Origin: Chrysophaeum taylorii
Lineage: Eukaryota > Sar > Pelagophyceae > Pelagomonadales > Pelagomonadaceae
Length of the DNA: 64,000 nt
Direction: 5' to 3'
Assembly (NCBI GenBank): GCA_029834535.1
Contig: JAQMWT010000524.1
Location: 124,001-188,000, forward strand
Position numbers and translations under genes: made by a program. Below the pieces are notes generated by a model. It was not told the origin of the DNA. It was given only the letters and a program-made list of their open reading frames with translations, and did not search any database. Positions 1-64,000 of the stretch are shown in pieces (within the stretch, counting starts at the first letter, position 1; every line of letters begins with the position of its first letter).

Positions 1-1194
1 TCTCCACCTTGACGCTCCAGTCTAAGACAGTGACTGTATTTCATGCTAATTCACCTTTCACCACAACTTCTATCAAGAATAGAATGTCAGGTCTAATTTG
101 TTCCGCTCGACCAAATGGGGCATGACGTTTACAACATCCACCGGATCGATCCGTCGAGGGCGGGGTACGGAGTCTAGTGGACGTTCGCAGAGTCCACCCA
201 TTCCGACACCAGATAGATTCCCGAACCCTGTCTTTCGCGGAGACCGGCCGCTGGTGCGCTCAGTCGTTGGTCGCCACCTGCATGCATGCATGCATGCATG
301 CATCAGAGGGTGCCGCGATTCTGGAGCAGGTACGAGACTAGAGAGAACCACGTTCATTTTTGACTCTCGCCTGTGCGTCCACTTTTATTGCGGACGAAAA
401 AAGCTTTCGCTGATCCGACTTCTAATCATGACCGGCGCGTCCCCAAGCCACGACCGTCTCGACAACCATGATTATATAGATTCGGCTATGTCGCGCGTCG
501 TCGCTTTTTGTTGGCCTCGTATTATTTATTTCTGGGCGCGAAACTCAAACTTAACATACAGCTCTCCAGTGCGACCTGCAAGAAGATCGGGTCCAAATAC
601 ACCACCCAAAGCGAGAAGCAAGCGAGGGTAGAACAAACAAAAGACGGACAAACTTCGCGCCGTCGGCACACCTCATTGTGATGCTTTTCCAATTTCTGCC
701 ATCCCGTGGGCATGACTAATTAATCCCTTCCTTCGCGGCCCCTTTTGTTGCGCGGTTAAGTGCCTTATCTTGCAAATTAGAATCCCCTCGAGCTCAAGAG
801 AGCGTTGGGCCCAATTCGTCGCACGATCCGATCCTGAGGAAATCTGCGGCTGTTGAGTCTCTGGGTCTGCCGTCGTTCCGGTCGTGTCTAGCAGTTTTCG
901 GATTGGTCTTCCGCGCGCGCTTGATCCGCCCCTTCGTTTTCTAGCGTCGTTGAGGTTTCTGGGAATGTGACAATGGGGAGGACATAATTATAACGCTCGT
1001 CAAAGCATGACTTTGGTTTGGTTTGAGTTTCCCTCCGGTTTACACAACACGCGCGACGTCCAGCGTTAGTACTGCGACGGGCTGGGATTGCCCGATTCTT
1101 TGTGGGTGGTAGCGGCAGCGGTTGTTGCTGCCCTGCCTCCGAACCAAGTCCCAACACTCGCTCTCTCCATCGTCCTTCTGCTACTCGCGATCTG

Positions 1195-2180
1195 CGCGCT
1201 TCGTGCGCTGACCTTCTTTTCTTCTCCTGCCTCTCCCGGTTCTTTTCTGCTCTTTTCCTGCTTCATTCTTTGTTGTCCTCACCCTTTTTTTCTATTCTTC
1301 TTTCTTGCGTCTACCGTCCCCTTTTAGCATATACTAAATTCCTTTCTTCTTCGCGGCCCACTGCGGTCCTTTCCTCTTTCTTTCACTGTACTCCTCCATT
1401 TGGCACTTATTACCATAATCGCTCCTTCGACTCCCCTCCGCGTTTCCTTCTCCTGGCTCTCGAGCCTCGCAGATGCTCTTTCATTCTCTCCTTCTGCGAT
1501 AATCCATTCTGGCTCTTTGTGCCAGGGGGATATAGCGTACCATACAGAATTATGTGGCAACTCTCCTGCTTCACGAAGCCACTTGTACTCGCGAGCACGA
1601 CGATGTGGGGCTGCTTGAGCCCCCGTCTCTCTGCTCCCCCAGACTCCCCTTGCTCTTGACTTATAGACGCGAAGAAGTTTGTCTGTTCCCCCACTTGCAT
1701 ATGGTACCGCGACGTTGCTTATAGCTTCGTGCGCGGTCGATTGCCGGCGGAACTTATAGACATCCTTGTTCCTTGTGCCGTTGATGCTGATGGCATGTGG
1801 CTACCATGCTATTGGGGCCTGTTTGGGACATCTGGCATCTTGCTGCGAGCGTCTCTTAGCGTCGTCGTCATCCCATGTCTTTCTCCATCCATATCAGCGG
1901 CTTCTGCTCACGTTCTATCTGCCTCTTTCTTCTCTCCTCCTCCGCCTTTCTGTTCATTCAATCACTTCTTCTTAAATCGCCCCGTCATGTACCTTCCTTG
2001 ACCCTCCTCGTGCTTTTCCATTTTGCTCTCTTTTTCTCTCTTCCAGCTTGCTTCTTTGCAGTCTGCCGTTCTTTTCTCTGTCCCTCCTCCCCCTTTGCGC
2101 TTTCTTGCTTCTTCCTCGCCCTCCTCTCTGGTCTTTCTTCTTTGTTTCACTTCCTGTGCACTCGTCTATTCTGGCTCTTG
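1195..2180. repeat. pyrimidine-rich low-complexity tract
   Basis: For about 1 kb the plus strand is dominated by C and T (runs of tctt, cctc, ttcc), with strong strand asymmetry, while the flanks are balanced. Open frames in it are compositionally Ser/Leu/Phe-rich on plus and Lys/Glu/Arg-rich on minus, as expected of such a tract and not of a gene. The phrase 'attctggctct' recurs near 1507 and 2167, suggesting an old internal duplication. Confidence 0.6.
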
Positions 2181-4131
2181 GAGCCTACCACAATAATACC
2201 TTAAGAAGAGGACTGAGAAAATACGGGGCGCGATGTGGCGCATCAGAAGCCCGCCACAGTTGTCCCCCGAATCGACTGCGGGGCAGGAGAACTCCAGCGA
2301 GTGTGCTTCTTGATCGGACAGTATTCACGCAGGTGTAGCACCCACGTACCCAGAGCCACCTCACCGCGCCCATCCCGACTTCAGACGTACTATGTTAATA
2401 AAACGGATTTGGTTTGGATTGGTTCGGTATTGCGGCCGAATGCATTTGCGGCCGTCAAGAAAGCACGTCCAATCACAGCTAAAGAACCTTTTTGTGAGTC
2501 TTGCCTCATAATACGTAGCGCAGCGTGGGGTTTGCGTACCCGGCGCCGCCTGTGTCGCCGTTGAACGAGAGGTTGTGCCGCGAAGTGCGACGCTGACCGG
2601 TCATGAACGTGTGAGATTCGGGCCCGACGCTAGGCTGCTCAACCGGCATCACGACGCACAGATTTTATTAAGAAAGGAAACAACAAAACCATTCTCGGTT
2701 AGGCTCAGAGTGAAACGAGAGGTGTGCGAGCTCGGCCTCGAGGGTAGTCGTCGTCCATTTGGGAATTAGTGACTTTCTATTGTGCATACTCGACGACATC
2801 TTCAAGCCAAGCCCCGATGGCCTGGCTCGACTGACATCTTGAACGACTGGTTCATCCGCAGTATTCAGGTCACCGCGAGCGACGTCGATCGCAGCCGCGC
2901 GTTTGGCAATGCTGTCGCGAACACCGACATCGCCTTTCCCGTCGCCCTCGACCGTGCTGCTTGCTTGCGCGTTAAACGCTCGTAGATTCCTCCAGCTCGG
3001 CGTTTGCTGAACGCACGTAAGCGCGCACTGGTCGCAAGAAGCCGTTCTTCACGAAAACGACACCCAATTCGAGGGACGTACAAGACGCCCGAATGTGACG
3101 CTTGCGGAGATGTAACCAGTCGATCAAATCGAGGGCGTCGGACGAATTCATGGAGTCATTCCACGCTCAATAAAAGACACCGACAGCACACCAGCCAAAA
3201 AAAGACCACTTTTTTCCGAAGTTGCACCGGAAACCCGCTTCAACAAATTTGTTGAACTGTTGTGACCGTTGAATCTCGCGATTCACAAATGCAGTGCCGA
3301 CGCTGTCACTACCGACCCAGTTTGATGGCTCCGCCCCCTGCGTCAAGATTTATCGGCCGTACGTCGAGCTCCAAGGGGCGAGCACCCCAAAGCGAATCGA
3401 CCCTGTGCATCGATGGCACGACTCTGTTATTCAAGGCGCGCTGCACCACCCCAGTTGCCTTCAGCCCCTGGCTGTGCCGGAATGCGCACAGTGCCTTCTT
3501 CGTGAGTGGTGGCACTGGCGTCACCGCTCACTCCCGCGCACCAACCGACGCTCCGAGGATTCGGATTCGGATTCGGATTACGATGATTTTCCGATTTATG
3601 TCACTATTCTATCCTTGCATCATACCCGAAACCTCCTCCCCATGGGAGGCAACTTGGCCGCCATACGTGGTAATCAAGAGTTACGGTTAAATAAAAACCC
3701 TTTTTCCCCTGGCAAAAAAAAATCCACTGCGACCCGAACCCTTGGTTTAAATGTAGTATGCACCGAGATTCCACATTGAGCGTTCGTTCTGGGCAACAAG
3801 CGCGGTCGTGGCTTCGCCTCGAAGAACCTGCGGCGCTCCTTGATTCCTTGAGGATGATGAGCACAGCGAGTATAGGTTTTGTTCGCGGGCGAAAAGAGGT
3901 GAAAAGGGGTCTCTTTGTGTGTCCTTCTTCGTGACGAACAAGCGGACCGCGGTGCGACAGCCCTGTCGTCGAGACTGTAGTGATTTGGTGGCTCGGGGAC
4001 CCGTGGCTCGACTTGGCGCTTCACGAGCAGCACAGAACGCGGCATCGTGGCGTCACTACATTTTTTTCGGGCGCCACAACAAAACGCGGCCAAGGGCTCG
4101 AGCACAAGCTCCGAGAGAATCGACTTCGAAA

Positions 4132-4209
4132 ACTAACTAACTAACTAACTAACTAACTTCAGACCTCTCCCGAGCATGGGAGCCAGGCCGGACCGACAGG
4201 AGCCAGTCG
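4132..4209 (-). repeat. 3' end of a short retroposon with TTAG tail
   Basis: Read on the minus strand, this is a GC-rich module of about 50 bp followed by a run of TTAG units. The same module plus tail occurs at 9504-9571, with roughly nine differences over 53 bp by eye. A conserved 3' end followed by short tandem tail units is the usual signature of LINEs and of SINEs that borrow a LINE 3' end. The 5' extent of this copy could not be placed. A small stem-loop in the module is kept by wobble pairs in this copy (4193-4206). Confidence 0.5.
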
Positions 4210-4704
4210 ACTTCAAAAATACACCAATGTTTTCCCTCCAGAAGCGTAGCCATCCACCGCAAAAAATGGAAGGCGTTGGCAAAAAAAGCTGCGACGATTT
4301 GCGCCAACTCATTATTATTTGGTTGTGCGACCTCCTTCCTTCGGCACGACTGGTCCCTTTATTGGGAAATCCTCCCCCTTGTATTTTGCGTCAAAGCAGA
4401 TAATATTCCCCCTTCAAACGAAATTCTAGTCAACTGAAACAAACGGGGCGCGACGCGACCCATCAGTAGTTGCCCACCTAGTTTGCCTTGTACATTTCCC
4501 AAGAGAGCGAATATGTTTTCGAGGAAGGCATCTCATGAGCGTTTTTTAATTAATGCACGAGCATTTTGTGACGTATGGTCGGGGGTTATCGTCGGTGCGG
4601 CTATCAGCGAGTATCATAGCCAACAATAACTCGGCGACATGATTGTATTCAGTTTGCAGATTACCCATCATTTCTACTAAGTGACAAGTCGATGGTGATG
4701 GTGG

Positions 4705-4797
4705 GGCTTGGCGACAGCCGCATCCCCCCGGGGGGTGGGGCCCGCGCGAGAACACGAAAAGAACGCCCCCCCAGCACGAAAGCTTAGCGCTGGGGGG
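4705..4797 (+). repeat. left arm of flanking GC-rich inverted repeat
   Basis: The 21 bases at 4705-4725 are the exact reverse complement of 17450-17470. Partial similarity continues inward, with a CGCGCGAGAACA block in both arms. The arm ends in a hairpin at 4766-4797 whose C-rich and G-rich arms flank a loop containing AGCACGAAAG. It lies 50 bp outside the left Gypsy LTR. It could be the terminal inverted repeat of an older DNA element or a dispersed hairpin repeat present in two orientations. Confidence 0.55.
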
Positions 4798-4846
4798 TCG
4801 GTATCCCCTGCCCTCGGCCTCCCCTATAGCGCGGAGGGATCGGTTC

Positions 4847-5183
4847 TGTGGCGCAAGGAAAATTTAGGCCTACCTGGCGCGCCTTCGAATCCTGGCTCGC
4901 CGCTCGCGTCCGTGCCCTTGATGGAGTCACTGGACGAGGATGGCCGTTCTCCCGCCACACAACCACAAACAACTTCCGTGCGTGGTCCTCACAACTTGAG
5001 GATCGGCTGTTGCTTTATGATTAAGATATTATCGAAACACAGAAATCAGGGTGACACATGTCACGGAAAAGGAAGATGATGTCATAAAGAAAACTGACAT
5101 CATCATGACGGAGTAATGTGCCCCTGATAAGGGGGGGGGACTAGAAGAGGGGTAAGCCTTAGGAGGCGGGAGTTGCCGCCACA
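4847..5183 (-). repeat. 3' LTR of the Gypsy element
   Basis: This 337 bp copy begins TGTGGCG and ends CGCCACA on the plus strand, so it has the TG...CA ends and short inverted repeat of an LTR. It is about 95% identical by eye to 16418-16752, with about 15 differences including a G-run length change near 5135. On the minus strand a purine-rich CAGGGGAG lies immediately upstream (5186-5195) in the position of a polypurine tract. Confidence 0.85.
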
Positions 5184-5223
5184 GGACTCCCCTGGTAAGA
5201 ATTCGAGCTGCCCCGGCGAGGTG

Positions 5224-5511
5224 CTAGCGCGAGGAGCGCGGCTTCGCCTCACGAGCATCTCGTGAACGAATCTTCTGGTAAACGCGGGTGATGACCGGCT
5301 CAGGAACTCGGCCACTGCGTAAAGTAAACTTGGGGATCAACACATCAATCTCGTGCGGAGCGAAATCCGTGACTAGAGAGATTTGACCCTCTCCGGGGAA
5401 ATGGTAGAGACTGCGTGCAGTCTTAGGCGTGTACAGACCATTCCGCTTGTCACATGCTACTACACAAGGTAGGGATTTAAGCCCTAACTCGTTAAGGACA
5501 TTAGGTCCCAT
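5224..5511 (-). CDS. unassigned coding remnant between the Copia 3' end and the 3' LTR
   Basis: A 95-residue minus-strand frame, open for about 16 further codons upstream, sits just inside the 3' LTR. Its composition is protein-like, but no retroelement domain is recognised. By position it should be the last coding remnant of the Gypsy element. It is far too short to hold RNase H plus integrase, so most of the Gypsy 3' half is deleted. It could also be an unrelated insertion. Confidence 0.35.
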   Translation of the reverse strand: MGPNVLNELGLKSLPCVVACDKRNGLYTPKTARSLYHFPGEGQISLVTDFAPHEIDVLIPKFTLRSGRVPEPVITRVYQKIRSRDAREAKPRSSR

Positions 5512-5971
5512 AGAAGCGCTTACACTGACAACGAGGAACGGAGCCTCTGTTAATTAAACAGAACACCCCGTACCTGACGGTACGCACCTGGAGGCCTACT
5601 CCATGTTGGAAAAGAGCTTCGGACTGGGTTCTTCATAGTCATGAAAATATATAATTGCGGAAGGGTAAGGAAGGAAGGAGAGAGGGAAAGCCGTATTACG
5701 GAGAGAAAACCCTCGTGTAGAGATAAGTGTGAAATGTTCAGGTGTCGCACACATAATAATGTGGCTCTCTGGACCCCCTCGAGTGTACCACCGCGACCAC
5801 GGTTCAGGGTAGAGTGGCGTTGGCTCGCAGCATCTTTGTTTTTAGTGGGATTCATCATGAGAGGAATCTCCACATCACGTCTTTTGTTGCATTTCACATT
5901 TTAGCGAGCCAGCATTCCTTTACATAGCAGGGTTAGTTTAAAGTCATTTCGGACATAATGAAGGGTAATGA
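5512..5971. other. non-coding stretch after Copia pol
   Basis: No convincing frame is present. By position, just downstream of the Copia stop codon at 5972 on the minus strand, this should include the Copia 3' untranslated region and possibly its LTR. No second copy exists in the window to delimit an LTR. AT-rich 'atatataat' at 5646-5654 is compatible with an LTR promoter but proves nothing alone. Confidence 0.4.
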
Positions 5972-8900
5972 TTAACCATCTTGTTGAGCTATGGGTTGTT
6001 GTAAGCCGAGTAACGTGCGAAATCTGCTGGAGAGTGGAGCTCCAAAGGGTTTGGTAAATCCATCGGCGATATTATGGGTACCGGAAACACGATGTAGGCG
6101 TATTCGTTTTAACTGTACGTAGTCGCGTATACGGAACCAGCGTGTGCTGATAGCTTTAGCCTTAGTCGCGCTGTCGGGGTTATTTGATAGATGAATAGCA
6201 GAGGCCGAATCTCCAAGTATAGGACTGTTACGTATGAACGACATGTCCGATGGGAGGGGATTGTCGTGAGCATCATAATCTAGTAGCAGGTCTTTCCCTG
6301 AAGGTTGGCGGAGATAGAAGTGAGGATTTATAACGAATGCCATTTCCGTTAGCAATTTGCGTAACCAGACCACATCATCGGCGCACATACTAAGGGCAAT
6401 AAGTTCACTCTCATGCGTAGAAGTAGCTGTAATAGGTTGCAGCTTAGACTTCCATGTGATGAGAGAACCAAACAAAAAGGTAGCGTAACCGGTTGTAGAT
6501 TTACGGTCTTGTTCATAAGAGGGTGCATTATCAGCATCAACGAATGCGACCAGTGGATCAAAATTACCTGAATTAACTTGTTCTTTAGTGTAGTCCAACA
6601 TGGTGGCCATGTCAGTACGATTACCGATAAGAAGTCGAAGATGGTCCATTAGAGCGGAAGAACCAGAGTAGTACCAGAGGCGAAGATTGCGATTTTCGGG
6701 CTTGCGCAAGTAGCGGAGCGTTCCTGTTAGTACTTGAACATGTAGAAATGCTGGATTGTGCATTCCTCGAGAGCAACGACTGAGACTTTGTGATAGATCG
6801 GGGCGACAGGCCAATTGGACAAACGTGAGCTTGCCGAGTAGAGTAGAGTAGAGTAGAGTAGAGTAGAGTAGAGTAGGTATGAAGAATGAACTTGTCATAT
6901 CAGAAGATGGCTCTCCAGTTTTATACGTGGTTGATGGTGACATCGGTGTGGAAGTGGGACGTAACTGCATTAAAATGGGGTACTCTTCGAACAATGCGTC
7001 TAGTTTAGCCTGACAGTCCAGTGATATAGAGCCATCAGTTGTACGCGTTATGCGCATGTCTAGGAGAGTATGAACTTCCTCGAAGGTGTCGACGGAGTAT
7101 TCCTTTTTCAGGGCTTGCTGGAACTCACGACGTAGAGTTGCCGAAGTACAAGTAATGACGACGTCGTCTACTAAGAGTGTGCAAATTAGAAATGTAGCGT
7201 CAGCTTGGACTTTAGCGTAAATGCATGTGTCTCTTCGAAATCGTGTGTAGCCTAATGAACCAAAGAAGCCGTTTATGGTTTGATTCCAAAGGGCAGGGCT
7301 CTGACGCAATCCATAGAGAGATTTAAGTAGCTTTGGGAGACGGCAGCCTTGGTATTTAGTATCTTCAGGATCGAGAAGGTAAATGCCTTGTGGCAGTTTG
7401 ACATAGACATGAGAATCGATGGGAGCTTGAACAAAAGCGTTAGGGACGTCGACATGGTAGACGGGAAGTCGCAGATGAGCTGCTAGCGCCAAAACTCAAC
7501 GGATGCCGGTAAACTGTGCCATAGGGCTGAATGTGTTGAAGAAATCGGTGCCCAGAGAGGCTAAGAATCCTCGTAGGACCAGGCGTGCTTTATGTTTAAT
7601 GTACTGACCAGCAGCATTGGTTTTTATACGTAGGACGAGACGGGTGTCAATAGGCTTTGAGTTGACCATTGGCAGCGCTAGTTTAAAGCAGCCAAACTTA
7701 ACAATGTCAAAAATCTCTTTGGAGATGGCAGCAACATAAGCTTTGCGATCAGCGTCTGAGAGACCTTCGAGACAGTTCAACTCATATTCATCAATTTTGA
7801 TATCTTTGGCTTGAATCTTGTATTCGTCCGAACCAACCGTGCTGGGGTCATGAGTCGTCGTCAGATGAGTAACTGCGCAAGAAGCGGCATTATCGGGCAG
7901 ATGAGCGTGATCGGGATCTTCGACGAGTTGAACGACTAGTAGAGGAGCATCACCAAGGTGGGCCTCAATGTAATGCGATTGCACGGTGATATAGTCTTCG
8001 ATGGCGGAGAGATGAGGCTCGGAAGCACCATAAGAAGCGTCATTATGATCCAAAATGGAGTGGGGCGTGAACAAAGCATAAGCATATTGAGCGGGAGGAA
8101 CTTGAAAGGCGTGAGCATGTTCAGAAATTAAATGAACGAGAGCTTGAGGAAGGTGAAAGTCTGCAAGGTTGACGTCGTCGCAGAAGTGAACATGGGGAGC
8201 ATCAGGCGATGGGTGGGTATGGCTCCTATGACACATAACTGAAGAGGACTGTGAAATCGCTTGGTGCACATGGTGATGAAGGGATGTTGTAAATCCCCCC
8301 TCTGGAGGTATAGCCGTCCAGTGGATGGCATGAGCGAGATGAAGGGAGTGGAGGGTGGGGTCGCAGAATGTTATGTACTGCTTGGAGAGGTCATACTTGA
8401 AGTCGGCAAGCGTACCACCGGCTTGTTTATAAGCCGCAACAGTAGGCGAAGCAATACGAGTAAGAACATCCTTGAGATTGGTTTTGCGACGAGGCTGAGG
8501 GTGATGAGGGCCACGGGTGAGACGGAGGACATCCTGGGAGTAGAGAGATCGATAAGATGGTAAAAGTGGCAGAGTGTCGGGAGACACTTCAGATGTAGGT
8601 GTGGTGGCGGAAGTAGCGGGTGCAGGAGCAGCTGGAGCAAATGCGGATGCGGGAGAGGGAGTATGGAGATGAGAAGAAGGAGTCCCCCTCTCATGGTCAG
8701 TGTCGGTAGGCATAGCATTCCCCCTCTGCGCCGCATCATTGGAGGTGCTGTGAACAGAGAAGGGAATGTCGGGTGAATGTGCGGGAGGTGGATGCTGTTC
8801 ATAATCAGGAGGAGATTTAGAAATAAGATGAGGATAAGTCAGTTTAGAGGAAACACGGACTTGACCGTTTTCAGGATTAAGGACAACATCGGCTAAATGA

Positions 8901-9487
8901 TTAACATGGGGTGTTATTAAAGGGTTTATAACGTTAGCACCGCATAAGTAGAGGTAGGGACATCGGGGTTCATATTTATGAAATTCGTTAGGTTCCAAAT
9001 GCAGATAACAAACAGACCCAAAAGGTTTGAGGTAGTCTTGTTGGGGAACATTACATTGGTCTAACAAAACTTGTTGGGGGCTTAGGACTTTATTGTAAAT
9101 ACGTTCGAGGGAAACGTTAGGGAGAAGATTATACGATTGGATAGCATGTATAACAGCCCACGGGTAGTGTGGTGCCGGATCTGTTAGGGGGTGACCTTTA
9201 TAGGATACATTAAGCATATGCCGGTGTCGTGTAGACGCGGCAGTGGCTATGTGACCAACTGCGGCTTCGACTTCATGATTAAAGACATGTAAGTAAGGGG
9301 GGAACGCAGACATATTAATACCATGTTCCACACGGAAGGGGGTTGTAACGTGCTGGGGTAAATAGGGTTTAAAGGAATCACAATAAATTTGTTTTCGTTG
9401 TACATGAACATAAGTAGAGCAAAAATTACGAACAAACTCAAGGGCGTTACAAAATTCGCTGGAGTTAGTGCTACGACAAAAGTACAC
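5972..9487 (-). pseudogene. Copia-type pol: integrase C-terminus, reverse transcriptase and RNase H, one in-frame stop
   Basis: Two frames in the same phase, 9487-7496 and 7495-5972, are separated only by a TGA at 7498-7496. The upstream part (about 660 residues) begins inside the integrase core, passes through a low-complexity Pro/Ser/His linker and ends in the RT fingers (AISKEIFDIVKFGCFKL, then a KARLVLRG motif). The downstream part continues the RT (VDVPNAFVQAPI, KSLYGLRQSPALWN, catalytic LVDD in place of the usual YVDD) and ends with Copia RNase H (KSTTGYATFLFGS, ESELIALS, ADGFTKP). The stop falls within the conserved 'IR.xLALAA' segment. A pentanucleotide repeat (6837-6874) expands a YSTLL motif just before the conserved 'GKLTFVQLACRPD' segment. 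The upstream end is a break caused by an insertion at about 9504-9720. Identification as Copia is firm. Whether the stop is a true mutation or a sequencing error is not decidable here. Confidence 0.9.
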
Positions 9488-9503
9488 TAACGAAATTTAG
9501 AAA

Positions 9504-9722
9504 TAACTAACTAACTAACTTCGGACCTCTCCCGGGCATGGGAGCCAGGCTGGGCCGGCAGTAGCCGGTCCAGGATCACAGAGCAAAAATCACACAGCTG
9601 GGGTAGAGGCGAGGGATGAAAAGCCGTTGATGGCGGACCGCCACTTGAAGACAATGATATGTCGAAAGGATCCCCATTCCGAGAGCACAGATACGTAACC
9701 ACCGTCACATGCCCAGGCTTCA
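9504..9722 (-). mobile_element. short TTAG-tailed retroposon inserted in Copia integrase
   Basis: This segment interrupts the integrase reading frame: upstream coding ends near 9720 and integrase resumes at 9487. It ends on the minus strand with a GC-rich module and TTAG repeats (9504-9520) shared with 4132-4209. The module contains a perfect 5-bp stem with a 4-base loop (9555-9568). No RNA polymerase III promoter boxes were recognised, so SINE versus truncated LINE is open. Short AAATTT-type sequence near both ends could be a target duplication but is too simple to be convincing. Confidence 0.55.
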
Positions 9723-10868
9723 CCAGGTTAAAAAATTTTTTCGAATGATGGTTGCTTGATAAGGTGGTGTGGATGAGGAAAGCGTTTTTTTATGAATCGT
9801 AAAATCCACACAGAACTTACGGTAGGGTACGTCAGATGGGTGGTGTCCAGGACTGGCAATAACCTGAACAGCTTTTATGGCTTGAGAATCACTGGAATGG
9901 TGAATGTTGTGAAAATTGGTAGCTCGCTGTTGCGCATCTCGAAATGCGAGGGTGCCCCTGGCATGGACTTTCTTATCGAAGGGCGCATGCTTCTCATGGA
10001 GCTGTCTTGGCGTTATAAGGGGTATTTGTTTTTCTTTAGTAGGAGATGGTATATCTGCGGATGAGATGTTAGAGAGGAAAGCATGAGCTACTGAATCAAT
10101 GTGAAAAGAAGGAAGTTCGTGGTTAGAAGTGATAGTATCACAACATAAGAGTTTTTTATTGGAGATGTAGAACATTGTAATGGAACTCTGGTGTAATGTT
10201 AAGGATGTATCTGTTGGGAATATATTTGTGAAGAAGGTTGACCTATAGTTTTTGGTTAGAGGAGCGTGATCAGGGTCAAACGATGGTGATAGTGTTAATA
10301 TACGCAAGTCATAAACAAGCTGACACAAATGTTGTATGATATGTTCCAGCTGGAATAGCATTTGCGATGATATCACAGCATAGGTCAGGGGACAAAGACA
10401 AAAGAAAATTGATTTGGTACGCTATGAAGTTATTGGCGCGTGCCAATTCGCGAGTTGAGTAGTGTCGAATGCGATCGAGTCGTGGATCGTACACCAGCAT
10501 ATTGGCAAATCCACGAATGGTAGGAGTGGGAGTGTATATAGAGTGAACTTTGGCACCCATCTTCCTATCGCTTGATGTTATAAAGCCCAAATATCTGCTT
10601 TGGGACAAATGCATGTCACTTAAAGCAAATATTTTGTCGATGAATTCGATACGATTTTCCTGAGGGTAGAAGACAAAAGAATCGTGAAATACAGGAGAGG
10701 TATAGGAAACCAGTGCTTGTACTAGACGACACGTATCTTGATTTTCGTTATTATGATGGTATGCTTGGCAAAGCCAAAGAAAACCGGTAACTGGTTCGAG
10801 AGAAGTAGTCTTATCGATTCCGGCATCGTGTGTTAAAAGGGGGTAGGTTTCGCCAAGAGCATTTATGT
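9720..10868 (-). pseudogene. Copia upstream region (gag/protease-like to integrase start), frameshifted
   Basis: Minus-strand coding runs in one frame from the junction at about 10868 to 10309, then continues in another frame from 10376 to 9720, an overlap of 68 bp that looks like a frameshift. The second frame (218 residues) ends in a segment resembling a pre-integrase and integrase start (CVDFTIHKK). That fits its position just before the insertion and the resumed integrase at 9487. The first part has no motif I can name; gag or protease is expected by order. No 5' LTR of a Copia element is seen upstream of it. Confidence 0.6.
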
Positions 10869-11770
10869 GTGCCTTAATATCAATGCATGTCCGCCATCGT
10901 CGCATAGCGAGAAAAGCTAAAGCATCATCTTGTCGAATGTTCGGCCGACTGTCATTGACCAATTGATCGTTGAGCTGACGTAAGTCAACTGCACCACGGA
11001 ACGCGTTTGACGTTCCAATCTCAGCTCCTTTCTTCGGAAGCATCAACACAGGAAAGCCCCAAGGTGAGTTGGCCGGACGAATGACCCCATCCCGGCACCA
11101 CTCGCTGATCTGCTTGCGGAGACAATCGAGCTTCGCAGGCGTCAATCGGTAGGGCGTCATCTTAATCGGTCGCGGATTCGCGTCTTTGAATCGTAGAGAC
11201 ACAGGAGGTGATTCCACGGGTCTCATAATCGGGTCGAAAAAGGCCCAAGAATATTGCACACAGTGACGGAGCATCAGTTTCGCCTCGTCATCTAAGTGCG
11301 GATTGTCAGGAATTCCTAACTCCTGAACAACCTTGTCAACTTCTTCCTTTGTAGCAATTTTCACTTTCATTGCTTCGTTGTCCTTGACATGCTCAGGAGT
11401 TTGAGGCAGCGGTGCACCCTCAGCATCGCGCGGCGCATCTTTCCATGGCACATCAAACTTCTTCTCATATTTTAGTCTCACTTCCGGGTGGCTTTTGTTG
11501 ATCCTCTCGCCTTTGACACGAACGCTCGGCTCGCTCTTAATCTTCGGTTCCCGATCTCGCTCAGGATCTGGCGGAACATCCAAATTTGGTTGTCGGGGGG
11601 GGGCAGCAGAAGAAGCATGAGACGTCCCCGGCTCATCTGTTGCAGGCGGAATCAACGGTACCTCTGGAGGTTTCCATTTGGTGCGATCTTGGAGATCATC
11701 AGTCGATACCCATCTTACGACACGTGTGCGCGTGTTTAACAGCGGAACTTGTACGTGACGAAGGGTGGTT
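10869..11770 (-). pseudogene. Gypsy reverse transcriptase, N-terminal part only
   Basis: From the first Met at 11655 the frame encodes an acidic/basic linker followed at residues about 165-262 by Gypsy RT motifs: TPYRLTPAKLDCLRKQI, VIRPANSPWGFPVLMLPKK, an AVDLRQLND stretch, then WRTCIDIKA. The frame is also open for more than 30 codons upstream of that Met (to about 11770), so the Met is not necessarily the protein start. After IKA, at about 10868, the sequence continues in frame into non-Gypsy sequence assigned to the nested Copia element. The catalytic YxDD and everything after it are absent. Confidence 0.85.
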
Positions 11771-11778
11771 TCATCAAT

Positions 11779-12243
11779 TTACAAATAATAATCAAACGGT
11801 CGGTCTGCAGGACTCAACGCCGACGGCAAAGCTTCGCCGCTCAGGTGAAAATCCTTGGTCACAGAGTTGTGCAGATCGAGTACTAATAAGGTCATCGTGT
11901 CTGGTGGCACGACGGACGCCAAGTGTTTCAACGAGGTCGTCCTGGAGAAGCCGGCCCAATCAAAACCAAAGGGCATTGTCAGCAACTCCGAAGTCATTTT
12001 CAGATTCAAAGATCTGTAATCGGAACGGTGCGGTCCTACACGAAGCGGGACACGCGTAACGGTGTAAGCTGCGTCTGTCGCGGCTCGCGATGATCCTAAA
12101 TTGTTCATCTGAAGTAAATGTCGTTCGTCGGCGTAGCCAAGCGCGGCGGCGAACTCCTGCTGCATATTCTTGCAAGTCTTTGGAACTGCGCGCAAATGGA
12201 GTGGATGGCTGGAAACCAACAATCGCACGCGACAGCTCATCAA
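11779..12243 (-). pseudogene. continuation of the methyltransferase after a frameshift
   Basis: This frame contains a protein-like stretch (CKNMQQEFAAALGYADERHL, then NNLGSSR). Its spacing after the PPC motif suits the region between motif IV and motif VIII of a cytosine-5 methyltransferase. An overlapping minus-strand frame carries SRDRRSLHRY at nearly the same position, which resembles motif VIII better, so at least one more indel probably lies near 12085. No catalytic ENV motif was recognised. The element's methyltransferase is therefore probably broken in this copy. Confidence 0.45.
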
Positions 12244-12273
12244 ACTGGGCGTTATGTCGTAAAATTTGACAAC

Positions 12274-13146
12274 TTACACGTAAGGGTGCAAACGTGCAAC
12301 GTAAGAAATAATCGAGGCCTCCTGCTCTATCAACCACTTGAAGAAACCAGCCATCTTGCATAATTTCATCGTCCAGTGGGTAGCGGTGACTCCCTTCCCA
12401 ACATCTCTGGAAGTCAAGTTGCACAGAGCGGAGTGTACGCAGGGTGGCGACGCGATACACATCGATGACGACCATTCCGCGTATGGTAAATAAGATTCAA
12501 TCAACCGTAAGGTTGTAGCATAGCGACCAAACAGTGTGTGCTGCACCACAGGAATATTCGGAAAATTCTCATGGTGGATCTGGTTGGCGGTGTCCGACGC
12601 ATCGAGTGCTAGCACGACTCGAAACGACGTCCCACGCGTTTCGTTGGCTCGTTGGAGACCTAAAGTACGGCCCCCGGCTCCACTGAACAGCATCACCACC
12701 TTGCGATAAGTGATTGGAAGCAATTGAACCTTTTCGTATCGGCGGCGGATCTCCGCTTCGGTGATCTCGCGGCACTTCTTTTCATCTTCTTCCGACCTTC
12801 GAGCAAACTCGTCGTCGCCTTCGGGTCGTTTGAGGGAGGACTTGTCCGCCATAGCGGTCGTAGCGTCCTTCTGCGCCGTGCTCAACAACATCGGCGGGGG
12901 AGACGCGTCGCAATGCGTCAAATGACTAGCGACGGAAACGGTGAAAGAAAGGTTCCCCTTGTCGTATCCTTCTTCACATTCTTTCGTAAATTCGTTGATC
13001 GTAGAGACGTTCAACTCATCTTCGTACCTAACGATATCGCCAATCGCAAGGACTTCGCCTTGAGTGACGACCGTCGGCACTTCTTCCGCGGCAGTAACCG
13101 CAACCCGAGCAGCGGATCGGTCGTGCTCTTCGCAAGAAGAACACAT
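12274..13146 (-). CDS. cytosine-5 DNA methyltransferase domain inside the Gypsy element
   Basis: The 290-residue frame has a variable acidic N-terminal half, then two diagnostic motifs of the C5 methyltransferase family. The S-adenosylmethionine-binding motif I is LFSGAGGRTLGL at residues 153-164, with an acidic residue in ALDAS at 182. The catalytic motif IV is ASPPCVHSA at residues 232-240, with the nucleophile Cys at 236. The frame ends before motifs VI-X, which appear to continue in other frames at 12243-11779. It lies between the protease and the reverse transcriptase on the same strand, so it is part of the element's polyprotein and not a host gene. Members of this family methylate cytosine in DNA. 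Acquisition of such domains by retrotransposons is known from some eukaryotes, including dinoflagellates and charophytes. Confidence 0.8.
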   Translation of the reverse strand: MCSSCEEHDRSAARVAVTAAEEVPTVVTQGEVLAIGDIVRYEDELNVSTINEFTKECEEGYDKGNLSFTVSVASHLTHCDASPPPMLLSTAQKDATTAMADKSSLKRPEGDDEFARRSEEDEKKCREITEAEIRRRYEKVQLLPITYRKVVMLFSGAGGRTLGLQRANETRGTSFRVVLALDASDTANQIHHENFPNIPVVQHTLFGRYATTLRLIESYLPYAEWSSSMCIASPPCVHSALCNLTSRDVGKGVTATHWTMKLCKMAGFFKWLIEQEASIISYVARLHPYV

Positions 13147-13199
13147 TCCTTCGACAACACCTACTGCTCGTTTTCAGCAAACGTAGCGACGAAAACCTG

Positions 13200-14503
13200 T
13201 CACATTTCCATGTGTTTCGACAAAGTAACCGGTAGATTGCAAGTTCGACCGGGCTCGATTTGAAGCGTGCGCGCAGCGTAAGCCACTACTCCTCGCGTGT
13301 CTTCTCCCGGAGCTGGGGAGAATTTGGTCGTAGCATGTCCCCGCGTCGCCAAGGCTACCGTTCGTTCCGGCGGCGGGCTTCGGAGATCTTTAATCGTGCT
13401 CAAGCGAGCGTAAACTCGAGTCTTGACTAGGTCAAGAGTCTTCCGAAATGCATCGTGTTGATGATTGTAAATCGGTACGGTTGTCGGGTCTCGATCGTAA
13501 ATAGATCGAAAGGTCACGATGGGTGCATCGACTCGTTCATCTTCGACTTTAATCATCTTGCGCCCGTAGACGACTTGGGTTCGATAAAAACAGATTCGAT
13601 CGTGGGGGTAGTCCACGACGGCTCCTAAAACTCGTATATCGCGCCCTCCAAACAGGAACAGATAGTTCGTATCGGCCACAATAGCGACGATGGGGGCGGC
13701 GATGTTGTCGGCGAGGGCGACCCGAACCGCGATCCAACGAAAGATCGTCGTCGTGTTCAACCCTGATCCGTACAGCCTGCTCTTAATCGGAAGTTCGCCT
13801 TCATCGAAAATCAACTTATCTTTGGCCAACTTTCTGACCATTCTCGCCAAATATAAGAAACACCCGCCATTCCATCGACACCGATGGTCGTCGAGAATTT
13901 CGGTCCGTCACGATTCCTGTAGATGTGACAGGCCATAAACGTAAGAGTACCCGTATCTAAACAACGGAGGGTAACCAAATCATCTTCGATCGTCTTGCCA
14001 TCTCGCGGCGTCAACGAAGTGTGAGCACATCGGGCTCTGACTCGCTCATCTCCGGGGTTGGGCATCGATACCGCGGCTTGAGCTCTCGTCTCATCTGTTG
14101 TTGGCGTCATCGACGTAGCGCTCGCGGCAGCCTCTTTATCTGGCGGCTTCCGCTCTTCCTCCAAGACAATCTCGGAGGGAATCAGTGCTGGTAGGGGATC
14201 CCGATCTTTGCTATTCTCGGAAGCGAAGGATCTCTCCCATAACTCATTCATTTCGTCTTTCCAGAATGCATCCGTAGATTCATTCGTCGTTGGTTGATCA
14301 TCACCACCATCGGCGATCGGTTCCGTGTCGGCTGCAACTTCGAGTCCGTAGCTGAGCGGTTGTTCTGGTGGCTTCTTTAGCAAGAAGGTCCGAGTTCTCG
14401 TCCACCAAGCCTGCAGGTTCCACGTCGGCTCGTCTTCGTCCCAATTCAGAACGCTGCTAATCTTCTTCTTCAATCTATCCTTTTCTTCCGGCGGCGTGTC
14501 CAT
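13200..14503 (-). pseudogene. retroelement aspartic protease region, split over two frames
   Basis: The frame 14503-13811 ends with a CLDTGTLTF motif, carrying the DTG active site of a retropepsin (about 14000-13950). The frame 13850-13200 continues with hydrophobic strands and a 'GRDIRVLGAVVDYPHDRICFY' segment that matches the C-terminal part of retropepsins (ILGxDfL...vdY...). A frameshift between 13850 and 13811 separates the halves. The first frame also contains the acidic C-terminal part of the gag region. Order (gag, protease, methyltransferase, RT) supports one ancestral polyprotein. Confidence 0.65.
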
Positions 14504-16367
14504 GGCTCGATCCGTCGTGACCGAAACCGTTTCGGGGGGGGTCCGCAGGAAAAGATGGCGTCGTCCTCGACGTCAACTCTATCGTAAGATCGTCGTCTGC
14601 TTCACTCGCGATGGTCATCGTCTCGTCCGTCGAATGATCATCCGAGCTATCACTGCAGAAATCCATGTCTGGCTCACAGACAGTTCGGTCGCCAAAGGTC
14701 GTCCCTGGAGGGTCCAAAGATAAGCCGACAGCGTCGAGGACTTCCTCGTCAAAAACAAACGGTGCGTCGTCCGTGGACGGCTTGTCACGTAGCGTTATCG
14801 CGGACACTGGCTCACAAGGTGTAGCTTCTTCATCTTCCGAATCTGAATCGCCTTCCCAGTATCGTGGAGCTTCGAGGTCATCGCTCGAATCTTCGAGTTC
14901 ATCGCTCGACATCTCTTCACGAATTTGTACCAAAGACCGACGATCGGTCAGCACATCGTTGGGTGGCTCGTCCATCGACGGGCGAGCGAGATCGTCGAAT
15001 GCGGCCGCGGCAAGAGCGTCGGCTGCATCGTCGGGGCGGGTGTCCGTGTTCGGGTACACCATCACTCCTAATGGTAACTGCTGGCCGCAAGGGGTCGTAA
15101 ACGCGAGCGTAGCGCTCAAAAAGCCCAAATTATATTGGTGTCGGCCTCCGTCGTATTCGTCGATGCGCGATCGGCGTCGTCTGTGCCGGCGCGAACTTCG
15201 ACTGGGGATCTTGCTATCTTTGTCTCTCTCTGGCGTCAGTTCAGCAGGTCCTATTACCTCTGGATCGTCCCTGTAGGCAACTGGTGCTCCCAAGCCTATC
15301 CGAACTGTCTCAATCATCTCGTCTATCGAAACATCGACGCATGCGTCGTCTTCTTGCCAAAACTCCGACCAAACGTAAATTAACTCTCCGTTGGCGAATA
15401 AATCCTTGCCTCGGGGTCGGAATCGCACTTCTTTCCGCTCTGGCGGTTTCTTCCTCAGGAAACAGTGAGCTCGTATCCATACCGTCGGCACGCTCATCTT
15501 CCTCGTATCCATGCTGATCGTCCCATCCAAATTCGATTCCGGGCGGCAGCTATACTCATCCCTCATGGTATGTTCGGGATCTTTCTTTATCACATAGCCA
15601 TCATCATGTGCAGGCTGAAAATCTTTGAACTCTTCGTTCGTGAGTAATACGCCAGGGCTTTCACTGAGCTCCAAAGGCAGTTCATGCGCTATAAGATTCT
15701 TCACCTCTTCCGCATTCGTATTCATTTTCTCGGCCGTTTCACTCGGCCTATCATCCACTCCATCGCTTAGAATATCGGCAATCGCCTCGTCACTAAAAAT
15801 GTCGGCACACGAAACGTCTGCCATCGTGAATAAAACATCTGCACAAACGTCTGCAAAAACATCGGTAATCGGTTCGTCGGGGGGGGCTGCAAAAGAAGAA
15901 GGCGTCGTCCCCGACGTCATATAGAGAAAGAAATGGCCACCAAAGGGCACGTGACGTTCGATGGGCGTGTAAACAGGTGCTCGCTTATCACTCGAGATAA
16001 TCCTCTGCGACGCATCGTCGATCGATCGTGGAGACGAAGTGTCATCCACTTGAATGTCCGGAGGTAGACTCATAGCATCGAGCGTAGCAGCGGCGGGTCC
16101 ATTCCTTTGGGCGTCATCGGCTGAACGGGGCTCGTAAATCGGATTCACACATAACTCCGGCGCGTCGTCAAAACCAAGGGCTGTGTTAGCTGACGACAAA
16201 TCATATCGTGCCACCAACGGTGACACTGGGTCAGAAGCGGTTGTTGGCTTCGGCCCGTAGTTTAACGACGTTTCGGTCAGATTCTCCGATCCTGTGGGGA
16301 TTTTGGTTTGGGTGAGCTCCTTCCACTTGGATTGCTCTTGCTCGTAGTTTAACGACGTTTCGGTCAA
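14475..16367 (-). CDS. gag-like ORF of the Gypsy element
   Basis: This 630-residue frame starts about 50 bp after the 5' LTR on the minus strand. It is acidic, rich in Asp, Ser and Thr, with repeated 'DDAxxxL' and 'SSDD' stretches, and the N-terminus carries a duplicated TETSLNY motif encoded by a 23-bp direct repeat (about 16258 and 16345). No CCHC zinc knuckle was seen. Position immediately after the leader is the main argument for gag. It overlaps the next frame by 29 bp, which could be a programmed or accidental frameshift. Confidence 0.6.
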   Translation of the reverse strand: MTETSLNYEQEQSKWKELTQTKIPTGSENLTETSLNYGPKPTTASDPVSPLVARYDLSSANTALGFDDAPELCVNPIYEPRSADDAQRNGPAAATLDAMSLPPDIQVDDTSSPRSIDDASQRIISSDKRAPVYTPIERHVPFGGHFFLYMTSGTTPSSFAAPPDEPITDVFADVCADVLFTMADVSCADIFSDEAIADILSDGVDDRPSETAEKMNTNAEEVKNLIAHELPLELSESPGVLLTNEEFKDFQPAHDDGYVIKKDPEHTMRDEYSCRPESNLDGTISMDTRKMSVPTVWIRAHCFLRKKPPERKEVRFRPRGKDLFANGELIYVWSEFWQEDDACVDVSIDEMIETVRIGLGAPVAYRDDPEVIGPAELTPERDKDSKIPSRSSRRHRRRRSRIDEYDGGRHQYNLGFLSATLAFTTPCGQQLPLGVMVYPNTDTRPDDAADALAAAAFDDLARPSMDEPPNDVLTDRRSLVQIREEMSSDELEDSSDDLEAPRYWEGDSDSEDEEATPCEPVSAITLRDKPSTDDAPFVFDEEVLDAVGLSLDPPGTTFGDRTVCEPDMDFCSDSSDDHSTDETMTIASEADDDLTIELTSRTTPSFPADPPRNGFGHDGSSHGHAAGRKG

Positions 16368-16403
16368 GTGTCACCCTGATTTCTGTGTTTCGATAATATC
16401 TTA
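16368..16403. repeat. leader segment inverted relative to an LTR segment
   Basis: These 36 bases are the reverse complement of 16593-16628 inside the 5' LTR (35/36) and of 5022-5057 in the 3' LTR (36/36). They follow the putative primer-binding site in the leader. A transcript covering both would be able to form a 36-bp stem with a spacer of about 190 nt. Confidence 0.8.
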
Positions 16404-16417
16404 TATCCCCCACCACC

Positions 16418-16752
16418 TGTGGCGTAAGGAAAATTTAGGCCTACCTCGCGTGCCTTCGAATCCTGGCTCGCCGCTCGCGTCCGTGCCCTTGATGGAATCA
16501 CTGGACGAGGATGGCCGTTCTCCCGCCACACAACCACAAACCACTTCCGTGCCTGGTCCTCACAACTTGAGGATCGGCTGTTGCTTTATGATTAAGATAT
16601 TATCGAAACACAGAAATCAGGGTGGCACATGTCACGGAAAAGGAAGATGATGTCATAAAGAAAACTGACATCATCATGATGGAGTAGGGTGCCCCTGATA
16701 AGGGGGTCCCTAGAAGAGGGGTAAGCCTTAGGAGGCGGGAATTGCCGCCACA
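16418..16752 (-). repeat. 5' LTR of the Gypsy element
   Basis: This 335 bp LTR starts TGTGGCG and ends CGCCACA on the plus strand. Immediately inside it on the minus strand, 'TGGTGGGGGATATAAG' could pair with the 3' CCA end of a tRNA whose acceptor ends in ...CCCCCACCA. It is paired with the copy at 4847-5183. Confidence 0.85.
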
Positions 16753-16990
16753 GCCCCCCTAGGACGACGGGCACCGCAGCACCTGAGTGGCTCTACAATG
16801 TAGGCTACGATTTGGCTGGGAAATTGGGTTTCGAGGGGGTTCTTCAGCGACGCTGAATGGGTCGCAAGGAATGTGGCGGCCTCATGGTAGAATGTGGCGT
16901 CTCCGAGGTCCATGATGTAGTCGCGGAGGTTCTCCTCTGGAGCTGGGCTCTCATCCTCCTCCTCATCGAGGGCGGGCTCGTCGACGGAGT
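16728..16990 (-). pseudogene. short acidic coding remnant outside the 5' LTR
   Basis: A minus-strand frame with an acidic segment (DEPALDEEEDESPAPEE) followed by a hydrophobic, regular segment (FYHEAATFLATHSASL) reads into the LTR edge. An overlapping frame upstream (17071 onward) has a run of Asp and may be the same protein before a frameshift. Nothing identifies it. It could belong to a neighbouring copy of the same element family. Confidence 0.35.
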
Positions 16991-17328
16991 CTGGCTCGTT
17001 GACCTCGCCATGTTCGCGGGGGGCGGTTCGTTGTCGTCATCATCGTCGTCTTGAGGACAGGGCGCGTACAATATCCCGGCAAGTTTTACGGCTCGGAGTC
17101 GCGCGTATGGCTAAGCCACTGTGATTTTCCTGCAGCCGCGCCTCCTCTTGTCCGATTCTTTTAACGCCTATGCCCGCGAAGAGCGCGAGGCTAGCAGAGG
17201 CGCTCCCTTCCGGCCGAGTCGCCGGCACCCAGTCCGTGGCCGTCCGTGATTCTATAGCTCTGCTGACCACCTGGGCGCTCGGCAAGCATTCGAGGCCTCT
17301 TCTAGAGTGCGTTCGCGGTGATCAGACA

Positions 17329-17470
17329 CCCCCCTAGCACGAAACTTTCGTGCTGGGAGGTCGCAGACTCCCCCCCGGGCACAAAACTTTAGCGCTAGGG
17401 GGTGGCGCCCCCGCCCAGCAAAACGCTGTTCTCGCGCGCCCCCCCCCTCGGATGCGGCTGTCGCCAAGCC
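17329..17470 (-). repeat. right arm of flanking GC-rich inverted repeat with hairpins
   Basis: The 21 bp at 17450-17470 are the exact inverse of 4705-4725. Inward lie two hairpins. The first is at 17329-17360, where AGCACGAAA pairs with TTTCGTGCT inside C/G-rich arms. The second is at 17370-17403 and is less perfect. Both resemble the left-arm hairpin at 4766-4797, so the arms share a modular C-run / AGCACGAAA / G-run structure. Confidence 0.55.
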
Positions 17471-17812
17471 TGGTAGTGCAAGAGATGACTAGCGCTTTTT
17501 TGTAGCCGTGGTGTGCGTGCGTGCCATCGCGACACCGCGTATGCTGATGCAGCAAGGAAATCTTCGTATGACCAGTATACTGCTGCCGTGCTATTTTAGA
17601 TTGTTCCTACGGTACGAGTTGTTGATAAACAACATTCTGACAACGACCTGGTACTCCCTCGCTCAACATCGTAACAACTGGCGAAAAAAATCAACTCGCC
17701 CCCAATTCCCCTTCCTACCCCCCCCCGTCTCATCGCCCAGTGACTCTGATCCCACCGGCCACGGGGGTGGAAGTAGCCTACGCCCCATGCTTTGGGCTGG
17801 CCTCTAGTTTGT

Positions 17813-18620
17813 TGTTAATGATATGGCGCGGCGTACTAGGTGTAGTACGCCGGCTGCTGGTTGTTGTACACGGGCGCTTTCTGTTGGTGGTGGTTGTTGT
17901 GCGGCTGTGGCATCTGCCGCAGCTGGTGCTACGCCATGTGCTGTTGATGATATGGCGGCGGCGGTCGTGGCGGTTGCTGCCTTTGCTGCAGTTGGTGGCG
18001 TTGCAGCTGCAAAAGCTAGAGTGGCTGCGCAGATGGCGACAGAATCTGTTCTTAGTGGTCTAGCGACGGTAGTGGCTGTGGTCGTAATTACTGTTGCTGA
18101 AGTTGCTGCAGCTGTCGGTCTTGATCCTGCAGTTGCTCTAGCAGCGGCTGCTGCTGGATTTGTTGCTTGAAGGTCTATTGCGTTTCTAGTGGTTGCCGCG
18201 AGTAACATGGCAGCGCCGGACGATGCATCTTCTGCAGACAATAGTGGACTGCTGCTGGTAGGCAACAGCGATAGCCATGGCGCCAGTTGTTGTTGCTCTT
18301 GCTGCTACTGTGGATATGGCAGCTGTGGCTGTAATGAGGCTCGGACTAACGCTGGTAGGGCAACGGCTGCTGTCGCGGCGGCAGTTGTTGCTGCTATTCT
18401 TGCTCTTGCTGCTGCTGCGCCAGACATGGGAGCTGCTGCTGGCAACAAGGTGTGGAATAGCGCTGGCAGGACAATGGCCGCCGTGGAATTTGTTGTTGCT
18501 TTTTCATAGCTCGTGCTGGCACAGATGCTGCTGCTGCTGCAGATGCTGTTGCTGCAGCATCGGAAGAGCATGCTCCTGCTGCTGGTGGAGGGTATTATCA
18601 ATGTGCAGGTGATAAATCAG
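17813..18620 (-). pseudogene. decayed Gln-rich ORF
   Basis: On the minus strand one phase reads as a Gln/Pro/His-rich protein (for example FKQQIQQQPLLEQLQDQDRQ) across about 370 bp, interrupted by TAG or TAA codons but no TGA. The last readable part is Tyr/Asn-rich (APVYNNQQPAYYT). A further CAG/CAA-rich frame at 18504-18600 ends in QQQQHLCQHEL. The Ala- and Leu-rich frames on both strands are the other phases of the same CAG repeats. It may be a disordered domain of a host or gag-like protein. Confidence 0.45.
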
Positions 18621-20820
18621 GCAACAGCATATGGTGATGCTGACGCAGAGGACTGGGCAGCCGGATGACAAAGCGTTGATTCGAACGAGGAGAGTATGAT
18701 GCCAACGACGAGCTGGACTCGGATGACGAACTGGTCGATGATCAACGCAGCGAGCTGAATTCGGGTGACGAACCGTAATCGTACGACTAGCTGCTTTTCG
18801 ATATCGAGAAGAAGGCGTCGGCATGTAACGTACGACAGTGAGGGTTGTGCTGGCGGCAGATGAAGACGATACTATGGCCGAATCATGCGAGCTGCAATAC
18901 TGCATCGAACAACGCCGAGTTCAGCGGAACCTCGAGCATCCCACTCGAGGCATTAATGTACGGAAATCGTCGTTTGGCGCTTTATTGGGAATGACACTCG
19001 AACGAAGCTTGATACATCAATACCCGATTTCAACACACAAAAAGCCGGAAAGAAAAAAAAGATAACAGACGCGACGCGCGCTCTGCCAGAGCACATGGAA
19101 GCGAGATTCCAGCGAAGAGCGCTCTCAAACAGGTGTATCTGATGAAAGCGACGTTTCACGAGCGCTCTTCAATGATTGCGAGAAGAAGAACTGAAGATAA
19201 GGTTATGGCCATCGAAAGCTTAGCTTGTTGTGCTCCGCGAGAGCAGGCCTTAGCAATGACAAGAAGATTTAAGAGATATGACTTAACCTAGTTGAGCTAG
19301 CGACATGATTCGTAAAACATCGCAGGCTCCGAACAACTTACGGTCCTCTTTGCGGACAACTCCCGTTAGCTAAATCGATGATGCCATCTACACCGTCTTT
19401 GGCGCCATGTGTTCTCTTGATTTCGACGGCTGCCAAAACAAACTTGCCTCGCCGACATCCTCGTCGACTGCTGCTAAATACATAGTACCAGCTGCAAGAG
19501 CAAAGTCGAAGTCGGCTCCCTCTCTTCCCGTCGTCTTAGAAGCGCACCTGGCGCACACTCTAAGTCGCACGTCCCATGCTTGATGATGCGCCCCTCCGCG
19601 TTAAGTAAGTTGCTCCTACGCCCTGTCGTCGATGAAGGACGCGAACAACATGCATGCCTCCGCGCGTGTCACCGCCTCCACAAGGCGCTCGAGCCCGAGT
19701 CTGAGCCCTTCTCCCAGTCTTCGCCGAATATGCGCTTCGTAAGTTTTCTTCGCGTGTTGGCTCTATTTTAGCTCGCCGCAGAGTTTGAGAAAACTGCGCC
19801 GAGTTCACACAGATAGACGTTCTGGTTGGAGGACCCGAGACGAAATGCACAAGCAACCAGAGATAAGGCCGCCCGCACGGCAACATTTCGGCGACGCTTT
19901 CGAGCGCCATCTAGGCATATACCGCTTTATGCTCATAGCTAGATCTTAGCGACCACGGAAGCACTTTGAACCAGGCTTGGACACGACGACACCTCCTTTG
20001 AGAAACGCGACGCCACACCACCCGCGCGTGATCGAGGTGCGGTCCGACGGTAAAGATCCCAAGATCCGCATGGTGTTAACATTCAAGAACTTCTAGGGCA
20101 TATTCGCCTTCCGGTGTGAGACTCTTTACGACCCCACCCGAGACCCCAAAGTGGCAGCCGCGTCCTTCAGCTGTTGCCTTGCGTTGTAAAAGAGAGCATT
20201 ATAAAAATCCGCGAGGGACGACTGGCGATGAGGCGTGGCTCGTGGTCAACGGCTTCTTGCAGAACGCAGAGAAGTGGCAAGTTGCTTGCATCTCTCTGAA
20301 ACGCAAGCTTTATTGGTCGCTCCAACGACAAGCAGCTTGCGGAGAAAAACTGCCTCGCAAACCTCGAGAGCGACTCTCAACGAGTGCAAAGAGGAGACAC
20401 GCTACCGAGAAAATAACGAACCCGTTTTCCCGCATGATCGTCTACCAGACTGTGCATCGCCGTCACATCTTGCCCCCCAGCATCGAACTTCCACTACCGC
20501 CGGGTACCATGCTCAAACCAAAAGGCAGAGGAGCGCACCGTGCATCTCAAGTCTCGGAACATACGACGGCGGCGGCTTAGTTTGACGATCGATCGACTAT
20601 GCATTTGACTTCATGCGCGTGCCTTTTTATCATCTTGAAGTATGAAGACGCTTGCAACTCGAAGAAGATCAGAATCACCCTCGAGGAGCAGACAATTCGA
20701 TGACGCTGCCGATAACAAGAATGTTCATGCTAAGGGCGATGGTCGACAGAGACAATAAAATTTCGATTTCGATCATATAGGTGCGAACACTCCTTGCCGG
20801 AGGCAGATGGGTACTCTCAC
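18621..20820. other. no recognisable gene
   Basis: Open frames reach 154 codons at most and occur on both strands with Arg/Ser-rich composition. I see no domain, motif, terminal repeat or RNA gene. The region is probably old intergenic or transposon-derived sequence. Confidence 0.5.
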
Positions 20821-20822
20821 AT

Positions 20823-22415
20823 TCACACCATGAAATTTCTTTCACCGGTTGGCATCATCACGAAACTGGGCTCAACGAATTGACTAAGGCGAAGAAGTAT
20901 GGCGTCATTCATCGGGTCGACACTCGCGCGGGCCCCATTCAAGGCACCTAAGAATGCGTTGCCAATTTCGTGAAATGAGAGCGCGAGTGTACCAGGAGTA
21001 GTAGCAAAGATAGTCTTGACGTCACCAACTTGCCACAATCCCATATCATCACGCTCTCACGATGCAAGCACCAACGCAATCTCCCTGTTGAGTTAATGGA
21101 AAAATATGCCACCAGCGATGATGTAGAGCTAGGGTTTGTCATTGCTGATGAGGAGTATCGCAAACCGCGGCAACAACTAGGATATTGACGGCCATATCGA
21201 CAGCTCCGTCAGTTCGCACGTGACGGCACAGACGCGAACTCGTAGCCGTAAGAGCACATCCGAAGACCGAAAGAGGATGACAACCCTCCCAAGATGAGCT
21301 CTGCCTGAATCACCAACAATTCATAAACGATGATGATGATGATGACGACGACGACGACAACGACGACAAATATTATGATCTTGATACTATGGAGCGTTTA
21401 TATAAATACATTCCATTTCTCCGCACACTGTCTGTTTCTCTGGTCTACAGCCTCAATCAACTCCAACCAAAACTTCCAATCCAAGAATGTCGACTCCGAC
21501 TGGTCCTTTGCCCTCAACAGCTTCGAATAAATTTGATGATAGCCCGACAGCCATCCGCGTTGTCGGCGGTATTGATTCCGTTGAAGCTACGAGGAGCTGC
21601 GAGTACCTGGGTGCGGCGTCTAAAAGGGTGTTTCGATTGGGGCACGATCCGATGTGCTGGAGAGAGAAAGTTGGCAAGCAATCTACAAATGGTCGGACGA
21701 GCGAATTAAAGAGGATTTATACAGCTGTTCTTATCCAGCACTTCGAGGAGGTTTGAGGCGAGAAGAAAGGATGGCAGCAACTCAGAGCTGTGGGCCGTAG
21801 TGTTGAAACCCGGCACGATCTCGGAGAGGCGGATATGTCCATCGGTGGGAAGAACACGCACAAAGAACGCATATACACGCGTGCAGTCGAGCATTGTGTG
21901 GAGCGCGCGTCGGGCGTCGAGCGTTGTACCTACGTTGCGCGGCGGCTGTCTGTCATGCCACGACGGTGGCACTACCTCCTGGCCGGCGACCATAAGTCGA
22001 CAGACAGCCTCGGAGCATACATCTTGCTCGAGCGAGCATGCATCTTTCATGAATGAGCATGTGAGCGCGTCGAAGTGCACGTCGCGCGCCGAGCATTGGG
22101 GCCATGTTACGCGGCTCTGATGCGGCGGCCTTCTGCTATGTCACGTCCGTGGCAGCAGCCCCCTGCCAGCGGCGACGAAGAGTCGACAGCCTGTGAGCAC
22201 ATATCTTGCTCAAACGAGAATGTATCTTGCGTGAACGAGCACGCGAACAAGCGAAGAAGTACACGTTGAGCGTCAAGCACCGCGCGCTGTGCCGCAGTGA
22301 ATGAAAATCGCATTACGGGTGTAGCGTCACTTTCGTAATTACATTGAATTTTGTGCACACGACAGACGTTCTGCAGGATTAGGGTAATTTTCATGAACCG
22401 AGATTTAAAAATCAT
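20823..22415 (-). pseudogene. unassigned decayed coding sequence with an internal duplication
   Basis: Several minus-strand frames have regular, protein-like composition and follow each other with phase changes: 22415-22107, 22080-21706, 21677-21453, 21163-20948 and 21044-20823. The last two appear to be one stretch joined by a frameshift near 21050 (…RWCLHRES, then DDMGLWQVGDVKTIF). The first two contain a divergent duplicate of the same peptide (CSFxxDxxSxEQDxCSxAV) about 185 bp apart. No family was recognised. A viral or retroelement structural protein is one possibility. Confidence 0.35.
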
Positions 22416-24590
22416 GCTTGAACTTGAAGCGCCACTTTTATGACATCATACTTAAAGCCTGGCGGTTTGTCAAAATACTAGGGACGGACTGCTTTTGTAA
22501 TTTCATTTGTGCGCGTGACGTCATCGCTAGTCTCGACGGAAATTCGCACGACGACGACGAACTGGGCCTCAGAGTCGCAGATTGTGTGCGTACCTAGGCT
22601 CGAACGTAGATACACTGGCGGCTGGGCGGTTCAACGCAGTGGCAGTCATTTTTTTAGATATCAGTTGCTGTTCAGGCTGGTATGGATTTGTTGGTCGCTT
22701 CGTGGCGCTCTACGGCCGCCTCAGTCAGAAGTACCGCGGTGTACATGCATCCCAGTGCCCGGCTCGTGGGAGCGCGCTGACCTCAGTCGCAATCACATAT
22801 TTTCTGGTTATTTTCGATGTTCGGCCCTCGCAACACAAGCGGATACGTGGTGGTTCAGTGCTCTCATCGCCCCGTTGCGCGCTGAGGCAGGTTGGCTGTG
22901 GAGGGCGCATGGCGCAAGAACCTCATCTCGACGACTAGATTGTTTTGTATGCCGTGGTGCAGAATATGTTCTACAATTCTGCCCCCCTCGTACGGCTTAC
23001 TGACCGCGCCGCGAGAGCATCCTCCTAGCCAGAAAGACGAATCACTGCCACCAGTCTGCCGTCGCGGTCTTGTCAGTGGCTGTATAGCAACACACTCGTC
23101 CCAAGGTAGTATAGCCCACCGTCGTCGAAATAAGCTTCGAAGTGTCGTAAGTCGAGGAGGTTCCAAGGTCGGCGGTGTGAGGTCCAAATCCACATAGGCT
23201 GGGCTTTGAGAAGCACAATTGGGTGCTAGGGCGGCGATTCCCCGAGGCTGGCTGGCCCGTTTATCAGCTGGGCGGGCTAGAATCTCCGGACTCATCACAG
23301 ACCCAGCCCAATTTCAGAATGATTCTTCGTAACAGAAAACTGGGAATTGTTGTAGCCGCAATAGTACGTACTCATGTAACCACAAGTTTTGACTCTGTTT
23401 TGGTTGGTTTTGCGAACAGCTGAATGAGTAATCGTGGCAGGGCTCTAGGTATCAAGTCAACCAAAACAACGTTCGCGCGAGCTTCGTTCCGGGCATAATG
23501 CAGAGCGTCGTGAGGCTCGCGCTATAGCGCTCGACGGCGTCGCCAATTTGCGCTGTTGAGAAGAAGTCGTGGAGAAAACCGTCCTACGAGCGTGCGAGTC
23601 ACTTACAATCGTCGAAACGTGAGACTCCTGGTAGGACGGGTTGCCTGACAGGAGGACACACAACATCGAGAAAAAAATAAAATCTCTGAGCGTTTTCTAG
23701 GCGCGACATCGACCGTTCGCAGCGGCGGGGGGCGAAATGATGCGCGTGGGAGTTTAGCAGAGTGGGTGCTACCATCGCATGGGCAACGGCAGCAACCATC
23801 CTAATATTGCCTTTGGCAAACTTGCTCAACTGGCATCAATGGGTGCACATACCACTGCGCGCTCAAGATGGATGAGCGTTAGCTCGCCGAACGGTCTATT
23901 GTCGACCGTGGGGTGCTGGGTGGAGCTATTACAGCATTACGACGGAGACGCAGTCCGGATCCCCCGATGTGCTTTGTCTCTGAGATGACGTCGTCCTCTG
24001 TTCCGTGTTTTAGGACACGCGGAGAGGAGGCAAGAATAGATTTTCGTCGAGTTTCGGTCTGCGAAAAAAGCTCAAACGAGTACGATTTAACTTATCCAGC
24101 CTCTCAGACGTCGATCGAAGCTCGTCGAAGGCGCATGCATAACTTTTCGGGTAATATCGGAGGAGCAGCCGGACGATGAGTCCGATACCCAGGAGACGGG
24201 AGGTTTCTACGCTCATCCCACGACAAGTACGCGCCGGGATGAATGACTATCGGGAGGAGGAGGATGACGCCGATCTCGAAGAAGAAGAAGAAGATTCAAG
24301 ATTCTCGGGCTTGCTTGCTTGCTTGCGTCATGATGGAATCTTGCGCCGCCAAAGTGCGTGGGTGGCTTTGAGGAGCATCATCATTTCGAACAGCACAAAC
24401 CATATGGGTCCGTCCAGTCAGTCACATCATTTCATTTCATTTCATTCCATTCCATTCCATTGCCGCCGCAGTTCAACTACGCCAGGGTGTCGAGCTGAGT
24501 GAATTAATAGCCCCATTCACGACGTAAGAAGAAGGCAAGTTATTCTTTAAGCGAGGTTGGTCGGTCGCAACAAGCAAGAAGGAAAGTACG
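22416..24590. other. no recognisable gene; microsatellites
   Basis: Only short overlapping frames are present. Simple repeats include a (GAA)n-rich stretch near 24283-24297, (GCTT)n at 24312-24327 and (CATTT/CATTC)n at 24427-24463. Nothing else is evident. Confidence 0.5.
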
Positions 24591-24601
24591 GCGAAGTATC
24601 G

Positions 24602-24742
24602 CAACAACAACAACAACAACAACAACAAACGCGCAAGCAAATACCGGTCGCCGCGATGCTTTGAAGAAGAAGAAGAAGAAGAATCGATGGTGATGATGGA
24701 AAAGAAAAGAAAAGAAAAGAAAAGAAAAGAAAAAAAAAGAAG
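24602..24742. repeat. (CAA)n and (AAAAG)n simple repeats in the myosin 3' flank
   Basis: A (CAA)n run at 24602-24629 and a purine (GAAAA)n run at about 24698-24742 lie just downstream of the myosin stop codon on the minus strand. Confidence 0.85.
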
Positions 24743-24755
24743 TAGGGAGAATTTG

Positions 24756-27700
24756 TTAGGGGGTGAGGAGGTCGACCGGTTTGCTGCTGTTGTTGTTGTT
24801 GTTGTTGTTGTTGCGGGTGGGAGTTTGGTGCAGGAGGTCTTGGGCCTGGTGGGCGACGCGGAAGCCGATGGTGATGGGTCTGGTGGAGGTGATGATGTCG
24901 ACGGCCTCTCGGCGCGAGCAGGTGATGAGGTCCCTGCCGTCCGCGGTGATGAGGACGTCGCCGATGCCGATGCGGCCAGAGAGCTCGGCGGCCGGGGCGT
25001 GGGTCGCAGAGTCCTTGAATCGAACGACGCGGAGGGGCATCGTCTTGGAGACGATCAAGCCGAGCTGGGAGGAGACGAAGGTGATTTCGTAGCTTTGGAG
25101 GGGGACGAGGAGTTCGACGGAAAGGAGGGGGGTGACGCGGTCGTCGGGGGGAAGGGCGGCGCCCTTGGCGACGGCCGTAGACCCGGGGGGCGCGACGTTG
25201 ACGTAGGCGTCGGGACGGACGCGCACGAAATGACCCATTTTGGCGCCGTCGACGACGCGGAGCGCGACGAGGAGCTGGCGCGCGCGGAGGCGTTCCATCG
25301 ACGCAGCATCGCGCGGGGTGGTGGAGTCGTACTCGTCGGGAGATGTCGCGAGGAGGTCGGCGTCGTCGTCGTCGTCGTCCTTGCGTCGGGCGACAAATTG
25401 GAACGTGGTCGCCTCCGCTCGCGTCGGGGCCGAGGCCACGAGACAGTACCGCTGGAAGAGGCCGCCGACGCACAAGTAGCCTCCCGTGAGCTCGGACTTG
25501 AGGTGGAATTTGCAGCGCGCGAGGCCTTCCTCGGACGCGTCGTCGACGCGCTCGACCCTAAAGGTCATGGCCGTCCGGTAGCCCGCGGGCTGCTGGTCGT
25601 CTCCGGGCGAGGGCGCTTCGCACCGGACGTACCTGTTGTGCTCGTCTTGGGGGGTTTGCTGTTTCGAAGGAGAAGAAGCGACGACGGACCCTCCTCCTCC
25701 TCCTCCTCCTCCTCCTCCGTTTGGGGGCTCGACGGGTCCGCCCGTCGCGCACAGGTACTGGCCGCCGACCTTGAGGTGGACGAGGACGACCTCGGCGTCG
25801 CGTCGCGGCAGGGCGCCCTCCAGAGACGCCGCCGGGACGTCCTGCCAGAAGCGGTTGAGCGGGAGCGCGATGTGCGGCGCCCGTCGCTTGTCTCCACCTC
25901 CCGAAACTTTGGCGGCCGTCGGGCGGTCGGGCTTATTCTCGGGAGTGGCGGGAAGCGACGAAACGACGGTGCCAACCCCACCGCCCTTGGGGGCGGGCGT
26001 CGCGCCAAAGCCCAAGCTGGCGACGACGTTCGCGAAGCGGCTCACGGAAGAGCGGCGGTCGTCGGTAGCGGCGGTTTGCGAAGGCGCGGGCCTCGGCGGA
26101 CGGACGGGCGGCGGCCTCGAGGGGGTTTCTTGGGGGTGCGAAAAGGTCTGGCGCGCCGCGGCGAGCCAGTCCATGCGCATCGACTGGTTGGCCTCGAGGT
26201 CCGAGACGCGTCGCTTGAGCGCGGCGTTCTCGTCCTTGAGGGTCGCGGCTTCCTTGCGGAGTCGGTCGTTGTCGGCGCGAAGTTGCTGGAGCAGGTGCAT
26301 GACTTCGGCCGAGGTGTGGTCTTCCTCCTGGGCGGCGGCCGCCTGCGCGGCCATGGCCTTGTTGGCGTCCTCCATCGCCTCGAGCCGAGCCTGCATGGCC
26401 TCGAGCTGGTTTTCGAGCTTGGCCTGTTCGCGGGCTTCGGCGAGCGCGATTTTGTATTCGCGCGCGGCCGCCCGCGTCCGCGCGAAAGCGGCGAGGCGCG
26501 TGGCCGCGCGCCGGAGCTCGTGGTACCGGCGGCGCTTGGACGCGCCGCGCGCGACGGCGGCGATTCTCGAAGCGCGCGCGTGTCGTCGGAGGTCAGCGGT
26601 CTGGCGGCGCGCGAGGACGGCGCGCCGCGCCGACTGCGCGATCATCGCGGCGGCGATCGTTTTGACGTAGGCCCGACGCGCCGCGAGCGACCGCCAACGC
26701 GCGGCGAAGAGCGTCGCGCCGCGGCGCGCCTCGCCGTAGGCGCGGAAGAGGGCGAAACACCGCCACGCGGCCGACACCTTCGTCGCGCTCGCCGCGAGCG
26801 CCGCGGCCCGTCGCCTTTCGAGAGTCTCCAAAACCCCGGCCTTGAAGTAGATCTTGGTCAAGCCCACCGCGTACGAATTGACATCGCCGAGCAACTCGCG
26901 CGCCGCGACCTCGATCGACGAGTCGGCGGAAACGATGAGGGCCCTCGCGAAACGCATAGAAAATTCGCCGTGAGGTAGCTTGTTCGGGTAGCCGGCGCGA
27001 CTGACGCGGATCGCCTCGATCACCCCCGCGCACCTCAGCTGGTCGCAGACCATGGGCGCGTCGTACGCGGCGTTCGACTTGACCGTGTTGGGCTTGACGC
27101 ACCGGACGTACTGGACGCTCGTCCTTTCGATCTCGTCCATCAGCTGCCCGAGCTGCGCCTTGAACTTTGTGGACACCGTGTCGGCCGCGATGGCTCCGCG
27201 CTTCCGCGACGACCCTTTCGTCGTCGCCTTGCTCGTCGTGTTTTTTTTCTTCTCCTCGTTTTCGGAGGCGGCGAAGAGCAGAGCTAGCAAACCGAAAGAA
27301 GAGTCCCTCGCGCAGGTCGCCAAATCCTCCTGAAGCGTATCGTTGTTGCGCTCGAGCCAACCGGTCGCCGTGTAGACGACCGCGCCCGCGTAGTGCTTGA
27401 CGGTGAACTGGTCCTTGCTCAGCTTGGCCGCGACGTAGGGTTCGGTCGAGGCGTGAATCGAATTGAGTTTCGAGACGAAACCTTCGTCCGAGCCGCGGGG
27501 CCGCATGCACTCCTCGTTCAGGACGTCGATGATCCCCATGCGCGCGTCGATGAGCTGGAGGACGGGCGCGTTGTCGGGAAAGCTCACGTGCGTCCACGGG
27601 ATGCGTTCTTCGTCGTACTCCTGCTGCACCGTCTTGAAGAGGTCGAGCGTGAACTTCTGCTGCAGCTTTTCGTTCGTGTAGTTAATACAAAGCTGCTCGA

Positions 27701-29090
27701 ACCGGTTCACCTTAAAACTCTCGAACCCAAAAATATCCAACAACCCCACGACGCGAGGCGAAGCGACGGCCGTCGACGTCGTCGACGCGTTGATGTTCGC
27801 GACGACCCAATCGAAGGCGCGGAGGTAAATTTCTTTCGCCAAAGCGTCCCTCGAATCTCCGGCTTTCGACGCGTCCAGAGGAACTTTGTACACATCGCTG
27901 CGCGCTCGTATCGTGCGTTCGGTGAGGGCGAGAGCGAGGGTCGCGCCCGACGCGACCCCCAGCTCTCGAGCCGCGACTTTGGCCGGAGCCTCGGACGCGA
28001 GCCTCGAGCTGTCTTCGTCGTCGTCGGCGGCGGCCAGAAATTCGAGCTCGCCGAGCTGCAGGATGGCCCCCAACAACCGCTCCAGCGCGATCCGGTCGTC
28101 TTCCGCAACTCCAATCAGTTCGAGCGCGGCCCACGTCCGCTCGCGCCGATCCTCGTCGCTCACGTTTTCTATTTTCGTCGTCTCGACGTCGCTCTCGCGC
28201 GTGTACCGGAGTTTCCCCAACGGAAGAAGGTCATTCTTGCGAGCGACCCCATAAAAACAATGGTACGTCCGTTCCCCCGGAGCCTGGGACACGACGCGGC
28301 TCTTTTCGAGCAAATAGGTCCGACATCGGCTTCCGACGAGCGTTACCGCGTCGTCGTCTTCTAGAGCGAACTCGAGCTGAGTGAACTTGCCGAACCTCGA
28401 GGAGTTGTCGTTGCGGACGGTCTTCGCGTTCCCGAAGGATTCTAAAAGAGGCTGGGACTGCAGGACTTTAGCCACCACATCGTCGCCCTCGCCCGCCACC
28501 GAAGCCAGGTGCGCCATCATGATCTTCACCGTCTCCGTCTTGCCCGCGCCCGACTCTCCCGACACCAAAATCGACTGGTCCTCGCCAATCCACCGCGCGT
28601 CCTCGAACTTTGAGACGCCCCGGTACGCTTCGGCGCTGATCGCGTACACGTGCGGTGGAAGTCGCTCGCGCGCCTTCCACAAATACTCGCGCCCCGTCTC
28701 TTCGCCGTACATGTGGCCGAGCCACTCGTACGGATTGATCGCGATGCACATCGAACCCGTGTAGGTGTACGGCAGCTTCCGGAAGTACCTCTTACGCAAG
28801 TTAAAAAGCACGCCGGGCTCGTGGAGGTAGTCGAGCGCGCACATGTCCTCGGCGCCCTCCTCCCCGAGATCATTCTGGAGCGGAAACGACGCGGAATCAC
28901 CCTTAGATACCTCCAGCCGTTCGACGGGACCATCTCCGGGGTCATCATTCTTCGGCCGCCGCGCCTCGACGACCCCACTCTCCACCACTTCGGCGGCGAG
29001 CCACACGGCCCCCGCGTCGGGCACGTACACCTTGGTGCGCTCCGCCGCCGCCGCCGCCGTGGCCGCCATTTTTGGGCCAAGACCGTTCAA
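24756..29090 (-). CDS. unconventional myosin with C-terminal beta-trefoil-like and PDZ-like domains
   Basis: The 1444-residue protein is an actin-based motor. The head occupies about residues 80-760: P-loop GESGAGKT at 178-185, switch I NDNSSRFGKF at 227-236, switch II DIFGFESF at 452-459, and a relay/converter region ending near 760. The TEDS-site residue, 16 positions before DALAK (415), reads as Asp399, so head-loop phosphorylation is probably not required. The neck (about 765-890) is basic with degenerate IQ-like segments. A coiled coil follows at about 885-970, then a Pro-rich linker. The tail has two halves with fascin/actin-crosslinking-like beta-trefoil signatures (GGQYLCATGG about 1109; GGYLCVGGLFQRYCLVAS about 1203), split by a Gly run, and a PDZ-like segment at about 1334-1412. 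A poly-Asn run at 1427-1434 comes from a trinucleotide repeat. It appears intronless. The start Met at 29090 is followed by a second Met at residue 8. The myosin class could not be assigned. Confidence 0.93.
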   Translation of the reverse strand: MNGLGPKMAATAAAAAERTKVYVPDAGAVWLAAEVVESGVVEARRPKNDDPGDGPVERLEVSKGDSASFPLQNDLGEEGAEDMCALDYLHEPGVLFNLRKRYFRKLPYTYTGSMCIAINPYEWLGHMYGEETGREYLWKARERLPPHVYAISAEAYRGVSKFEDARWIGEDQSILVSGESGAGKTETVKIMMAHLASVAGEGDDVVAKVLQSQPLLESFGNAKTVRNDNSSRFGKFTQLEFALEDDDAVTLVGSRCRTYLLEKSRVVSQAPGERTYHCFYGVARKNDLLPLGKLRYTRESDVETTKIENVSDEDRRERTWAALELIGVAEDDRIALERLLGAILQLGELEFLAAADDDEDSSRLASEAPAKVAARELGVASGATLALALTERTIRARSDVYKVPLDASKAGDSRDALAKEIYLRAFDWVVANINASTTSTAVASPRVVGLLDIFGFESFKVNRFEQLCINYTNEKLQQKFTLDLFKTVQQEYDEERIPWTHVSFPDNAPVLQLIDARMGIIDVLNEECMRPRGSDEGFVSKLNSIHASTEPYVAAKLSKDQFTVKHYAGAVVYTATGWLERNNDTLQEDLATCARDSSFGLLALLFAASENEEKKKNTTSKATTKGSSRKRGAIAADTVSTKFKAQLGQLMDEIERTSVQYVRCVKPNTVKSNAAYDAPMVCDQLRCAGVIEAIRVSRAGYPNKLPHGEFSMRFARALIVSADSSIEVAARELLGDVNSYAVGLTKIYFKAGVLETLERRRAAALAASATKVSAAWRCFALFRAYGEARRGATLFAARWRSLAARRAYVKTIAAAMIAQSARRAVLARRQTADLRRHARASRIAAVARGASKRRRYHELRRAATRLAAFARTRAAAREYKIALAEAREQAKLENQLEAMQARLEAMEDANKAMAAQAAAAQEEDHTSAEVMHLLQQLRADNDRLRKEAATLKDENAALKRRVSDLEANQSMRMDWLAAARQTFSHPQETPSRPPPVRPPRPAPSQTAATDDRRSSVSRFANVVASLGFGATPAPKGGGVGTVVSSLPATPENKPDRPTAAKVSGGGDKRRAPHIALPLNRFWQDVPAASLEGALPRRDAEVVLVHLKVGGQYLCATGGPVEPPNGGGGGGGGGGSVVASSPSKQQTPQDEHNRYVRCEAPSPGDDQQPAGYRTAMTFRVERVDDASEEGLARCKFHLKSELTGGYLCVGGLFQRYCLVASAPTRAEATTFQFVARRKDDDDDDADLLATSPDEYDSTTPRDAASMERLRARQLLVALRVVDGAKMGHFVRVRPDAYVNVAPPGSTAVAKGAALPPDDRVTPLLSVELLVPLQSYEITFVSSQLGLIVSKTMPLRVVRFKDSATHAPAAELSGRIGIGDVLITADGRDLITCSRREAVDIITSTRPITIGFRVAHQAQDLLHQTPTRNNNNNNNNSSKPVDLLTP

Positions 29091-29199
29091 CGGACGACCT
29101 GACGAGAGACTTGTTCCGGTGTGGTTGGTTGGTGGTGGTGGTGGTGTGACTACTTTCGTTTCTTATCTTATCTTGTTTTGTTTTATTTTATTTTATTTT
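29091..29199. promoter_or_regulatory. 109-bp bidirectional intergenic region
   Basis: This is the whole interval between the divergent start codons of the myosin (minus) and the small lipid-anchored protein (plus), so both 5' untranslated regions and promoters must fit or overlap here. It holds a (GGT)n patch and a T-rich (TTTTA)n stretch directly upstream of the plus-strand ATG. Confidence 0.6.
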
Positions 29200-29607
29200 A
29201 TGGGGTGCTGCTGCTCGTCGGCCGACGAGGTCAGCCCCTCGGAAGCGCGGGGATATTCGTCGTCCTCCTACGGTGGCGGCGGGAGAAAGGCAGCAAGCTT
29301 CGGGGGCACGGGCCACGCCCTCGGGGGTGGCGGTGTCGACTCGACGAGCGGCATCGACGCGAAGGACGCCGCCGCCGCGGCGGCCCTCGAACGTCAACAA
29401 CAAAAAAACTCTTCCACTACTGCGGGGCGCGACCGGAAGCTCGCCGAGCGACGCCAAAAGGACGAGCTCATCGGCCGCATCAACGCCTACTACGCCCAAC
29501 TCCGGAAAGATCCCCCGATTGGTCTCGGCGCCTCTACGATAGACCAGCTCAAAAAACACCTCGACCACATCAAAGCCGAGGCCCGCGTGCCACAGACAAT
29601 TATCTAA
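29200..29607 (+). CDS. small protein with predicted N-myristoylation/palmitoylation
   Basis: The ATG at 29200 gives 135 residues starting MGCCCSSADE. Gly2 followed by three Cys and Ser is a classical signal for N-myristoylation plus palmitoylation, so membrane attachment is expected. The middle is Gly/Ser/Ala-rich and probably disordered. Residues about 85-135 are charged and helical (KDELIGRINAYYAQLRKD, DQLKKHLDHIKAEA). The open frame extends further upstream, but the myristoylation context and the divergent promoter favour this Met. The stop codon overlaps that of the convergent YHYH gene. Function is unknown. Confidence 0.8.
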   Translation: MGCCCSSADEVSPSEARGYSSSSYGGGGRKAASFGGTGHALGGGGVDSTSGIDAKDAAAAAALERQQQKNSSTTAGRDRKLAERRQKDELIGRINAYYAQLRKDPPIGLGASTIDQLKKHLDHIKAEARVPQTII

Positions 29608-31550
29608 TGAAGCACCATCGCCTTGGGGGGTTCGGTCAGCTCGATCTGGTGGTGGTCCACGGGCCGCGCGATCGGAGTCCCCGCCCGCGGAGGCAAAGGC
29701 CCCGACACGCGCACCAATTCGTCATCACCACCTTCCTTGTAGTAGGCGTCCCGGTGAGCCTTTTTCCAGGTGCAGTAGTAGCAGACGCAGCAAAACAACC
29801 CGACGAACGCGGCAACCGCCGCGATGCTGATGATGATGATCACCGACGACCTCGCGTCCTCCTTTTTTTTCTTCTTCTTCTTCTTAGACGAGGAGGAGGA
29901 GGAGGAGGACGGCTCCTCCTCCTCCTCCTCCTCCAGTCTAGAGGGGGCCGCAAGGTCCAACGTCGTGACCCCCGAAAAGTCAACGGACGAGGCCGCGGCA
30001 GCCGCCCGGAGTGCCGCGTCAAACTCGTCGGCCGTCAGCGCCGTCATCTTGTCCTCGGCCGCGTCGACCTCCGCCTCGGACCCCGTAATCGTGTAGTCGA
30101 CCACCACCACGACGTCGCCTCCTTGCAGCAGACGTCGTCGCCTCGTTTCGAAAACGACGGCAACGCTCTCGATCGCGACGTCCGCGCTCGTCGCGATCGC
30201 TCTTCTGACAATCACTGTCGAATTCTTCGCGTTCTCGACCCACAAACCCGACAGGGTTATCGACCCGCCGATCGCAACGTACGAGACGCTCGGCGAGAAC
30301 GTACTAGGCGAGAGACTGCTCCTGCCGGAAGGCGGCGCCGCCGCCGTCGTCGTCGTCGGACTAAGCGCGGGTTCGGCCGTGGGACTCGGGAGGTAGGAAA
30401 ACGTGGGATACGCCTTCACGGGCGCCATCGTCGGGCTCGGCGCCGCAGGGTCTTGGCAGATTTCGGCGATGCACTCCAAACCGGAGAGGCAGTCGACGTC
30501 CGTCGAGCACTCCTCGCCAGAACCAAAGTGCGCGCAGGCAGACGGATAGTCGCCGCAATCGCAGCTCTCGACGGCCGAGTATATAGGAAGCGCGGATTGC
30601 ACGCGCGTGGCATTCAAGTCCTCGGTCGTTCCCGGCAGATCTGCGCCACCGCACGCGGGAACGTCTTCGTCGCTGCACGTCGCCTCGGACGGACAGCATC
30701 CGTGAAAGCAGAGCGGCGTGAAGGGGTAAAACGTCGAAGCCCACTCGTACTCGCACATCGACCCGGACTTGCTCGCCCAGAGATCCATTTCGCAGCTCTC
30801 GTCGTCGTTGTAGTACCCCATCGTATAATACCTATACTCGTAGCCGTCCCCGATATCGCCGTAGAAGCCTCCGCAAAAATCCGCGCAAAAATTCGCCGAG
30901 GCCGTCGGCTCGGCGCACGACTTCACCAAGGTACCGTTCGGACCGCGCGGCCCATACACTGGAAACCCGTCGAGGGCCCACCCAATCTGGGGCGAAGGCT
31001 CTGTCTCCGTCTGCCCGAGCTGGCGCAGCAAGCACGACGGCGGGACGTGCGCGTGCCAGCTCGGCTCTTCCTTCGACGATGCGTGTTCGCCGCACATGTC
31101 AAAGGTCCCACCCTCGACGTACGGCGCCGAGTTCTCGTAGTCGTTGGCGTAGGACGCGTCCAGCGCATCGTACTTGATTCCGCCGTAAGCCGAATAGAGC
31201 ATAGCCCCGTCGTACAGCACGCCGACGACCCCCCCTTCCTCGACCAGAGACACCGTCACGTCGCTCGAGTATCGCGGGTACACAGGAATCTGATAGGTCC
31301 TCTCTTCGTTCACGGCGTAGCCTGGATTCAGCGAAAGATATGCGTGGTTCGGGCAATGGTTCGTCCTTATCGTTCGCGTTGACGCGGACACCGTTTCGAC
31401 ATACGAGTAATCGCTGCCATCCATCGCACACGCGTTATCCGCCGTCAAGCTGTCATCGCACCCGCTCCCGCCGCCTCCGCCTCGCGGCTGCGCCCACACC
31501 GCCACGGCCCACCACACGACCACCGCGAAGAACAACATTTTTTTTTTCAC
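29604..31550 (-). CDS. YHYH-domain type I membrane protein
   Basis: The 648-residue protein has a signal peptide (residues 1-20, hydrophobic core FFAVVVWWAVAV). A large Cys-rich extracellular region follows, then a Ser/Thr-rich stalk, a Glu run, a Lys run, a single transmembrane helix at about 568-595 (IIIISIAAVAAFVGLFCCV) and a short cytosolic tail. The extracellular part has the hallmark PQIGWALDGFPVYGPRG and a following GYEYRYYTMGY segment, which correspond to the YHYH family (here with Glu/Arg in place of the His). The family is common in marine algae and bacteria, and its biochemical role is unclear to me. A further Cys-rich segment (CSTDVDCLSGLECIAEIC) resembles small disulfide modules. 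The stop TAG at 29606-29604 overlaps the convergent gene's TAA. Confidence 0.85.
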   Translation of the reverse strand: MKKKMLFFAVVVWWAVAVWAQPRGGGGGSGCDDSLTADNACAMDGSDYSYVETVSASTRTIRTNHCPNHAYLSLNPGYAVNEERTYQIPVYPRYSSDVTVSLVEEGGVVGVLYDGAMLYSAYGGIKYDALDASYANDYENSAPYVEGGTFDMCGEHASSKEEPSWHAHVPPSCLLRQLGQTETEPSPQIGWALDGFPVYGPRGPNGTLVKSCAEPTASANFCADFCGGFYGDIGDGYEYRYYTMGYYNDDESCEMDLWASKSGSMCEYEWASTFYPFTPLCFHGCCPSEATCSDEDVPACGGADLPGTTEDLNATRVQSALPIYSAVESCDCGDYPSACAHFGSGEECSTDVDCLSGLECIAEICQDPAAPSPTMAPVKAYPTFSYLPSPTAEPALSPTTTTAAAPPSGRSSLSPSTFSPSVSYVAIGGSITLSGLWVENAKNSTVIVRRAIATSADVAIESVAVVFETRRRRLLQGGDVVVVVDYTITGSEAEVDAAEDKMTALTADEFDAALRAAAAASSVDFSGVTTLDLAAPSRLEEEEEEEPSSSSSSSSKKKKKKKKEDARSSVIIIISIAAVAAFVGLFCCVCYYCTWKKAHRDAYYKEGGDDELVRVSGPLPPRAGTPIARPVDHHQIELTEPPKAMVLH

Positions 31551-32440
31551 CCCATTTATTGATTGATTGATTGATTGTCTACCAGACTACTCTGTACTCG
31601 AGTGTTTGTTTAAAACACCTTCTGGGAGGAAATCTGCGAGCGACTTCCCTCCCGATTCCAGATACATGGATACTAATGAGACTACAATAATAAACAAAAA
31701 ATTTTGGCCACCGTTGAACAAGCACCGATGGACACACGTTGAACAACTGACGAAACACATGGCACCATCGGCCTGTGTATCTTGCACTTTTTTATGTCTT
31801 TTTTGCAAGTCAAAAGAAACACAGCGCCTCAACCAACACCAATGAAACCCGAAGCCGTCTAATTTTGATGACTTGAAGAAACAAAGGCCAACAACAACAA
31901 CAACATGACGCCCGCCCGCCGCATCCAGCGTGGTACATGTAGCTCGACTCGGCGCGCGTTTGCAGCACGTGGTGGCCACCCGCGTGCTGCACCTCCTAGT
32001 CGGCAGGCGTCGCGCACCAGCTTTTTTGACGGACTCGACATCATGCTCGCGACCACTTACAGCGTCGGGGCTACGCGACACTCGAGTAGGCCAGCTCGCA
32101 TTGCGTTGCGGGAGAAGACTTCGACTGCCGTCTTCAAAGACGCGAGCAAGAGCTCATGGTTTTGATGGAGTTCCGGGGGTTGTTGTTAGAACAACAGTAC
32201 AATCGGACGCAACGCTCGTACCTTTTTTATAGCATATGCCGGCGGCGCGCAGGGTGTAATACTTTTTCGGGAGGGGAGGGAGCCCTCGCTCAACACGGCG
32301 GGTGCGACCGACGAGGGCCCACGAGATCGAAAGACTTCGTCCACGCCGTCCTTGAAATCTATAAGATGACTACATTCTAAGGAAGGAGAAAAACAAGCGC
32401 CCCAGGGGGAGTTTTGATGAAAGAGGAAGATAGCCGCAAC
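31551..32440. other. no recognisable gene
   Basis: Contains a (GATT)n run at 31559-31577 at the start of the YHYH gene's upstream region and an AAC-rich patch near 31890. Short frames on both strands are not convincing. Confidence 0.5.
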
Positions 32441-32521
32441 GTTATTCGACGAGGTACTGTGCCACCAACAACGACTCGAAGCGGGACAGTCTTGATGACG
32501 GGCGAAGGAGGTGACGGCCCG

Positions 32522-35500
32522 TCATATACATGCCTGGAATGAGAACACCTGATTCGCTTTGAGAGTAATAAAGAGAACGTAGGATCTTCGAGCGAGTGGA
32601 AACACTTGATTCGCTTTGAGGGTAGAGAAAACGTAGCATCTTCGAGGCGCAGGAAGGGAAATGCATCTCACCCGCGCAACCATGATCCCTACGTGCAGTG
32701 ATGAGACACGGAGTATGTTGCGACTCGAGACGCGTTTGAGTGCCTTGATTAATGGAGTGACGCTCGAGGGGTCCTCAATCCGACGCAGCCAAACGAGAAT
32801 CCTCTCCATGTTTTTGCACATGTTTGTGTTGTTGCCATCACCGCCTCGTTGTCTTTTGAAGCAGTGGTGAGGCGTGAGTTCCGTACGCTTGTCGCTCTCA
32901 AGGTGAAACTTGTCGCCGAAGTCTTCTTTGTCCCCGTGCTCGCTGCTCAAGTAGTTGCGGCCTTGGTAACTCGCGCCAATGGTGACGCGCGGATTCGGTA
33001 CGGTCTCGGTGCGTTCGTGGCGGCACGTGCCATATTTTTTCGCAGTTGCTCAGACACTAGTCGCCGGTGCGCGAACGTGCTGTCGTAGATTCGCGTCGCA
33101 TTCCCAACAGATGCCGTCGCACTGTGAGTTGGTTGCCCGAGCCGTATTGAAATACCTCACTTTCTGATTGGTCAGTTGAATTTTTCGTCGTCGCAGGGTG
33201 CGTCCTTGATTCTCGCAGAACCTCGCGTCGAACTCGTTGATTGATGATAGCCGTGCTTCAGGCTTCGCCAGCAAGTCTGATGCCAACCGAAGATGTCGAA
33301 ATCACGCAGCTAGGCGCACTAGTCGTTCTCGTCGGGCCGCAACGGCCCGAGTTGCCGTTAAAGCAGCACGCACTGGTAAACACCGCTAGTCCCCGTCTTT
33401 CACTAGTCCGCAGCACTCGTCGAGATCTCGTCGTCAGCGTGGTTTGCTGTGTGAGCACGCGTTAAAGCCCTCCGTCGAAGGACGAAGATAGCTCGAATTT
33501 ACGAGTCGCAAAGACAAGAAACGCGTGGGGGCAGCTTCCGTGGCAATCGTCGTGAAGTTTGGTCAAAGGTGGCGGCGTTCGTACGCCTTTCCCCAAGACG
33601 TCGTCATTTTTGCTTCTGTAGAATTTCATGAACCTTGTGTCATGAATTAGGCAAAAGAGCACGTTATCGACCAACACGATCGCATAGTCGCACTTGATGG
33701 TGAGCTCTTGGAGGAAAGCCCCCGCTGACGACGACGATATAGCCGGTGTTTGCCTCGAGTTCGCGCTGGCGCACTCGGGAGGGCGCCGAGCTCGACACGC
33801 GGCCCTGCTCTCGCGCTCTTGCACCTCGTGCTAAGTTATCGAGGATGGCTGTGACGCGACATTTCAGCGTTAGTGCTTGTGACTCCGATGTGCTGTTGGT
33901 TTCGGGGGGGTCCGTCGCGATACCATATTGGGTGACTACGATGTCGGTCGCGTGACGAACCGACTGGCGAGATTCTGGACGCTGTCCGTGGCCGGGAGAG
34001 AACTTTGGCGGCGGCGGCGGCGGCGGCGGATCCATGGCGCTTCTCCAAGACTCTCCGCACTAGCTCAATGGCACGATTGATGTCCGTGTTTCGCCAGTCA
34101 TCTGATCCCCGTAATCGTACAATACCGGTAGTGTCATACCGTCGACGCCGCATTGTGCCGTCGCCAGCTTGAAGCCGTTGAGGGTTATCTGTCGCGGCGT
34201 CGACGAGCTCGCAATCACCGAGATCGAGAGCGGCGTTCTCGGCGCGAAGCGTGCGAACGAACCTCTCTCTCCCGCGGCAGTTGCATCTCGTGCGCCCGCA
34301 CTAGGCCGACGACAGCCGCAGCCACAACCTTGGGCATCTCGCTCGGCGCCACGTGCGCAATCTTCTCAAACGCGCCGAAAGTACCTGCGAGCACCTCGTT
34401 AGAGATTTCGGTTGCTTGCTTCGCTGAGGCAAGAGAGGTTGCGCCTCTGCGCGCGGGCACCGGCTTCGCTCAACGCGCGCTCCTCGTCTCAGAGTTTTGC
34501 ACTTCTCAACAAGAGCCTCGTGCAGACGTTCAATGATGTTGCCATAATCCGGCTTCAGATCATGTGCTCGTTGAGTCGGAGGGCTACGGCGTTTCCGCGA
34601 GTTCGCGCCTTCGAACAGCGCCGACGACAGCAACGGCGACGGGATAGCTAGGATCGACGAGGTCGTGAACCATAGCAAGAAGCAATGCCGCGCTGTCTCG
34701 GCGCCGCGTGCTGCGACCAAGCATGCATAGCTTCATCTAGAGGGCGCGGGCAACGACCGCGACGATAAGTTCAGGAAGAAACGTAAGATGAGACCAGGCT
34801 AAAAGCCGATTGGCAGCGACGGTGACGAGCAGTCCCAAGCAAAGCCTTCTCGAGGCCCCGTTGGGGGCGTGCGCGCCAACGGCATCACCGGTTCTGTTTT
34901 CGGCACGTCCGTCTCGATTATCCCGCGCTACGTCGGAAGGGCGAGAAGTGGATTGATGCTCGGGCGATCAAGGCCGTAAAGTGCGCGCCGAGCAGTGCCC
35001 GCGTAACGCCGGTACGCCGCTGGTTGGAGCGTGGGTCGGGCGGCCACGAGCATGTAGGTATGCGCAATCCGAGGATCTTTGCGCGGCGGTCGCGCGTCTG
35101 GTGGCTACAACGCGCGACGTATCTCTCGAACGGGATCGAGCGTCGGGCGACGCCGGCGCCAGGCGCGCTGACCGTCGCGCTCGCCGCAGCTCTGAGGTGT
35201 CGCGGACCAGCTGGGAGCCCTCAAGTCGGACGTCCGACACCCTGGCAGGATGACGATCGCAGGCCATCTCGCTCGTGCGGCCGATCTCGTGCCCGTCGCC
35301 GGAGCCTCAACGACGGTTATTGGTGGTGGAACGAGCTCCCGGGCGTGGCGGCGATGGTCACCGCAATCGTCGCCTCTGGCTCGCGACGACCTCCCATATC
35401 TCCTGTTCGAGCCGCAGCGCATCCAGAGCACCCACAGCAGACGTCACAAGTCTATCGACGACATTCTCCGTCCATCGCGAAGATCGACGACGCGCGGTTG

Positions 35501-35700
35501 TGGTCGCTCGCCTCCAAAGCGAGAGCCCACCGGCGAGACCAGCGCTTCCTCTCCGTTGGCCAGGGTCATTTCAGACCCGAGGCCAGAATGGTCATCTGGC
35601 GACGGCGTGCCGCTGACTGTGCCTAAGAGCCGCGAGACTACGCCGCGCACATTATTCACCTCGATCTCGGCTTCCTCGCCCTCGAGCTGGGCAATAATAT
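32522..35700 (-). pseudogene. decayed unassigned minus-strand coding region
   Basis: Protein-like stretches in changing minus-strand phases succeed each other over 3 kb. At 35.66-35.44 kb is an acidic segment (NNVRGVVSRLLGTVSG). At 34.66-34.50 kb lies DYGNIIERLHEALVEKCKTL. At 34.43-34.27 kb lies EISNEVLAGTFGAFEKIAHV, continuing after a shift at a GA-repeat into NAALDLGDCELVDAATDNPQ (about 34.23 kb) and INRAIELVRRVLEK (about 34.08 kb). At 33.74-33.5 kb lies DYAIVLVDNVLFCLIHDTRF. At 33.24-33.06 kb is a Cys-rich segment (SQCDGICWECDANLRQ). At 32.95-32.8 kb lies KEDFGDKFHLESDKRTELTP. Frameshifts and stops lie between them. A transposase or viral protein is possible, but no family was recognised. 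A 60-odd-bp tandem duplication lies at 32540-32648. Confidence 0.4.
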
Positions 35701-36207
35701 CTTAATGGCCGTGGTTGGCTTCCTCACCAACGGGATGCAGTTCGAGAGACCTAGGTCGGGTTGTTGTTGTCGCACCTTCAGCGACACTCTCCTCGGGCCT
35801 CGAGAAAGAGAGCGCGAGCGCGGCTGGTTACTGAAACTGCCATGCCGAAGAAGGCTCGACCGAAAGCATGAGTCCGTCCTGTTGCGCAAGTTTGAAGAAG
35901 AAGAAGAAGAAGAAGACCTAGCACATTACCCCAGCCCATGCCATAAATATGTCGGTCGCTCCCGGCGGTCAGTGCCCAAAAAAAAGAAAGAAAGATCATG
36001 GGGCGCGCGTACAGCAGAGATCCTGCGGCGAAGTGCCGGCGCGCTGGGACCACCTATATATAGGGTGCCGTGCCTGCTGTGTCTGACAAGCAGCGAGCGT
36101 TGGCGAAAAAGTCGCTTGCATCCTGATGGTGTTGTGAAAAGATTCAGAAAACCTTCAAGATCAGAGAAGCTTTTTGTTTCTAGCAAAAAATTGCGCCGGC
36201 GCACGCG
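35701..36207. other. intergenic region upstream of the ankyrin gene
   Basis: No gene is visible. A (GAA)n run lies at 35893-35913 and TATATATA-like sequence at 36055-36063, about 150 bp before the ankyrin-gene ATG, which could act as a promoter element. This is speculative. Confidence 0.4.
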
Positions 36208-37260
36208 ATGGGTGAGGAACTGCGTCGGCAAGGCGCTGTGAGATCGTTTCGGTTTTCGCTGCTGAAGTTGTTCTCGCGGGGTGGGTTGAGCGGCGTGCGA
36301 CACGGGTCGGCGGCGCGTCGAGCGCGTGCGAATCTTTTACGTCTCATGAACGACGGCGCTCTCGTGCCGTCCAAAGGGGGAGGGTACTGGCGGCTCGAGA
36401 CGATGCGCGAGGCCTACGAGGCTTACAATCGCGCCGCGATCGAGGCCCTCCACGAGGACGGTTCGCTGGGGGCGGGGCTGCGGCTGGGGCTCGTCAACAG
36501 ACCCCCAATAGACGCGTCTCGCGACGCGTTCGCGCCTCTCAAGGACGATACGTTGACGCGAGCAATCCGATCCCAGCGCAACGACGAGGTCCGCGCGCTG
36601 TGCATCGCGGGGGCCGGTCTCGAGGGTTCGATGGCAGCCGCGCTCGACGGTTCGCCCGACGTGCTGCGGTCGCTTTTGGAATTTGCGGATCCGCCGGCGT
36701 TACCCGACGTTAAGCGGCCGGAAATGTTCCGGATAATCGTGGGCTTCTACGCCGAGTGCGACGAGCTCGCGGAGCGCGCGAAGGTGCGGGTCGACGGCCT
36801 CACGGCGCTCCACGTGGCGGCGATCCGCGACGCGACAGAAATTCTGGAAATTGCGTCGACTTTTTCGGAATTTGAAAGCAGAACCGTGCTCGAGGCGACG
36901 GACGACGCGGACCAGACGCCCTTGCACAAGGCTGCCCGCTACGGCCACTACCGATCGCTCGAGCTGCTCCTCAAGATGGGCGCAAGCCCCTCCGCCTTGG
37001 ACGCCGATGGTCTTCAGCCGCTTCACCTCGCGGCCGCGCTTGGCTTCGCGCGCTGCGTCGATCTCCTCTGTCATTTTGGCGCCGCCAACGTGCCGGACAA
37101 TAATGGCCGCACTCCCCTCGACCACGCGATCCTGGGGTCTAGGGCCACGCAAGATGGGAATGCTCCCGCCTACCGACGTACCTTGGCTATTCTCAAGGAA
37201 CCTCCCTCGCGGGACTGGATAGCGCCCGACGAAACATCCGCACCCTGCTGCTGCTATTAA
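36208..37260 (+). CDS. ankyrin-repeat protein
   Basis: The 350-residue protein has a basic N-terminus (FRFSLLKLFSRGG) and a helical middle section without a named domain. At least four ankyrin repeats lie at about residues 195-320, seen as GLTALHVAAIRDATEILEIA, DQTPLHKAARYGHYRSLELL, GLQPLHLAAALGFARCVDLL and GRTPLDHAILGS. It ends in CCCY, a Cys cluster that might be lipidated. Ankyrin repeats mediate protein-protein contacts; no catalytic domain is seen. The start is chosen as the first Met in a frame that is coding throughout. Confidence 0.88.
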   Translation: MGEELRRQGAVRSFRFSLLKLFSRGGLSGVRHGSAARRARANLLRLMNDGALVPSKGGGYWRLETMREAYEAYNRAAIEALHEDGSLGAGLRLGLVNRPPIDASRDAFAPLKDDTLTRAIRSQRNDEVRALCIAGAGLEGSMAAALDGSPDVLRSLLEFADPPALPDVKRPEMFRIIVGFYAECDELAERAKVRVDGLTALHVAAIRDATEILEIASTFSEFESRTVLEATDDADQTPLHKAARYGHYRSLELLLKMGASPSALDADGLQPLHLAAALGFARCVDLLCHFGAANVPDNNGRTPLDHAILGSRATQDGNAPAYRRTLAILKEPPSRDWIAPDETSAPCCCY

Positions 37261-37815
37261 TTGATTAATTTTTTTCTCTACTATCCGCCCCGGGAATATC
37301 TTTAAACTTACGGATGCGCCGCCGCCGCAGTGACACACACAGAAGAGGCTGCTATAAGATAAGAAGGCCGAAGAAGAAGAAGAAGAAGAAGAAGAGTATT
37401 ATCGAACTTGGACTTGTCTGCGAAAGGCAGCAGCAGCAGCGTGGTCGCGCCATCGAGACCTCCGCAGATGTTCGATCTGTGAGGAATGTCCGAGTGGAAG
37501 AAGACATCGCAAGATTTAATTATTTATCCCGGTAACTAGACCTCGGCGGTACAGCAGCGTGGTGCCGCATCATCGAGAGACGGTCTTGCTGATGATACTC
37601 GAGGCTAATTGGAGTCTTCTGGGGTTTGCAATCTTTTTCTCCGAGAGAGAGAGAGCAGCAAGGTCGCGATTTTGAAACACCAAGAGCAGCCATTATCACC
37701 AATGCCGCTTCTGGGCGGCAGGCAGGCGCACTACACACCCCCGTTACTAAATAACGAACCGAATCTCAAAAAACTTGGCGCCGCCACCACCAGGAGAGAG
37801 ACACAACAACAACTA
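37261..37815. other. intergenic, simple repeats
   Basis: Holds a (GAA)n run at 37369-37395, an (AG)n patch near 37644-37656 and AT-rich sequence just after the ankyrin stop. No gene. Confidence 0.55.
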
Positions 37816-38283
37816 TTATCGAGTAGTAGTAGGCGTAGTCTTGCGGCGCTTCCGGGGCTTCGGGTCGAGGAGGAGGCGGCGGTCTTGTTGCTTCCGCGGG
37901 AGAGCGACGTAGTCAAGAGGAGGGGCATTTTCCTCGGAGGACGTCTTTTTTTGGGGTGTCTTGGTTAGGACGTGGCCGAGTTGGCGCGTTCGGTGGCCGC
38001 AGAGGAGACAGGTCGTGACGAGATGCGTGCGGACCTTGAGGACGATGAGGTTCGATCGGCGGCGTTTGGTGATCTTGCGGAGGGCGGCGGGGGAGCGTCT
38101 GGTGCGGCGTCGGAGTCGGACGCGGGCCGTGACGCCCGGCTCGAGGATTGCTGAGCACTTGGCACAGATTTCGTGCCGGGGAAGTTTTGCTGCTGCCCTG
38201 GAGGCCAGGTAGCGGGCCGTGTGAACCTTGCCCGCCTCCTGCGCGGTCCGCGCCAGCTCCCAGACGTAGTCGGCCGTCGACAT
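37816..38283 (-). CDS. RNase P/MRP zinc-ribbon subunit (Rpp21/Rpr2/Snm1 family)
   Basis: The 155-residue protein begins with an amphipathic helix (DYVWELARTAQEAGKVHTAR) typical of this family. A basic region with two CxxC pairs follows: CAKC at residues 40-43 and CLLC at about 92-95, which together bind zinc in Rpr2/Rpp21 proteins. The C-terminal third is Lys/Arg-rich and probably disordered. These proteins are subunits of the ribonucleoprotein that removes tRNA 5' leaders (RNase P) or of RNase MRP. The gene follows the potassium transporter on the same strand with only 22 bp between them. Confidence 0.75.
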   Translation of the reverse strand: MSTADYVWELARTAQEAGKVHTARYLASRAAAKLPRHEICAKCSAILEPGVTARVRLRRRTRRSPAALRKITKRRRSNLIVLKVRTHLVTTCLLCGHRTRQLGHVLTKTPQKKTSSEENAPPLDYVALPRKQQDRRLLLDPKPRKRRKTTPTTTR

Positions 38284-38305
38284 TTCTTCTTCTTCTTATT
38301 TCTCA

Positions 38306-40282
38306 CTAAACCATCGTCGAGGTATTCGACTGGGGGGGATCCGGGGAGTTGTGTGATGCGACAGACGAATTCTCGTCGTCGTCGTCGTCGTCCGCCGCGG
38401 CCGCTTCGTTGAGGGAGACGGGGGTGCCGTGGCGCGTGATAATGGTGGCGCGGAGGACGTCGGGCCCCGTGAGGGTGGGGAGCGTGAGGGCAGCGTCGAT
38501 GCGTCGTGGCATGTCTCTCGTCCGAGCACCGACCATGACGCACATCATGACGAGGAGGGAGCCCGTGCTGAGGTCGTGCGAGTAGGATGCGTTTGCGGAG
38601 GGCGAGGAGATGGAGCCGAGGCTGAGGCCGACGTTGCCAAAGGCGGAGGCGAGCTCGAAGGCAGCGTAGAAGAGTCTGGCCGAGTCTCCGGCGCAGACGT
38701 CGTTCGGGGCGCGATAGTTTTCGAAGCACGCGATAAGGAACCAGGCGAAGAATATTAGGGAAGCGTCGCGCGCGAATCCGGAGGTGTAATAAGCGCTCTT
38801 TGCCGAGTGGCGAATGTGGTAGAAGAAAGCGTCGAGGCGCGCGGAGACGCGAGCAGTCCACGGCGGGGAGCGGTCGGGATAGCGCTCGATGAGGAGGGCC
38901 CTCGTGTCGACCATCGCGTCCGGGACAGGGGTGGCAGGATCTTCGGGTGCGGTGACCGTTTCTTCCGAAGAAGTTGTTCCCAGGGAGATTCGGCGCCCCG
39001 CGCGATAGCGACGCGGCTCGGGCTCGCGACCGTAGACGGAGCTCTGGAGCGCGACGACGAACGGGACGGGAGCGAGCCACATCATCGCCATCTGCATCGT
39101 GAGGGTCGCTCCGTGGAGCGTCCGGACGTCGACGGCCGTGATGCCCGCGTGCCTCGTGTTGACGGCCTCGAAAGCGGCGACGTTGAGGCGGCCCGGACCC
39201 GATCTGTCGCGAAAGCCCGAGTCGTCGCGGCTGGCGATCAGCGTCACGCCGATTTGGATCGAGATGAGCGCGAGCTGCGTGGCCACGAGGAGCCAGGTGG
39301 CCTGGCTCGAAAACAACGACGAGTAGAGCTTGCGGCCGTGGAGGAGCAGGTACCGGAAGTAGACTTTGCGGTTAGAGCTGCGAGGAGACCGCGCCGACAG
39401 CCAGACGATGATCCACCGCAAGCAAGCGGGGTAGAGGACGTTGCCGTGCAACGCGCACATGGCCGCTGCGAAGAGGATGGTGGGGTACTTGACCAAAGAC
39501 TCGAACGCGTCCTTCTGGAGCGTCAGCCCGACGTTGTTGAAGGCGCTGACGACCGTGAACGCCGACCACGCGAGCGGGAACCCTTGGGTGTCGTCGTTCG
39601 CTTTCCACTTGGCGACGCAAAACAAGAGACCCCCGTACACGAGGTAGACTATCGCGTGGTAGACGAGGACGATGCGGAGCAAAAAACACAACGCCTTGTA
39701 CTCGACGAGCCACTCCGGCACCATTCGATACTTTCGCAGGTCGAAAGTCACCAATTTTCGAGTCTTTCGCCGTCCTTCGAGCCACCGGCCGAGCCACCAC
39801 CGCCTCGAGTTCGGAGGAGTTTCGGCGACGATCCCGGGGAGCGCGGCTTCGAGGGCCGTGATGCGGACGCACAAGGGGAAGAGGCTCACGAGGGTCGCGG
39901 CACCCGCCTGCATCAGGGCCGCGACGACGAACTTCGACGCCGGCCGAAGCTCGGTCAAATCGAAAGAGCTCAGCCCCGTCGCCGTCGTCGCATTCAGGCC
40001 CAAATATATGCAATTAAGCCACGAGGTGTCGGTGTGGCCCAGCTCCAGCCACGCCACCGCGCTTCCGCCGACCGCGGCGAAGGCGACGTTCCACAGCACC
40101 ATCAACCGCACGTACGGTAGCTGCTGGGACTGCTGGACCCCGCCCCGGAGGTTGGAGATGATTTCCACCTGACCCCACTCCACCCCGCTGCTGACCCGCG
40201 GCACCTCCTCCTTTGGTGGTGGTAATGGTGGTGGTGATGGAATCGTCGCTTCCTTCGTCTCTCCTTCTACTTCCGCCACCAT
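38306..40282 (-). CDS. Trk/HKT-type potassium transporter
   Basis: The 658-residue membrane protein has the four membrane-pore-membrane units of the Trk/Ktr/HKT superfamily. The pore loops are readable: A NATTATGLSSF (98-107), B TVVSAFNNVGLTL (243-254), C AFEAVNTRHAGITAVD (370-385) and D AFELASAFGNVGLSLGS (541-557). Each contains the filter glycine, which in this superfamily favours K+ selectivity. A Pro-rich cytosolic N-terminus, a long loop between units C and D (about 420-480) and an acidic Asp-run C-terminus are extra. It should act in K+ uptake at the plasma membrane. It shares a 170-bp divergent promoter region with the PFK-2/FBPase-2-like gene. Confidence 0.9.
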   Translation of the reverse strand: MVAEVEGETKEATIPSPPPLPPPKEEVPRVSSGVEWGQVEIISNLRGGVQQSQQLPYVRLMVLWNVAFAAVGGSAVAWLELGHTDTSWLNCIYLGLNATTATGLSSFDLTELRPASKFVVAALMQAGAATLVSLFPLCVRITALEAALPGIVAETPPNSRRWWLGRWLEGRRKTRKLVTFDLRKYRMVPEWLVEYKALCFLLRIVLVYHAIVYLVYGGLLFCVAKWKANDDTQGFPLAWSAFTVVSAFNNVGLTLQKDAFESLVKYPTILFAAAMCALHGNVLYPACLRWIIVWLSARSPRSSNRKVYFRYLLLHGRKLYSSLFSSQATWLLVATQLALISIQIGVTLIASRDDSGFRDRSGPGRLNVAAFEAVNTRHAGITAVDVRTLHGATLTMQMAMMWLAPVPFVVALQSSVYGREPEPRRYRAGRRISLGTTSSEETVTAPEDPATPVPDAMVDTRALLIERYPDRSPPWTARVSARLDAFFYHIRHSAKSAYYTSGFARDASLIFFAWFLIACFENYRAPNDVCAGDSARLFYAAFELASAFGNVGLSLGSISSPSANASYSHDLSTGSLLVMMCVMVGARTRDMPRRIDAALTLPTLTGPDVLRATIITRHGTPVSLNEAAAADDDDDDENSSVASHNSPDPPQSNTSTMV

Positions 40283-40452
40283 ACTTGGTGACGACGACGA
40301 CGGAAGGGTAAGCAGCAGCTCTGGTCCCTATCAGCTCTTCCCACCGTAACGGACTCAAGGACAGTTCTCGGTCTAGTAGGAAATTAATTAATTAATTATT
40401 TGTCGCTCCTCTGTTTGTGTGTGTGTAATCAATCAATCAATCTTAAGAGATC

Positions 40453-41835
40453 ATGGTGGTGGAATTCTCCTCCTCCAATGATGCTTCGTCGTCGTCGTCG
40501 TCGAGGTCGGAGCGCAGGCCTCGGCACAGTTGGAGCGAGCTGCAGCGCGCCAACACGGCCAGGTACCCGCGGCAGCTCGTGCTGTCCCAGGAGCTGTGCT
40601 TGGAGGCAACGGAGAAAAACCCCGAGCCGACGGAGCTTCCCCCGCCGTTGGGATGCACGATGGGGGCGATGGGGGCGCGAATCCTCGTGTGCGTCCTGGG
40701 CCCCGGGAAGCGGTACCTCGCCGAGCGGCTTTGCTGGTACCTCAAATTCTTCCACGGAATGCGGTGCGAAGTCTTCGACGCGAACGAGGTGTCGCGGGCC
40801 GAGGTCCTCGCATACATCGACGACCCGGACGAAACCGCGGCGACGCAGCTGATGCGGTCGAATCCGGCCGAAGACGACGTGGACCGCCTGAAGATGAACG
40901 TTGACGTCGGGAAGATTGCGGTCGTCGTGGGCGACGGCGTCGCGTGGGGCGGGACGACTCGCGAAGATCGCGAAAGGATGCGCGTCGCCGCCCACGTCAA
41001 GTTGTTGTTCGTCGAGTACGTTGGCGACAAATCGGTCGAAACAATCAACGAGGAGGAGGAGGTGCGGTACGTCAAGATTCATAACTACGGCGAAACCGTA
41101 ATCGTTCGCCGCGTCCGAGACTACCAGCTTTTGCTCGTAGTTAAGTACCTCGCCCACGCGCATCCGCGGAAACGCGTCGTGTACCTCACGCGCCACGGTC
41201 AGAGCGAGTACAACAAGCTCAAAAAAATCGGGGGAAACCCGGGGCTCACCGACCTAGGGACCGCGTACGCTCGATGGCTCGGCGAGAGCTTCGTTCGACG
41301 AGAGGGCATCGACTCGACGCCGTCGAGGCTCTGGACCTCGTCGATGCGGAGGACGATCGAAACGGCGCGGTATCTGCCGCACCCTCTCTTGGAGCTGTCG
41401 TCGGGCCGCTCCTGGCACCAGATGCAGCACCGCGTTTACCGGAACCTCGACGAACTCTTCGCGGGCGATTACGAGGGCATGACCTACGACCAGATCATGG
41501 CGGAAAATCCCGACGAAGGTGGTCTCCGGAAATTCGACAAGCTCGGCTACCGGTATCCGCGCGGGGAATCCTACTTGGATCTCATCGCCAGGATCGATCC
41601 CCTCATCACCGAGCTCGAAAGTTACGAGGAACCCCTCCTCGTGGTCTCCCACCAAGCCACGCTCCGCGTCGTCTATGCCTATCTCACCCGCACCCTGCGC
41701 GCCGACGCCCCAAAAATCGACCTGCCCCTCCACACGGTCATCAAGCTCGAGTGGGACGAGGGGGCCGCCTCGACGCCCGCGGAGACGCGGTACCGTTTTT
41801 CCGCCGCCGAAGACGACGGCCAGCAACACTTTTAG
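40453..41835 (+). CDS. 6-phosphofructo-2-kinase/fructose-2,6-bisphosphatase-like, kinase motif degraded
   Basis: Residues about 240-440 of this 460-residue protein form a histidine-phosphatase domain of FBPase-2 type. Visible are LTRHGQSEYN (His248), KIGGNPGLTDLG, RLWTSSMRRTIETA, NLDELFAGDYEGMTY (Glu334), YPRGESYLDLI and VVSHQATLRVVYAY (His400), so the catalytic triad is intact. Residues about 75-225 correspond to the kinase half. Its P-loop reads GPGKRY, lacking the GKT/S needed for ATP phosphates, and the usual DATNTTRERR segment is altered to VGDGVAWGGTTREDR. The protein is thus predicted to hydrolyse fructose-2,6-bisphosphate only, lowering this glycolytic activator in the cytosol. The Ser-rich N-terminus (1-30) may be disordered. 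Confidence 0.88.
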   Translation: MVVEFSSSNDASSSSSSRSERRPRHSWSELQRANTARYPRQLVLSQELCLEATEKNPEPTELPPPLGCTMGAMGARILVCVLGPGKRYLAERLCWYLKFFHGMRCEVFDANEVSRAEVLAYIDDPDETAATQLMRSNPAEDDVDRLKMNVDVGKIAVVVGDGVAWGGTTREDRERMRVAAHVKLLFVEYVGDKSVETINEEEEVRYVKIHNYGETVIVRRVRDYQLLLVVKYLAHAHPRKRVVYLTRHGQSEYNKLKKIGGNPGLTDLGTAYARWLGESFVRREGIDSTPSRLWTSSMRRTIETARYLPHPLLELSSGRSWHQMQHRVYRNLDELFAGDYEGMTYDQIMAENPDEGGLRKFDKLGYRYPRGESYLDLIARIDPLITELESYEEPLLVVSHQATLRVVYAYLTRTLRADAPKIDLPLHTVIKLEWDEGAASTPAETRYRFSAAEDDGQQHF

Positions 41836-41873
41836 GAAGGAAGGAAGGCCCGGTATGGTTCTTCTACGCGCTT

Positions 41874-42305
41874 CTAGATAGGGGCGTATATGGTTCGGCT
41901 GAGCCCCCGAGGCCCCTCCGTGACCTCTACAACCATGTTGACTTTCGCCAACGCGCCGCCCTTTTCTTCCTCCAACGACGCGATCAGGAGCCCGCAGTTC
42001 GCGAGGTCGCTTGGTTCGATGCCGTCGACGTCGATCTTCTCGACGTGGAATTCGAAGCTGCTCCGCCCTCGAAAATCTTCGGTCTGCGTTCTTCCGAGCT
42101 CCACCACGTGTCGCTTGTCGATGGTGTCGACGAGGAAGCTAATTCCCCAATAACCGCGAACCGGTCGCAGCGCTTCGAACTCGACGCGTAGCCTCAGCGC
42201 AGCCTCCAGAGGACACTCGTTCGGTTCGACGCTCACCTTCAACACCTCGATCCATTCCCCTTTCGACTCCTCTCCCATAACAACGCCTCTTCTTCTCTCT
42301 GACAA
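41874..42305 (-). CDS. small conserved-looking beta-rich protein, unassigned
   Basis: A 143-residue protein with no low complexity and strongly alternating hydrophobic strands (EVLKVSVEPNECPLEAALRL, YWGISFLVDTIDKRHVVELG, FHVEKIDVDGIEPSDLANCG, KVNMVVEVTEG). This looks like a compact beta-sandwich domain protein conserved across protists, but I could not recall a family name with confidence. It is convergent with the PFK-2/FBPase-2 gene, with 38 bp between stop codons. Confidence 0.7.
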   Translation of the reverse strand: MSERRRGVVMGEESKGEWIEVLKVSVEPNECPLEAALRLRVEFEALRPVRGYWGISFLVDTIDKRHVVELGRTQTEDFRGRSSFEFHVEKIDVDGIEPSDLANCGLLIASLEEEKGGALAKVNMVVEVTEGPRGLSRTIYAPI

Positions 42306-42374
42306 AACCTTTCTCTTACCCTATTCTTCGGATGATGCGGGAAGGACGGACGGACGGACGGACGGACGGACGAC
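42306..42374. repeat. (GGAC)n microsatellite
   Basis: A tetranucleotide run at about 42345-42371 separates the 143-residue gene from the Rep-like remnant. Confidence 0.85.
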
Positions 42375-43696
42375 CTAGGTGGTTGCAGCAATAGTAGGCA
42401 CGTCGTCCTTGTCGTAAAGCGGCCCGGCGGCCGCCACAATCTCGTAGCGGAGACGCAGGCTCAGTTGCAGCATGTAGTAATGCGGGTCGGTGGTGATGGG
42501 GAAGATGGGCGAGTGAGACGTGAGCTTGTTGTCGATGAGCATCGTGATGGGCGGGACATTGGTCGTGAAAATCATTGGAAGGTTGGCTTCGAGATAAGCG
42601 TCTCTGTAACGTGCGGGGAGGCTTCTCTTCTCGTCCATGCACAATAAAGCCTTGGCCCGGGTCAACGGCCACTTGCTAAAATCCACGTTCTCGAAGACGA
42701 GGTGAGTAGTCCGGGCGTTGACGAGCTTCAGGTCCTCGGTGTTTTGGACGAGGAGAGGGTACTTGCCGTGCGCTCGAGCGAACATACTCTTGCCGGTTCC
42801 CGTATCTCCCCAGAGTACAATCGGCTTGGACAGATCGAGCGGGGGCCTGTTGAACGTATTCAGCGGGAACTTGCCGGGCGTGTGTTGGTAGAATTTTCGC
42901 TCGAGGGTTTTGCGGATACGTTCGCCCTCGATGAAGTAGACTTGAGGCGCCGTCTCGATCAGCAACCGCATCGCCTCGTCAACGCTCGTCGCGGTCGCGA
43001 GTGATCTCGCCCAGCCGTTGCCCGGCGCGCGACTCGCGGAGGGGTGCGTGCTCGAAACAACCGTCTTCAGCTTCTGCAGGGGCTTCGTGTCGTGCTTCTG
43101 CGCATACCTGCAGAGCCATGTCTCACACAAAAAAAAAACTGCGCGACAAACCGTATAGCCTCAAACCGGCAGATGCGACTGGACCCGACGGACGCGACTT
43201 CGGGATGCAGGACGCGACCATCATTGCCCATCATGTCGAACCCGGTGAAGGAGCGCTGGTCGCCAATTGTTATCTTCACGGACGAGTGGAACATGCCATA
43301 TATTTGATACTTCTTTTCGCCGTCCGACGCGTTCTCTTGCTTAGAGCGGCAGATCGAGTACTCGTGGAGCTCGCCGTTGTGACTGGACACGTACGCGTCG
43401 ACTGTCTTGTGTGCACGCTTGCGGTTCGCCTCGCGCTTCGTCAGACCTGACCAAGTCACAACCACTTTCTTACACGCAATGCGATGACTCCTTTTCCCCG
43501 CCTGCTGCCTCCGCTGCGTCTTCGGGTTGGTCATCGCCGCACGCTGCGCACCCTGCGAGGCCGCCGTCGTCCTCGGCTCAAGGCACGTCCTCGTGTGGAT
43601 GCTGTTGGACATGTCAAACCGTTTGTCACAGTTGGTCGGTCGTTCTCCTCCGGAAGGAATATACCGTGCACGTTGACAGTTGTTGTGTATCGACAC
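42375..43696 (-). pseudogene. endogenous CRESS-DNA-virus-type replication protein (Rep), frameshifted
   Basis: Two minus-strand frames form one Rep. Frame 43696-43067 carries the N-terminal endonuclease region: a strand KKVVVTWSGL (motif I-like), YQIYGMFHSSVKI at the motif II position, and FTGFDMMGNDGRVLHPEV. Frame 43130-42375 starts with CRYAQKHD, matching the YxxK catalytic motif III, and continues into a superfamily 3 helicase: Walker A GDTGTGKS (residues 108-115), a Walker B-like LVFENVDF (144-151) and motif C IFTTN (187-191). The switch between frames coincides with a run of ten A at 43129-43138. Rep nicks circular ssDNA and starts rolling-circle replication. Here it lies among host genes without a capsid gene nearby, so it is most simply an integrated viral or plasmid remnant. 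The motif II histidines are not canonical. Confidence 0.78.
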
Positions 43697-44539
43697 AATT
43701 ACTAGAATTTTTTGTCATCCTCCTTGTATAAGAAGGAAATATTGATGTGCAAGTACGAGGATGATACACTAAAACTTTATATTTTTTTTCTTGAATCCGC
43801 ACATAGTTTGAAGGTATAAATAAATAACTAACTGCCAAACAGCGTTTGAACTCGTCGCGACGTACATAAACCGCCGCCGCCGGCGCCGGCAGGCTGCTAA
43901 TAACTATTCCGAAAGCTCGTAGAGCAAGCTGTGGCATACCCCCCAAAAACCGAGGCGACTCTCGACGGGGGGGGGAGCAAGCAACCAACACATCCTGAGC
44001 ACCCAGCGAGTCAAGCGTAATCAGAGACCTTCGTAACCAAGCGCATTTTGCAGACGCACGACTGCGATGTAAAGGTGTTGGCGGCGGACCTCGTCATTTT
44101 TTCAGCCCGGGGGATTTCAGCAAATCCACGTGCTGCTCGGCTCAAGAACACGCGGCGCAGCGTCGTGGTCGCGTTGCTCGCCAAACCCGGCGTAGTCAAG
44201 TCAAGTCAAGTCAAGTCAAGGCACGTCGTCGAGCTTGTCAAGGCCGACGCCCCATGGACCGGGGCGTCCAGAGCGAGGTGGCCAGCGCACATGACATACC
44301 ATGCACCGTCACGTTCGATCTCCCAGGTGGAAGGAAGAAGCCATTCTTACTAGAGAGCACGCGACGCTCGATGGACCCCCTCTCCGCGAGTCGAGAAGAA
44401 AGCACTATGGCGGGCGCCCAACCTCCAGGGTGACATTTTTTGTTTAGTGTCATAATAACCGCAGAACACAAGGAGAGCGAGAGGGGCATTCACCACCACC
44501 ACCACCACCACCACCACAACAACAACAAAAAGAACGTGA
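43697..44539. other. no recognisable gene
   Basis: Contains a (TCAAG)n run at 44197-44221 and a (CCA)n/(CAA)n run at 44491-44527 immediately downstream of the next minus-strand gene. Short frames only. Confidence 0.55.
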
Positions 44540-45529
44540 TTAGGTGAGGTCGGGGAAATTGTCCTCGGGCGTGGTTCGGATTTCGGAACGAAAGTCGGGG
44601 TCGGGGGCGTCGAGAAGCTCGATGACGAGGTCCGAAAGGCAGAGCTCCGGGGCGTCGTCCCGCTCGAGGTCGTCCCCCTCTTCGAGCCAGTTAAAAAGGT
44701 AGATGAAGTTGAAACCCCGGTAGTTTTCCGGGAGCCTGAGGCTGAAAGGATCGCTGACGCCGTCGGTGACGCCGTCGCCTTGGACTTTGATCTTGAGCCA
44801 GAGCGTGTCGGAGACGTCGGCCGACGGGCTTCCGCTCGAGTCCAATTCCCAATCGAGAAGCATTTCGACGAGTCGCCAGGTGTTGGGGGGCGGCTGGTCG
44901 AAAACGAAGACGCGGTGGTCTTGGGGGACCCAGAGCTGCGCCCGGTCCCCTTCCCGGAGGGGTAGCAAGAAGGAAAAGACGGAGGGGTCGCCAACCCGGA
45001 ACCACCGGCTCGGCTGCGAGAGCTCCCGTGCCAAGAAGACGTTCGCAAAGCCGCGCCTCGTGCCCGGGCGCGTCGCGTTATACCGGAACGAAACGCGCCG
45101 CGGACGACAGTCGCGCGGGAGGTCGAAACGCAATCCGGTGAAATTCATTTCGCCACCGCCAGAGAGGCAGAGAGCGCCGTCGACGGTGCAGAGCCGTTCG
45201 TACTTGACGCCGTTGGTCGGGCAGGGCGTCCAGCCCTCGAATCCCGCTTCGAAGCTCTCCCAGACCACCGCCGCCTCCATGCGCCGGAGGACATCGAGGA
45301 GTAGTTTGGGGACATCGCGCGTCGCGTGCGCACTTCCGACGCGACGCTCGAGAGCGAATTCGAAGGCGTGTTCCTCGACCGTGCGTCGCGAAGACCACGA
45401 CACGAGGCTCGCGACGAACAGCGACTCGCCGTCCAGGAATCCCAGACACCGCGGAAAGGGGAGGTCGTACACCACATCCATCATCATCGCTTCAACAAAA
45501 ACTGCAACTTTTCGAATGGTAACTACCAA
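44540..45529 (-). CDS. protein with F-box-like N-terminus and beta-sandwich domain
   Basis: The 329-residue protein begins with a helical segment (DLPFPRCLGFLDGESLFVAS, residues about 20-40) that resembles an F-box. A longer beta-rich domain (about 88-315) follows, with a jelly-roll/lectin-like character: WESFEAGFEGWTPCPTNG, GGEMNFTGLRFDLP, VSFRYNATRPG, RGFNFIYLFNWLEEG. Such F-box plus lectin-like proteins act as substrate receptors of SCF ubiquitin ligases, but the F-box call is weak. An internal Met at residues 15-17 is an equally good start. Confidence 0.6.
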   Translation of the reverse strand: MVVTIRKVAVFVEAMMMDVVYDLPFPRCLGFLDGESLFVASLVSWSSRRTVEEHAFEFALERRVGSAHATRDVPKLLLDVLRRMEAAVVWESFEAGFEGWTPCPTNGVKYERLCTVDGALCLSGGGEMNFTGLRFDLPRDCRPRRVSFRYNATRPGTRRGFANVFLARELSQPSRWFRVGDPSVFSFLLPLREGDRAQLWVPQDHRVFVFDQPPPNTWRLVEMLLDWELDSSGSPSADVSDTLWLKIKVQGDGVTDGVSDPFSLRLPENYRGFNFIYLFNWLEEGDDLERDDAPELCLSDLVIELLDAPDPDFRSEIRTTPEDNFPDLT

Positions 45530-45601
45530 CTGAAACCCGAAAGAAACCCTCTGTGGACGTAAAAAAGTGCCTCGTCTTTGGCGTCCGCACCCACGCGGAG
45601 C

Positions 45602-48070
45602 AGTACCCCGACCAGGTCATCCATCATCTAGCTGGACAAACGCAACGCCTTCAACGAGCTCAAGCGCCGGACCGTCGTGGACAAACTCGCAAACCACGCC
45701 AACGCTAAGCTGCGTGCCTTTGGCCACTTTATGTTCAAGCAATTACATCCGGCATCCTGGGTGGCCCTCCATGGCCCCACCGGCCTCGATCGCGCCCCCT
45801 TCGACTCTCAAGAAGGCGGCCCCAGCAAGGCGACCCCACCTATCCACCGGCGTACTTTCTGGCAACGCATGACGCCGCACGGGCCCGTGACACCCGCTTA
45901 CGTTCGCGTGCCGGCTACGCGCACGATTTGGCACGGACGACGGCGTCATCTCTGGTTCCCCTCGTGAGGTTGTCGACGCCTTTCTGCAGTACGCCCGCGA
46001 CATCCGTGCTAGCGGCGAGGAGCGAGGAGCTCCGCCTCGACAAGTGCGTGGCGTTCTGTCCGGCACTTGGCATGGGTCTTCTCGATCACCCCGATGTTCA
46101 CGACCACGTCCAAGTTGCGCCTGACGGCACGCGTACTCTTGCTGGTAATAATCCCCGTTGTTGTCGCCGACAGCCTCGTAATCTACGGTGTGCCCATCGG
46201 CTCCCCCGGACACGCCGGAGATGCCTATGTCGAAGCTACCTTGCAACGCGAGGTTGACGCTCAGGCGAGCTCCGTGAGCACCATTCGCACCAAGCTCCAG
46301 AACGTCTCCCTCCACTGCATGTACTCGTTGGGCCGCTACTGCATCGCCCCGCGCATGGACTACCTCGCGCAACATTGCTACCCCGCCAATGCCTTGAGCG
46401 CGCTCCGCCGCTTCGACGTTGCCGTCCTCAGCTTCGTCGTCACAGCACTTGGCGCAGAGCCGCGTCAGGTTTTTGACTCCACCGACATCGTCCTCCAACG
46501 CCTCCGTCTTCCTGCTCGACGTGGGGGTGGAGGCATTCGCTCCTGCGCCGATCTCAGCCCCGCCGCCTTTGTTGGCACGGCGGCCCAGGCCCTCCCACAC
46601 CTCGTCGACCTTCGCGATCCTACGGGTGCCGTGGAGGTCCCTGGCTACCTCCCCCGCCTCGCCTCGGTCCTGGGTGCCACTTCTTTTCGCACAGGTAACG
46701 AGTTTCGCCGTTGGCACCGCGTCCTCGCATCCGGTTGCCGCCTGGGGCGAGCACTCGAGACTGCGTGGGACGGACTTCGGGGTGATCTCCGTACCACGCT
46801 GGCTTCCCACGGCGGCGCTGGTTCCGGCGACCCCGCCAACGTTCATCTCGTCGACGGTCCTCTCTCCCACGAATTCGTCTCCATGGGCGTCCTCGTCGAC
46901 CCCACCATCTCGACGGACACCCGTGCTCATACCCCACCTCCAGCGTGCTCTAACCTCCCAGCGCGAGACAGCTCGGGCCACTGCACTCCAGCGCCTTGCG
47001 GCCACCCTTCACATCATCCCGATGCACTTCGAGTAGCGGCGTCCTCGTGGGATCGCTTCTCGACCGCGTTCATCAGCTCGTGGCCCAGCTCCGCCCTTCA
47101 AATCCCCAACCGCTGGGCTGAGATGTGTGCCCAGTACTTTGGCTACCCCTCTCCAGCTTGTTCGGGCCTCGTGGGCACTCGCATTCTGGGCACTGACGTC
47201 GTTCTCGACGCTCACGGCAAGGTGCTCCTCACGCAGGCCAACCTTGTCAACCGCCGAGGAGCGCGGACCACCTGGCATGACGGCCAGCTCGAGGGCGTCC
47301 TCTGCAGCGTCAAAGAGGCCGGCATCCCAGCCCTGCCCGAGGTTTTCGGCATCTTTGCTTTGACGTCGTCGCCCCTACCATTCGCACGCGCCTCTACGGC
47401 CGGTACCCGAGGCAATCTCGCCCGTCGCCGCGTCGTCCCAGACATCCTCACCACGCTCGACAACAAGGAGCAACTCTACGACATAAAAAAAAGCCTCGCT
47501 TGGGGTTCGTTATACTCACGCCCTCCATCCCTCCCACCCGTCGCCTGTCGATCGGCGCGCAGCGCAAGTCCACTCCGAATACCTCGCTCGCGCGCGCGGC
47601 ATCGACGCCATCATCCCCCAGCCGGGTACAGCACCACCGCCTGGCTTCTTGGGCCCTGTCGAACAGCGGCTACCTAGCTACGGCACCGTCGCCGGCCTCG
47701 TCTTTGGTGCCTTCGGTGAGGCCAGCGCGGCGTGCCACGCTCTCGCCCAAACCTGCGCAGAGCGCATCATCGCTGCGCGAACCTGGGTGGCAAGCGGCGG
47801 CGCCAACTTCACAGAGGCAAAGGCGGCCCAAACTCGCCGCATCTACCGTGAGTGGGGGATCGCCAACGCATTAGGCCGGGCTCGCTGTGCCCTCACCGCC
47901 CTCGCCCATGTCGCCGCCTCGGGGAACCCCACCCAGGCCGCCCGATCCCAGCAGGACGTCATCCTTCGTCGCACATACGTCCGGCGGCAGCATGCGTACG
48001 ACCTACCAAGGCGGGGCCCTTGGTCCTCTCTTCGCCTGCCCCACGACTCGGCGATGACCCCGACTAGGTC
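45602..48070 (+). pseudogene. decayed non-LTR retrotransposon (reverse transcriptase and C-terminal nuclease-like domain)
   Basis: Plus-strand coding in changing phases matches a non-LTR reverse transcriptase. LDKRNAFNELKRRTVVDKL (45632-45690) is the first catalytic block. QQGDP (45823-45837) is displaced by a 2-base C-run insertion from FDSQEGG. A TDDGVISGSP block (45933 onward) stands in for the catalytic xxDD. After more shifts, LRLDKCVAF and the thumb region follow, including RLPARRGGGGI (about 46.5 kb). A downstream segment, HDGQLEGVLCSVKEAGI then RRRVVPDIL and QLYDIKK (47.28-47.49 kb), has the pattern of a PD-(D/E)xK restriction-like nuclease, as in some site-specific LINEs. The tail (47.65-47.95 kb) reads FTEAKAAQTRRIYREWGI. 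The 5' half is missing. Long minus-strand frames here are shadows. Confidence 0.7.
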
Positions 48071-48235
48071 CCGCGTACTTATCTCCGCCCGTCAGGCACA
48101 TCCCTCCTACCCCACAAACCCACCCACACACAACCCCCCTCTTAGCAGTCGACATTCAAACACACGAGGAGCAACAAGACTTGCCCAACCAATTCATCGC
48201 ATCAATGCGGTACGACGACGACGACGACGACTCGC
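48071..48235. other. short intergenic region
   Basis: Separates the LINE remnant from the sulfotransferase 3' end. (CGA)n-like trinucleotides begin at about 48217 and continue into the poly-Asp coding tail of the next gene. Confidence 0.5.
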
Positions 48236-49828
48236 TCACACAATATTGTTGTCGTCGTCGTCGTCGTCGTCGTCGTCGACTTTGGGGTGGTGATCGGCAT
48301 CGTTCGCCATGAGGCGGGCGAGGCGGTTCGCGTAGGGTTGCCAGGAGTTTGGGGGTCGGAAGCCCGGGGTGCGGACGGCGAGGGCCGCCGGGGTGTCCAA
48401 GGGTACTTCGGCTTTGTGGGGCTCGAGGCAGGATGGGTCCCAGTCGAGTTCGAGCCAGGCGAGGAGTCGTCGGAGCGTGGGTTCGGGATGCGAGAGGAAG
48501 TCGTCGAAGTTGAGGGTCGTGATGGTCGCTCGAGGGAAGACGCGGCGCCAGTGGTCGGAAAGAAGGTTGATCGCGGCGAGGCGGTCGGACAGAGCGCGCG
48601 GGTCGTAGGCCCAGTCGAAGCCCGACGACGATGATGAAAAGTGCGTTTTGAAGCAGGAAAAGGCGAGGGGCTCGAAGGCACGGTCGAGCAGGACGATCCT
48701 CAGCTTGCCGCCCAAAAGCTCGGCCAACACCCCGAGCCACCAGATGTTGACGAGGTTCGCGTCTATCGCGAATCGGCGACCCGGAGGCATATCGTCGAGG
48801 TAGGCTTTTAGAAGGGTTTTGTTTCGAGCTGCCGCGGTAGGTCCGAGGTCCGCGATCGCGTCGTTGAGGAGCGTTCGAACGTGGCCGTCGGTCGATACGT
48901 CGGGATGGCGAGAGAGCGCCGCGTGGAGGAGCGTTCTCCCGGCTCTCGGGGGTCCGACCAGGAAGACGATTCCCCGGTCGCAGGGCTCGGCGGGCGGGGA
49001 CGGAAACATCTCGACGATCGCGCGCGCTACGACGGTTGCCGGGGGTTCTTTGCGGCGCTCGACGCGCTCGTTGGCCTCGACGATCGCCCGCCACGCGGCG
49101 TCTTCGTCTTTTTTCCGTTTCGCTTCGAACGTCGCGAACAACCTGTCCTCCGGAACATTTTCCTCCCCCATCGCAGCGAGCAAAAGCCAGGAGGGCTCGT
49201 GCGTGTTGTCGAGGCCTACGGCCTCTCTCGCGGCCGAAAGAGCGCTGTCTAAAAACCCGAGCGACGTCGCTGTTCTCGACGCGTAGTGCCTCGCCTCCAA
49301 GGACTCGTTATTCTCGCGCCGCGCGGCTTCGAACGCTTCCCAGGCCTCTAGAACGCGCCGCTTCCGCACGAGCGCGGTCCCCATATTCACGAGAACAGCT
49401 GCTCGCTCTTCGCTGTCCAACGACGAGACAAAAAATCCCTCGCGGGCCGCGTCCAAGGCCTCGTCGACGCGGTCCAAGCGACTCAGGGCGCTCGCGAGAT
49501 TCGCATGCGCTGCGGCGAGCTGGGGTGCCAGCCTCAGCGCTTCGCGGTACGAGCTTACGGCTTCCTCGAATTTTCCGGCGCCATAGGCGGCGTCGCCCAT
49601 CGCCATCAGCGTCGCCCACTGCGCCCCCGCCACCTCTGGTCGTCGTCTTCTAGGAGGAGCCTTCTCCTCCTCCTTGGGCTTGGGCCGCCGCCATACACCA
49701 AGCGTTGCTGCTGCTGCTGCTACGATGGCGACGACGAGGGGCGTCCGCCAGTACCGGAGGAGGAGGAGGTTCCGATGATGATGGTGTCGCCTGCTCTTCG
49801 GCGGCGGCCGTCTCGGCTTCTTCGCCAT
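48236..49828 (-). CDS. type II membrane TPR-sulfotransferase
   Basis: Starting at the Met at 49828 (MAKKPRRPPPKSRRHHHHRN) the protein has 530 residues: a short basic cytosolic tail, one transmembrane anchor (about 29-46) and three to four tetratricopeptide repeats (about 70-200, e.g. GKFEEAVSSYREALRLAPQL). A sulfotransferase domain follows, opening with FLVGPPRAGRTLLHAALSRH, the 5'-phosphosulfate-binding loop for PAPS. It ends in a poly-Asp tail from trinucleotide repeats. The arrangement matches Golgi enzymes that transfer sulfate to proteins or glycans, with TPRs probably binding the acceptor. An upstream open extension exists, but it overlaps the divergent phosducin-like gene, so the 49828 Met is preferred. 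It lies 18 bp from that gene's ATG. Confidence 0.85.
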   Translation of the reverse strand: MAKKPRRPPPKSRRHHHHRNLLLLRYWRTPLVVAIVAAAAATLGVWRRPKPKEEEKAPPRRRRPEVAGAQWATLMAMGDAAYGAGKFEEAVSSYREALRLAPQLAAAHANLASALSRLDRVDEALDAAREGFFVSSLDSEERAAVLVNMGTALVRKRRVLEAWEAFEAARRENNESLEARHYASRTATSLGFLDSALSAAREAVGLDNTHEPSWLLLAAMGEENVPEDRLFATFEAKRKKDEDAAWRAIVEANERVERRKEPPATVVARAIVEMFPSPPAEPCDRGIVFLVGPPRAGRTLLHAALSRHPDVSTDGHVRTLLNDAIADLGPTAAARNKTLLKAYLDDMPPGRRFAIDANLVNIWWLGVLAELLGGKLRIVLLDRAFEPLAFSCFKTHFSSSSSGFDWAYDPRALSDRLAAINLLSDHWRRVFPRATITTLNFDDFLSHPEPTLRRLLAWLELDWDPSCLEPHKAEVPLDTPAALAVRTPGFRPPNSWQPYANRLARLMANDADHHPKVDDDDDDDDDNNIV

Positions 49829-49846
49829 GAGGGTAAGAGGATTATT
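49829..49846. promoter_or_regulatory. 18-bp interval between divergent start codons
   Basis: Only 18 bp separate the ATG codons of the sulfotransferase (minus) and the phosducin-like gene (plus). If both starts are right, the two transcripts' 5' ends must overlap and each promoter must lie inside the other gene's coding sequence. Confidence 0.5.
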
Positions 49847-50452
49847 ATGGAAGAGCTTTTTCGGAGTCTGGACCGCGAGGCCCCCGACGATAACCTCGTC
49901 GTCGACGACGACGACCACCACCAGAATAAAAACATCCAAGAACACCAGTGCGAGCGACCAGCGCACGTCAGCCCCGAGACACACGACCTCGTCCTGAAGA
50001 CGATCCAGGGCGGAGCCGCCTGGAAGAGGACAAGAGAACTCGAAGAAATCCGAGCGCAACGCCTCGCCGAACTGCGCCGCGAGCCCCCCGGCGTCCGCAC
50101 CGTCGGTGCCGTCGCCCTCCTCGAGTGCCTCAAGCACGCCGCAACTGTCGTTGTCCTCGTCACCAACGATTCGCCCGAGTGCAAAGCAGTCGATCGCGCG
50201 ATGGCCGCTCTCGACGACAGGCAGAATAACACGCCCTCAGACTCGCGCCACGTCGGAGCCCAAAAACCTGTCTACCTCCGCCTCGACGCCACCGAAGCCG
50301 AGGGCCAATTCCACGAGGTCAACAAATCCGAACTCCCCGCGATCCTCGTCTACCGTGCCCAGGACCTCGTAGCCTCCTCCTTCCGAGTCCACCTCGACGA
50401 CGCGGACGACCTCGAGGATCTCCTCGACAACCTCGGCTTGTTCGGATCCTAG
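49847..50452 (+). CDS. phosducin-like/thioredoxin-fold protein
   Basis: The 201-residue protein starts MEELFRSLDRE. It has an acidic/His-rich patch, a charged helix (AWKRTRELEEIRAQRLAELR) and a thioredoxin-like domain (about 85-200): ATVVVLVTNDSPECKAVDRA, KPVYLRLDATEAEGQF, NKSELPAILVYRAQDLV, then an acidic C-terminal helix. The CxxC redox motif is replaced by SPEC, as in phosducin-like proteins, which assist folding of tubulin, actin and G-beta subunits with the CCT chaperonin. The frame extends upstream into the sulfotransferase region, but this Met is the first outside it. The family call is moderately sure, the fold more so. Confidence 0.7.
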   Translation: MEELFRSLDREAPDDNLVVDDDDHHQNKNIQEHQCERPAHVSPETHDLVLKTIQGGAAWKRTRELEEIRAQRLAELRREPPGVRTVGAVALLECLKHAATVVVLVTNDSPECKAVDRAMAALDDRQNNTPSDSRHVGAQKPVYLRLDATEAEGQFHEVNKSELPAILVYRAQDLVASSFRVHLDDADDLEDLLDNLGLFGS

Positions 50453-50639
50453 CATTTCGACCGCGTGCTCTTGCTTTGAAATAATAATAATAATAATTAT
50501 GCTATCGTGTACGCTGCGTGCCTGCAACTACTTCAGCCTAAAAATAAATAAAAGATCCTGCCCCAGGATCGACAACCACACAATCCTAAATAAGAAGAAG
50601 CGGGGCGTAAAGGATTGAAGAGATGTTCTAGTCTAGGGG

Positions 50640-51413
50640 ATGGACGAGTCGTGGCGAAGGTACTTCCAGCTGTCCGCATCGCGCCTCGGCGTGCGCTTCG
50701 GCTCGCTCGTGGTGATGGTGGCAATTACCACAGTTTCGGTCATCTTCGATGGCAGCGTCTGCTGGCCCTTCTACATGACGCACTGGTCCCTCGTCGTCGT
50801 CGACATCTACTTGGTCTGCGCCGTCCTCGCGAGCGCGGCCGCCGAGAGCGAGGGACCCGCGCCTTTCGTGGCGCGCCTCGCATTTCTCCTTCAGGGTCTC
50901 GCGCTCCCGTCGGCGGTGCTCGTGACGACCCTTTATTGGGGGATCCTCGTACCCTGCGGCGGTCAGGTCTCGTGGCGCGCGCTGCTCACGAATGGCTTGA
51001 ACGTCGTCGTCATGGTGATCGACACGGCCATCTGCAACCAGCCCTTCTTTCCGTCCCACGCCCTCTTCTTCGCGTCGTTTCTATTGGCTTACGTCGTATG
51101 GACCTACGTCCACTATCGTTCGCAGCTCGCCTGCGTCGGCCTTCACCGCGCGCTCCACTGGAGGCAGCCAGGTTCCAAGGGGAATGTCAGAGGTCTTGCC
51201 GTCCTCTTCCTCGCACCCATCTTCGTCTTTCTCTGCTGCGTCAACTCGTGCTGGACCAAATTTACTCTCGGGTCAACAGATGCCGTGCACCTTCCCCAGG
51301 CCCTTGATTCCGCGCCCTCCATGCCGCCCAAAAAGACACCCCTTCCGCCGAACCTGCACCAAAAAGCACATCTCCACTGCGACCACGACGAACTCCGCGC
51401 GGTCTGTCTATAA
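50640..51413 (+). CDS. multi-pass membrane protein, AIG1/FAR-17a or rolling-stone-like
   Basis: The 257-residue protein has about six hydrophobic helices: SLVVMVAITTVSVIF, HWSLVVVDIYLVCAVLASAA, FLLQGLALPSAVLVTTLYWG, LNVVVMVIDTAICNQPFF, ASFLLAYVVWTYVHY and AVLFLAPIFVFLCCVNSCW. The motifs WPFYMTHWS and TNGLNVVVMVID resemble the 'F.T.W....' and 'HG.N' features of the rolling stone and androgen-induced-1/FAR-17a superfamily, some of which hydrolyse fatty-acid esters of hydroxy fatty acids. The last 50 residues are hydrophilic. Tandem after the phosducin-like gene, on the same strand. Confidence 0.65.
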   Translation: MDESWRRYFQLSASRLGVRFGSLVVMVAITTVSVIFDGSVCWPFYMTHWSLVVVDIYLVCAVLASAAAESEGPAPFVARLAFLLQGLALPSAVLVTTLYWGILVPCGGQVSWRALLTNGLNVVVMVIDTAICNQPFFPSHALFFASFLLAYVVWTYVHYRSQLACVGLHRALHWRQPGSKGNVRGLAVLFLAPIFVFLCCVNSCWTKFTLGSTDAVHLPQALDSAPSMPPKKTPLPPNLHQKAHLHCDHDELRAVCL

Positions 51414-51724
51414 CTTGTATGTTCATGTTCTCTTCTCTTCTCTTCTCTTCTCCACGCGCCTTCCTTCTTAACTCCCAAGGGAAAACAGACGACCACACCT
51501 TTTATATTATTATTATTATTATTATTGCTGCTGCGTCTCTGCGCGGCCGCCGCCTAAGCGCAGATCGACCTATCTGTCTGAAAGGGTGGGTGTCTCGAAG
51601 ATACCCCCGCCCGACGCGAAGAACACCAAATAAGGTGGACAAACCGCCGCCGGCCGCTTTAGGTGGTGGTGGTGGTGGTGGTGGTATATATACACACTTA
51701 TCTTGTCTTATCTTATCTTATCAA
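51414..51724. other. intergenic between convergent genes
   Basis: Contains (TTCTC)n at about 51429-51452, (ATT)n at 51505-51526 and (GGT)n at 51665-51685. No gene. Confidence 0.6.
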
Positions 51725-52453
51725 TCACTCCGCCCAGTCGATGGACATCTCGCAGCCTTCGCCCTCTTCGTCTTCGGCGGTGACGACGGCCCCTTGCGCC
51801 GGTTTGTAGTCGAGCCTGACCTTTGTGCCAGGGACACAGAGCGCCTTGACTTCCGCTTTGAAATCGTCGTCGGGGAGGGCGTCGAGAACGGCGTCGAAAC
51901 GGTCGTCGCCTCGGCGCTGGCGCGGCCAGTCCACGACGCAATTATTTCGGCAGATGGAGGTGTCGTAGGAAGGCGTGGGGGCGGGAGCAGGCGGCGGCAC
52001 GAAGTAGGGCTTGATCCCTAAATCATCTCTGGCCATCGCCACAAAAGACCCTCGCGCGTGTCGACCTCTGGCGTCGCCGGGTAATTCTTCGGTCTCCGCA
52101 CTCTCGGCTGCCGGAAGATCGAAGAGCTCGGGTTGGTCGAACCCCTCGATGCGACCCATCGTCGGCAGCGACAACTCGAGCCTCGGGTGGGTGTCGAAGT
52201 GCTTCGAGAAGGCTGCGAGGGTTCGTCGCACAGGGGTAGTTGCGTTTCTCTCGAAATCGACAGTGTCAAAAAGGTCAAAGATCCCCGCCGTACGACACGC
52301 CGCGAGAAACGCCGACACGTTTTCTCGGTGCTTGAAGGGCTGGGTCGTGTTGCGGTGCACGCGTTTCACAGCCCCCGGCTTGACGTGGTTGACGAGGTCG
52401 CAGAGCGCGACCCCGTCGCGCAGGTCATCGATCGAAGCGACCTCCTGACCCAT
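51725..52453 (-). CDS. calponin-homology domain protein, 5' end uncertain
   Basis: From the Met at 52453 the frame gives 242 residues. The first 100 match a type-2/3 CH domain without its first helix: IDDLRDGVALCDLVNHVKPG, FKHRENVSAFLAACRTAGI, FDTVDFERN. The missing start of the domain (…VVAWLAAMGQE) is encoded directly upstream in the same frame (to about 52550), but no ATG is found before a stop. The true start is therefore probably in an upstream exon or the frame is damaged. The C-terminal half is acidic and Pro-rich, ending CEMSIDWAE. CH domains bind actin or microtubules. Confidence 0.75.
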   Translation of the reverse strand: MGQEVASIDDLRDGVALCDLVNHVKPGAVKRVHRNTTQPFKHRENVSAFLAACRTAGIFDLFDTVDFERNATTPVRRTLAAFSKHFDTHPRLELSLPTMGRIEGFDQPELFDLPAAESAETEELPGDARGRHARGSFVAMARDDLGIKPYFVPPPAPAPTPSYDTSICRNNCVVDWPRQRRGDDRFDAVLDALPDDDFKAEVKALCVPGTKVRLDYKPAQGAVVTAEDEEGEGCEMSIDWAE

Positions 52454-52691
52454 CGCGGCGAGCCACGCGACGACGAGACCTGCGAAGAAGCCTCTCAGTG
52501 GAAGGTGAAGTCCTAGAATTCTCGTCGTTTCTACACTGCGCCTTCAGTCCGCCCGACGGGGATATCATCACAGAGGACAAATCGTACCATCATTTTCTTT
52601 TTCTTGAGCCGGCATCTGGTGGTTTCTGATAAGAAGAAGCTTTCGCGAGCTTCAACCAACCTGCGTGTTTGCGAACACAGAGAAGAATAAG

Positions 52692-53336
52692 ATGATGATG
52701 ATGTGCTTGTTATTAGTCGGGATCGCTATGGGGCTGCGTTCGCCCGTGAAGATGGTGGTGCAGCCGTCCCCCCTGATCAAGGAGATCCAGGCGAACAACC
52801 TCGAGATGACGCCGTCGATGCGCGACTACGTTGAGCGCAAGATCGGTGGGACCATCGACCGATTCTCGTCGATGATATCGCGGTGCGACGCGCACCTGAG
52901 CGTGAACCGGAACCCTCGGGTCCCTTTGTCCGACTGCTGCGAGGTGGTGATCTTCGCCAAGGACAACCACGTCGTCCGCGCCGAGGAGCGCGCCGAGACG
53001 ATGTACGCGGCTATCGATTTGGTCGCCGCGAAACTCGCGCGCAAGCTGCGGAAGCTCAAGGAACGTCGAACCAAAGCCCCCAAACTGTCGATCAAGGAGA
53101 CTATCCCCGGGGAAATAGAGATCGTCCCCAAGGAGGCGGAAGTGAAACCCGAAACCCTCGTGCGTCGCAAGTCCTTTCCGATGCCGCCCCAGTCGCTCGA
53201 GGAGGCGACCGACTGTCTCTACGCCCTCGACCACGACTTTTACTTGTTCAAAAATGTCGAGTCGGGTCAACTCAACGTCCTCTACAAGCGCAAGGAGGGC
53301 GGCCTCGGCCTCCTCGAGCCCGAGGAGCGTCAGTAG
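52692..53336 (+). CDS. ribosome hibernation-promoting factor, probably plastid-targeted
   Basis: The first ATG at 52692 gives 214 residues starting MMMMCLLLVGIAMGLRSP, a hydrophobic signal-peptide-like leader as expected for import into a complex (red-type) plastid. Next comes the HPF/YfiA S30AE domain (about 25-120): IQANNLEMTPSMRDYVERKI, DAHLSVNRNP, CEVVIFAKDNHVVRAEERAE, MYAAIDLVAAKLARKLRKLK. A long-HPF C-terminal dimerisation domain follows (about 155-205): VRRKSFPMPPQSLEEATDCL, DFYLFKN, VLYKRKEGGLGLLEP. It should bind the 30S decoding site of plastid 70S ribosomes and silence them under stress (PSRP1 in plants). Confidence 0.9.
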   Translation: MMMMCLLLVGIAMGLRSPVKMVVQPSPLIKEIQANNLEMTPSMRDYVERKIGGTIDRFSSMISRCDAHLSVNRNPRVPLSDCCEVVIFAKDNHVVRAEERAETMYAAIDLVAAKLARKLRKLKERRTKAPKLSIKETIPGEIEIVPKEAEVKPETLVRRKSFPMPPQSLEEATDCLYALDHDFYLFKNVESGQLNVLYKRKEGGLGLLEPEERQ

Positions 53337-53369
53337 GTCGTACCTTCTTGCTTTATAACATAATTAGAA

Positions 53370-54146
53370 TTATCGCGAGGATGCCGAGGGGAGGGAGGCG
53401 AGGAAGGCGTTGAGGTAGGCGAAGACTTTGGAGTAGGGCATGTCGTTGTGGCCGTAGTTGTCTAGCCAGCAGGGCGGGAACGGGTGGGGCGCGGCCGCGA
53501 GGAGATTTTTGCCGCCGTCGCACGGAACCACGACGTCGGTCATCCCGTGGCAAATAGCGACGGGGCACTGGATCTTGTGCATCTTCTCGTAGTTGCGGAA
53601 TATGTCGATGGGGTACATGGTGTGCGACGATACGTATCCTAAAGCGGCGCGAATCGCCGATTCTAGAGGCGACTGGAGAAACACCCCGGCGATCGCGTCC
53701 CCGACGCGCGCCGCGAGGTCCACCGTAGGACCCGTTCCGATCGACCGCCCGTACACGATTATCTTCGCGGGATCCACGCGGTCCACCAGGTAGTTCCACG
53801 CCGTCTCGATAGATCTGTAACACGCTTCCTCGCTCGGTACGCCGCCGCTGAATCGCGACAGCGAATATCCAATGTATTCGTAGCTAAACACCCGAGCCCC
53901 CGTCGCCTTGGCCAGGGCGTCGATGAACGGCATGTGGAGACCCAGGTCCTCCGCGTTCCCATGGCTATAAAGCAGCACGTACCCTGCTCCAGGGGAAATA
54001 GCGGTCGGTTCTAGGTACAGCGCGGGAATCGGTTCGCCGAACTGCGTGGCGAGCCACACGAGCTCGGGACGCTTCTCGAGCTTTTCGTATGCTTGCCGCG
54101 CTAACTTGGGCGCAGGAAACGCTATCGCGCTCACGAGGCCTCCCAT
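53370..54146 (-). CDS. alpha/beta hydrolase, ABHD17-like
   Basis: The 258-residue protein has the complete serine hydrolase triad: GRSIGTG with Ser135, Asp204 (GMTDVVVP) and His233 (YGHND), plus the oxyanion-region LYSHGNAEDLG at 59-69. The layout and the FSYEYIGYSLS strand are those of ABHD17, which removes palmitate from proteins such as Ras and PSD-95. The N-terminus MGGLVSAIAFPAP has Gly2, so myristoylation is possible, but the Cys cluster of animal ABHD17 is absent. Convergent with the hibernation factor gene, with 33 bp between stops. Confidence 0.88.
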   Translation of the reverse strand: MGGLVSAIAFPAPKLARQAYEKLEKRPELVWLATQFGEPIPALYLEPTAISPGAGYVLLYSHGNAEDLGLHMPFIDALAKATGARVFSYEYIGYSLSRFSGGVPSEEACYRSIETAWNYLVDRVDPAKIIVYGRSIGTGPTVDLAARVGDAIAGVFLQSPLESAIRAALGYVSSHTMYPIDIFRNYEKMHKIQCPVAICHGMTDVVVPCDGGKNLLAAAPHPFPPCWLDNYGHNDMPYSKVFAYLNAFLASLPSASSR

Positions 54147-55703
54147 CTTTACTGCTGCTCAAGGGCGCTCGCGCGGCCTCCCATTGTTTAGTACTGTACT
54201 GTACTGTACTGTACTGACTGAAACGGCTCCTAATATTATACTCAGAAATACATCATTCCAAGTGTCTACTACTCCTACGTCTTTTTTCTTGCCGAGAACG
54301 AACAAACTGCGGGGGTACAGATCGATCGATAAAAAGACGACGCCGCCGCCAGATGCTCGTCGGTGCCAACCATCCGTGTACTACCACTGCGTCACGAGTC
54401 ACGCAGCACCTCCTCACGTCTACTGCTACGCACTGGAGGAGCGCGACCCGTCAGTCTTCATCCATACTACGTATGACAACGGCCTTCCTGCCGTCGTTCC
54501 AAATTTCGTTAGATCAATGTGTTCACTCGAGACGAGGTATCCCACAAATGTCTTCTGCTGCCGGGTGTTTTTTTGGGGGCCGCGTTTTCTTCTTCAAGCT
54601 GTGGCAGCTTGCGCGATGATCCGTATCTCCCGTTGATCCAAAAAAAAAATGTGCGCCATCCCTCCTGCATCTCAAAGACGCGATGTTTTTCGTGAATGTC
54701 TCTTATCACGCGGGCGTCCTCCCGTTTGTTTCTTTGTTTGTTTGTTTGTTCAATCGCAGCGCCGCATGTGACCGCTTTGTTGATAACAATTCGCATAAAA
54801 TGTTCTCCCATGTGCACGTTGTGTGCGCCCATGATTCTCCACGACAGTGACTTCGTTGCTCTGCGATCGTTTTGACGGGACGTTTCATGTTCTGAAGGTT
54901 TCACGTTCTTTAAGCTGCTGAGTCTTGCCAACGAGTGGTTCCTTCTTGGGAAGCGCTTTGACGGCTTCTCTCCCCGGTATAAACTGACAACAGTTCTGCT
55001 ATCCAGCACACGTTGATTAGAAGGAAATCGTGCAGCACACAACATCTACATATTATTTTAAAGGCACCCCGCGGTCTGCGTTTGATGGCCAACCGCAACC
55101 GCAGGCAACCCGCGCTTACTCCTCGACAGGGCCAACTGCAAAAATCTACCTGCACCCGCATACTACCCGCGTCTTTGTGCGGGGTCCGGACCTCGTGGTA
55201 ATCTATCTGTGACCGCCGAGGCTCTGCAGCAGCTTTTTTTTACCCACCAGACCTCCCTCAGGAGTGGGAAAATCCTCAAGCAGTTCGGTATCCTTCGAGA
55301 AATCCGAGTTCACATCGCTGCATTCAGTGCTCCACCTACCACTCTTTCATTATCGGTCGAGATATGTAAGATACATTTTTTTTACGATTAATAACTCTAT
55401 ATCTAAATTTCTGATTCAGAAGAATGAATGATACCGTCTCTCTTCGAATCACGGCTTACCGCGGGCACGACCGCAGCCTCGATCGAGCATGCCTCCTTAG
55501 GACCACCTGTCCGCACCCGTTGGTCATCATCCGCAACCGCGGGCTACTCGCTACCGCAGGTCGACCCCCACCACCTGGCTACAGATACTCACGGCCGAGA
55601 TCCGTAGGTCGGTCAGCAGGTTGCACCCGCAATCTCATGAGCGGCGGTGGCCTACGCCGTCCTGCGTCGCTGAGCTCGCGTGCAAGAAAGACTCGGTCAG
55701 AAA
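54147..55703. other. no recognisable gene
   Basis: Contains (TACTG)n at about 54192-54217 and (TTTG)n at about 54727-54749. Short frames near 55.0-55.2 kb and 55.4-55.68 kb are not convincing, and the latter merges into the upstream flank of the SET gene. Confidence 0.5.
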
Positions 55704-56459
55704 ATGCTGCCGTTCCTAGCCCTCGGTGTCGTTGTCGAGGACGTTGTTGTCGAGCCAGCGTGCGGCGGGCGCGGTCTGTTCGCGGCGGCGCGCCTCGAGC
55801 CCGCGCAGGTGATCGCGCGAATTCCGTTCGAGTCGTGCGTGACGCCGAAACGCGCGGCCGCGCTCGTGGGAGCGGAGGTGGACGGAAGCAAGGGCTCGCA
55901 GGCGATCGCCGTCGCGGCCGGGCTGGTCGCCGCGCGAGTCGCGGAGGCTCCGGCGCCGTGGGTAAGGTACGCGCAGACGCTGCCGTGGGCCCAACCCCAC
56001 CCTCTCCACGGGCCTGGAGAAGGCCCTGTCTACGAGGAAATGGAAGGCGGGGCGCGCCGCGCGGCGAACGCCGTCCGCGAGCTCGTGCCCGCGGCCCCCC
56101 TCGACCTCTGCTTTCAGGCGGTCCTGCTGGTGCTCACCCACAGCTTTGACCTCTCGCACCTCGTGGATGATCACCGGTGCGCTTTGGTTCCGGTCGCCGA
56201 CGTCGCGAATCACCCTTCCCAAACCCTCGTCACTCGCGCTTTCGCCCGAGTCCCCATCGCGGGGGCGGTCGTCGGCACCACCTTGTTGGATGACGAGACG
56301 ATCGCCCTCCGTGCACCCCAGGCCCTCTCCGTGCTTCCCGGCGACCAGCTCTTCCACTGGTACGCCAACGCCGGGTGGGGGGTGAAGGACCCGATCGAAC
56401 GAGAACGCCAACACCGCAAGTTCCAGCTCCAGTACGGCTTCGACCCCTGGCGCGATTAA
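55704..56459 (+). CDS. SET-domain protein of the Rubisco-LSMT/SETD3 type, short form
   Basis: From the ATG at 55704 there are 251 residues. SET features visible are GGRGLFAAARLEPAQVIARI near the N-terminus, LVPVADVANHPS with the NH motif at 169-170, and an ALSVLPGDQLFHWYANAGWG segment with the conserved Tyr near 225. It ends QYGFDPWRD, matching the 'YGF' that closes this SET subclass. These enzymes methylate lysine or histidine in non-histone proteins such as Rubisco, aldolase and actin. Most carry a C-terminal Rubisco-substrate-binding domain, which is absent here. The last base of its stop codon lies inside the coding end of the convergent DUF4116 gene. Confidence 0.82.
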   Translation: MLPFLALGVVVEDVVVEPACGGRGLFAAARLEPAQVIARIPFESCVTPKRAAALVGAEVDGSKGSQAIAVAAGLVAARVAEAPAPWVRYAQTLPWAQPHPLHGPGEGPVYEEMEGGARRAANAVRELVPAAPLDLCFQAVLLVLTHSFDLSHLVDDHRCALVPVADVANHPSQTLVTRAFARVPIAGAVVGTTLLDDETIALRAPQALSVLPGDQLFHWYANAGWGVKDPIERERQHRKFQLQYGFDPWRD

Positions 56460-57202
56460 GCATAATAATATGAGTCGTCTACTGCTCCGGGGGGGAATTC
56501 GTAGGAGAGGGATCCCCAAATAGCGTCTTCGTCGTCTTCCAACTCGGCGCTCTTTTCGTTTTTCTTCTTACGAGCGGCGGCGGCGGCGGCAAGAACGTCC
56601 TCGTCATTCTGGACATCGCTCCCCGCGTGCCGGAGCGCCGAGGCGTGCGTCCGCACGGCGGCCAGAACAACATCTTTGTCCCTTCGAAGCTCGGCTCCGG
56701 CGTACCTGAGGGCTCGGCCGTGTTGCCGCACGGCCGCCAAAACAATCTCCTTGTCCCTTCGAAGCTCGGTGGCGGCAAACTGGAGGGCCCGCCCATCTTC
56801 TCGGACGGCGGCGAGGACCACCTCCTTGTCCTTTTTGAGCCTAGAGGCGGCAACGTCGAGCGCTCGCGGATACGCCTCGACGCCGGCGATGACCACATCC
56901 TTGTCCCCAGCGAGATGGGGGACGACTTCCGCGAGCACCCAGCAGGTCCACCGTTTTTGACGCACGGCGGCGAGCACGATCTCCTTGCGCTTCCGGAGTT
57001 GGGGGGGCACGCACGGGAGCACTTGCGCGTCCTGTTCGACAGCCGCGAGCACAACGTCGCTGTCGCGCCGGAACTCCCACCCCAGCTCTTCGAGAGCGCG
57101 TCCGTTTTTACGCACGGCGGCGAGGGCGGCCTCCTTCTTCGCTTCTTTGTCCTCGACGAGCTCGAGCTTCGCGAGCGACGCGGTGAGATTTTCATCCGCC
57201 AT
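56456..57202 (-). CDS. DUF4116-type repeat protein
   Basis: The 248-residue protein consists of about seven 25-residue repeats of the pattern 'VLAAVRxxGRALxxAxxELRRDKE' (residues about 25-215). A short acidic tail ends DDSYYYA. DUF4116 repeats are helical, occur in many copies in some algae, protists and giant viruses, and have no established function. The repeats here are moderately diverged, unlike the near-identical copies at 62.5-64 kb. The stop codon (56458-56456) overlaps the SET gene's TAA. Confidence 0.85.
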   Translation of the reverse strand: MADENLTASLAKLELVEDKEAKKEAALAAVRKNGRALEELGWEFRRDSDVVLAAVEQDAQVLPCVPPQLRKRKEIVLAAVRQKRWTCWVLAEVVPHLAGDKDVVIAGVEAYPRALDVAASRLKKDKEVVLAAVREDGRALQFAATELRRDKEIVLAAVRQHGRALRYAGAELRRDKDVVLAAVRTHASALRHAGSDVQNDEDVLAAAAAARKKKNEKSAELEDDEDAIWGSLSYEFPPGAVDDSYYYA

Positions 57203-57354
57203 GATACTAAAAGAACTGGTAAGCCTCTGTCTCGATTTTTTCGGAGGAGACGGTAGCGTGCGTGCGGTTTTTTAAAGGTTCTCTTCTCCCACGACACGGA
57301 CTACACCACAGCCCGCGTCCAATAATGTCGCCCTCACGCTGTTGCTGAGAAAAA

Positions 57355-58353
57355 CTAGAATATGGGCGGGGGGTCGTATCTCTCGGCAAAATGGGCCTGG
57401 AGAATCTGGAGATTGGTCGCCGCGGAGTACTCTACGTTGAATGTATGGTTGGCCAACCAACAAATTAACTGGCGCTGGCGCTTTCGTCTTTCTTGCGACC
57501 AGTCCACGGCGAGCATCGCCTTGAGACCCCGGTCCAAATCAGGCGTGTAAAAGACCGTGTCGGTCTTCGAAAAGAGCGACGGGGCCACGCTCAACACTGG
57601 CGTCTGTGTCCTCGCGTTGTCGACTATAGTGCCCCCGTTCAAGCAGACGGTGAAATTGGCCTCGTCCATGAGTATCTCGACGGGCGCAGTCGACAACTCG
57701 ACGCGAAAATTCTGAGACTTCAGCCTCTCGACCCATCCCCTCTGCTTGTCCCGTTCCCGGCCCTCGAGATGTGGATGAATCTTGACGACGGTCTTGAGGC
57801 CCACGCGCGACGCAAATTTTGCCGTTTCTGCGACGACGCGCCACACGCTCAAAGCAGAGAACTTGTGCACGCTTTTGTCGCGCGTCTTCTGCGTCGGAAC
57901 AAAGACGTAGTTTCCCGTGACGTCCATGGTCCCATCTTGGGGCCTTTTCGACGCCCTTGCGACGCAGGTGTCCGGGCTGTTCTGGAGCCTCTCGTTGAGC
58001 GTTTCGTAGTAGTAGGAGTCCGCGAGCAGGCCCTTGGGGTCCGCCACTACGTCGCCCCGCGAGAATCCGTTCTCGAAGTAAACCGTTGGCACTTTTGGCA
58101 GATCGTGGGCGGCCCACCACACGATGGCGCAGTCGAAGGCGCTCGCCACAGACCCGTCGACCAGCGCTTTCACTACGGACGAGGCAGCCGAGTCTTCGTC
58201 GCACGCGCGCACGACGACGCGATGCTGTCGCCGCCGGAGTTCGTGGACGAGCCCCGACACGACGCTGAACCGCGGGTCGCCCTCATCTTCGTGAGTCGAG
58301 ATGGTGTGAGGGTTGTAGATCACTGTCACCAAGATGGTCAGGGCTGCTGCCAT
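57355..58353 (-). CDS. capsule/teichoic-synthesis-like glycan protein
   Basis: The 332-residue protein has a hydrophobic N-terminus (AAALTILVTVIYNP), possibly a signal anchor, and two Rossmann-like halves. The second half carries VFVPTQKTRDKSVHK, LKTVVKIHPHLEGRERDKQ and ANFTVCLNGGTIVDNARTQT, which fit the 'KxHP' and 'GG/S..D' nucleotide-binding pattern of GT-B-fold capsule polysaccharide (Kps-like) and CDP-glycerol transferases. Acceptor and donor cannot be predicted. Such genes occur in bacteria, algae and large algal viruses. Confidence 0.55.
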   Translation of the reverse strand: MAAALTILVTVIYNPHTISTHEDEGDPRFSVVSGLVHELRRRQHRVVVRACDEDSAASSVVKALVDGSVASAFDCAIVWWAAHDLPKVPTVYFENGFSRGDVVADPKGLLADSYYYETLNERLQNSPDTCVARASKRPQDGTMDVTGNYVFVPTQKTRDKSVHKFSALSVWRVVAETAKFASRVGLKTVVKIHPHLEGRERDKQRGWVERLKSQNFRVELSTAPVEILMDEANFTVCLNGGTIVDNARTQTPVLSVAPSLFSKTDTVFYTPDLDRGLKAMLAVDWSQERRKRQRQLICWLANHTFNVEYSAATNLQILQAHFAERYDPPPIF

Positions 58354-58872
58354 CGCTTAGTAGGGTAAGCGTAGCAGTAGGGATGTCGGGTTTCGAAAAG
58401 ATATGTGGCAACGGAGACAAAGACAACAGACAGTCGACATTTAAAGACAACAGAGAACGGCGAAGAAAGAAGCAGACGGGAAATCAGCCAGTCCCGCAAC
58501 GCTCTGCTCGCAAGTAATAAAAGATGACGCAGCACAATAGCCACGTAACTCTGTCGCGCCGACGTCAAAGTTGGACGTAGACATGTTGTATTCGAAGAAC
58601 GGCGAAGCGACTCCCCAGGCAGCAGGAGGGAGGCAGCCTGGTGGCCAATTGCGCAGAACTTAACCAGCATGCTTTAATGTACTACCCGAAAGGACTTATT
58701 TTCCGGGCCTAAAATAGATGTCTGGCAGAGTGTCCACCACATCCTCAGGTTCATTCATATGCTTGAATTTGGGCAATCCCTAGCTAGCTGCGTGATCCAA
58801 GTCGAGCGTCAAAGATGACGCCGCTGGAAGGAATGTGGCAAACCAGCGCCGCAGGAATGCATGCAAGATGGA
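58354..58872. other. no recognisable gene
   Basis: Upstream region of the glycan gene. No motif or repeat stands out. Confidence 0.5.
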
Positions 58873-58875
58873 TCA

Positions 58876-60704
58876 TCATCGCGCAATCTCGCGTCGACCA
58901 TGCGCGGTCGCCGGTAAGATGCCGGAGAGACTCGACGCGAGGGAACTATAACTGGTCAGAGGGTTTGCGGCGTTCGGGACCCATGCTGAGGTTACAAGAG
59001 CCAGAAATGCGCGACGAGTCGAGGAATAGTCAAAGCGCGGAATCTCAACACGAATATCGCCAAACGTGACAGGCACGCGCTCGGAGAGTGAATAATGTGC
59101 GAACACAGCGACCTGCTGATTGTCAAAAAGAGCTACTACTGCTTAGACAAGACGATGAAGAGACCAGAGTGCAGCTTTCGCGGAATAGATGCCCATGACC
59201 TCACCACGATATGCGGAGAGAGTCTTGGGGCCGAAAGTGATCCACACACACAGCGAAAAAGTAGAGGCGTGGGGAGACAGGATTGTAGAAAGGAACGTCA
59301 GCGCCACGGACACGTGGCCTGCCACGTTGACGTGATCGAGGCGCGGCTGGCCATCAAAGCTACCATTCACAAAGCAATGCTCTGTCTTCACTCGCATGGC
59401 CCAAGGTCCGGAGGCGAGTGGGGTATAGGAACGTACGCGTGGCGGAGGGAAACGAGCAATCTCGCCATACATCGCTGCAGAGCTTAGCGGCAAAGAGAAA
59501 GGCTCCCGTGGAACTCTACAGAGTGTTTTACGGAGAGGAGGTGCGTAACGACCCGAGAGACCGCAACGACCATAGCAGCCGGAACAAACCAGCCGGAACA
59601 AACCAGCACGAAAGAATACGAAACGACGGCATAGCCGTCGGGGTCAAACGGTTCTGGTCGTCATAGCCGTCGGGGTCAAACGGTTCTGGTTTCCACCAGC
59701 AACGAAATCGACGCGGGTGTGTCTGCCGCTGCCCGATACATACATACGACCCTTTTACCAAACATGTTCGATTTTTCCGTCAGCCACACCTCAAAGCAGC
59801 TCCTGGCGGTCGGAACGAAATTCTGAATCACAGACAAGAGCCTTGTCACCATCCGTGCCCTGCAACTCAAACCACGTGGAGTTGGCCGTCGACGATGCAG
59901 AAAGCAACGTTGCCGCCGCGCGTGATACCCCCAGCGATGCGATCAAACCAAAAGACTGAGCCGCCGACAAACCGGCACCATCATCTAGATGAAGCAATGT
60001 TCGCGCCGACGAAGAACCAAAGCGCGGTCCTACGCCGAAGGAGGGATATGATATGCGCGTCATGGAAAGTACAACCGTCTTCAACCTCGAGGCATGATGT
60101 GCACCACCAAGCCTCGTTCTAGTAGAACGCCCGCTGCAACTTGATAAGCCGACCAGCCAGAGGGCGAGATCGACAACAGTCTCACCAGAGTGCGCGGCCG
60201 AGACTGGGACGGGGATCAGCCCCTAGCAAGCTTCACATCATTATCGCTGGCCTTCACTCGTCCCAGCCAAAGCGATGTTAACTCAGCCCCGCCGAGGCTC
60301 GCTGGTGTTCGTCGGACCAACCGATTTGTGCGTTCGATCAGAGATGCGTTCGCTTCAACAACATAGAAACCCCGCTCGCGTTGAAGTGAATCCACAAAGC
60401 GCTGTTCAAAATGTTCGAAACGAAAGCGATCGGCGAGCTTAAATCCAGAGCACCGAAGCTTTGAGGTAGCGCGTGCTATCCAGAATCAAAAGGCACGGCG
60501 CGGATCAATTGTACTCACACATTCATCGACGAGCTTGCGAATTTTGAGGTAACCAATGTCGCCAAGATACTCCTCGATGGCAGCGAACCACTGGATCCCC
60601 AAGTACCGCACACCGTGGTCAAGAGATAGAGAGTTCGCGCAGACGAAGTGTGCCGCAAGATCGAGAGGGTCCTTTGACCACTCACTCGAGGCCCGGCGCC
60701 TTGA
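58876..60704 (-). pseudogene. decayed, unassigned polyprotein-like coding region
   Basis: A minus-strand reading runs for about 1.8 kb with few interruptions. Phase A is 60704-60219: SSEWSKDPLDLAAHFVCANS, IQWFAAIEEYLGDIGYLKIR, then after a TGA at 60488-60486, KLADRFRFEHFEQRFVDSLQ and VVEANASLIERTNRLVRRTP. Phase B is 60219-59791: AAHSGETVVDLALWLVGLSS, RISYPSFGVGPRFGSSSART, STANSTWFELQGTDGDKALV. Phase A returns at 59870-59676 (CFEVWLTEKSNMFGKRVVCM). Phase B returns at 59601-58876: VKTEHCFVNGSFDGQPRLDH, SPHASTFSLCVWITFGPKTL, a TAA at 59145-59143, then SERVPVTFGDIRVEIPRFDY. Composition is ordinary globular protein. No family was recognised; the strand-rich 3' half would suit a structural protein of an integrated virus, but this is a guess. 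A tandem duplication lies at about 59636-59691. Confidence 0.55.
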
Positions 60705-60927
60705 TTATCGTGATTGTATTGAAATGAAAAGAAATACTCGAAAAAGATGCCGCAACGTTCGTTGACCCGTGATGTTTGTGCTCGACGCGTAGCAGTCAAA
60801 CAATGATGAATACAAGGCGACGACGTCGGGCAACCTCAATTTGACCAATCAAATAGGATTACGATCGCATACAATGAGCATCAAGGGGTAACGGATCTTC
60901 GTGACAGATTCCTCTGGAAACGGAAGG

Positions 60928-61668
60928 ATGCGGCTGGTGGTGCTGCTGATCTCGGGGTGCTCGGCGCTCGTGCGCGTCAACTTCAACGAAATCCCCGGGC
61001 TCGCGGGCGGCGAGGTCGGGAAGCCCGGGGTGATAGTGATTCAAGAATGGTGGGGCCTGACTCCCCAGGTCGAAGCTCACGCCGAGAAAATCGCAGCCAT
61101 GGGGTATCGCGTGCTCGTCCCCGACATCTACAAAGGCGCGTCCACGGTCGAGGCCGAGGAAGCGCATCATATGATGGCGAACTTGGACTTTCCGAACGCG
61201 ATTCGCGAAATCGCCCAAGGCGCCGCGTGGCTCAAGGAGGAAGGTTCGCCGACCGTAGGAGTCGTCGGGTTCTGCATGGGCGGCGCGCTCACCCTCGGAG
61301 CCCTGGCTGCCTCGCCCGACATCGTCGCGGGGGCGCCCTTTTATGGGGTCAACTTCGACCTCTTCGGCGATCTGGCGGGCAAGGCAATCCAAGCGCACTT
61401 CGGGGCTTTGGACGCGTTCGAAGGCTTCGCTGACCCCGGAACTGCCGCCAAACTCCAACGGACCTGTCCGCACGCCGAGGTCTACGTGTACGACGGCGTT
61501 GGCCACGCCTTCATGAACGACACCCCGTCCCCTTTTAAGACCTTCGAAGCCCGCGAGGCGAAGATGGGGTTCCCGCCCTTCGACCGAGCCCAAGCCGACC
61601 TCGCCTGGTCGCGTCTCTTCGAGTTCTTCAATACCCACCTCTCCGCTTCCTCGCCTCCAGACCTCTGA
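60928..61668 (+). CDS. dienelactone hydrolase family protein
   Basis: The ATG at 60928 gives 246 residues with a short hydrophobic N-terminus (MRLVVLLISGCSAL), possibly a signal or organelle-targeting sequence. The catalytic Cys-His-Asp arrangement of the family is visible: GFCMGG with Cys116, an Asp in the FGALDAFEGFADP segment (162 or 169) and His193 in YDGVGHAFMND, plus VIVIQEWWGL with the conserved Glu40. Dienelactone hydrolases open lactone rings in aromatic degradation. Eukaryotic relatives often act on other small esters, so the substrate is uncertain. An in-frame GTG at 60901 extends the open frame but is not expected to start translation in a eukaryote. Confidence 0.9.
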   Translation: MRLVVLLISGCSALVRVNFNEIPGLAGGEVGKPGVIVIQEWWGLTPQVEAHAEKIAAMGYRVLVPDIYKGASTVEAEEAHHMMANLDFPNAIREIAQGAAWLKEEGSPTVGVVGFCMGGALTLGALAASPDIVAGAPFYGVNFDLFGDLAGKAIQAHFGALDAFEGFADPGTAAKLQRTCPHAEVYVYDGVGHAFMNDTPSPFKTFEAREAKMGFPPFDRAQADLAWSRLFEFFNTHLSASSPPDL

Positions 61669-61698
61669 TGCCCTATAGTCCGGAGATTCGATTGTGTG

Positions 61699-62031
61699 AT
61701 GATCTCCTCGGGGGGGAGCTTCGGAGCTCCGCGAGACGACGTCCTCGAGCAGATTCGCGACGCCCAGGAGGCCGTGAGCCGGGTAGCGGCGGATCGCCTC
61801 GCCCTCGTTGCGAGCCTCGAAGTCACCGAGGCGACCGTCAAGCGACTGCGAGACATCGTCGACGCCCAGGGCCTCGACGTCACAAAAAAATGTGGGCGGT
61901 CGTTCGCGCCGCACAAGAAAACAGCTCCAGAACGACGTCGTCTCTCCGCGCTCAGGCTTCCCGTCGCCGACTACCGTCGCGCCGTCGATGACCTCCCCGT
62001 CGCCGATGACAAGCCCGTCCGTCCGCAATAA
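61699..62031 (+). CDS. small coiled-coil ORF, gene model uncertain
   Basis: Starting 30 bp after the hydrolase stop, the frame encodes ISSGGSFGAPRDDVLEQIRD then a heptad-like helix (EAVSRVAADRLALVASLEVT, EATVKRLRDIVDAQGL). Past about residue 60 the composition becomes Arg/Pro-rich and unconvincing. In another plus-strand phase a good C-terminus appears at 62106-62198 (MLKAELDDILKEGEALVHPG… ending QFYFHP). The two may be exons of one gene joined by a small intron, or one gene with a frameshift. Confidence 0.4.
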   Translation: MISSGGSFGAPRDDVLEQIRDAQEAVSRVAADRLALVASLEVTEATVKRLRDIVDAQGLDVTKKCGRSFAPHKKTAPERRRLSALRLPVADYRRAVDDLPVADDKPVRPQ

Positions 62032-62198
62032 GGCCAAAGGCCACCTCCTTTCCATCGTCCTCGCGCTCTCGGAGTTCTTCACCAGGCGATCGCCAGGCGA
62101 TCGCCATGCTCAAGGCCGAGCTCGACGACATCCTCAAGGAGGGGGAGGCGCTTGTCCACCCCGGCAATCGGGCCCCACAATTTTATTTCCATCCATAG

Positions 62199-62530
62199 GG
62201 AGCATCGTTAGCTGTGTGTCTTTCCAAAGGGTGGTCGTGCGTGTTTTGTGAGCACGAACGTGCGGCCTACATGCCAAGGGGGTAGCAAGCATAGGAGCAG
62301 GTGAGGGCAGAACGACGTGACGAGGTCAAGAGCGCCAGCTACCATAAAACAACACAAGTTGGTGTGGCGACGACAGTCAAATCATATGGTAAGTCATCAA
62401 AGACAGCCATAGCACGGGCTTCAGGTGGGTGAAAGACAGGAGGGGAGTCATAACGGTATGCTTGAGGTGTGCACATTCCGAATTGTTTTGATCGAGACTG
62501 AATCGGGATCTGTACTCCAGCGGATCTAGT
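62199..62530. other. intergenic
   Basis: Nothing recognised between the small ORF and the DUF4116 gene's stop codon. Confidence 0.5.
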
Positions 62531-64000
62531 TTACTCCACGGAGGCTCGGATCTCCTCCTTAATATCGGCCGAAGCATAGCGGAGAGCACGAGGATCTCGC
62601 TTTACGGCTTCAAGCATAAATGTCTTGTCTTTCTTGAGGTCGTCGGAGGCATAATAGAGCGCCCAAACATGCTGTTCCATGGCGGCGAGGACGACGTCCG
62701 TGTCATCCTGGAGCTCCCCAGCAGCGTACTGGAGTGCCCGACCATCTTGCTGCACGGCGGTGAGGACCACTGTCTTATCTTTCTTAAGCTCGTCGGCGGC
62801 GTCACCGAGCCTCATACCGTTTTTTTTCACGGCAGCAAGAACGACGTCCTTGTCCTTTTTGAGCTCGGCGGCAGCGTACGCGAGCGCCAGATCATTCCGC
62901 AGCACGGCGGTGAGGGTAAACTTCTTGTTCCTTCTGACCTTGTCGGGGGCGTACTGGAGCGCTCGACCATTTTGCTGAACAGCGGCAAGGACGACCACAT
63001 CGTCCTTCTTGAACTCGTCCGTGGCGTACTGGAGCGCCGAACCATTCCGCTGGACGGCGTCGAGGACAAACTCTTTGTCTTTCTGGAACTCATCCGCGGC
63101 GTGCTGAAGCGCCGAACCATTCCGCTGGACGGCGTCGAGGACAAACGCTCCGTCTTTCTGGAACTCGTCCGCGGCGTACTGGAGCGCCGAACCATTCCGC
63201 TGGACGGCGTCGAGGACAAACTCTTTGTCTTTCTGGAACTCATCCGTGGCGTACTGGAGCGCCGAACCATTCCGCTGGACGGCATCGAGGACAAACGTTC
63301 TGTCTTTCTGGAACTCATCCGTGGCGTACTGGAGCGCCGAACCATTCCGCTGGACGGCGTCGAGGACAAACGCGCTGTCTTTCTGGAACTCATCCGTGGC
63401 GTACAGAAGCGCTGAACCATTCCGCTGGACGGCGTCGAGGACAAACGTTCTGTCCTTCTTGAACTCGTTCGCGGCGTGCTGGAGCGCCAAACCATTCTGC
63501 CACACGGCGGCGAGGACAAACGTTCTGTCTTTCTGGAACTCGTCCGTGGCGTACTGGAGCGCCAAACCATTCCGCTGGACGGCGGCGAGGACGAATGTTC
63601 TGTCTTTCTGGAACTCGTCCGCGGCGTACTGAAGCGCCAAACCATTCCGCTCCACCGCGGCAAGGACGACCTCCTTGTCCTTCTTGAACTCGTCCGCGGC
63701 GTACTGAAGCGCCAAACCATTCTGCTTCACGGCGGCGACGACGACCCCCTCGTCCTTCTTGAACCAGTCCGCGGCGTACTGGAGCGCCAAAGCATTCTGC
63801 CGTAAGGCGACGAGGACGACCTCCTTGTCTTCCTTGAGCTCGTCCGCGGCGTACAGGAGCGCCAAACCATCTTGCTGCACGGCGGCCAGGACGACCTCCT
63901 TGTCCTTCTTGAACTCGTCCGCGGCGTACTGGAGCGCTAAACCATTCTGCTGTACGGCGGCGATGACGACCTCCTTGTCTTCCTTAAGCTCGTCCGCGGC
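62531..64000 (-). CDS. large DUF4116-type repeat protein, 5' end beyond the window
   Basis: The frame is open from the right edge (64000) to a stop at 62531, giving about 489 residues that are almost entirely 25-residue repeats with consensus 'LQYAADEFKKDKEVVLAAVQRNGxA' (about 19 copies). Each repeat is two short amphipathic helices. Units near 63.03-63.47 kb are almost identical to one another, while those at the 3' end (62.55-62.95 kb) and the 5' end are more diverged. The gene therefore continues upstream off the window and no start can be assigned. Function is unknown; a helical solenoid for protein binding is a fair guess. Confidence 0.88.
   Translation of the reverse strand, partial: AADELKEDKEVVIAAVQQNGLALQYAADEFKKDKEVVLAAVQQDGLALLYAADELKEDKEVVLVALRQNALALQYAADWFKKDEGVVVAAVKQNGLALQYAADEFKKDKEVVLAAVERNGLALQYAADEFQKDRTFVLAAVQRNGLALQYATDEFQKDRTFVLAAVWQNGLALQHAANEFKKDRTFVLDAVQRNGSALLYATDEFQKDSAFVLDAVQRNGSALQYATDEFQKDRTFVLDAVQRNGSALQYATDEFQKDKEFVLDAVQRNGSALQYAADEFQKDGAFVLDAVQRNGSALQHAADEFQKDKEFVLDAVQRNGSALQYATDEFKKDDVVVLAAVQQNGRALQYAPDKVRRNKKFTLTAVLRNDLALAYAAAELKKDKDVVLAAVKKNGMRLGDAADELKKDKTVVLTAVQQDGRALQYAAGELQDDTDVVLAAMEQHVWALYYASDDLKKDKTFMLEAVKRDPRALRYASADIKEEIRASVE
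62560..64000. repeat. 75-bp coding tandem repeat array
   Basis: The DNA repeat has a 75-bp period matching the 25-residue protein unit. The plus strand shows recurring blocks around 'tactggagcgccgaaccattccg' with only a few changes between neighbouring copies at 63.0-63.5 kb. Confidence 0.9.

Follow-up and report, generated by a model that had tools for sequence, protein, structure and literature searches.

Organization of the element in the window

The window analyzed here (64,000 nucleotides from the pelagophyte Chrysophaeum taylorii, contig JAQMWT010000524.1, positions 124,001 to 188,000) harbors a broken Gypsy-type element that extends from LTR to LTR over positions 4847..16752 on the minus strand, with Copia-type sequence inside; all features of the element described below lie on that strand. 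Alignment of the LTRs to each other delimits the 5' LTR (16418..16752) and the 3' LTR (4847..5183), which are identical at 323 of 339 positions, and no matching target-site duplication was seen at their flanks. The N-terminal part of the polyprotein (14475..16370), delimited by alignment to the sister copy L021, has no Pfam match. It is followed by a would-be protease region (13200..14572), which is split over two frames and in which Pfam does not confirm a protease, by a core similar to the C5-cytosine methyltransferases (C5-MTases; 11830..12738), detected by PF00145, alignments and profile comparison and broken by a single in-frame stop, and by a linker with an N-terminal stretch of the reverse transcriptase (RT; 10875..11778), recognized by comparison with sister copies; the remaining RT, the RNase H and the integrase are missing. 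No Pfam RT match was found in the window ORF. Between 10.9 and ~15.1 kb the window copy shows 90.6–95.4% DNA identity to all seven sister loci compared, and in L021 the similarity reaches ~16.4 kb (window 10875-16366, 92.7% DNA identity). The element similarity ends at 10875, within the RT, and starts again at or below 5373; where the window copy has lost the RT remainder, RNase H and integrase, the sister copy L027 holds ~2.9 kb. Between the two Gypsy parts, ORF 5972-7495 (-) has a Copia-type RVT_2 match in Pfam (E=1.7e-25), and ORF 7496-9496 a weaker one below the cut-off. Just inside the 5' LTR, 39 bases (16365-16403) repeat, inverted and with 38 of 39 positions identical, a piece from within the LTR (5022-5060), hinting at a rearrangement.

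ORF 13173-12274 (-) contains, as reported in an earlier note on this DNA, both the SAM-binding motif I LFSGAGG (12670..12690; ORF translation, PF00145 and sister alignment) and motif IV SPPC (12439..12450; ORF translation and sister alignment), whose Cys is presumably catalytic. The note had assigned the domain to 12274..13146, which covers its first half but also takes in the upstream linker and misses the rest, down to ~11830. The frameshift that it proposed after motif IV turned out to be a nonsense codon, an in-frame TAA (12274..12276) at a position occupied by Tyr in all 10 aligned sister copies, since the MTase frame stays the same beyond it and a single tblastn alignment to an open sister frame crosses it (12888-11599, 93.7% identity). 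The presumed motif VI Glu (12325..12327), in EQE replacing ENV, is invariant in 6/6 aligned rows, including subfamily C (see below). The part of the MTase beyond the TAA includes motifs VIII–X, with RxR of motif VIII at 12223..12231 (alignment of element rows and DNMT2) and the motif X-like LASVVPP at 11902..11922 (sister and DNMT2 alignments). Upstream of the MTase the frame is broken at ~13.2, 13.85 and 14.5 kb. With the stop in the MTase, the upstream frame breaks and the truncated RT, the window copy is a dead element.

Sister copies and classification of the element

A protein search of the 70.8-Mb, 697-contig C. taylorii assembly matched the MTase region to 131 genome stretches (all 131 scored, of 946 candidates), which fall into subfamily A, mostly 83–95% identical to the window copy, and subfamily B, ~70–75% identical. 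A third subfamily, C, was first seen in a 601-base piece of contig C178 and is 41% identical over 194–200 aa; used as a query, it gave 152 matches (150 scored, of 744 candidates), of which those listed are 60–100% identical, save for the last two, which are B-type, and some copies are split in two. On the contig pairs C25/C521 and C10/C297, equal-score matches occur at nearly identical coordinates, suggesting duplicated or haplotype contigs, so the copy counts may be somewhat inflated.

Of the siblings that the earlier note proposed to look for, some have open frames. The natural frame of P0001 (2,723 aa) combines PF00145 (1443-1498), RT (1997-2161), RNase H (2231-2368), H2C2 (2552-2610) and the integrase core (2628-2721), so that one open frame spans everything from the MTase through the RT and RNase H to the integrase; P0002 has Pfam matches to PF00145 and RT. 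The order RVT_1, RT_RNaseH, H2C2, rve in P0001 and P0004 is that of Ty3/Gypsy elements. In L026 we found direct LTRs of 337 bp, 99.7% identical, with GCACA (a 5-bp TSD) on both flanks, which marks it as a recent insertion. L021 and L026 differ in the N-terminal part, where L026 has a long stretch, with a Cys/His cluster noticed by eye, that is apparently missing from L021 and from the window copy; this may point to non-autonomous variants. Among the 72 Gypsy-group RTs, chosen by eye from the matches listed, at least 48 have an MTase 0.8–1.8 kb upstream on the same strand, and the remaining 24 have no MTase among the matches listed. The earlier placement of the domain between protease and RT thus stands on the RT side, but the protease is putative, placed by domain order only: a retropepsin gave no Pfam match at E<=0.1 in the window and none at E<=10 in two sister copies, and a Gag domain none in the two sisters even at E<=10.

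The earlier note regarded a host gene fragment outside all other copies as one case that would overturn its view. That the window copy alone picked up a piece of a host DNMT gene has a negligible probability given at least 131 stretches plus subfamily C, and at least 48 checked copies with the MTase in the same fixed place upstream of the RT; copy number and position refute this reading. We are highly confident of the anatomy and family of the element as a high-copy Ty3/Gypsy-type LTR retrotransposon with a divergent C5-MTase-family domain upstream of the RT.

Assignment of the domain to the C5-MTase family

The PF00145 search suggested in the earlier note gave a divided answer. The window ORF (E=6.2e-4, 19.7 bits) stays below the Pfam cut-off of 22 bits, as do P0001 (18.7), P0003 (19.2) and the subfamily C piece (21.5), but P0002 (25.3 bits) and further sister loci pass it, and the subfamily C loci on C57 and C260 match C-terminal positions of the profile (244-321 and 260-321, respectively). 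In profile–profile comparison by hhalign, the element MTase matched DNMT2 over motifs I–VIII with a probability of 96.7%, compared to at most 7.0% in 20 shuffles, and shuffled and reversed control profiles scored far lower. C5-MTases usually have ENV in motif VI and QxRxR in motif VIII; in the element, the Glu of motif VI is kept but the Asn-Val is not (EQE), and RxR of motif VIII is kept but the usual Gln is absent. Motif I and the catalytic PPC are invariant in 6/6 rows with identity down to 40%. The recognition region is short. AlphaFold with the element alignment A1 alone failed (pLDDT 31.7); with outside rows added, Foldseek TM-scores by query length were <=0.60 among the matches listed, and the predicted fold agrees with that of C5-MTases. 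A chance resemblance of some other Rossmann methyltransferase, which would account for the low score of the window ORF against Pfam and for the failed first model, is very unlikely in view of the profile match over motifs I–VIII with clean controls, the sister loci above the cut-off and the C-terminal matches of C57 and C260. Judging from these sequence comparisons, the domain is a divergent member of the C5-MTase family, and copy number, open frames of sister copies, selection (see below) and profile comparison bear out the earlier statement that it is built into a Gypsy element.

Selection and CpG content

Median NG86 dN/dS over sequence pairs between subfamilies A and B, which are non-independent and with dS of ~1.6 near saturation, was 0.034 for the RT (21 pairs), 0.083 for the MTase (57 pairs), 0.103 for the protease region (27 of 38 pairs) and 0.172 for the linker preceding the MTase (88 pairs). 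Within A the values were 0.201 (RT), 0.235 (MTase), 0.300 (protease region) and 0.260 (linker), and within B 0.164, 0.175, 0.043 (1 pair) and 0.518, respectively; for the MTase, dN/dS is thus higher within the subfamilies than between them. The set includes broken copies, with stop codons skipped, and leaves out the duplicate loci L001, L005, L012 and L016 as well as hits covering <93% of the query. With pair totals derived from sequence numbers, we kept 171/171 A-A, 3/3 B-B and 57/57 A-B pairs for the MTase, 230/231, 6/6 and 88/88 for the linker, all 21, 3 and 21 for the RT, and 170/171, 1/1 and 27/38 for the protease region, the dropped pairs being saturated or having dS <= 0.02. Between A and B the MTase is under clear purifying selection, with a constraint weaker than that on the RT and stronger than that on the linker. 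Selection has kept the MTase in the sister copies, and hence it probably matters to the life cycle of the element.

These values bear on the idea that the domain has lost catalysis and that its role in the polyprotein is structural or lies in binding nucleic acids. The change of ENV to EQE and the lost Gln of motif VIII would fit such a loss, but GAGG, PPC, the Glu and both Arg of RxR are invariant at ~41% identity, including subfamily C, and the A-B dN/dS of 0.083 also speaks against it; we consider this idea rather improbable.

We looked for a CpG-methylation footprint in 22 subfamily A copies (>=88% identity, >=300 aa) and found no CpG depletion. The CpG observed/expected ratio was 1.28–1.36 in the 20 copies covered by the CpG figures and 1.26 across the whole window, and C/T differences amounted to 0.056 at CpG, 0.046 at CpA and CpC, and 0.078 at CpT. 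The element family shows no sign of heavy CpG methylation.

Origin and possible function of the MTase

The profiles compared with the element MTase were two, that of DNMT2 and that of bacterial and phage C5-MTases. Against five-row DNMT2 subsets hhalign gave scores of 50.0–75.3, in 24/24 cases above that against five bacterial or phage enzymes (41.6; leave-one-out 34.7–45.1). The top PDB sequence matches were also DNMT2, at a non-significant level (E 0.1 or worse), and the element block 'ITPxL...RxR' aligns with 'LTPTQ...RPR' of DNMT2. The comparison of predicted structures did not tell C5-MTase families apart. Thus, among the two profile groups, the origin of the MTase leans to DNMT2, the closer of the two and one with which motifs I, IV and VIII align. 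Unlike DNMT2, the element enzyme is embedded in a retroelement polyprotein and lacks ENV and the CFT stretch; the latter aligns, with uncertainty in this region, to AYT in all five element rows covering it, only the Thr being shared. Among host genes, L033 encodes DNMT2 (100% identical to CTAYLR_008533), and L034 (contig C621; 65.4 bits to PF00145, with only a sub-threshold RING match) is a candidate DNMT5-like gene, a label drawn from its 2,086-aa frame; the survey used frames, which intron-split genes could escape. A search of the host with PF00502 returned nothing, and its rbcL piece belongs to the red type. Protein databases queried with the polyprotein region and alignment A1 returned no relative, by a method that depends on 5-letter words in common and on comparable lengths, and that missed even the sister copies; IMG/VR and prokaryote genomes yielded none either.

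We propose that the MTase would be translated inside the polyprotein, share the particle with the RT and methylate cytosines in the element's own fresh cDNA, so that the DNA would reach the chromosome pre-marked. The mark could let it escape nucleases or cytosine deaminases or, alternatively, bring about quick silencing by the host and thereby limit damage. This cDNA-methylation mechanism, predicted from sequence, is a tentative proposal to which we would give a little less than even chances; the explanation as a whole, a Gypsy-type element with a selected C5-MTase that methylates its own cDNA, we regard as evenly balanced. Against it count the sub-cut-off PF00145 scores, EQE, the missing motif VIII Gln, the failed AlphaFold model from A1 alone, the TM-scores <=0.60, the higher dN/dS within subfamilies, the lack of a CpG sign and the absence of activity in the yeast test of KnitGypsy-Dnmt3, which its authors regard as inconclusive.

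DNMT2 is a tRNA cytosine-38 methyltransferase, and an enzyme descended from a DNMT2-like ancestor might methylate RNA, namely the tRNA primer or the genomic RNA of the element, rather than DNA, shielding the RNA from cleavage or aiding priming. The best PDB matches, the uniformly higher DNMT2 subset scores and the shared 'LTPTQ...RPR' block are all consistent with this alternative, as is the absent CpG footprint; we deem this alternative unlikely, though a real rival to methylation of cDNA.

Relation to known retroelement-borne methyltransferases

According to the accessible text of PMC5890265, DNMTs are carried by elements of the DIRS, LINE and Gypsy classes in Symbiodinium and Klebsormidium nitens, and that of PMC12344493 cites streptophytes and dinoflagellates as hosts. 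KnitGypsy-Dnmt3 resembles the C. taylorii element in the LTR Gypsy domain set, a cytosine MTase encoded as part of the Pol frame, the lack of introns in its copies and purifying selection (Ka/Ks < 0.2 in KnitGypsy). It differs in its host, Klebsormidium as opposed to an ochrophyte, in its DIRS-like repeats as opposed to ordinary direct LTRs with the 5-bp TSD of L026, and in its MTase, a Dnmt3 by tree as opposed to a very divergent enzyme with DNMT2 leanings (PMC5890265, accessible text). SymbioDIRS-Dnmt3 and SymbioLINE-Dnmt likewise are cytosine MTases borne by high-copy retroelements, but of the DIRS and LINE classes and in a dinoflagellate host. In yeast, the same text reports, the SymbioDIRS enzymes were active on CG and that of SymbioLINE was not, and KnitGypsy-Dnmt3 showed no activity, a result its authors call inconclusive; for SymbioDIRS, de Mendoza et al. 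argue that a Pol-borne MTase could mark the cDNA (PMC5890265).

The earlier note knew of no such element in this type of alga, and the open-licence PMC literature, as far as its text was accessible, agrees, with no retroelement-borne MTase reported for ochrophytes. The accessible parts of two stramenopile papers (PMC9998398, PMC3145265) do not mention a retroelement-borne DNMT, and 'retrotransposon', 'transposable' and 'repeat' are absent from the main text of the C. taylorii genome paper (PMC10366177) as available. An ochrophyte host for an MTase-bearing Gypsy element fits these searches as new, as do ordinary LTRs combined with a very divergent MTase that has a DNMT2 lean and a short recognition region. 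With an enzyme that has diverged much further and exists in three or more subfamilies, and with another repeated family in the same genome that bears an apparently unrelated MTase, a third host lineage besides dinoflagellates and charophytes would show that MTase capture recurs. If active, the element would offer a system to ask why elements encode an enzyme for a usually silencing mark, and whether DNA or RNA is the target of element-borne MTases.

A second MTase-bearing family

The PF00145 search also gave a separate group (L035-L062) with frames of up to 2,133 aa, TLPCQ and IVENVPP; L049 (positions 487-3423 of the locus; contig C96) is an example. This repeated family comprises 64 stretches (47 scored, of 883 candidates). 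By hhalign, its profile matched bacterial C5-MTases at 96.0% (20 shuffles <=0.5%) and DNMT2 at 14.4%, and comparison with the Gypsy MTase profile (A2 vs A3, both shallow) indicated no relation (0.45%). The C. taylorii genome thus has a new, second repeated family whose MTase is apparently unrelated to the Gypsy-borne one. One might even envisage that mobile elements captured C5-MTases twice, independently of each other, in one algal genome, the Gypsy-borne one from the DNMT2 branch and acting as an RNA-cytosine methyltransferase, possibly on the tRNA primer or genomic RNA, a combination that we hold to be improbable. No clear RT or RNase H neighbor of the second family was present among the matches listed. 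Upstream of its MTase we noticed, by eye and without a Pfam match, a retropepsin-like LIDGGASF.
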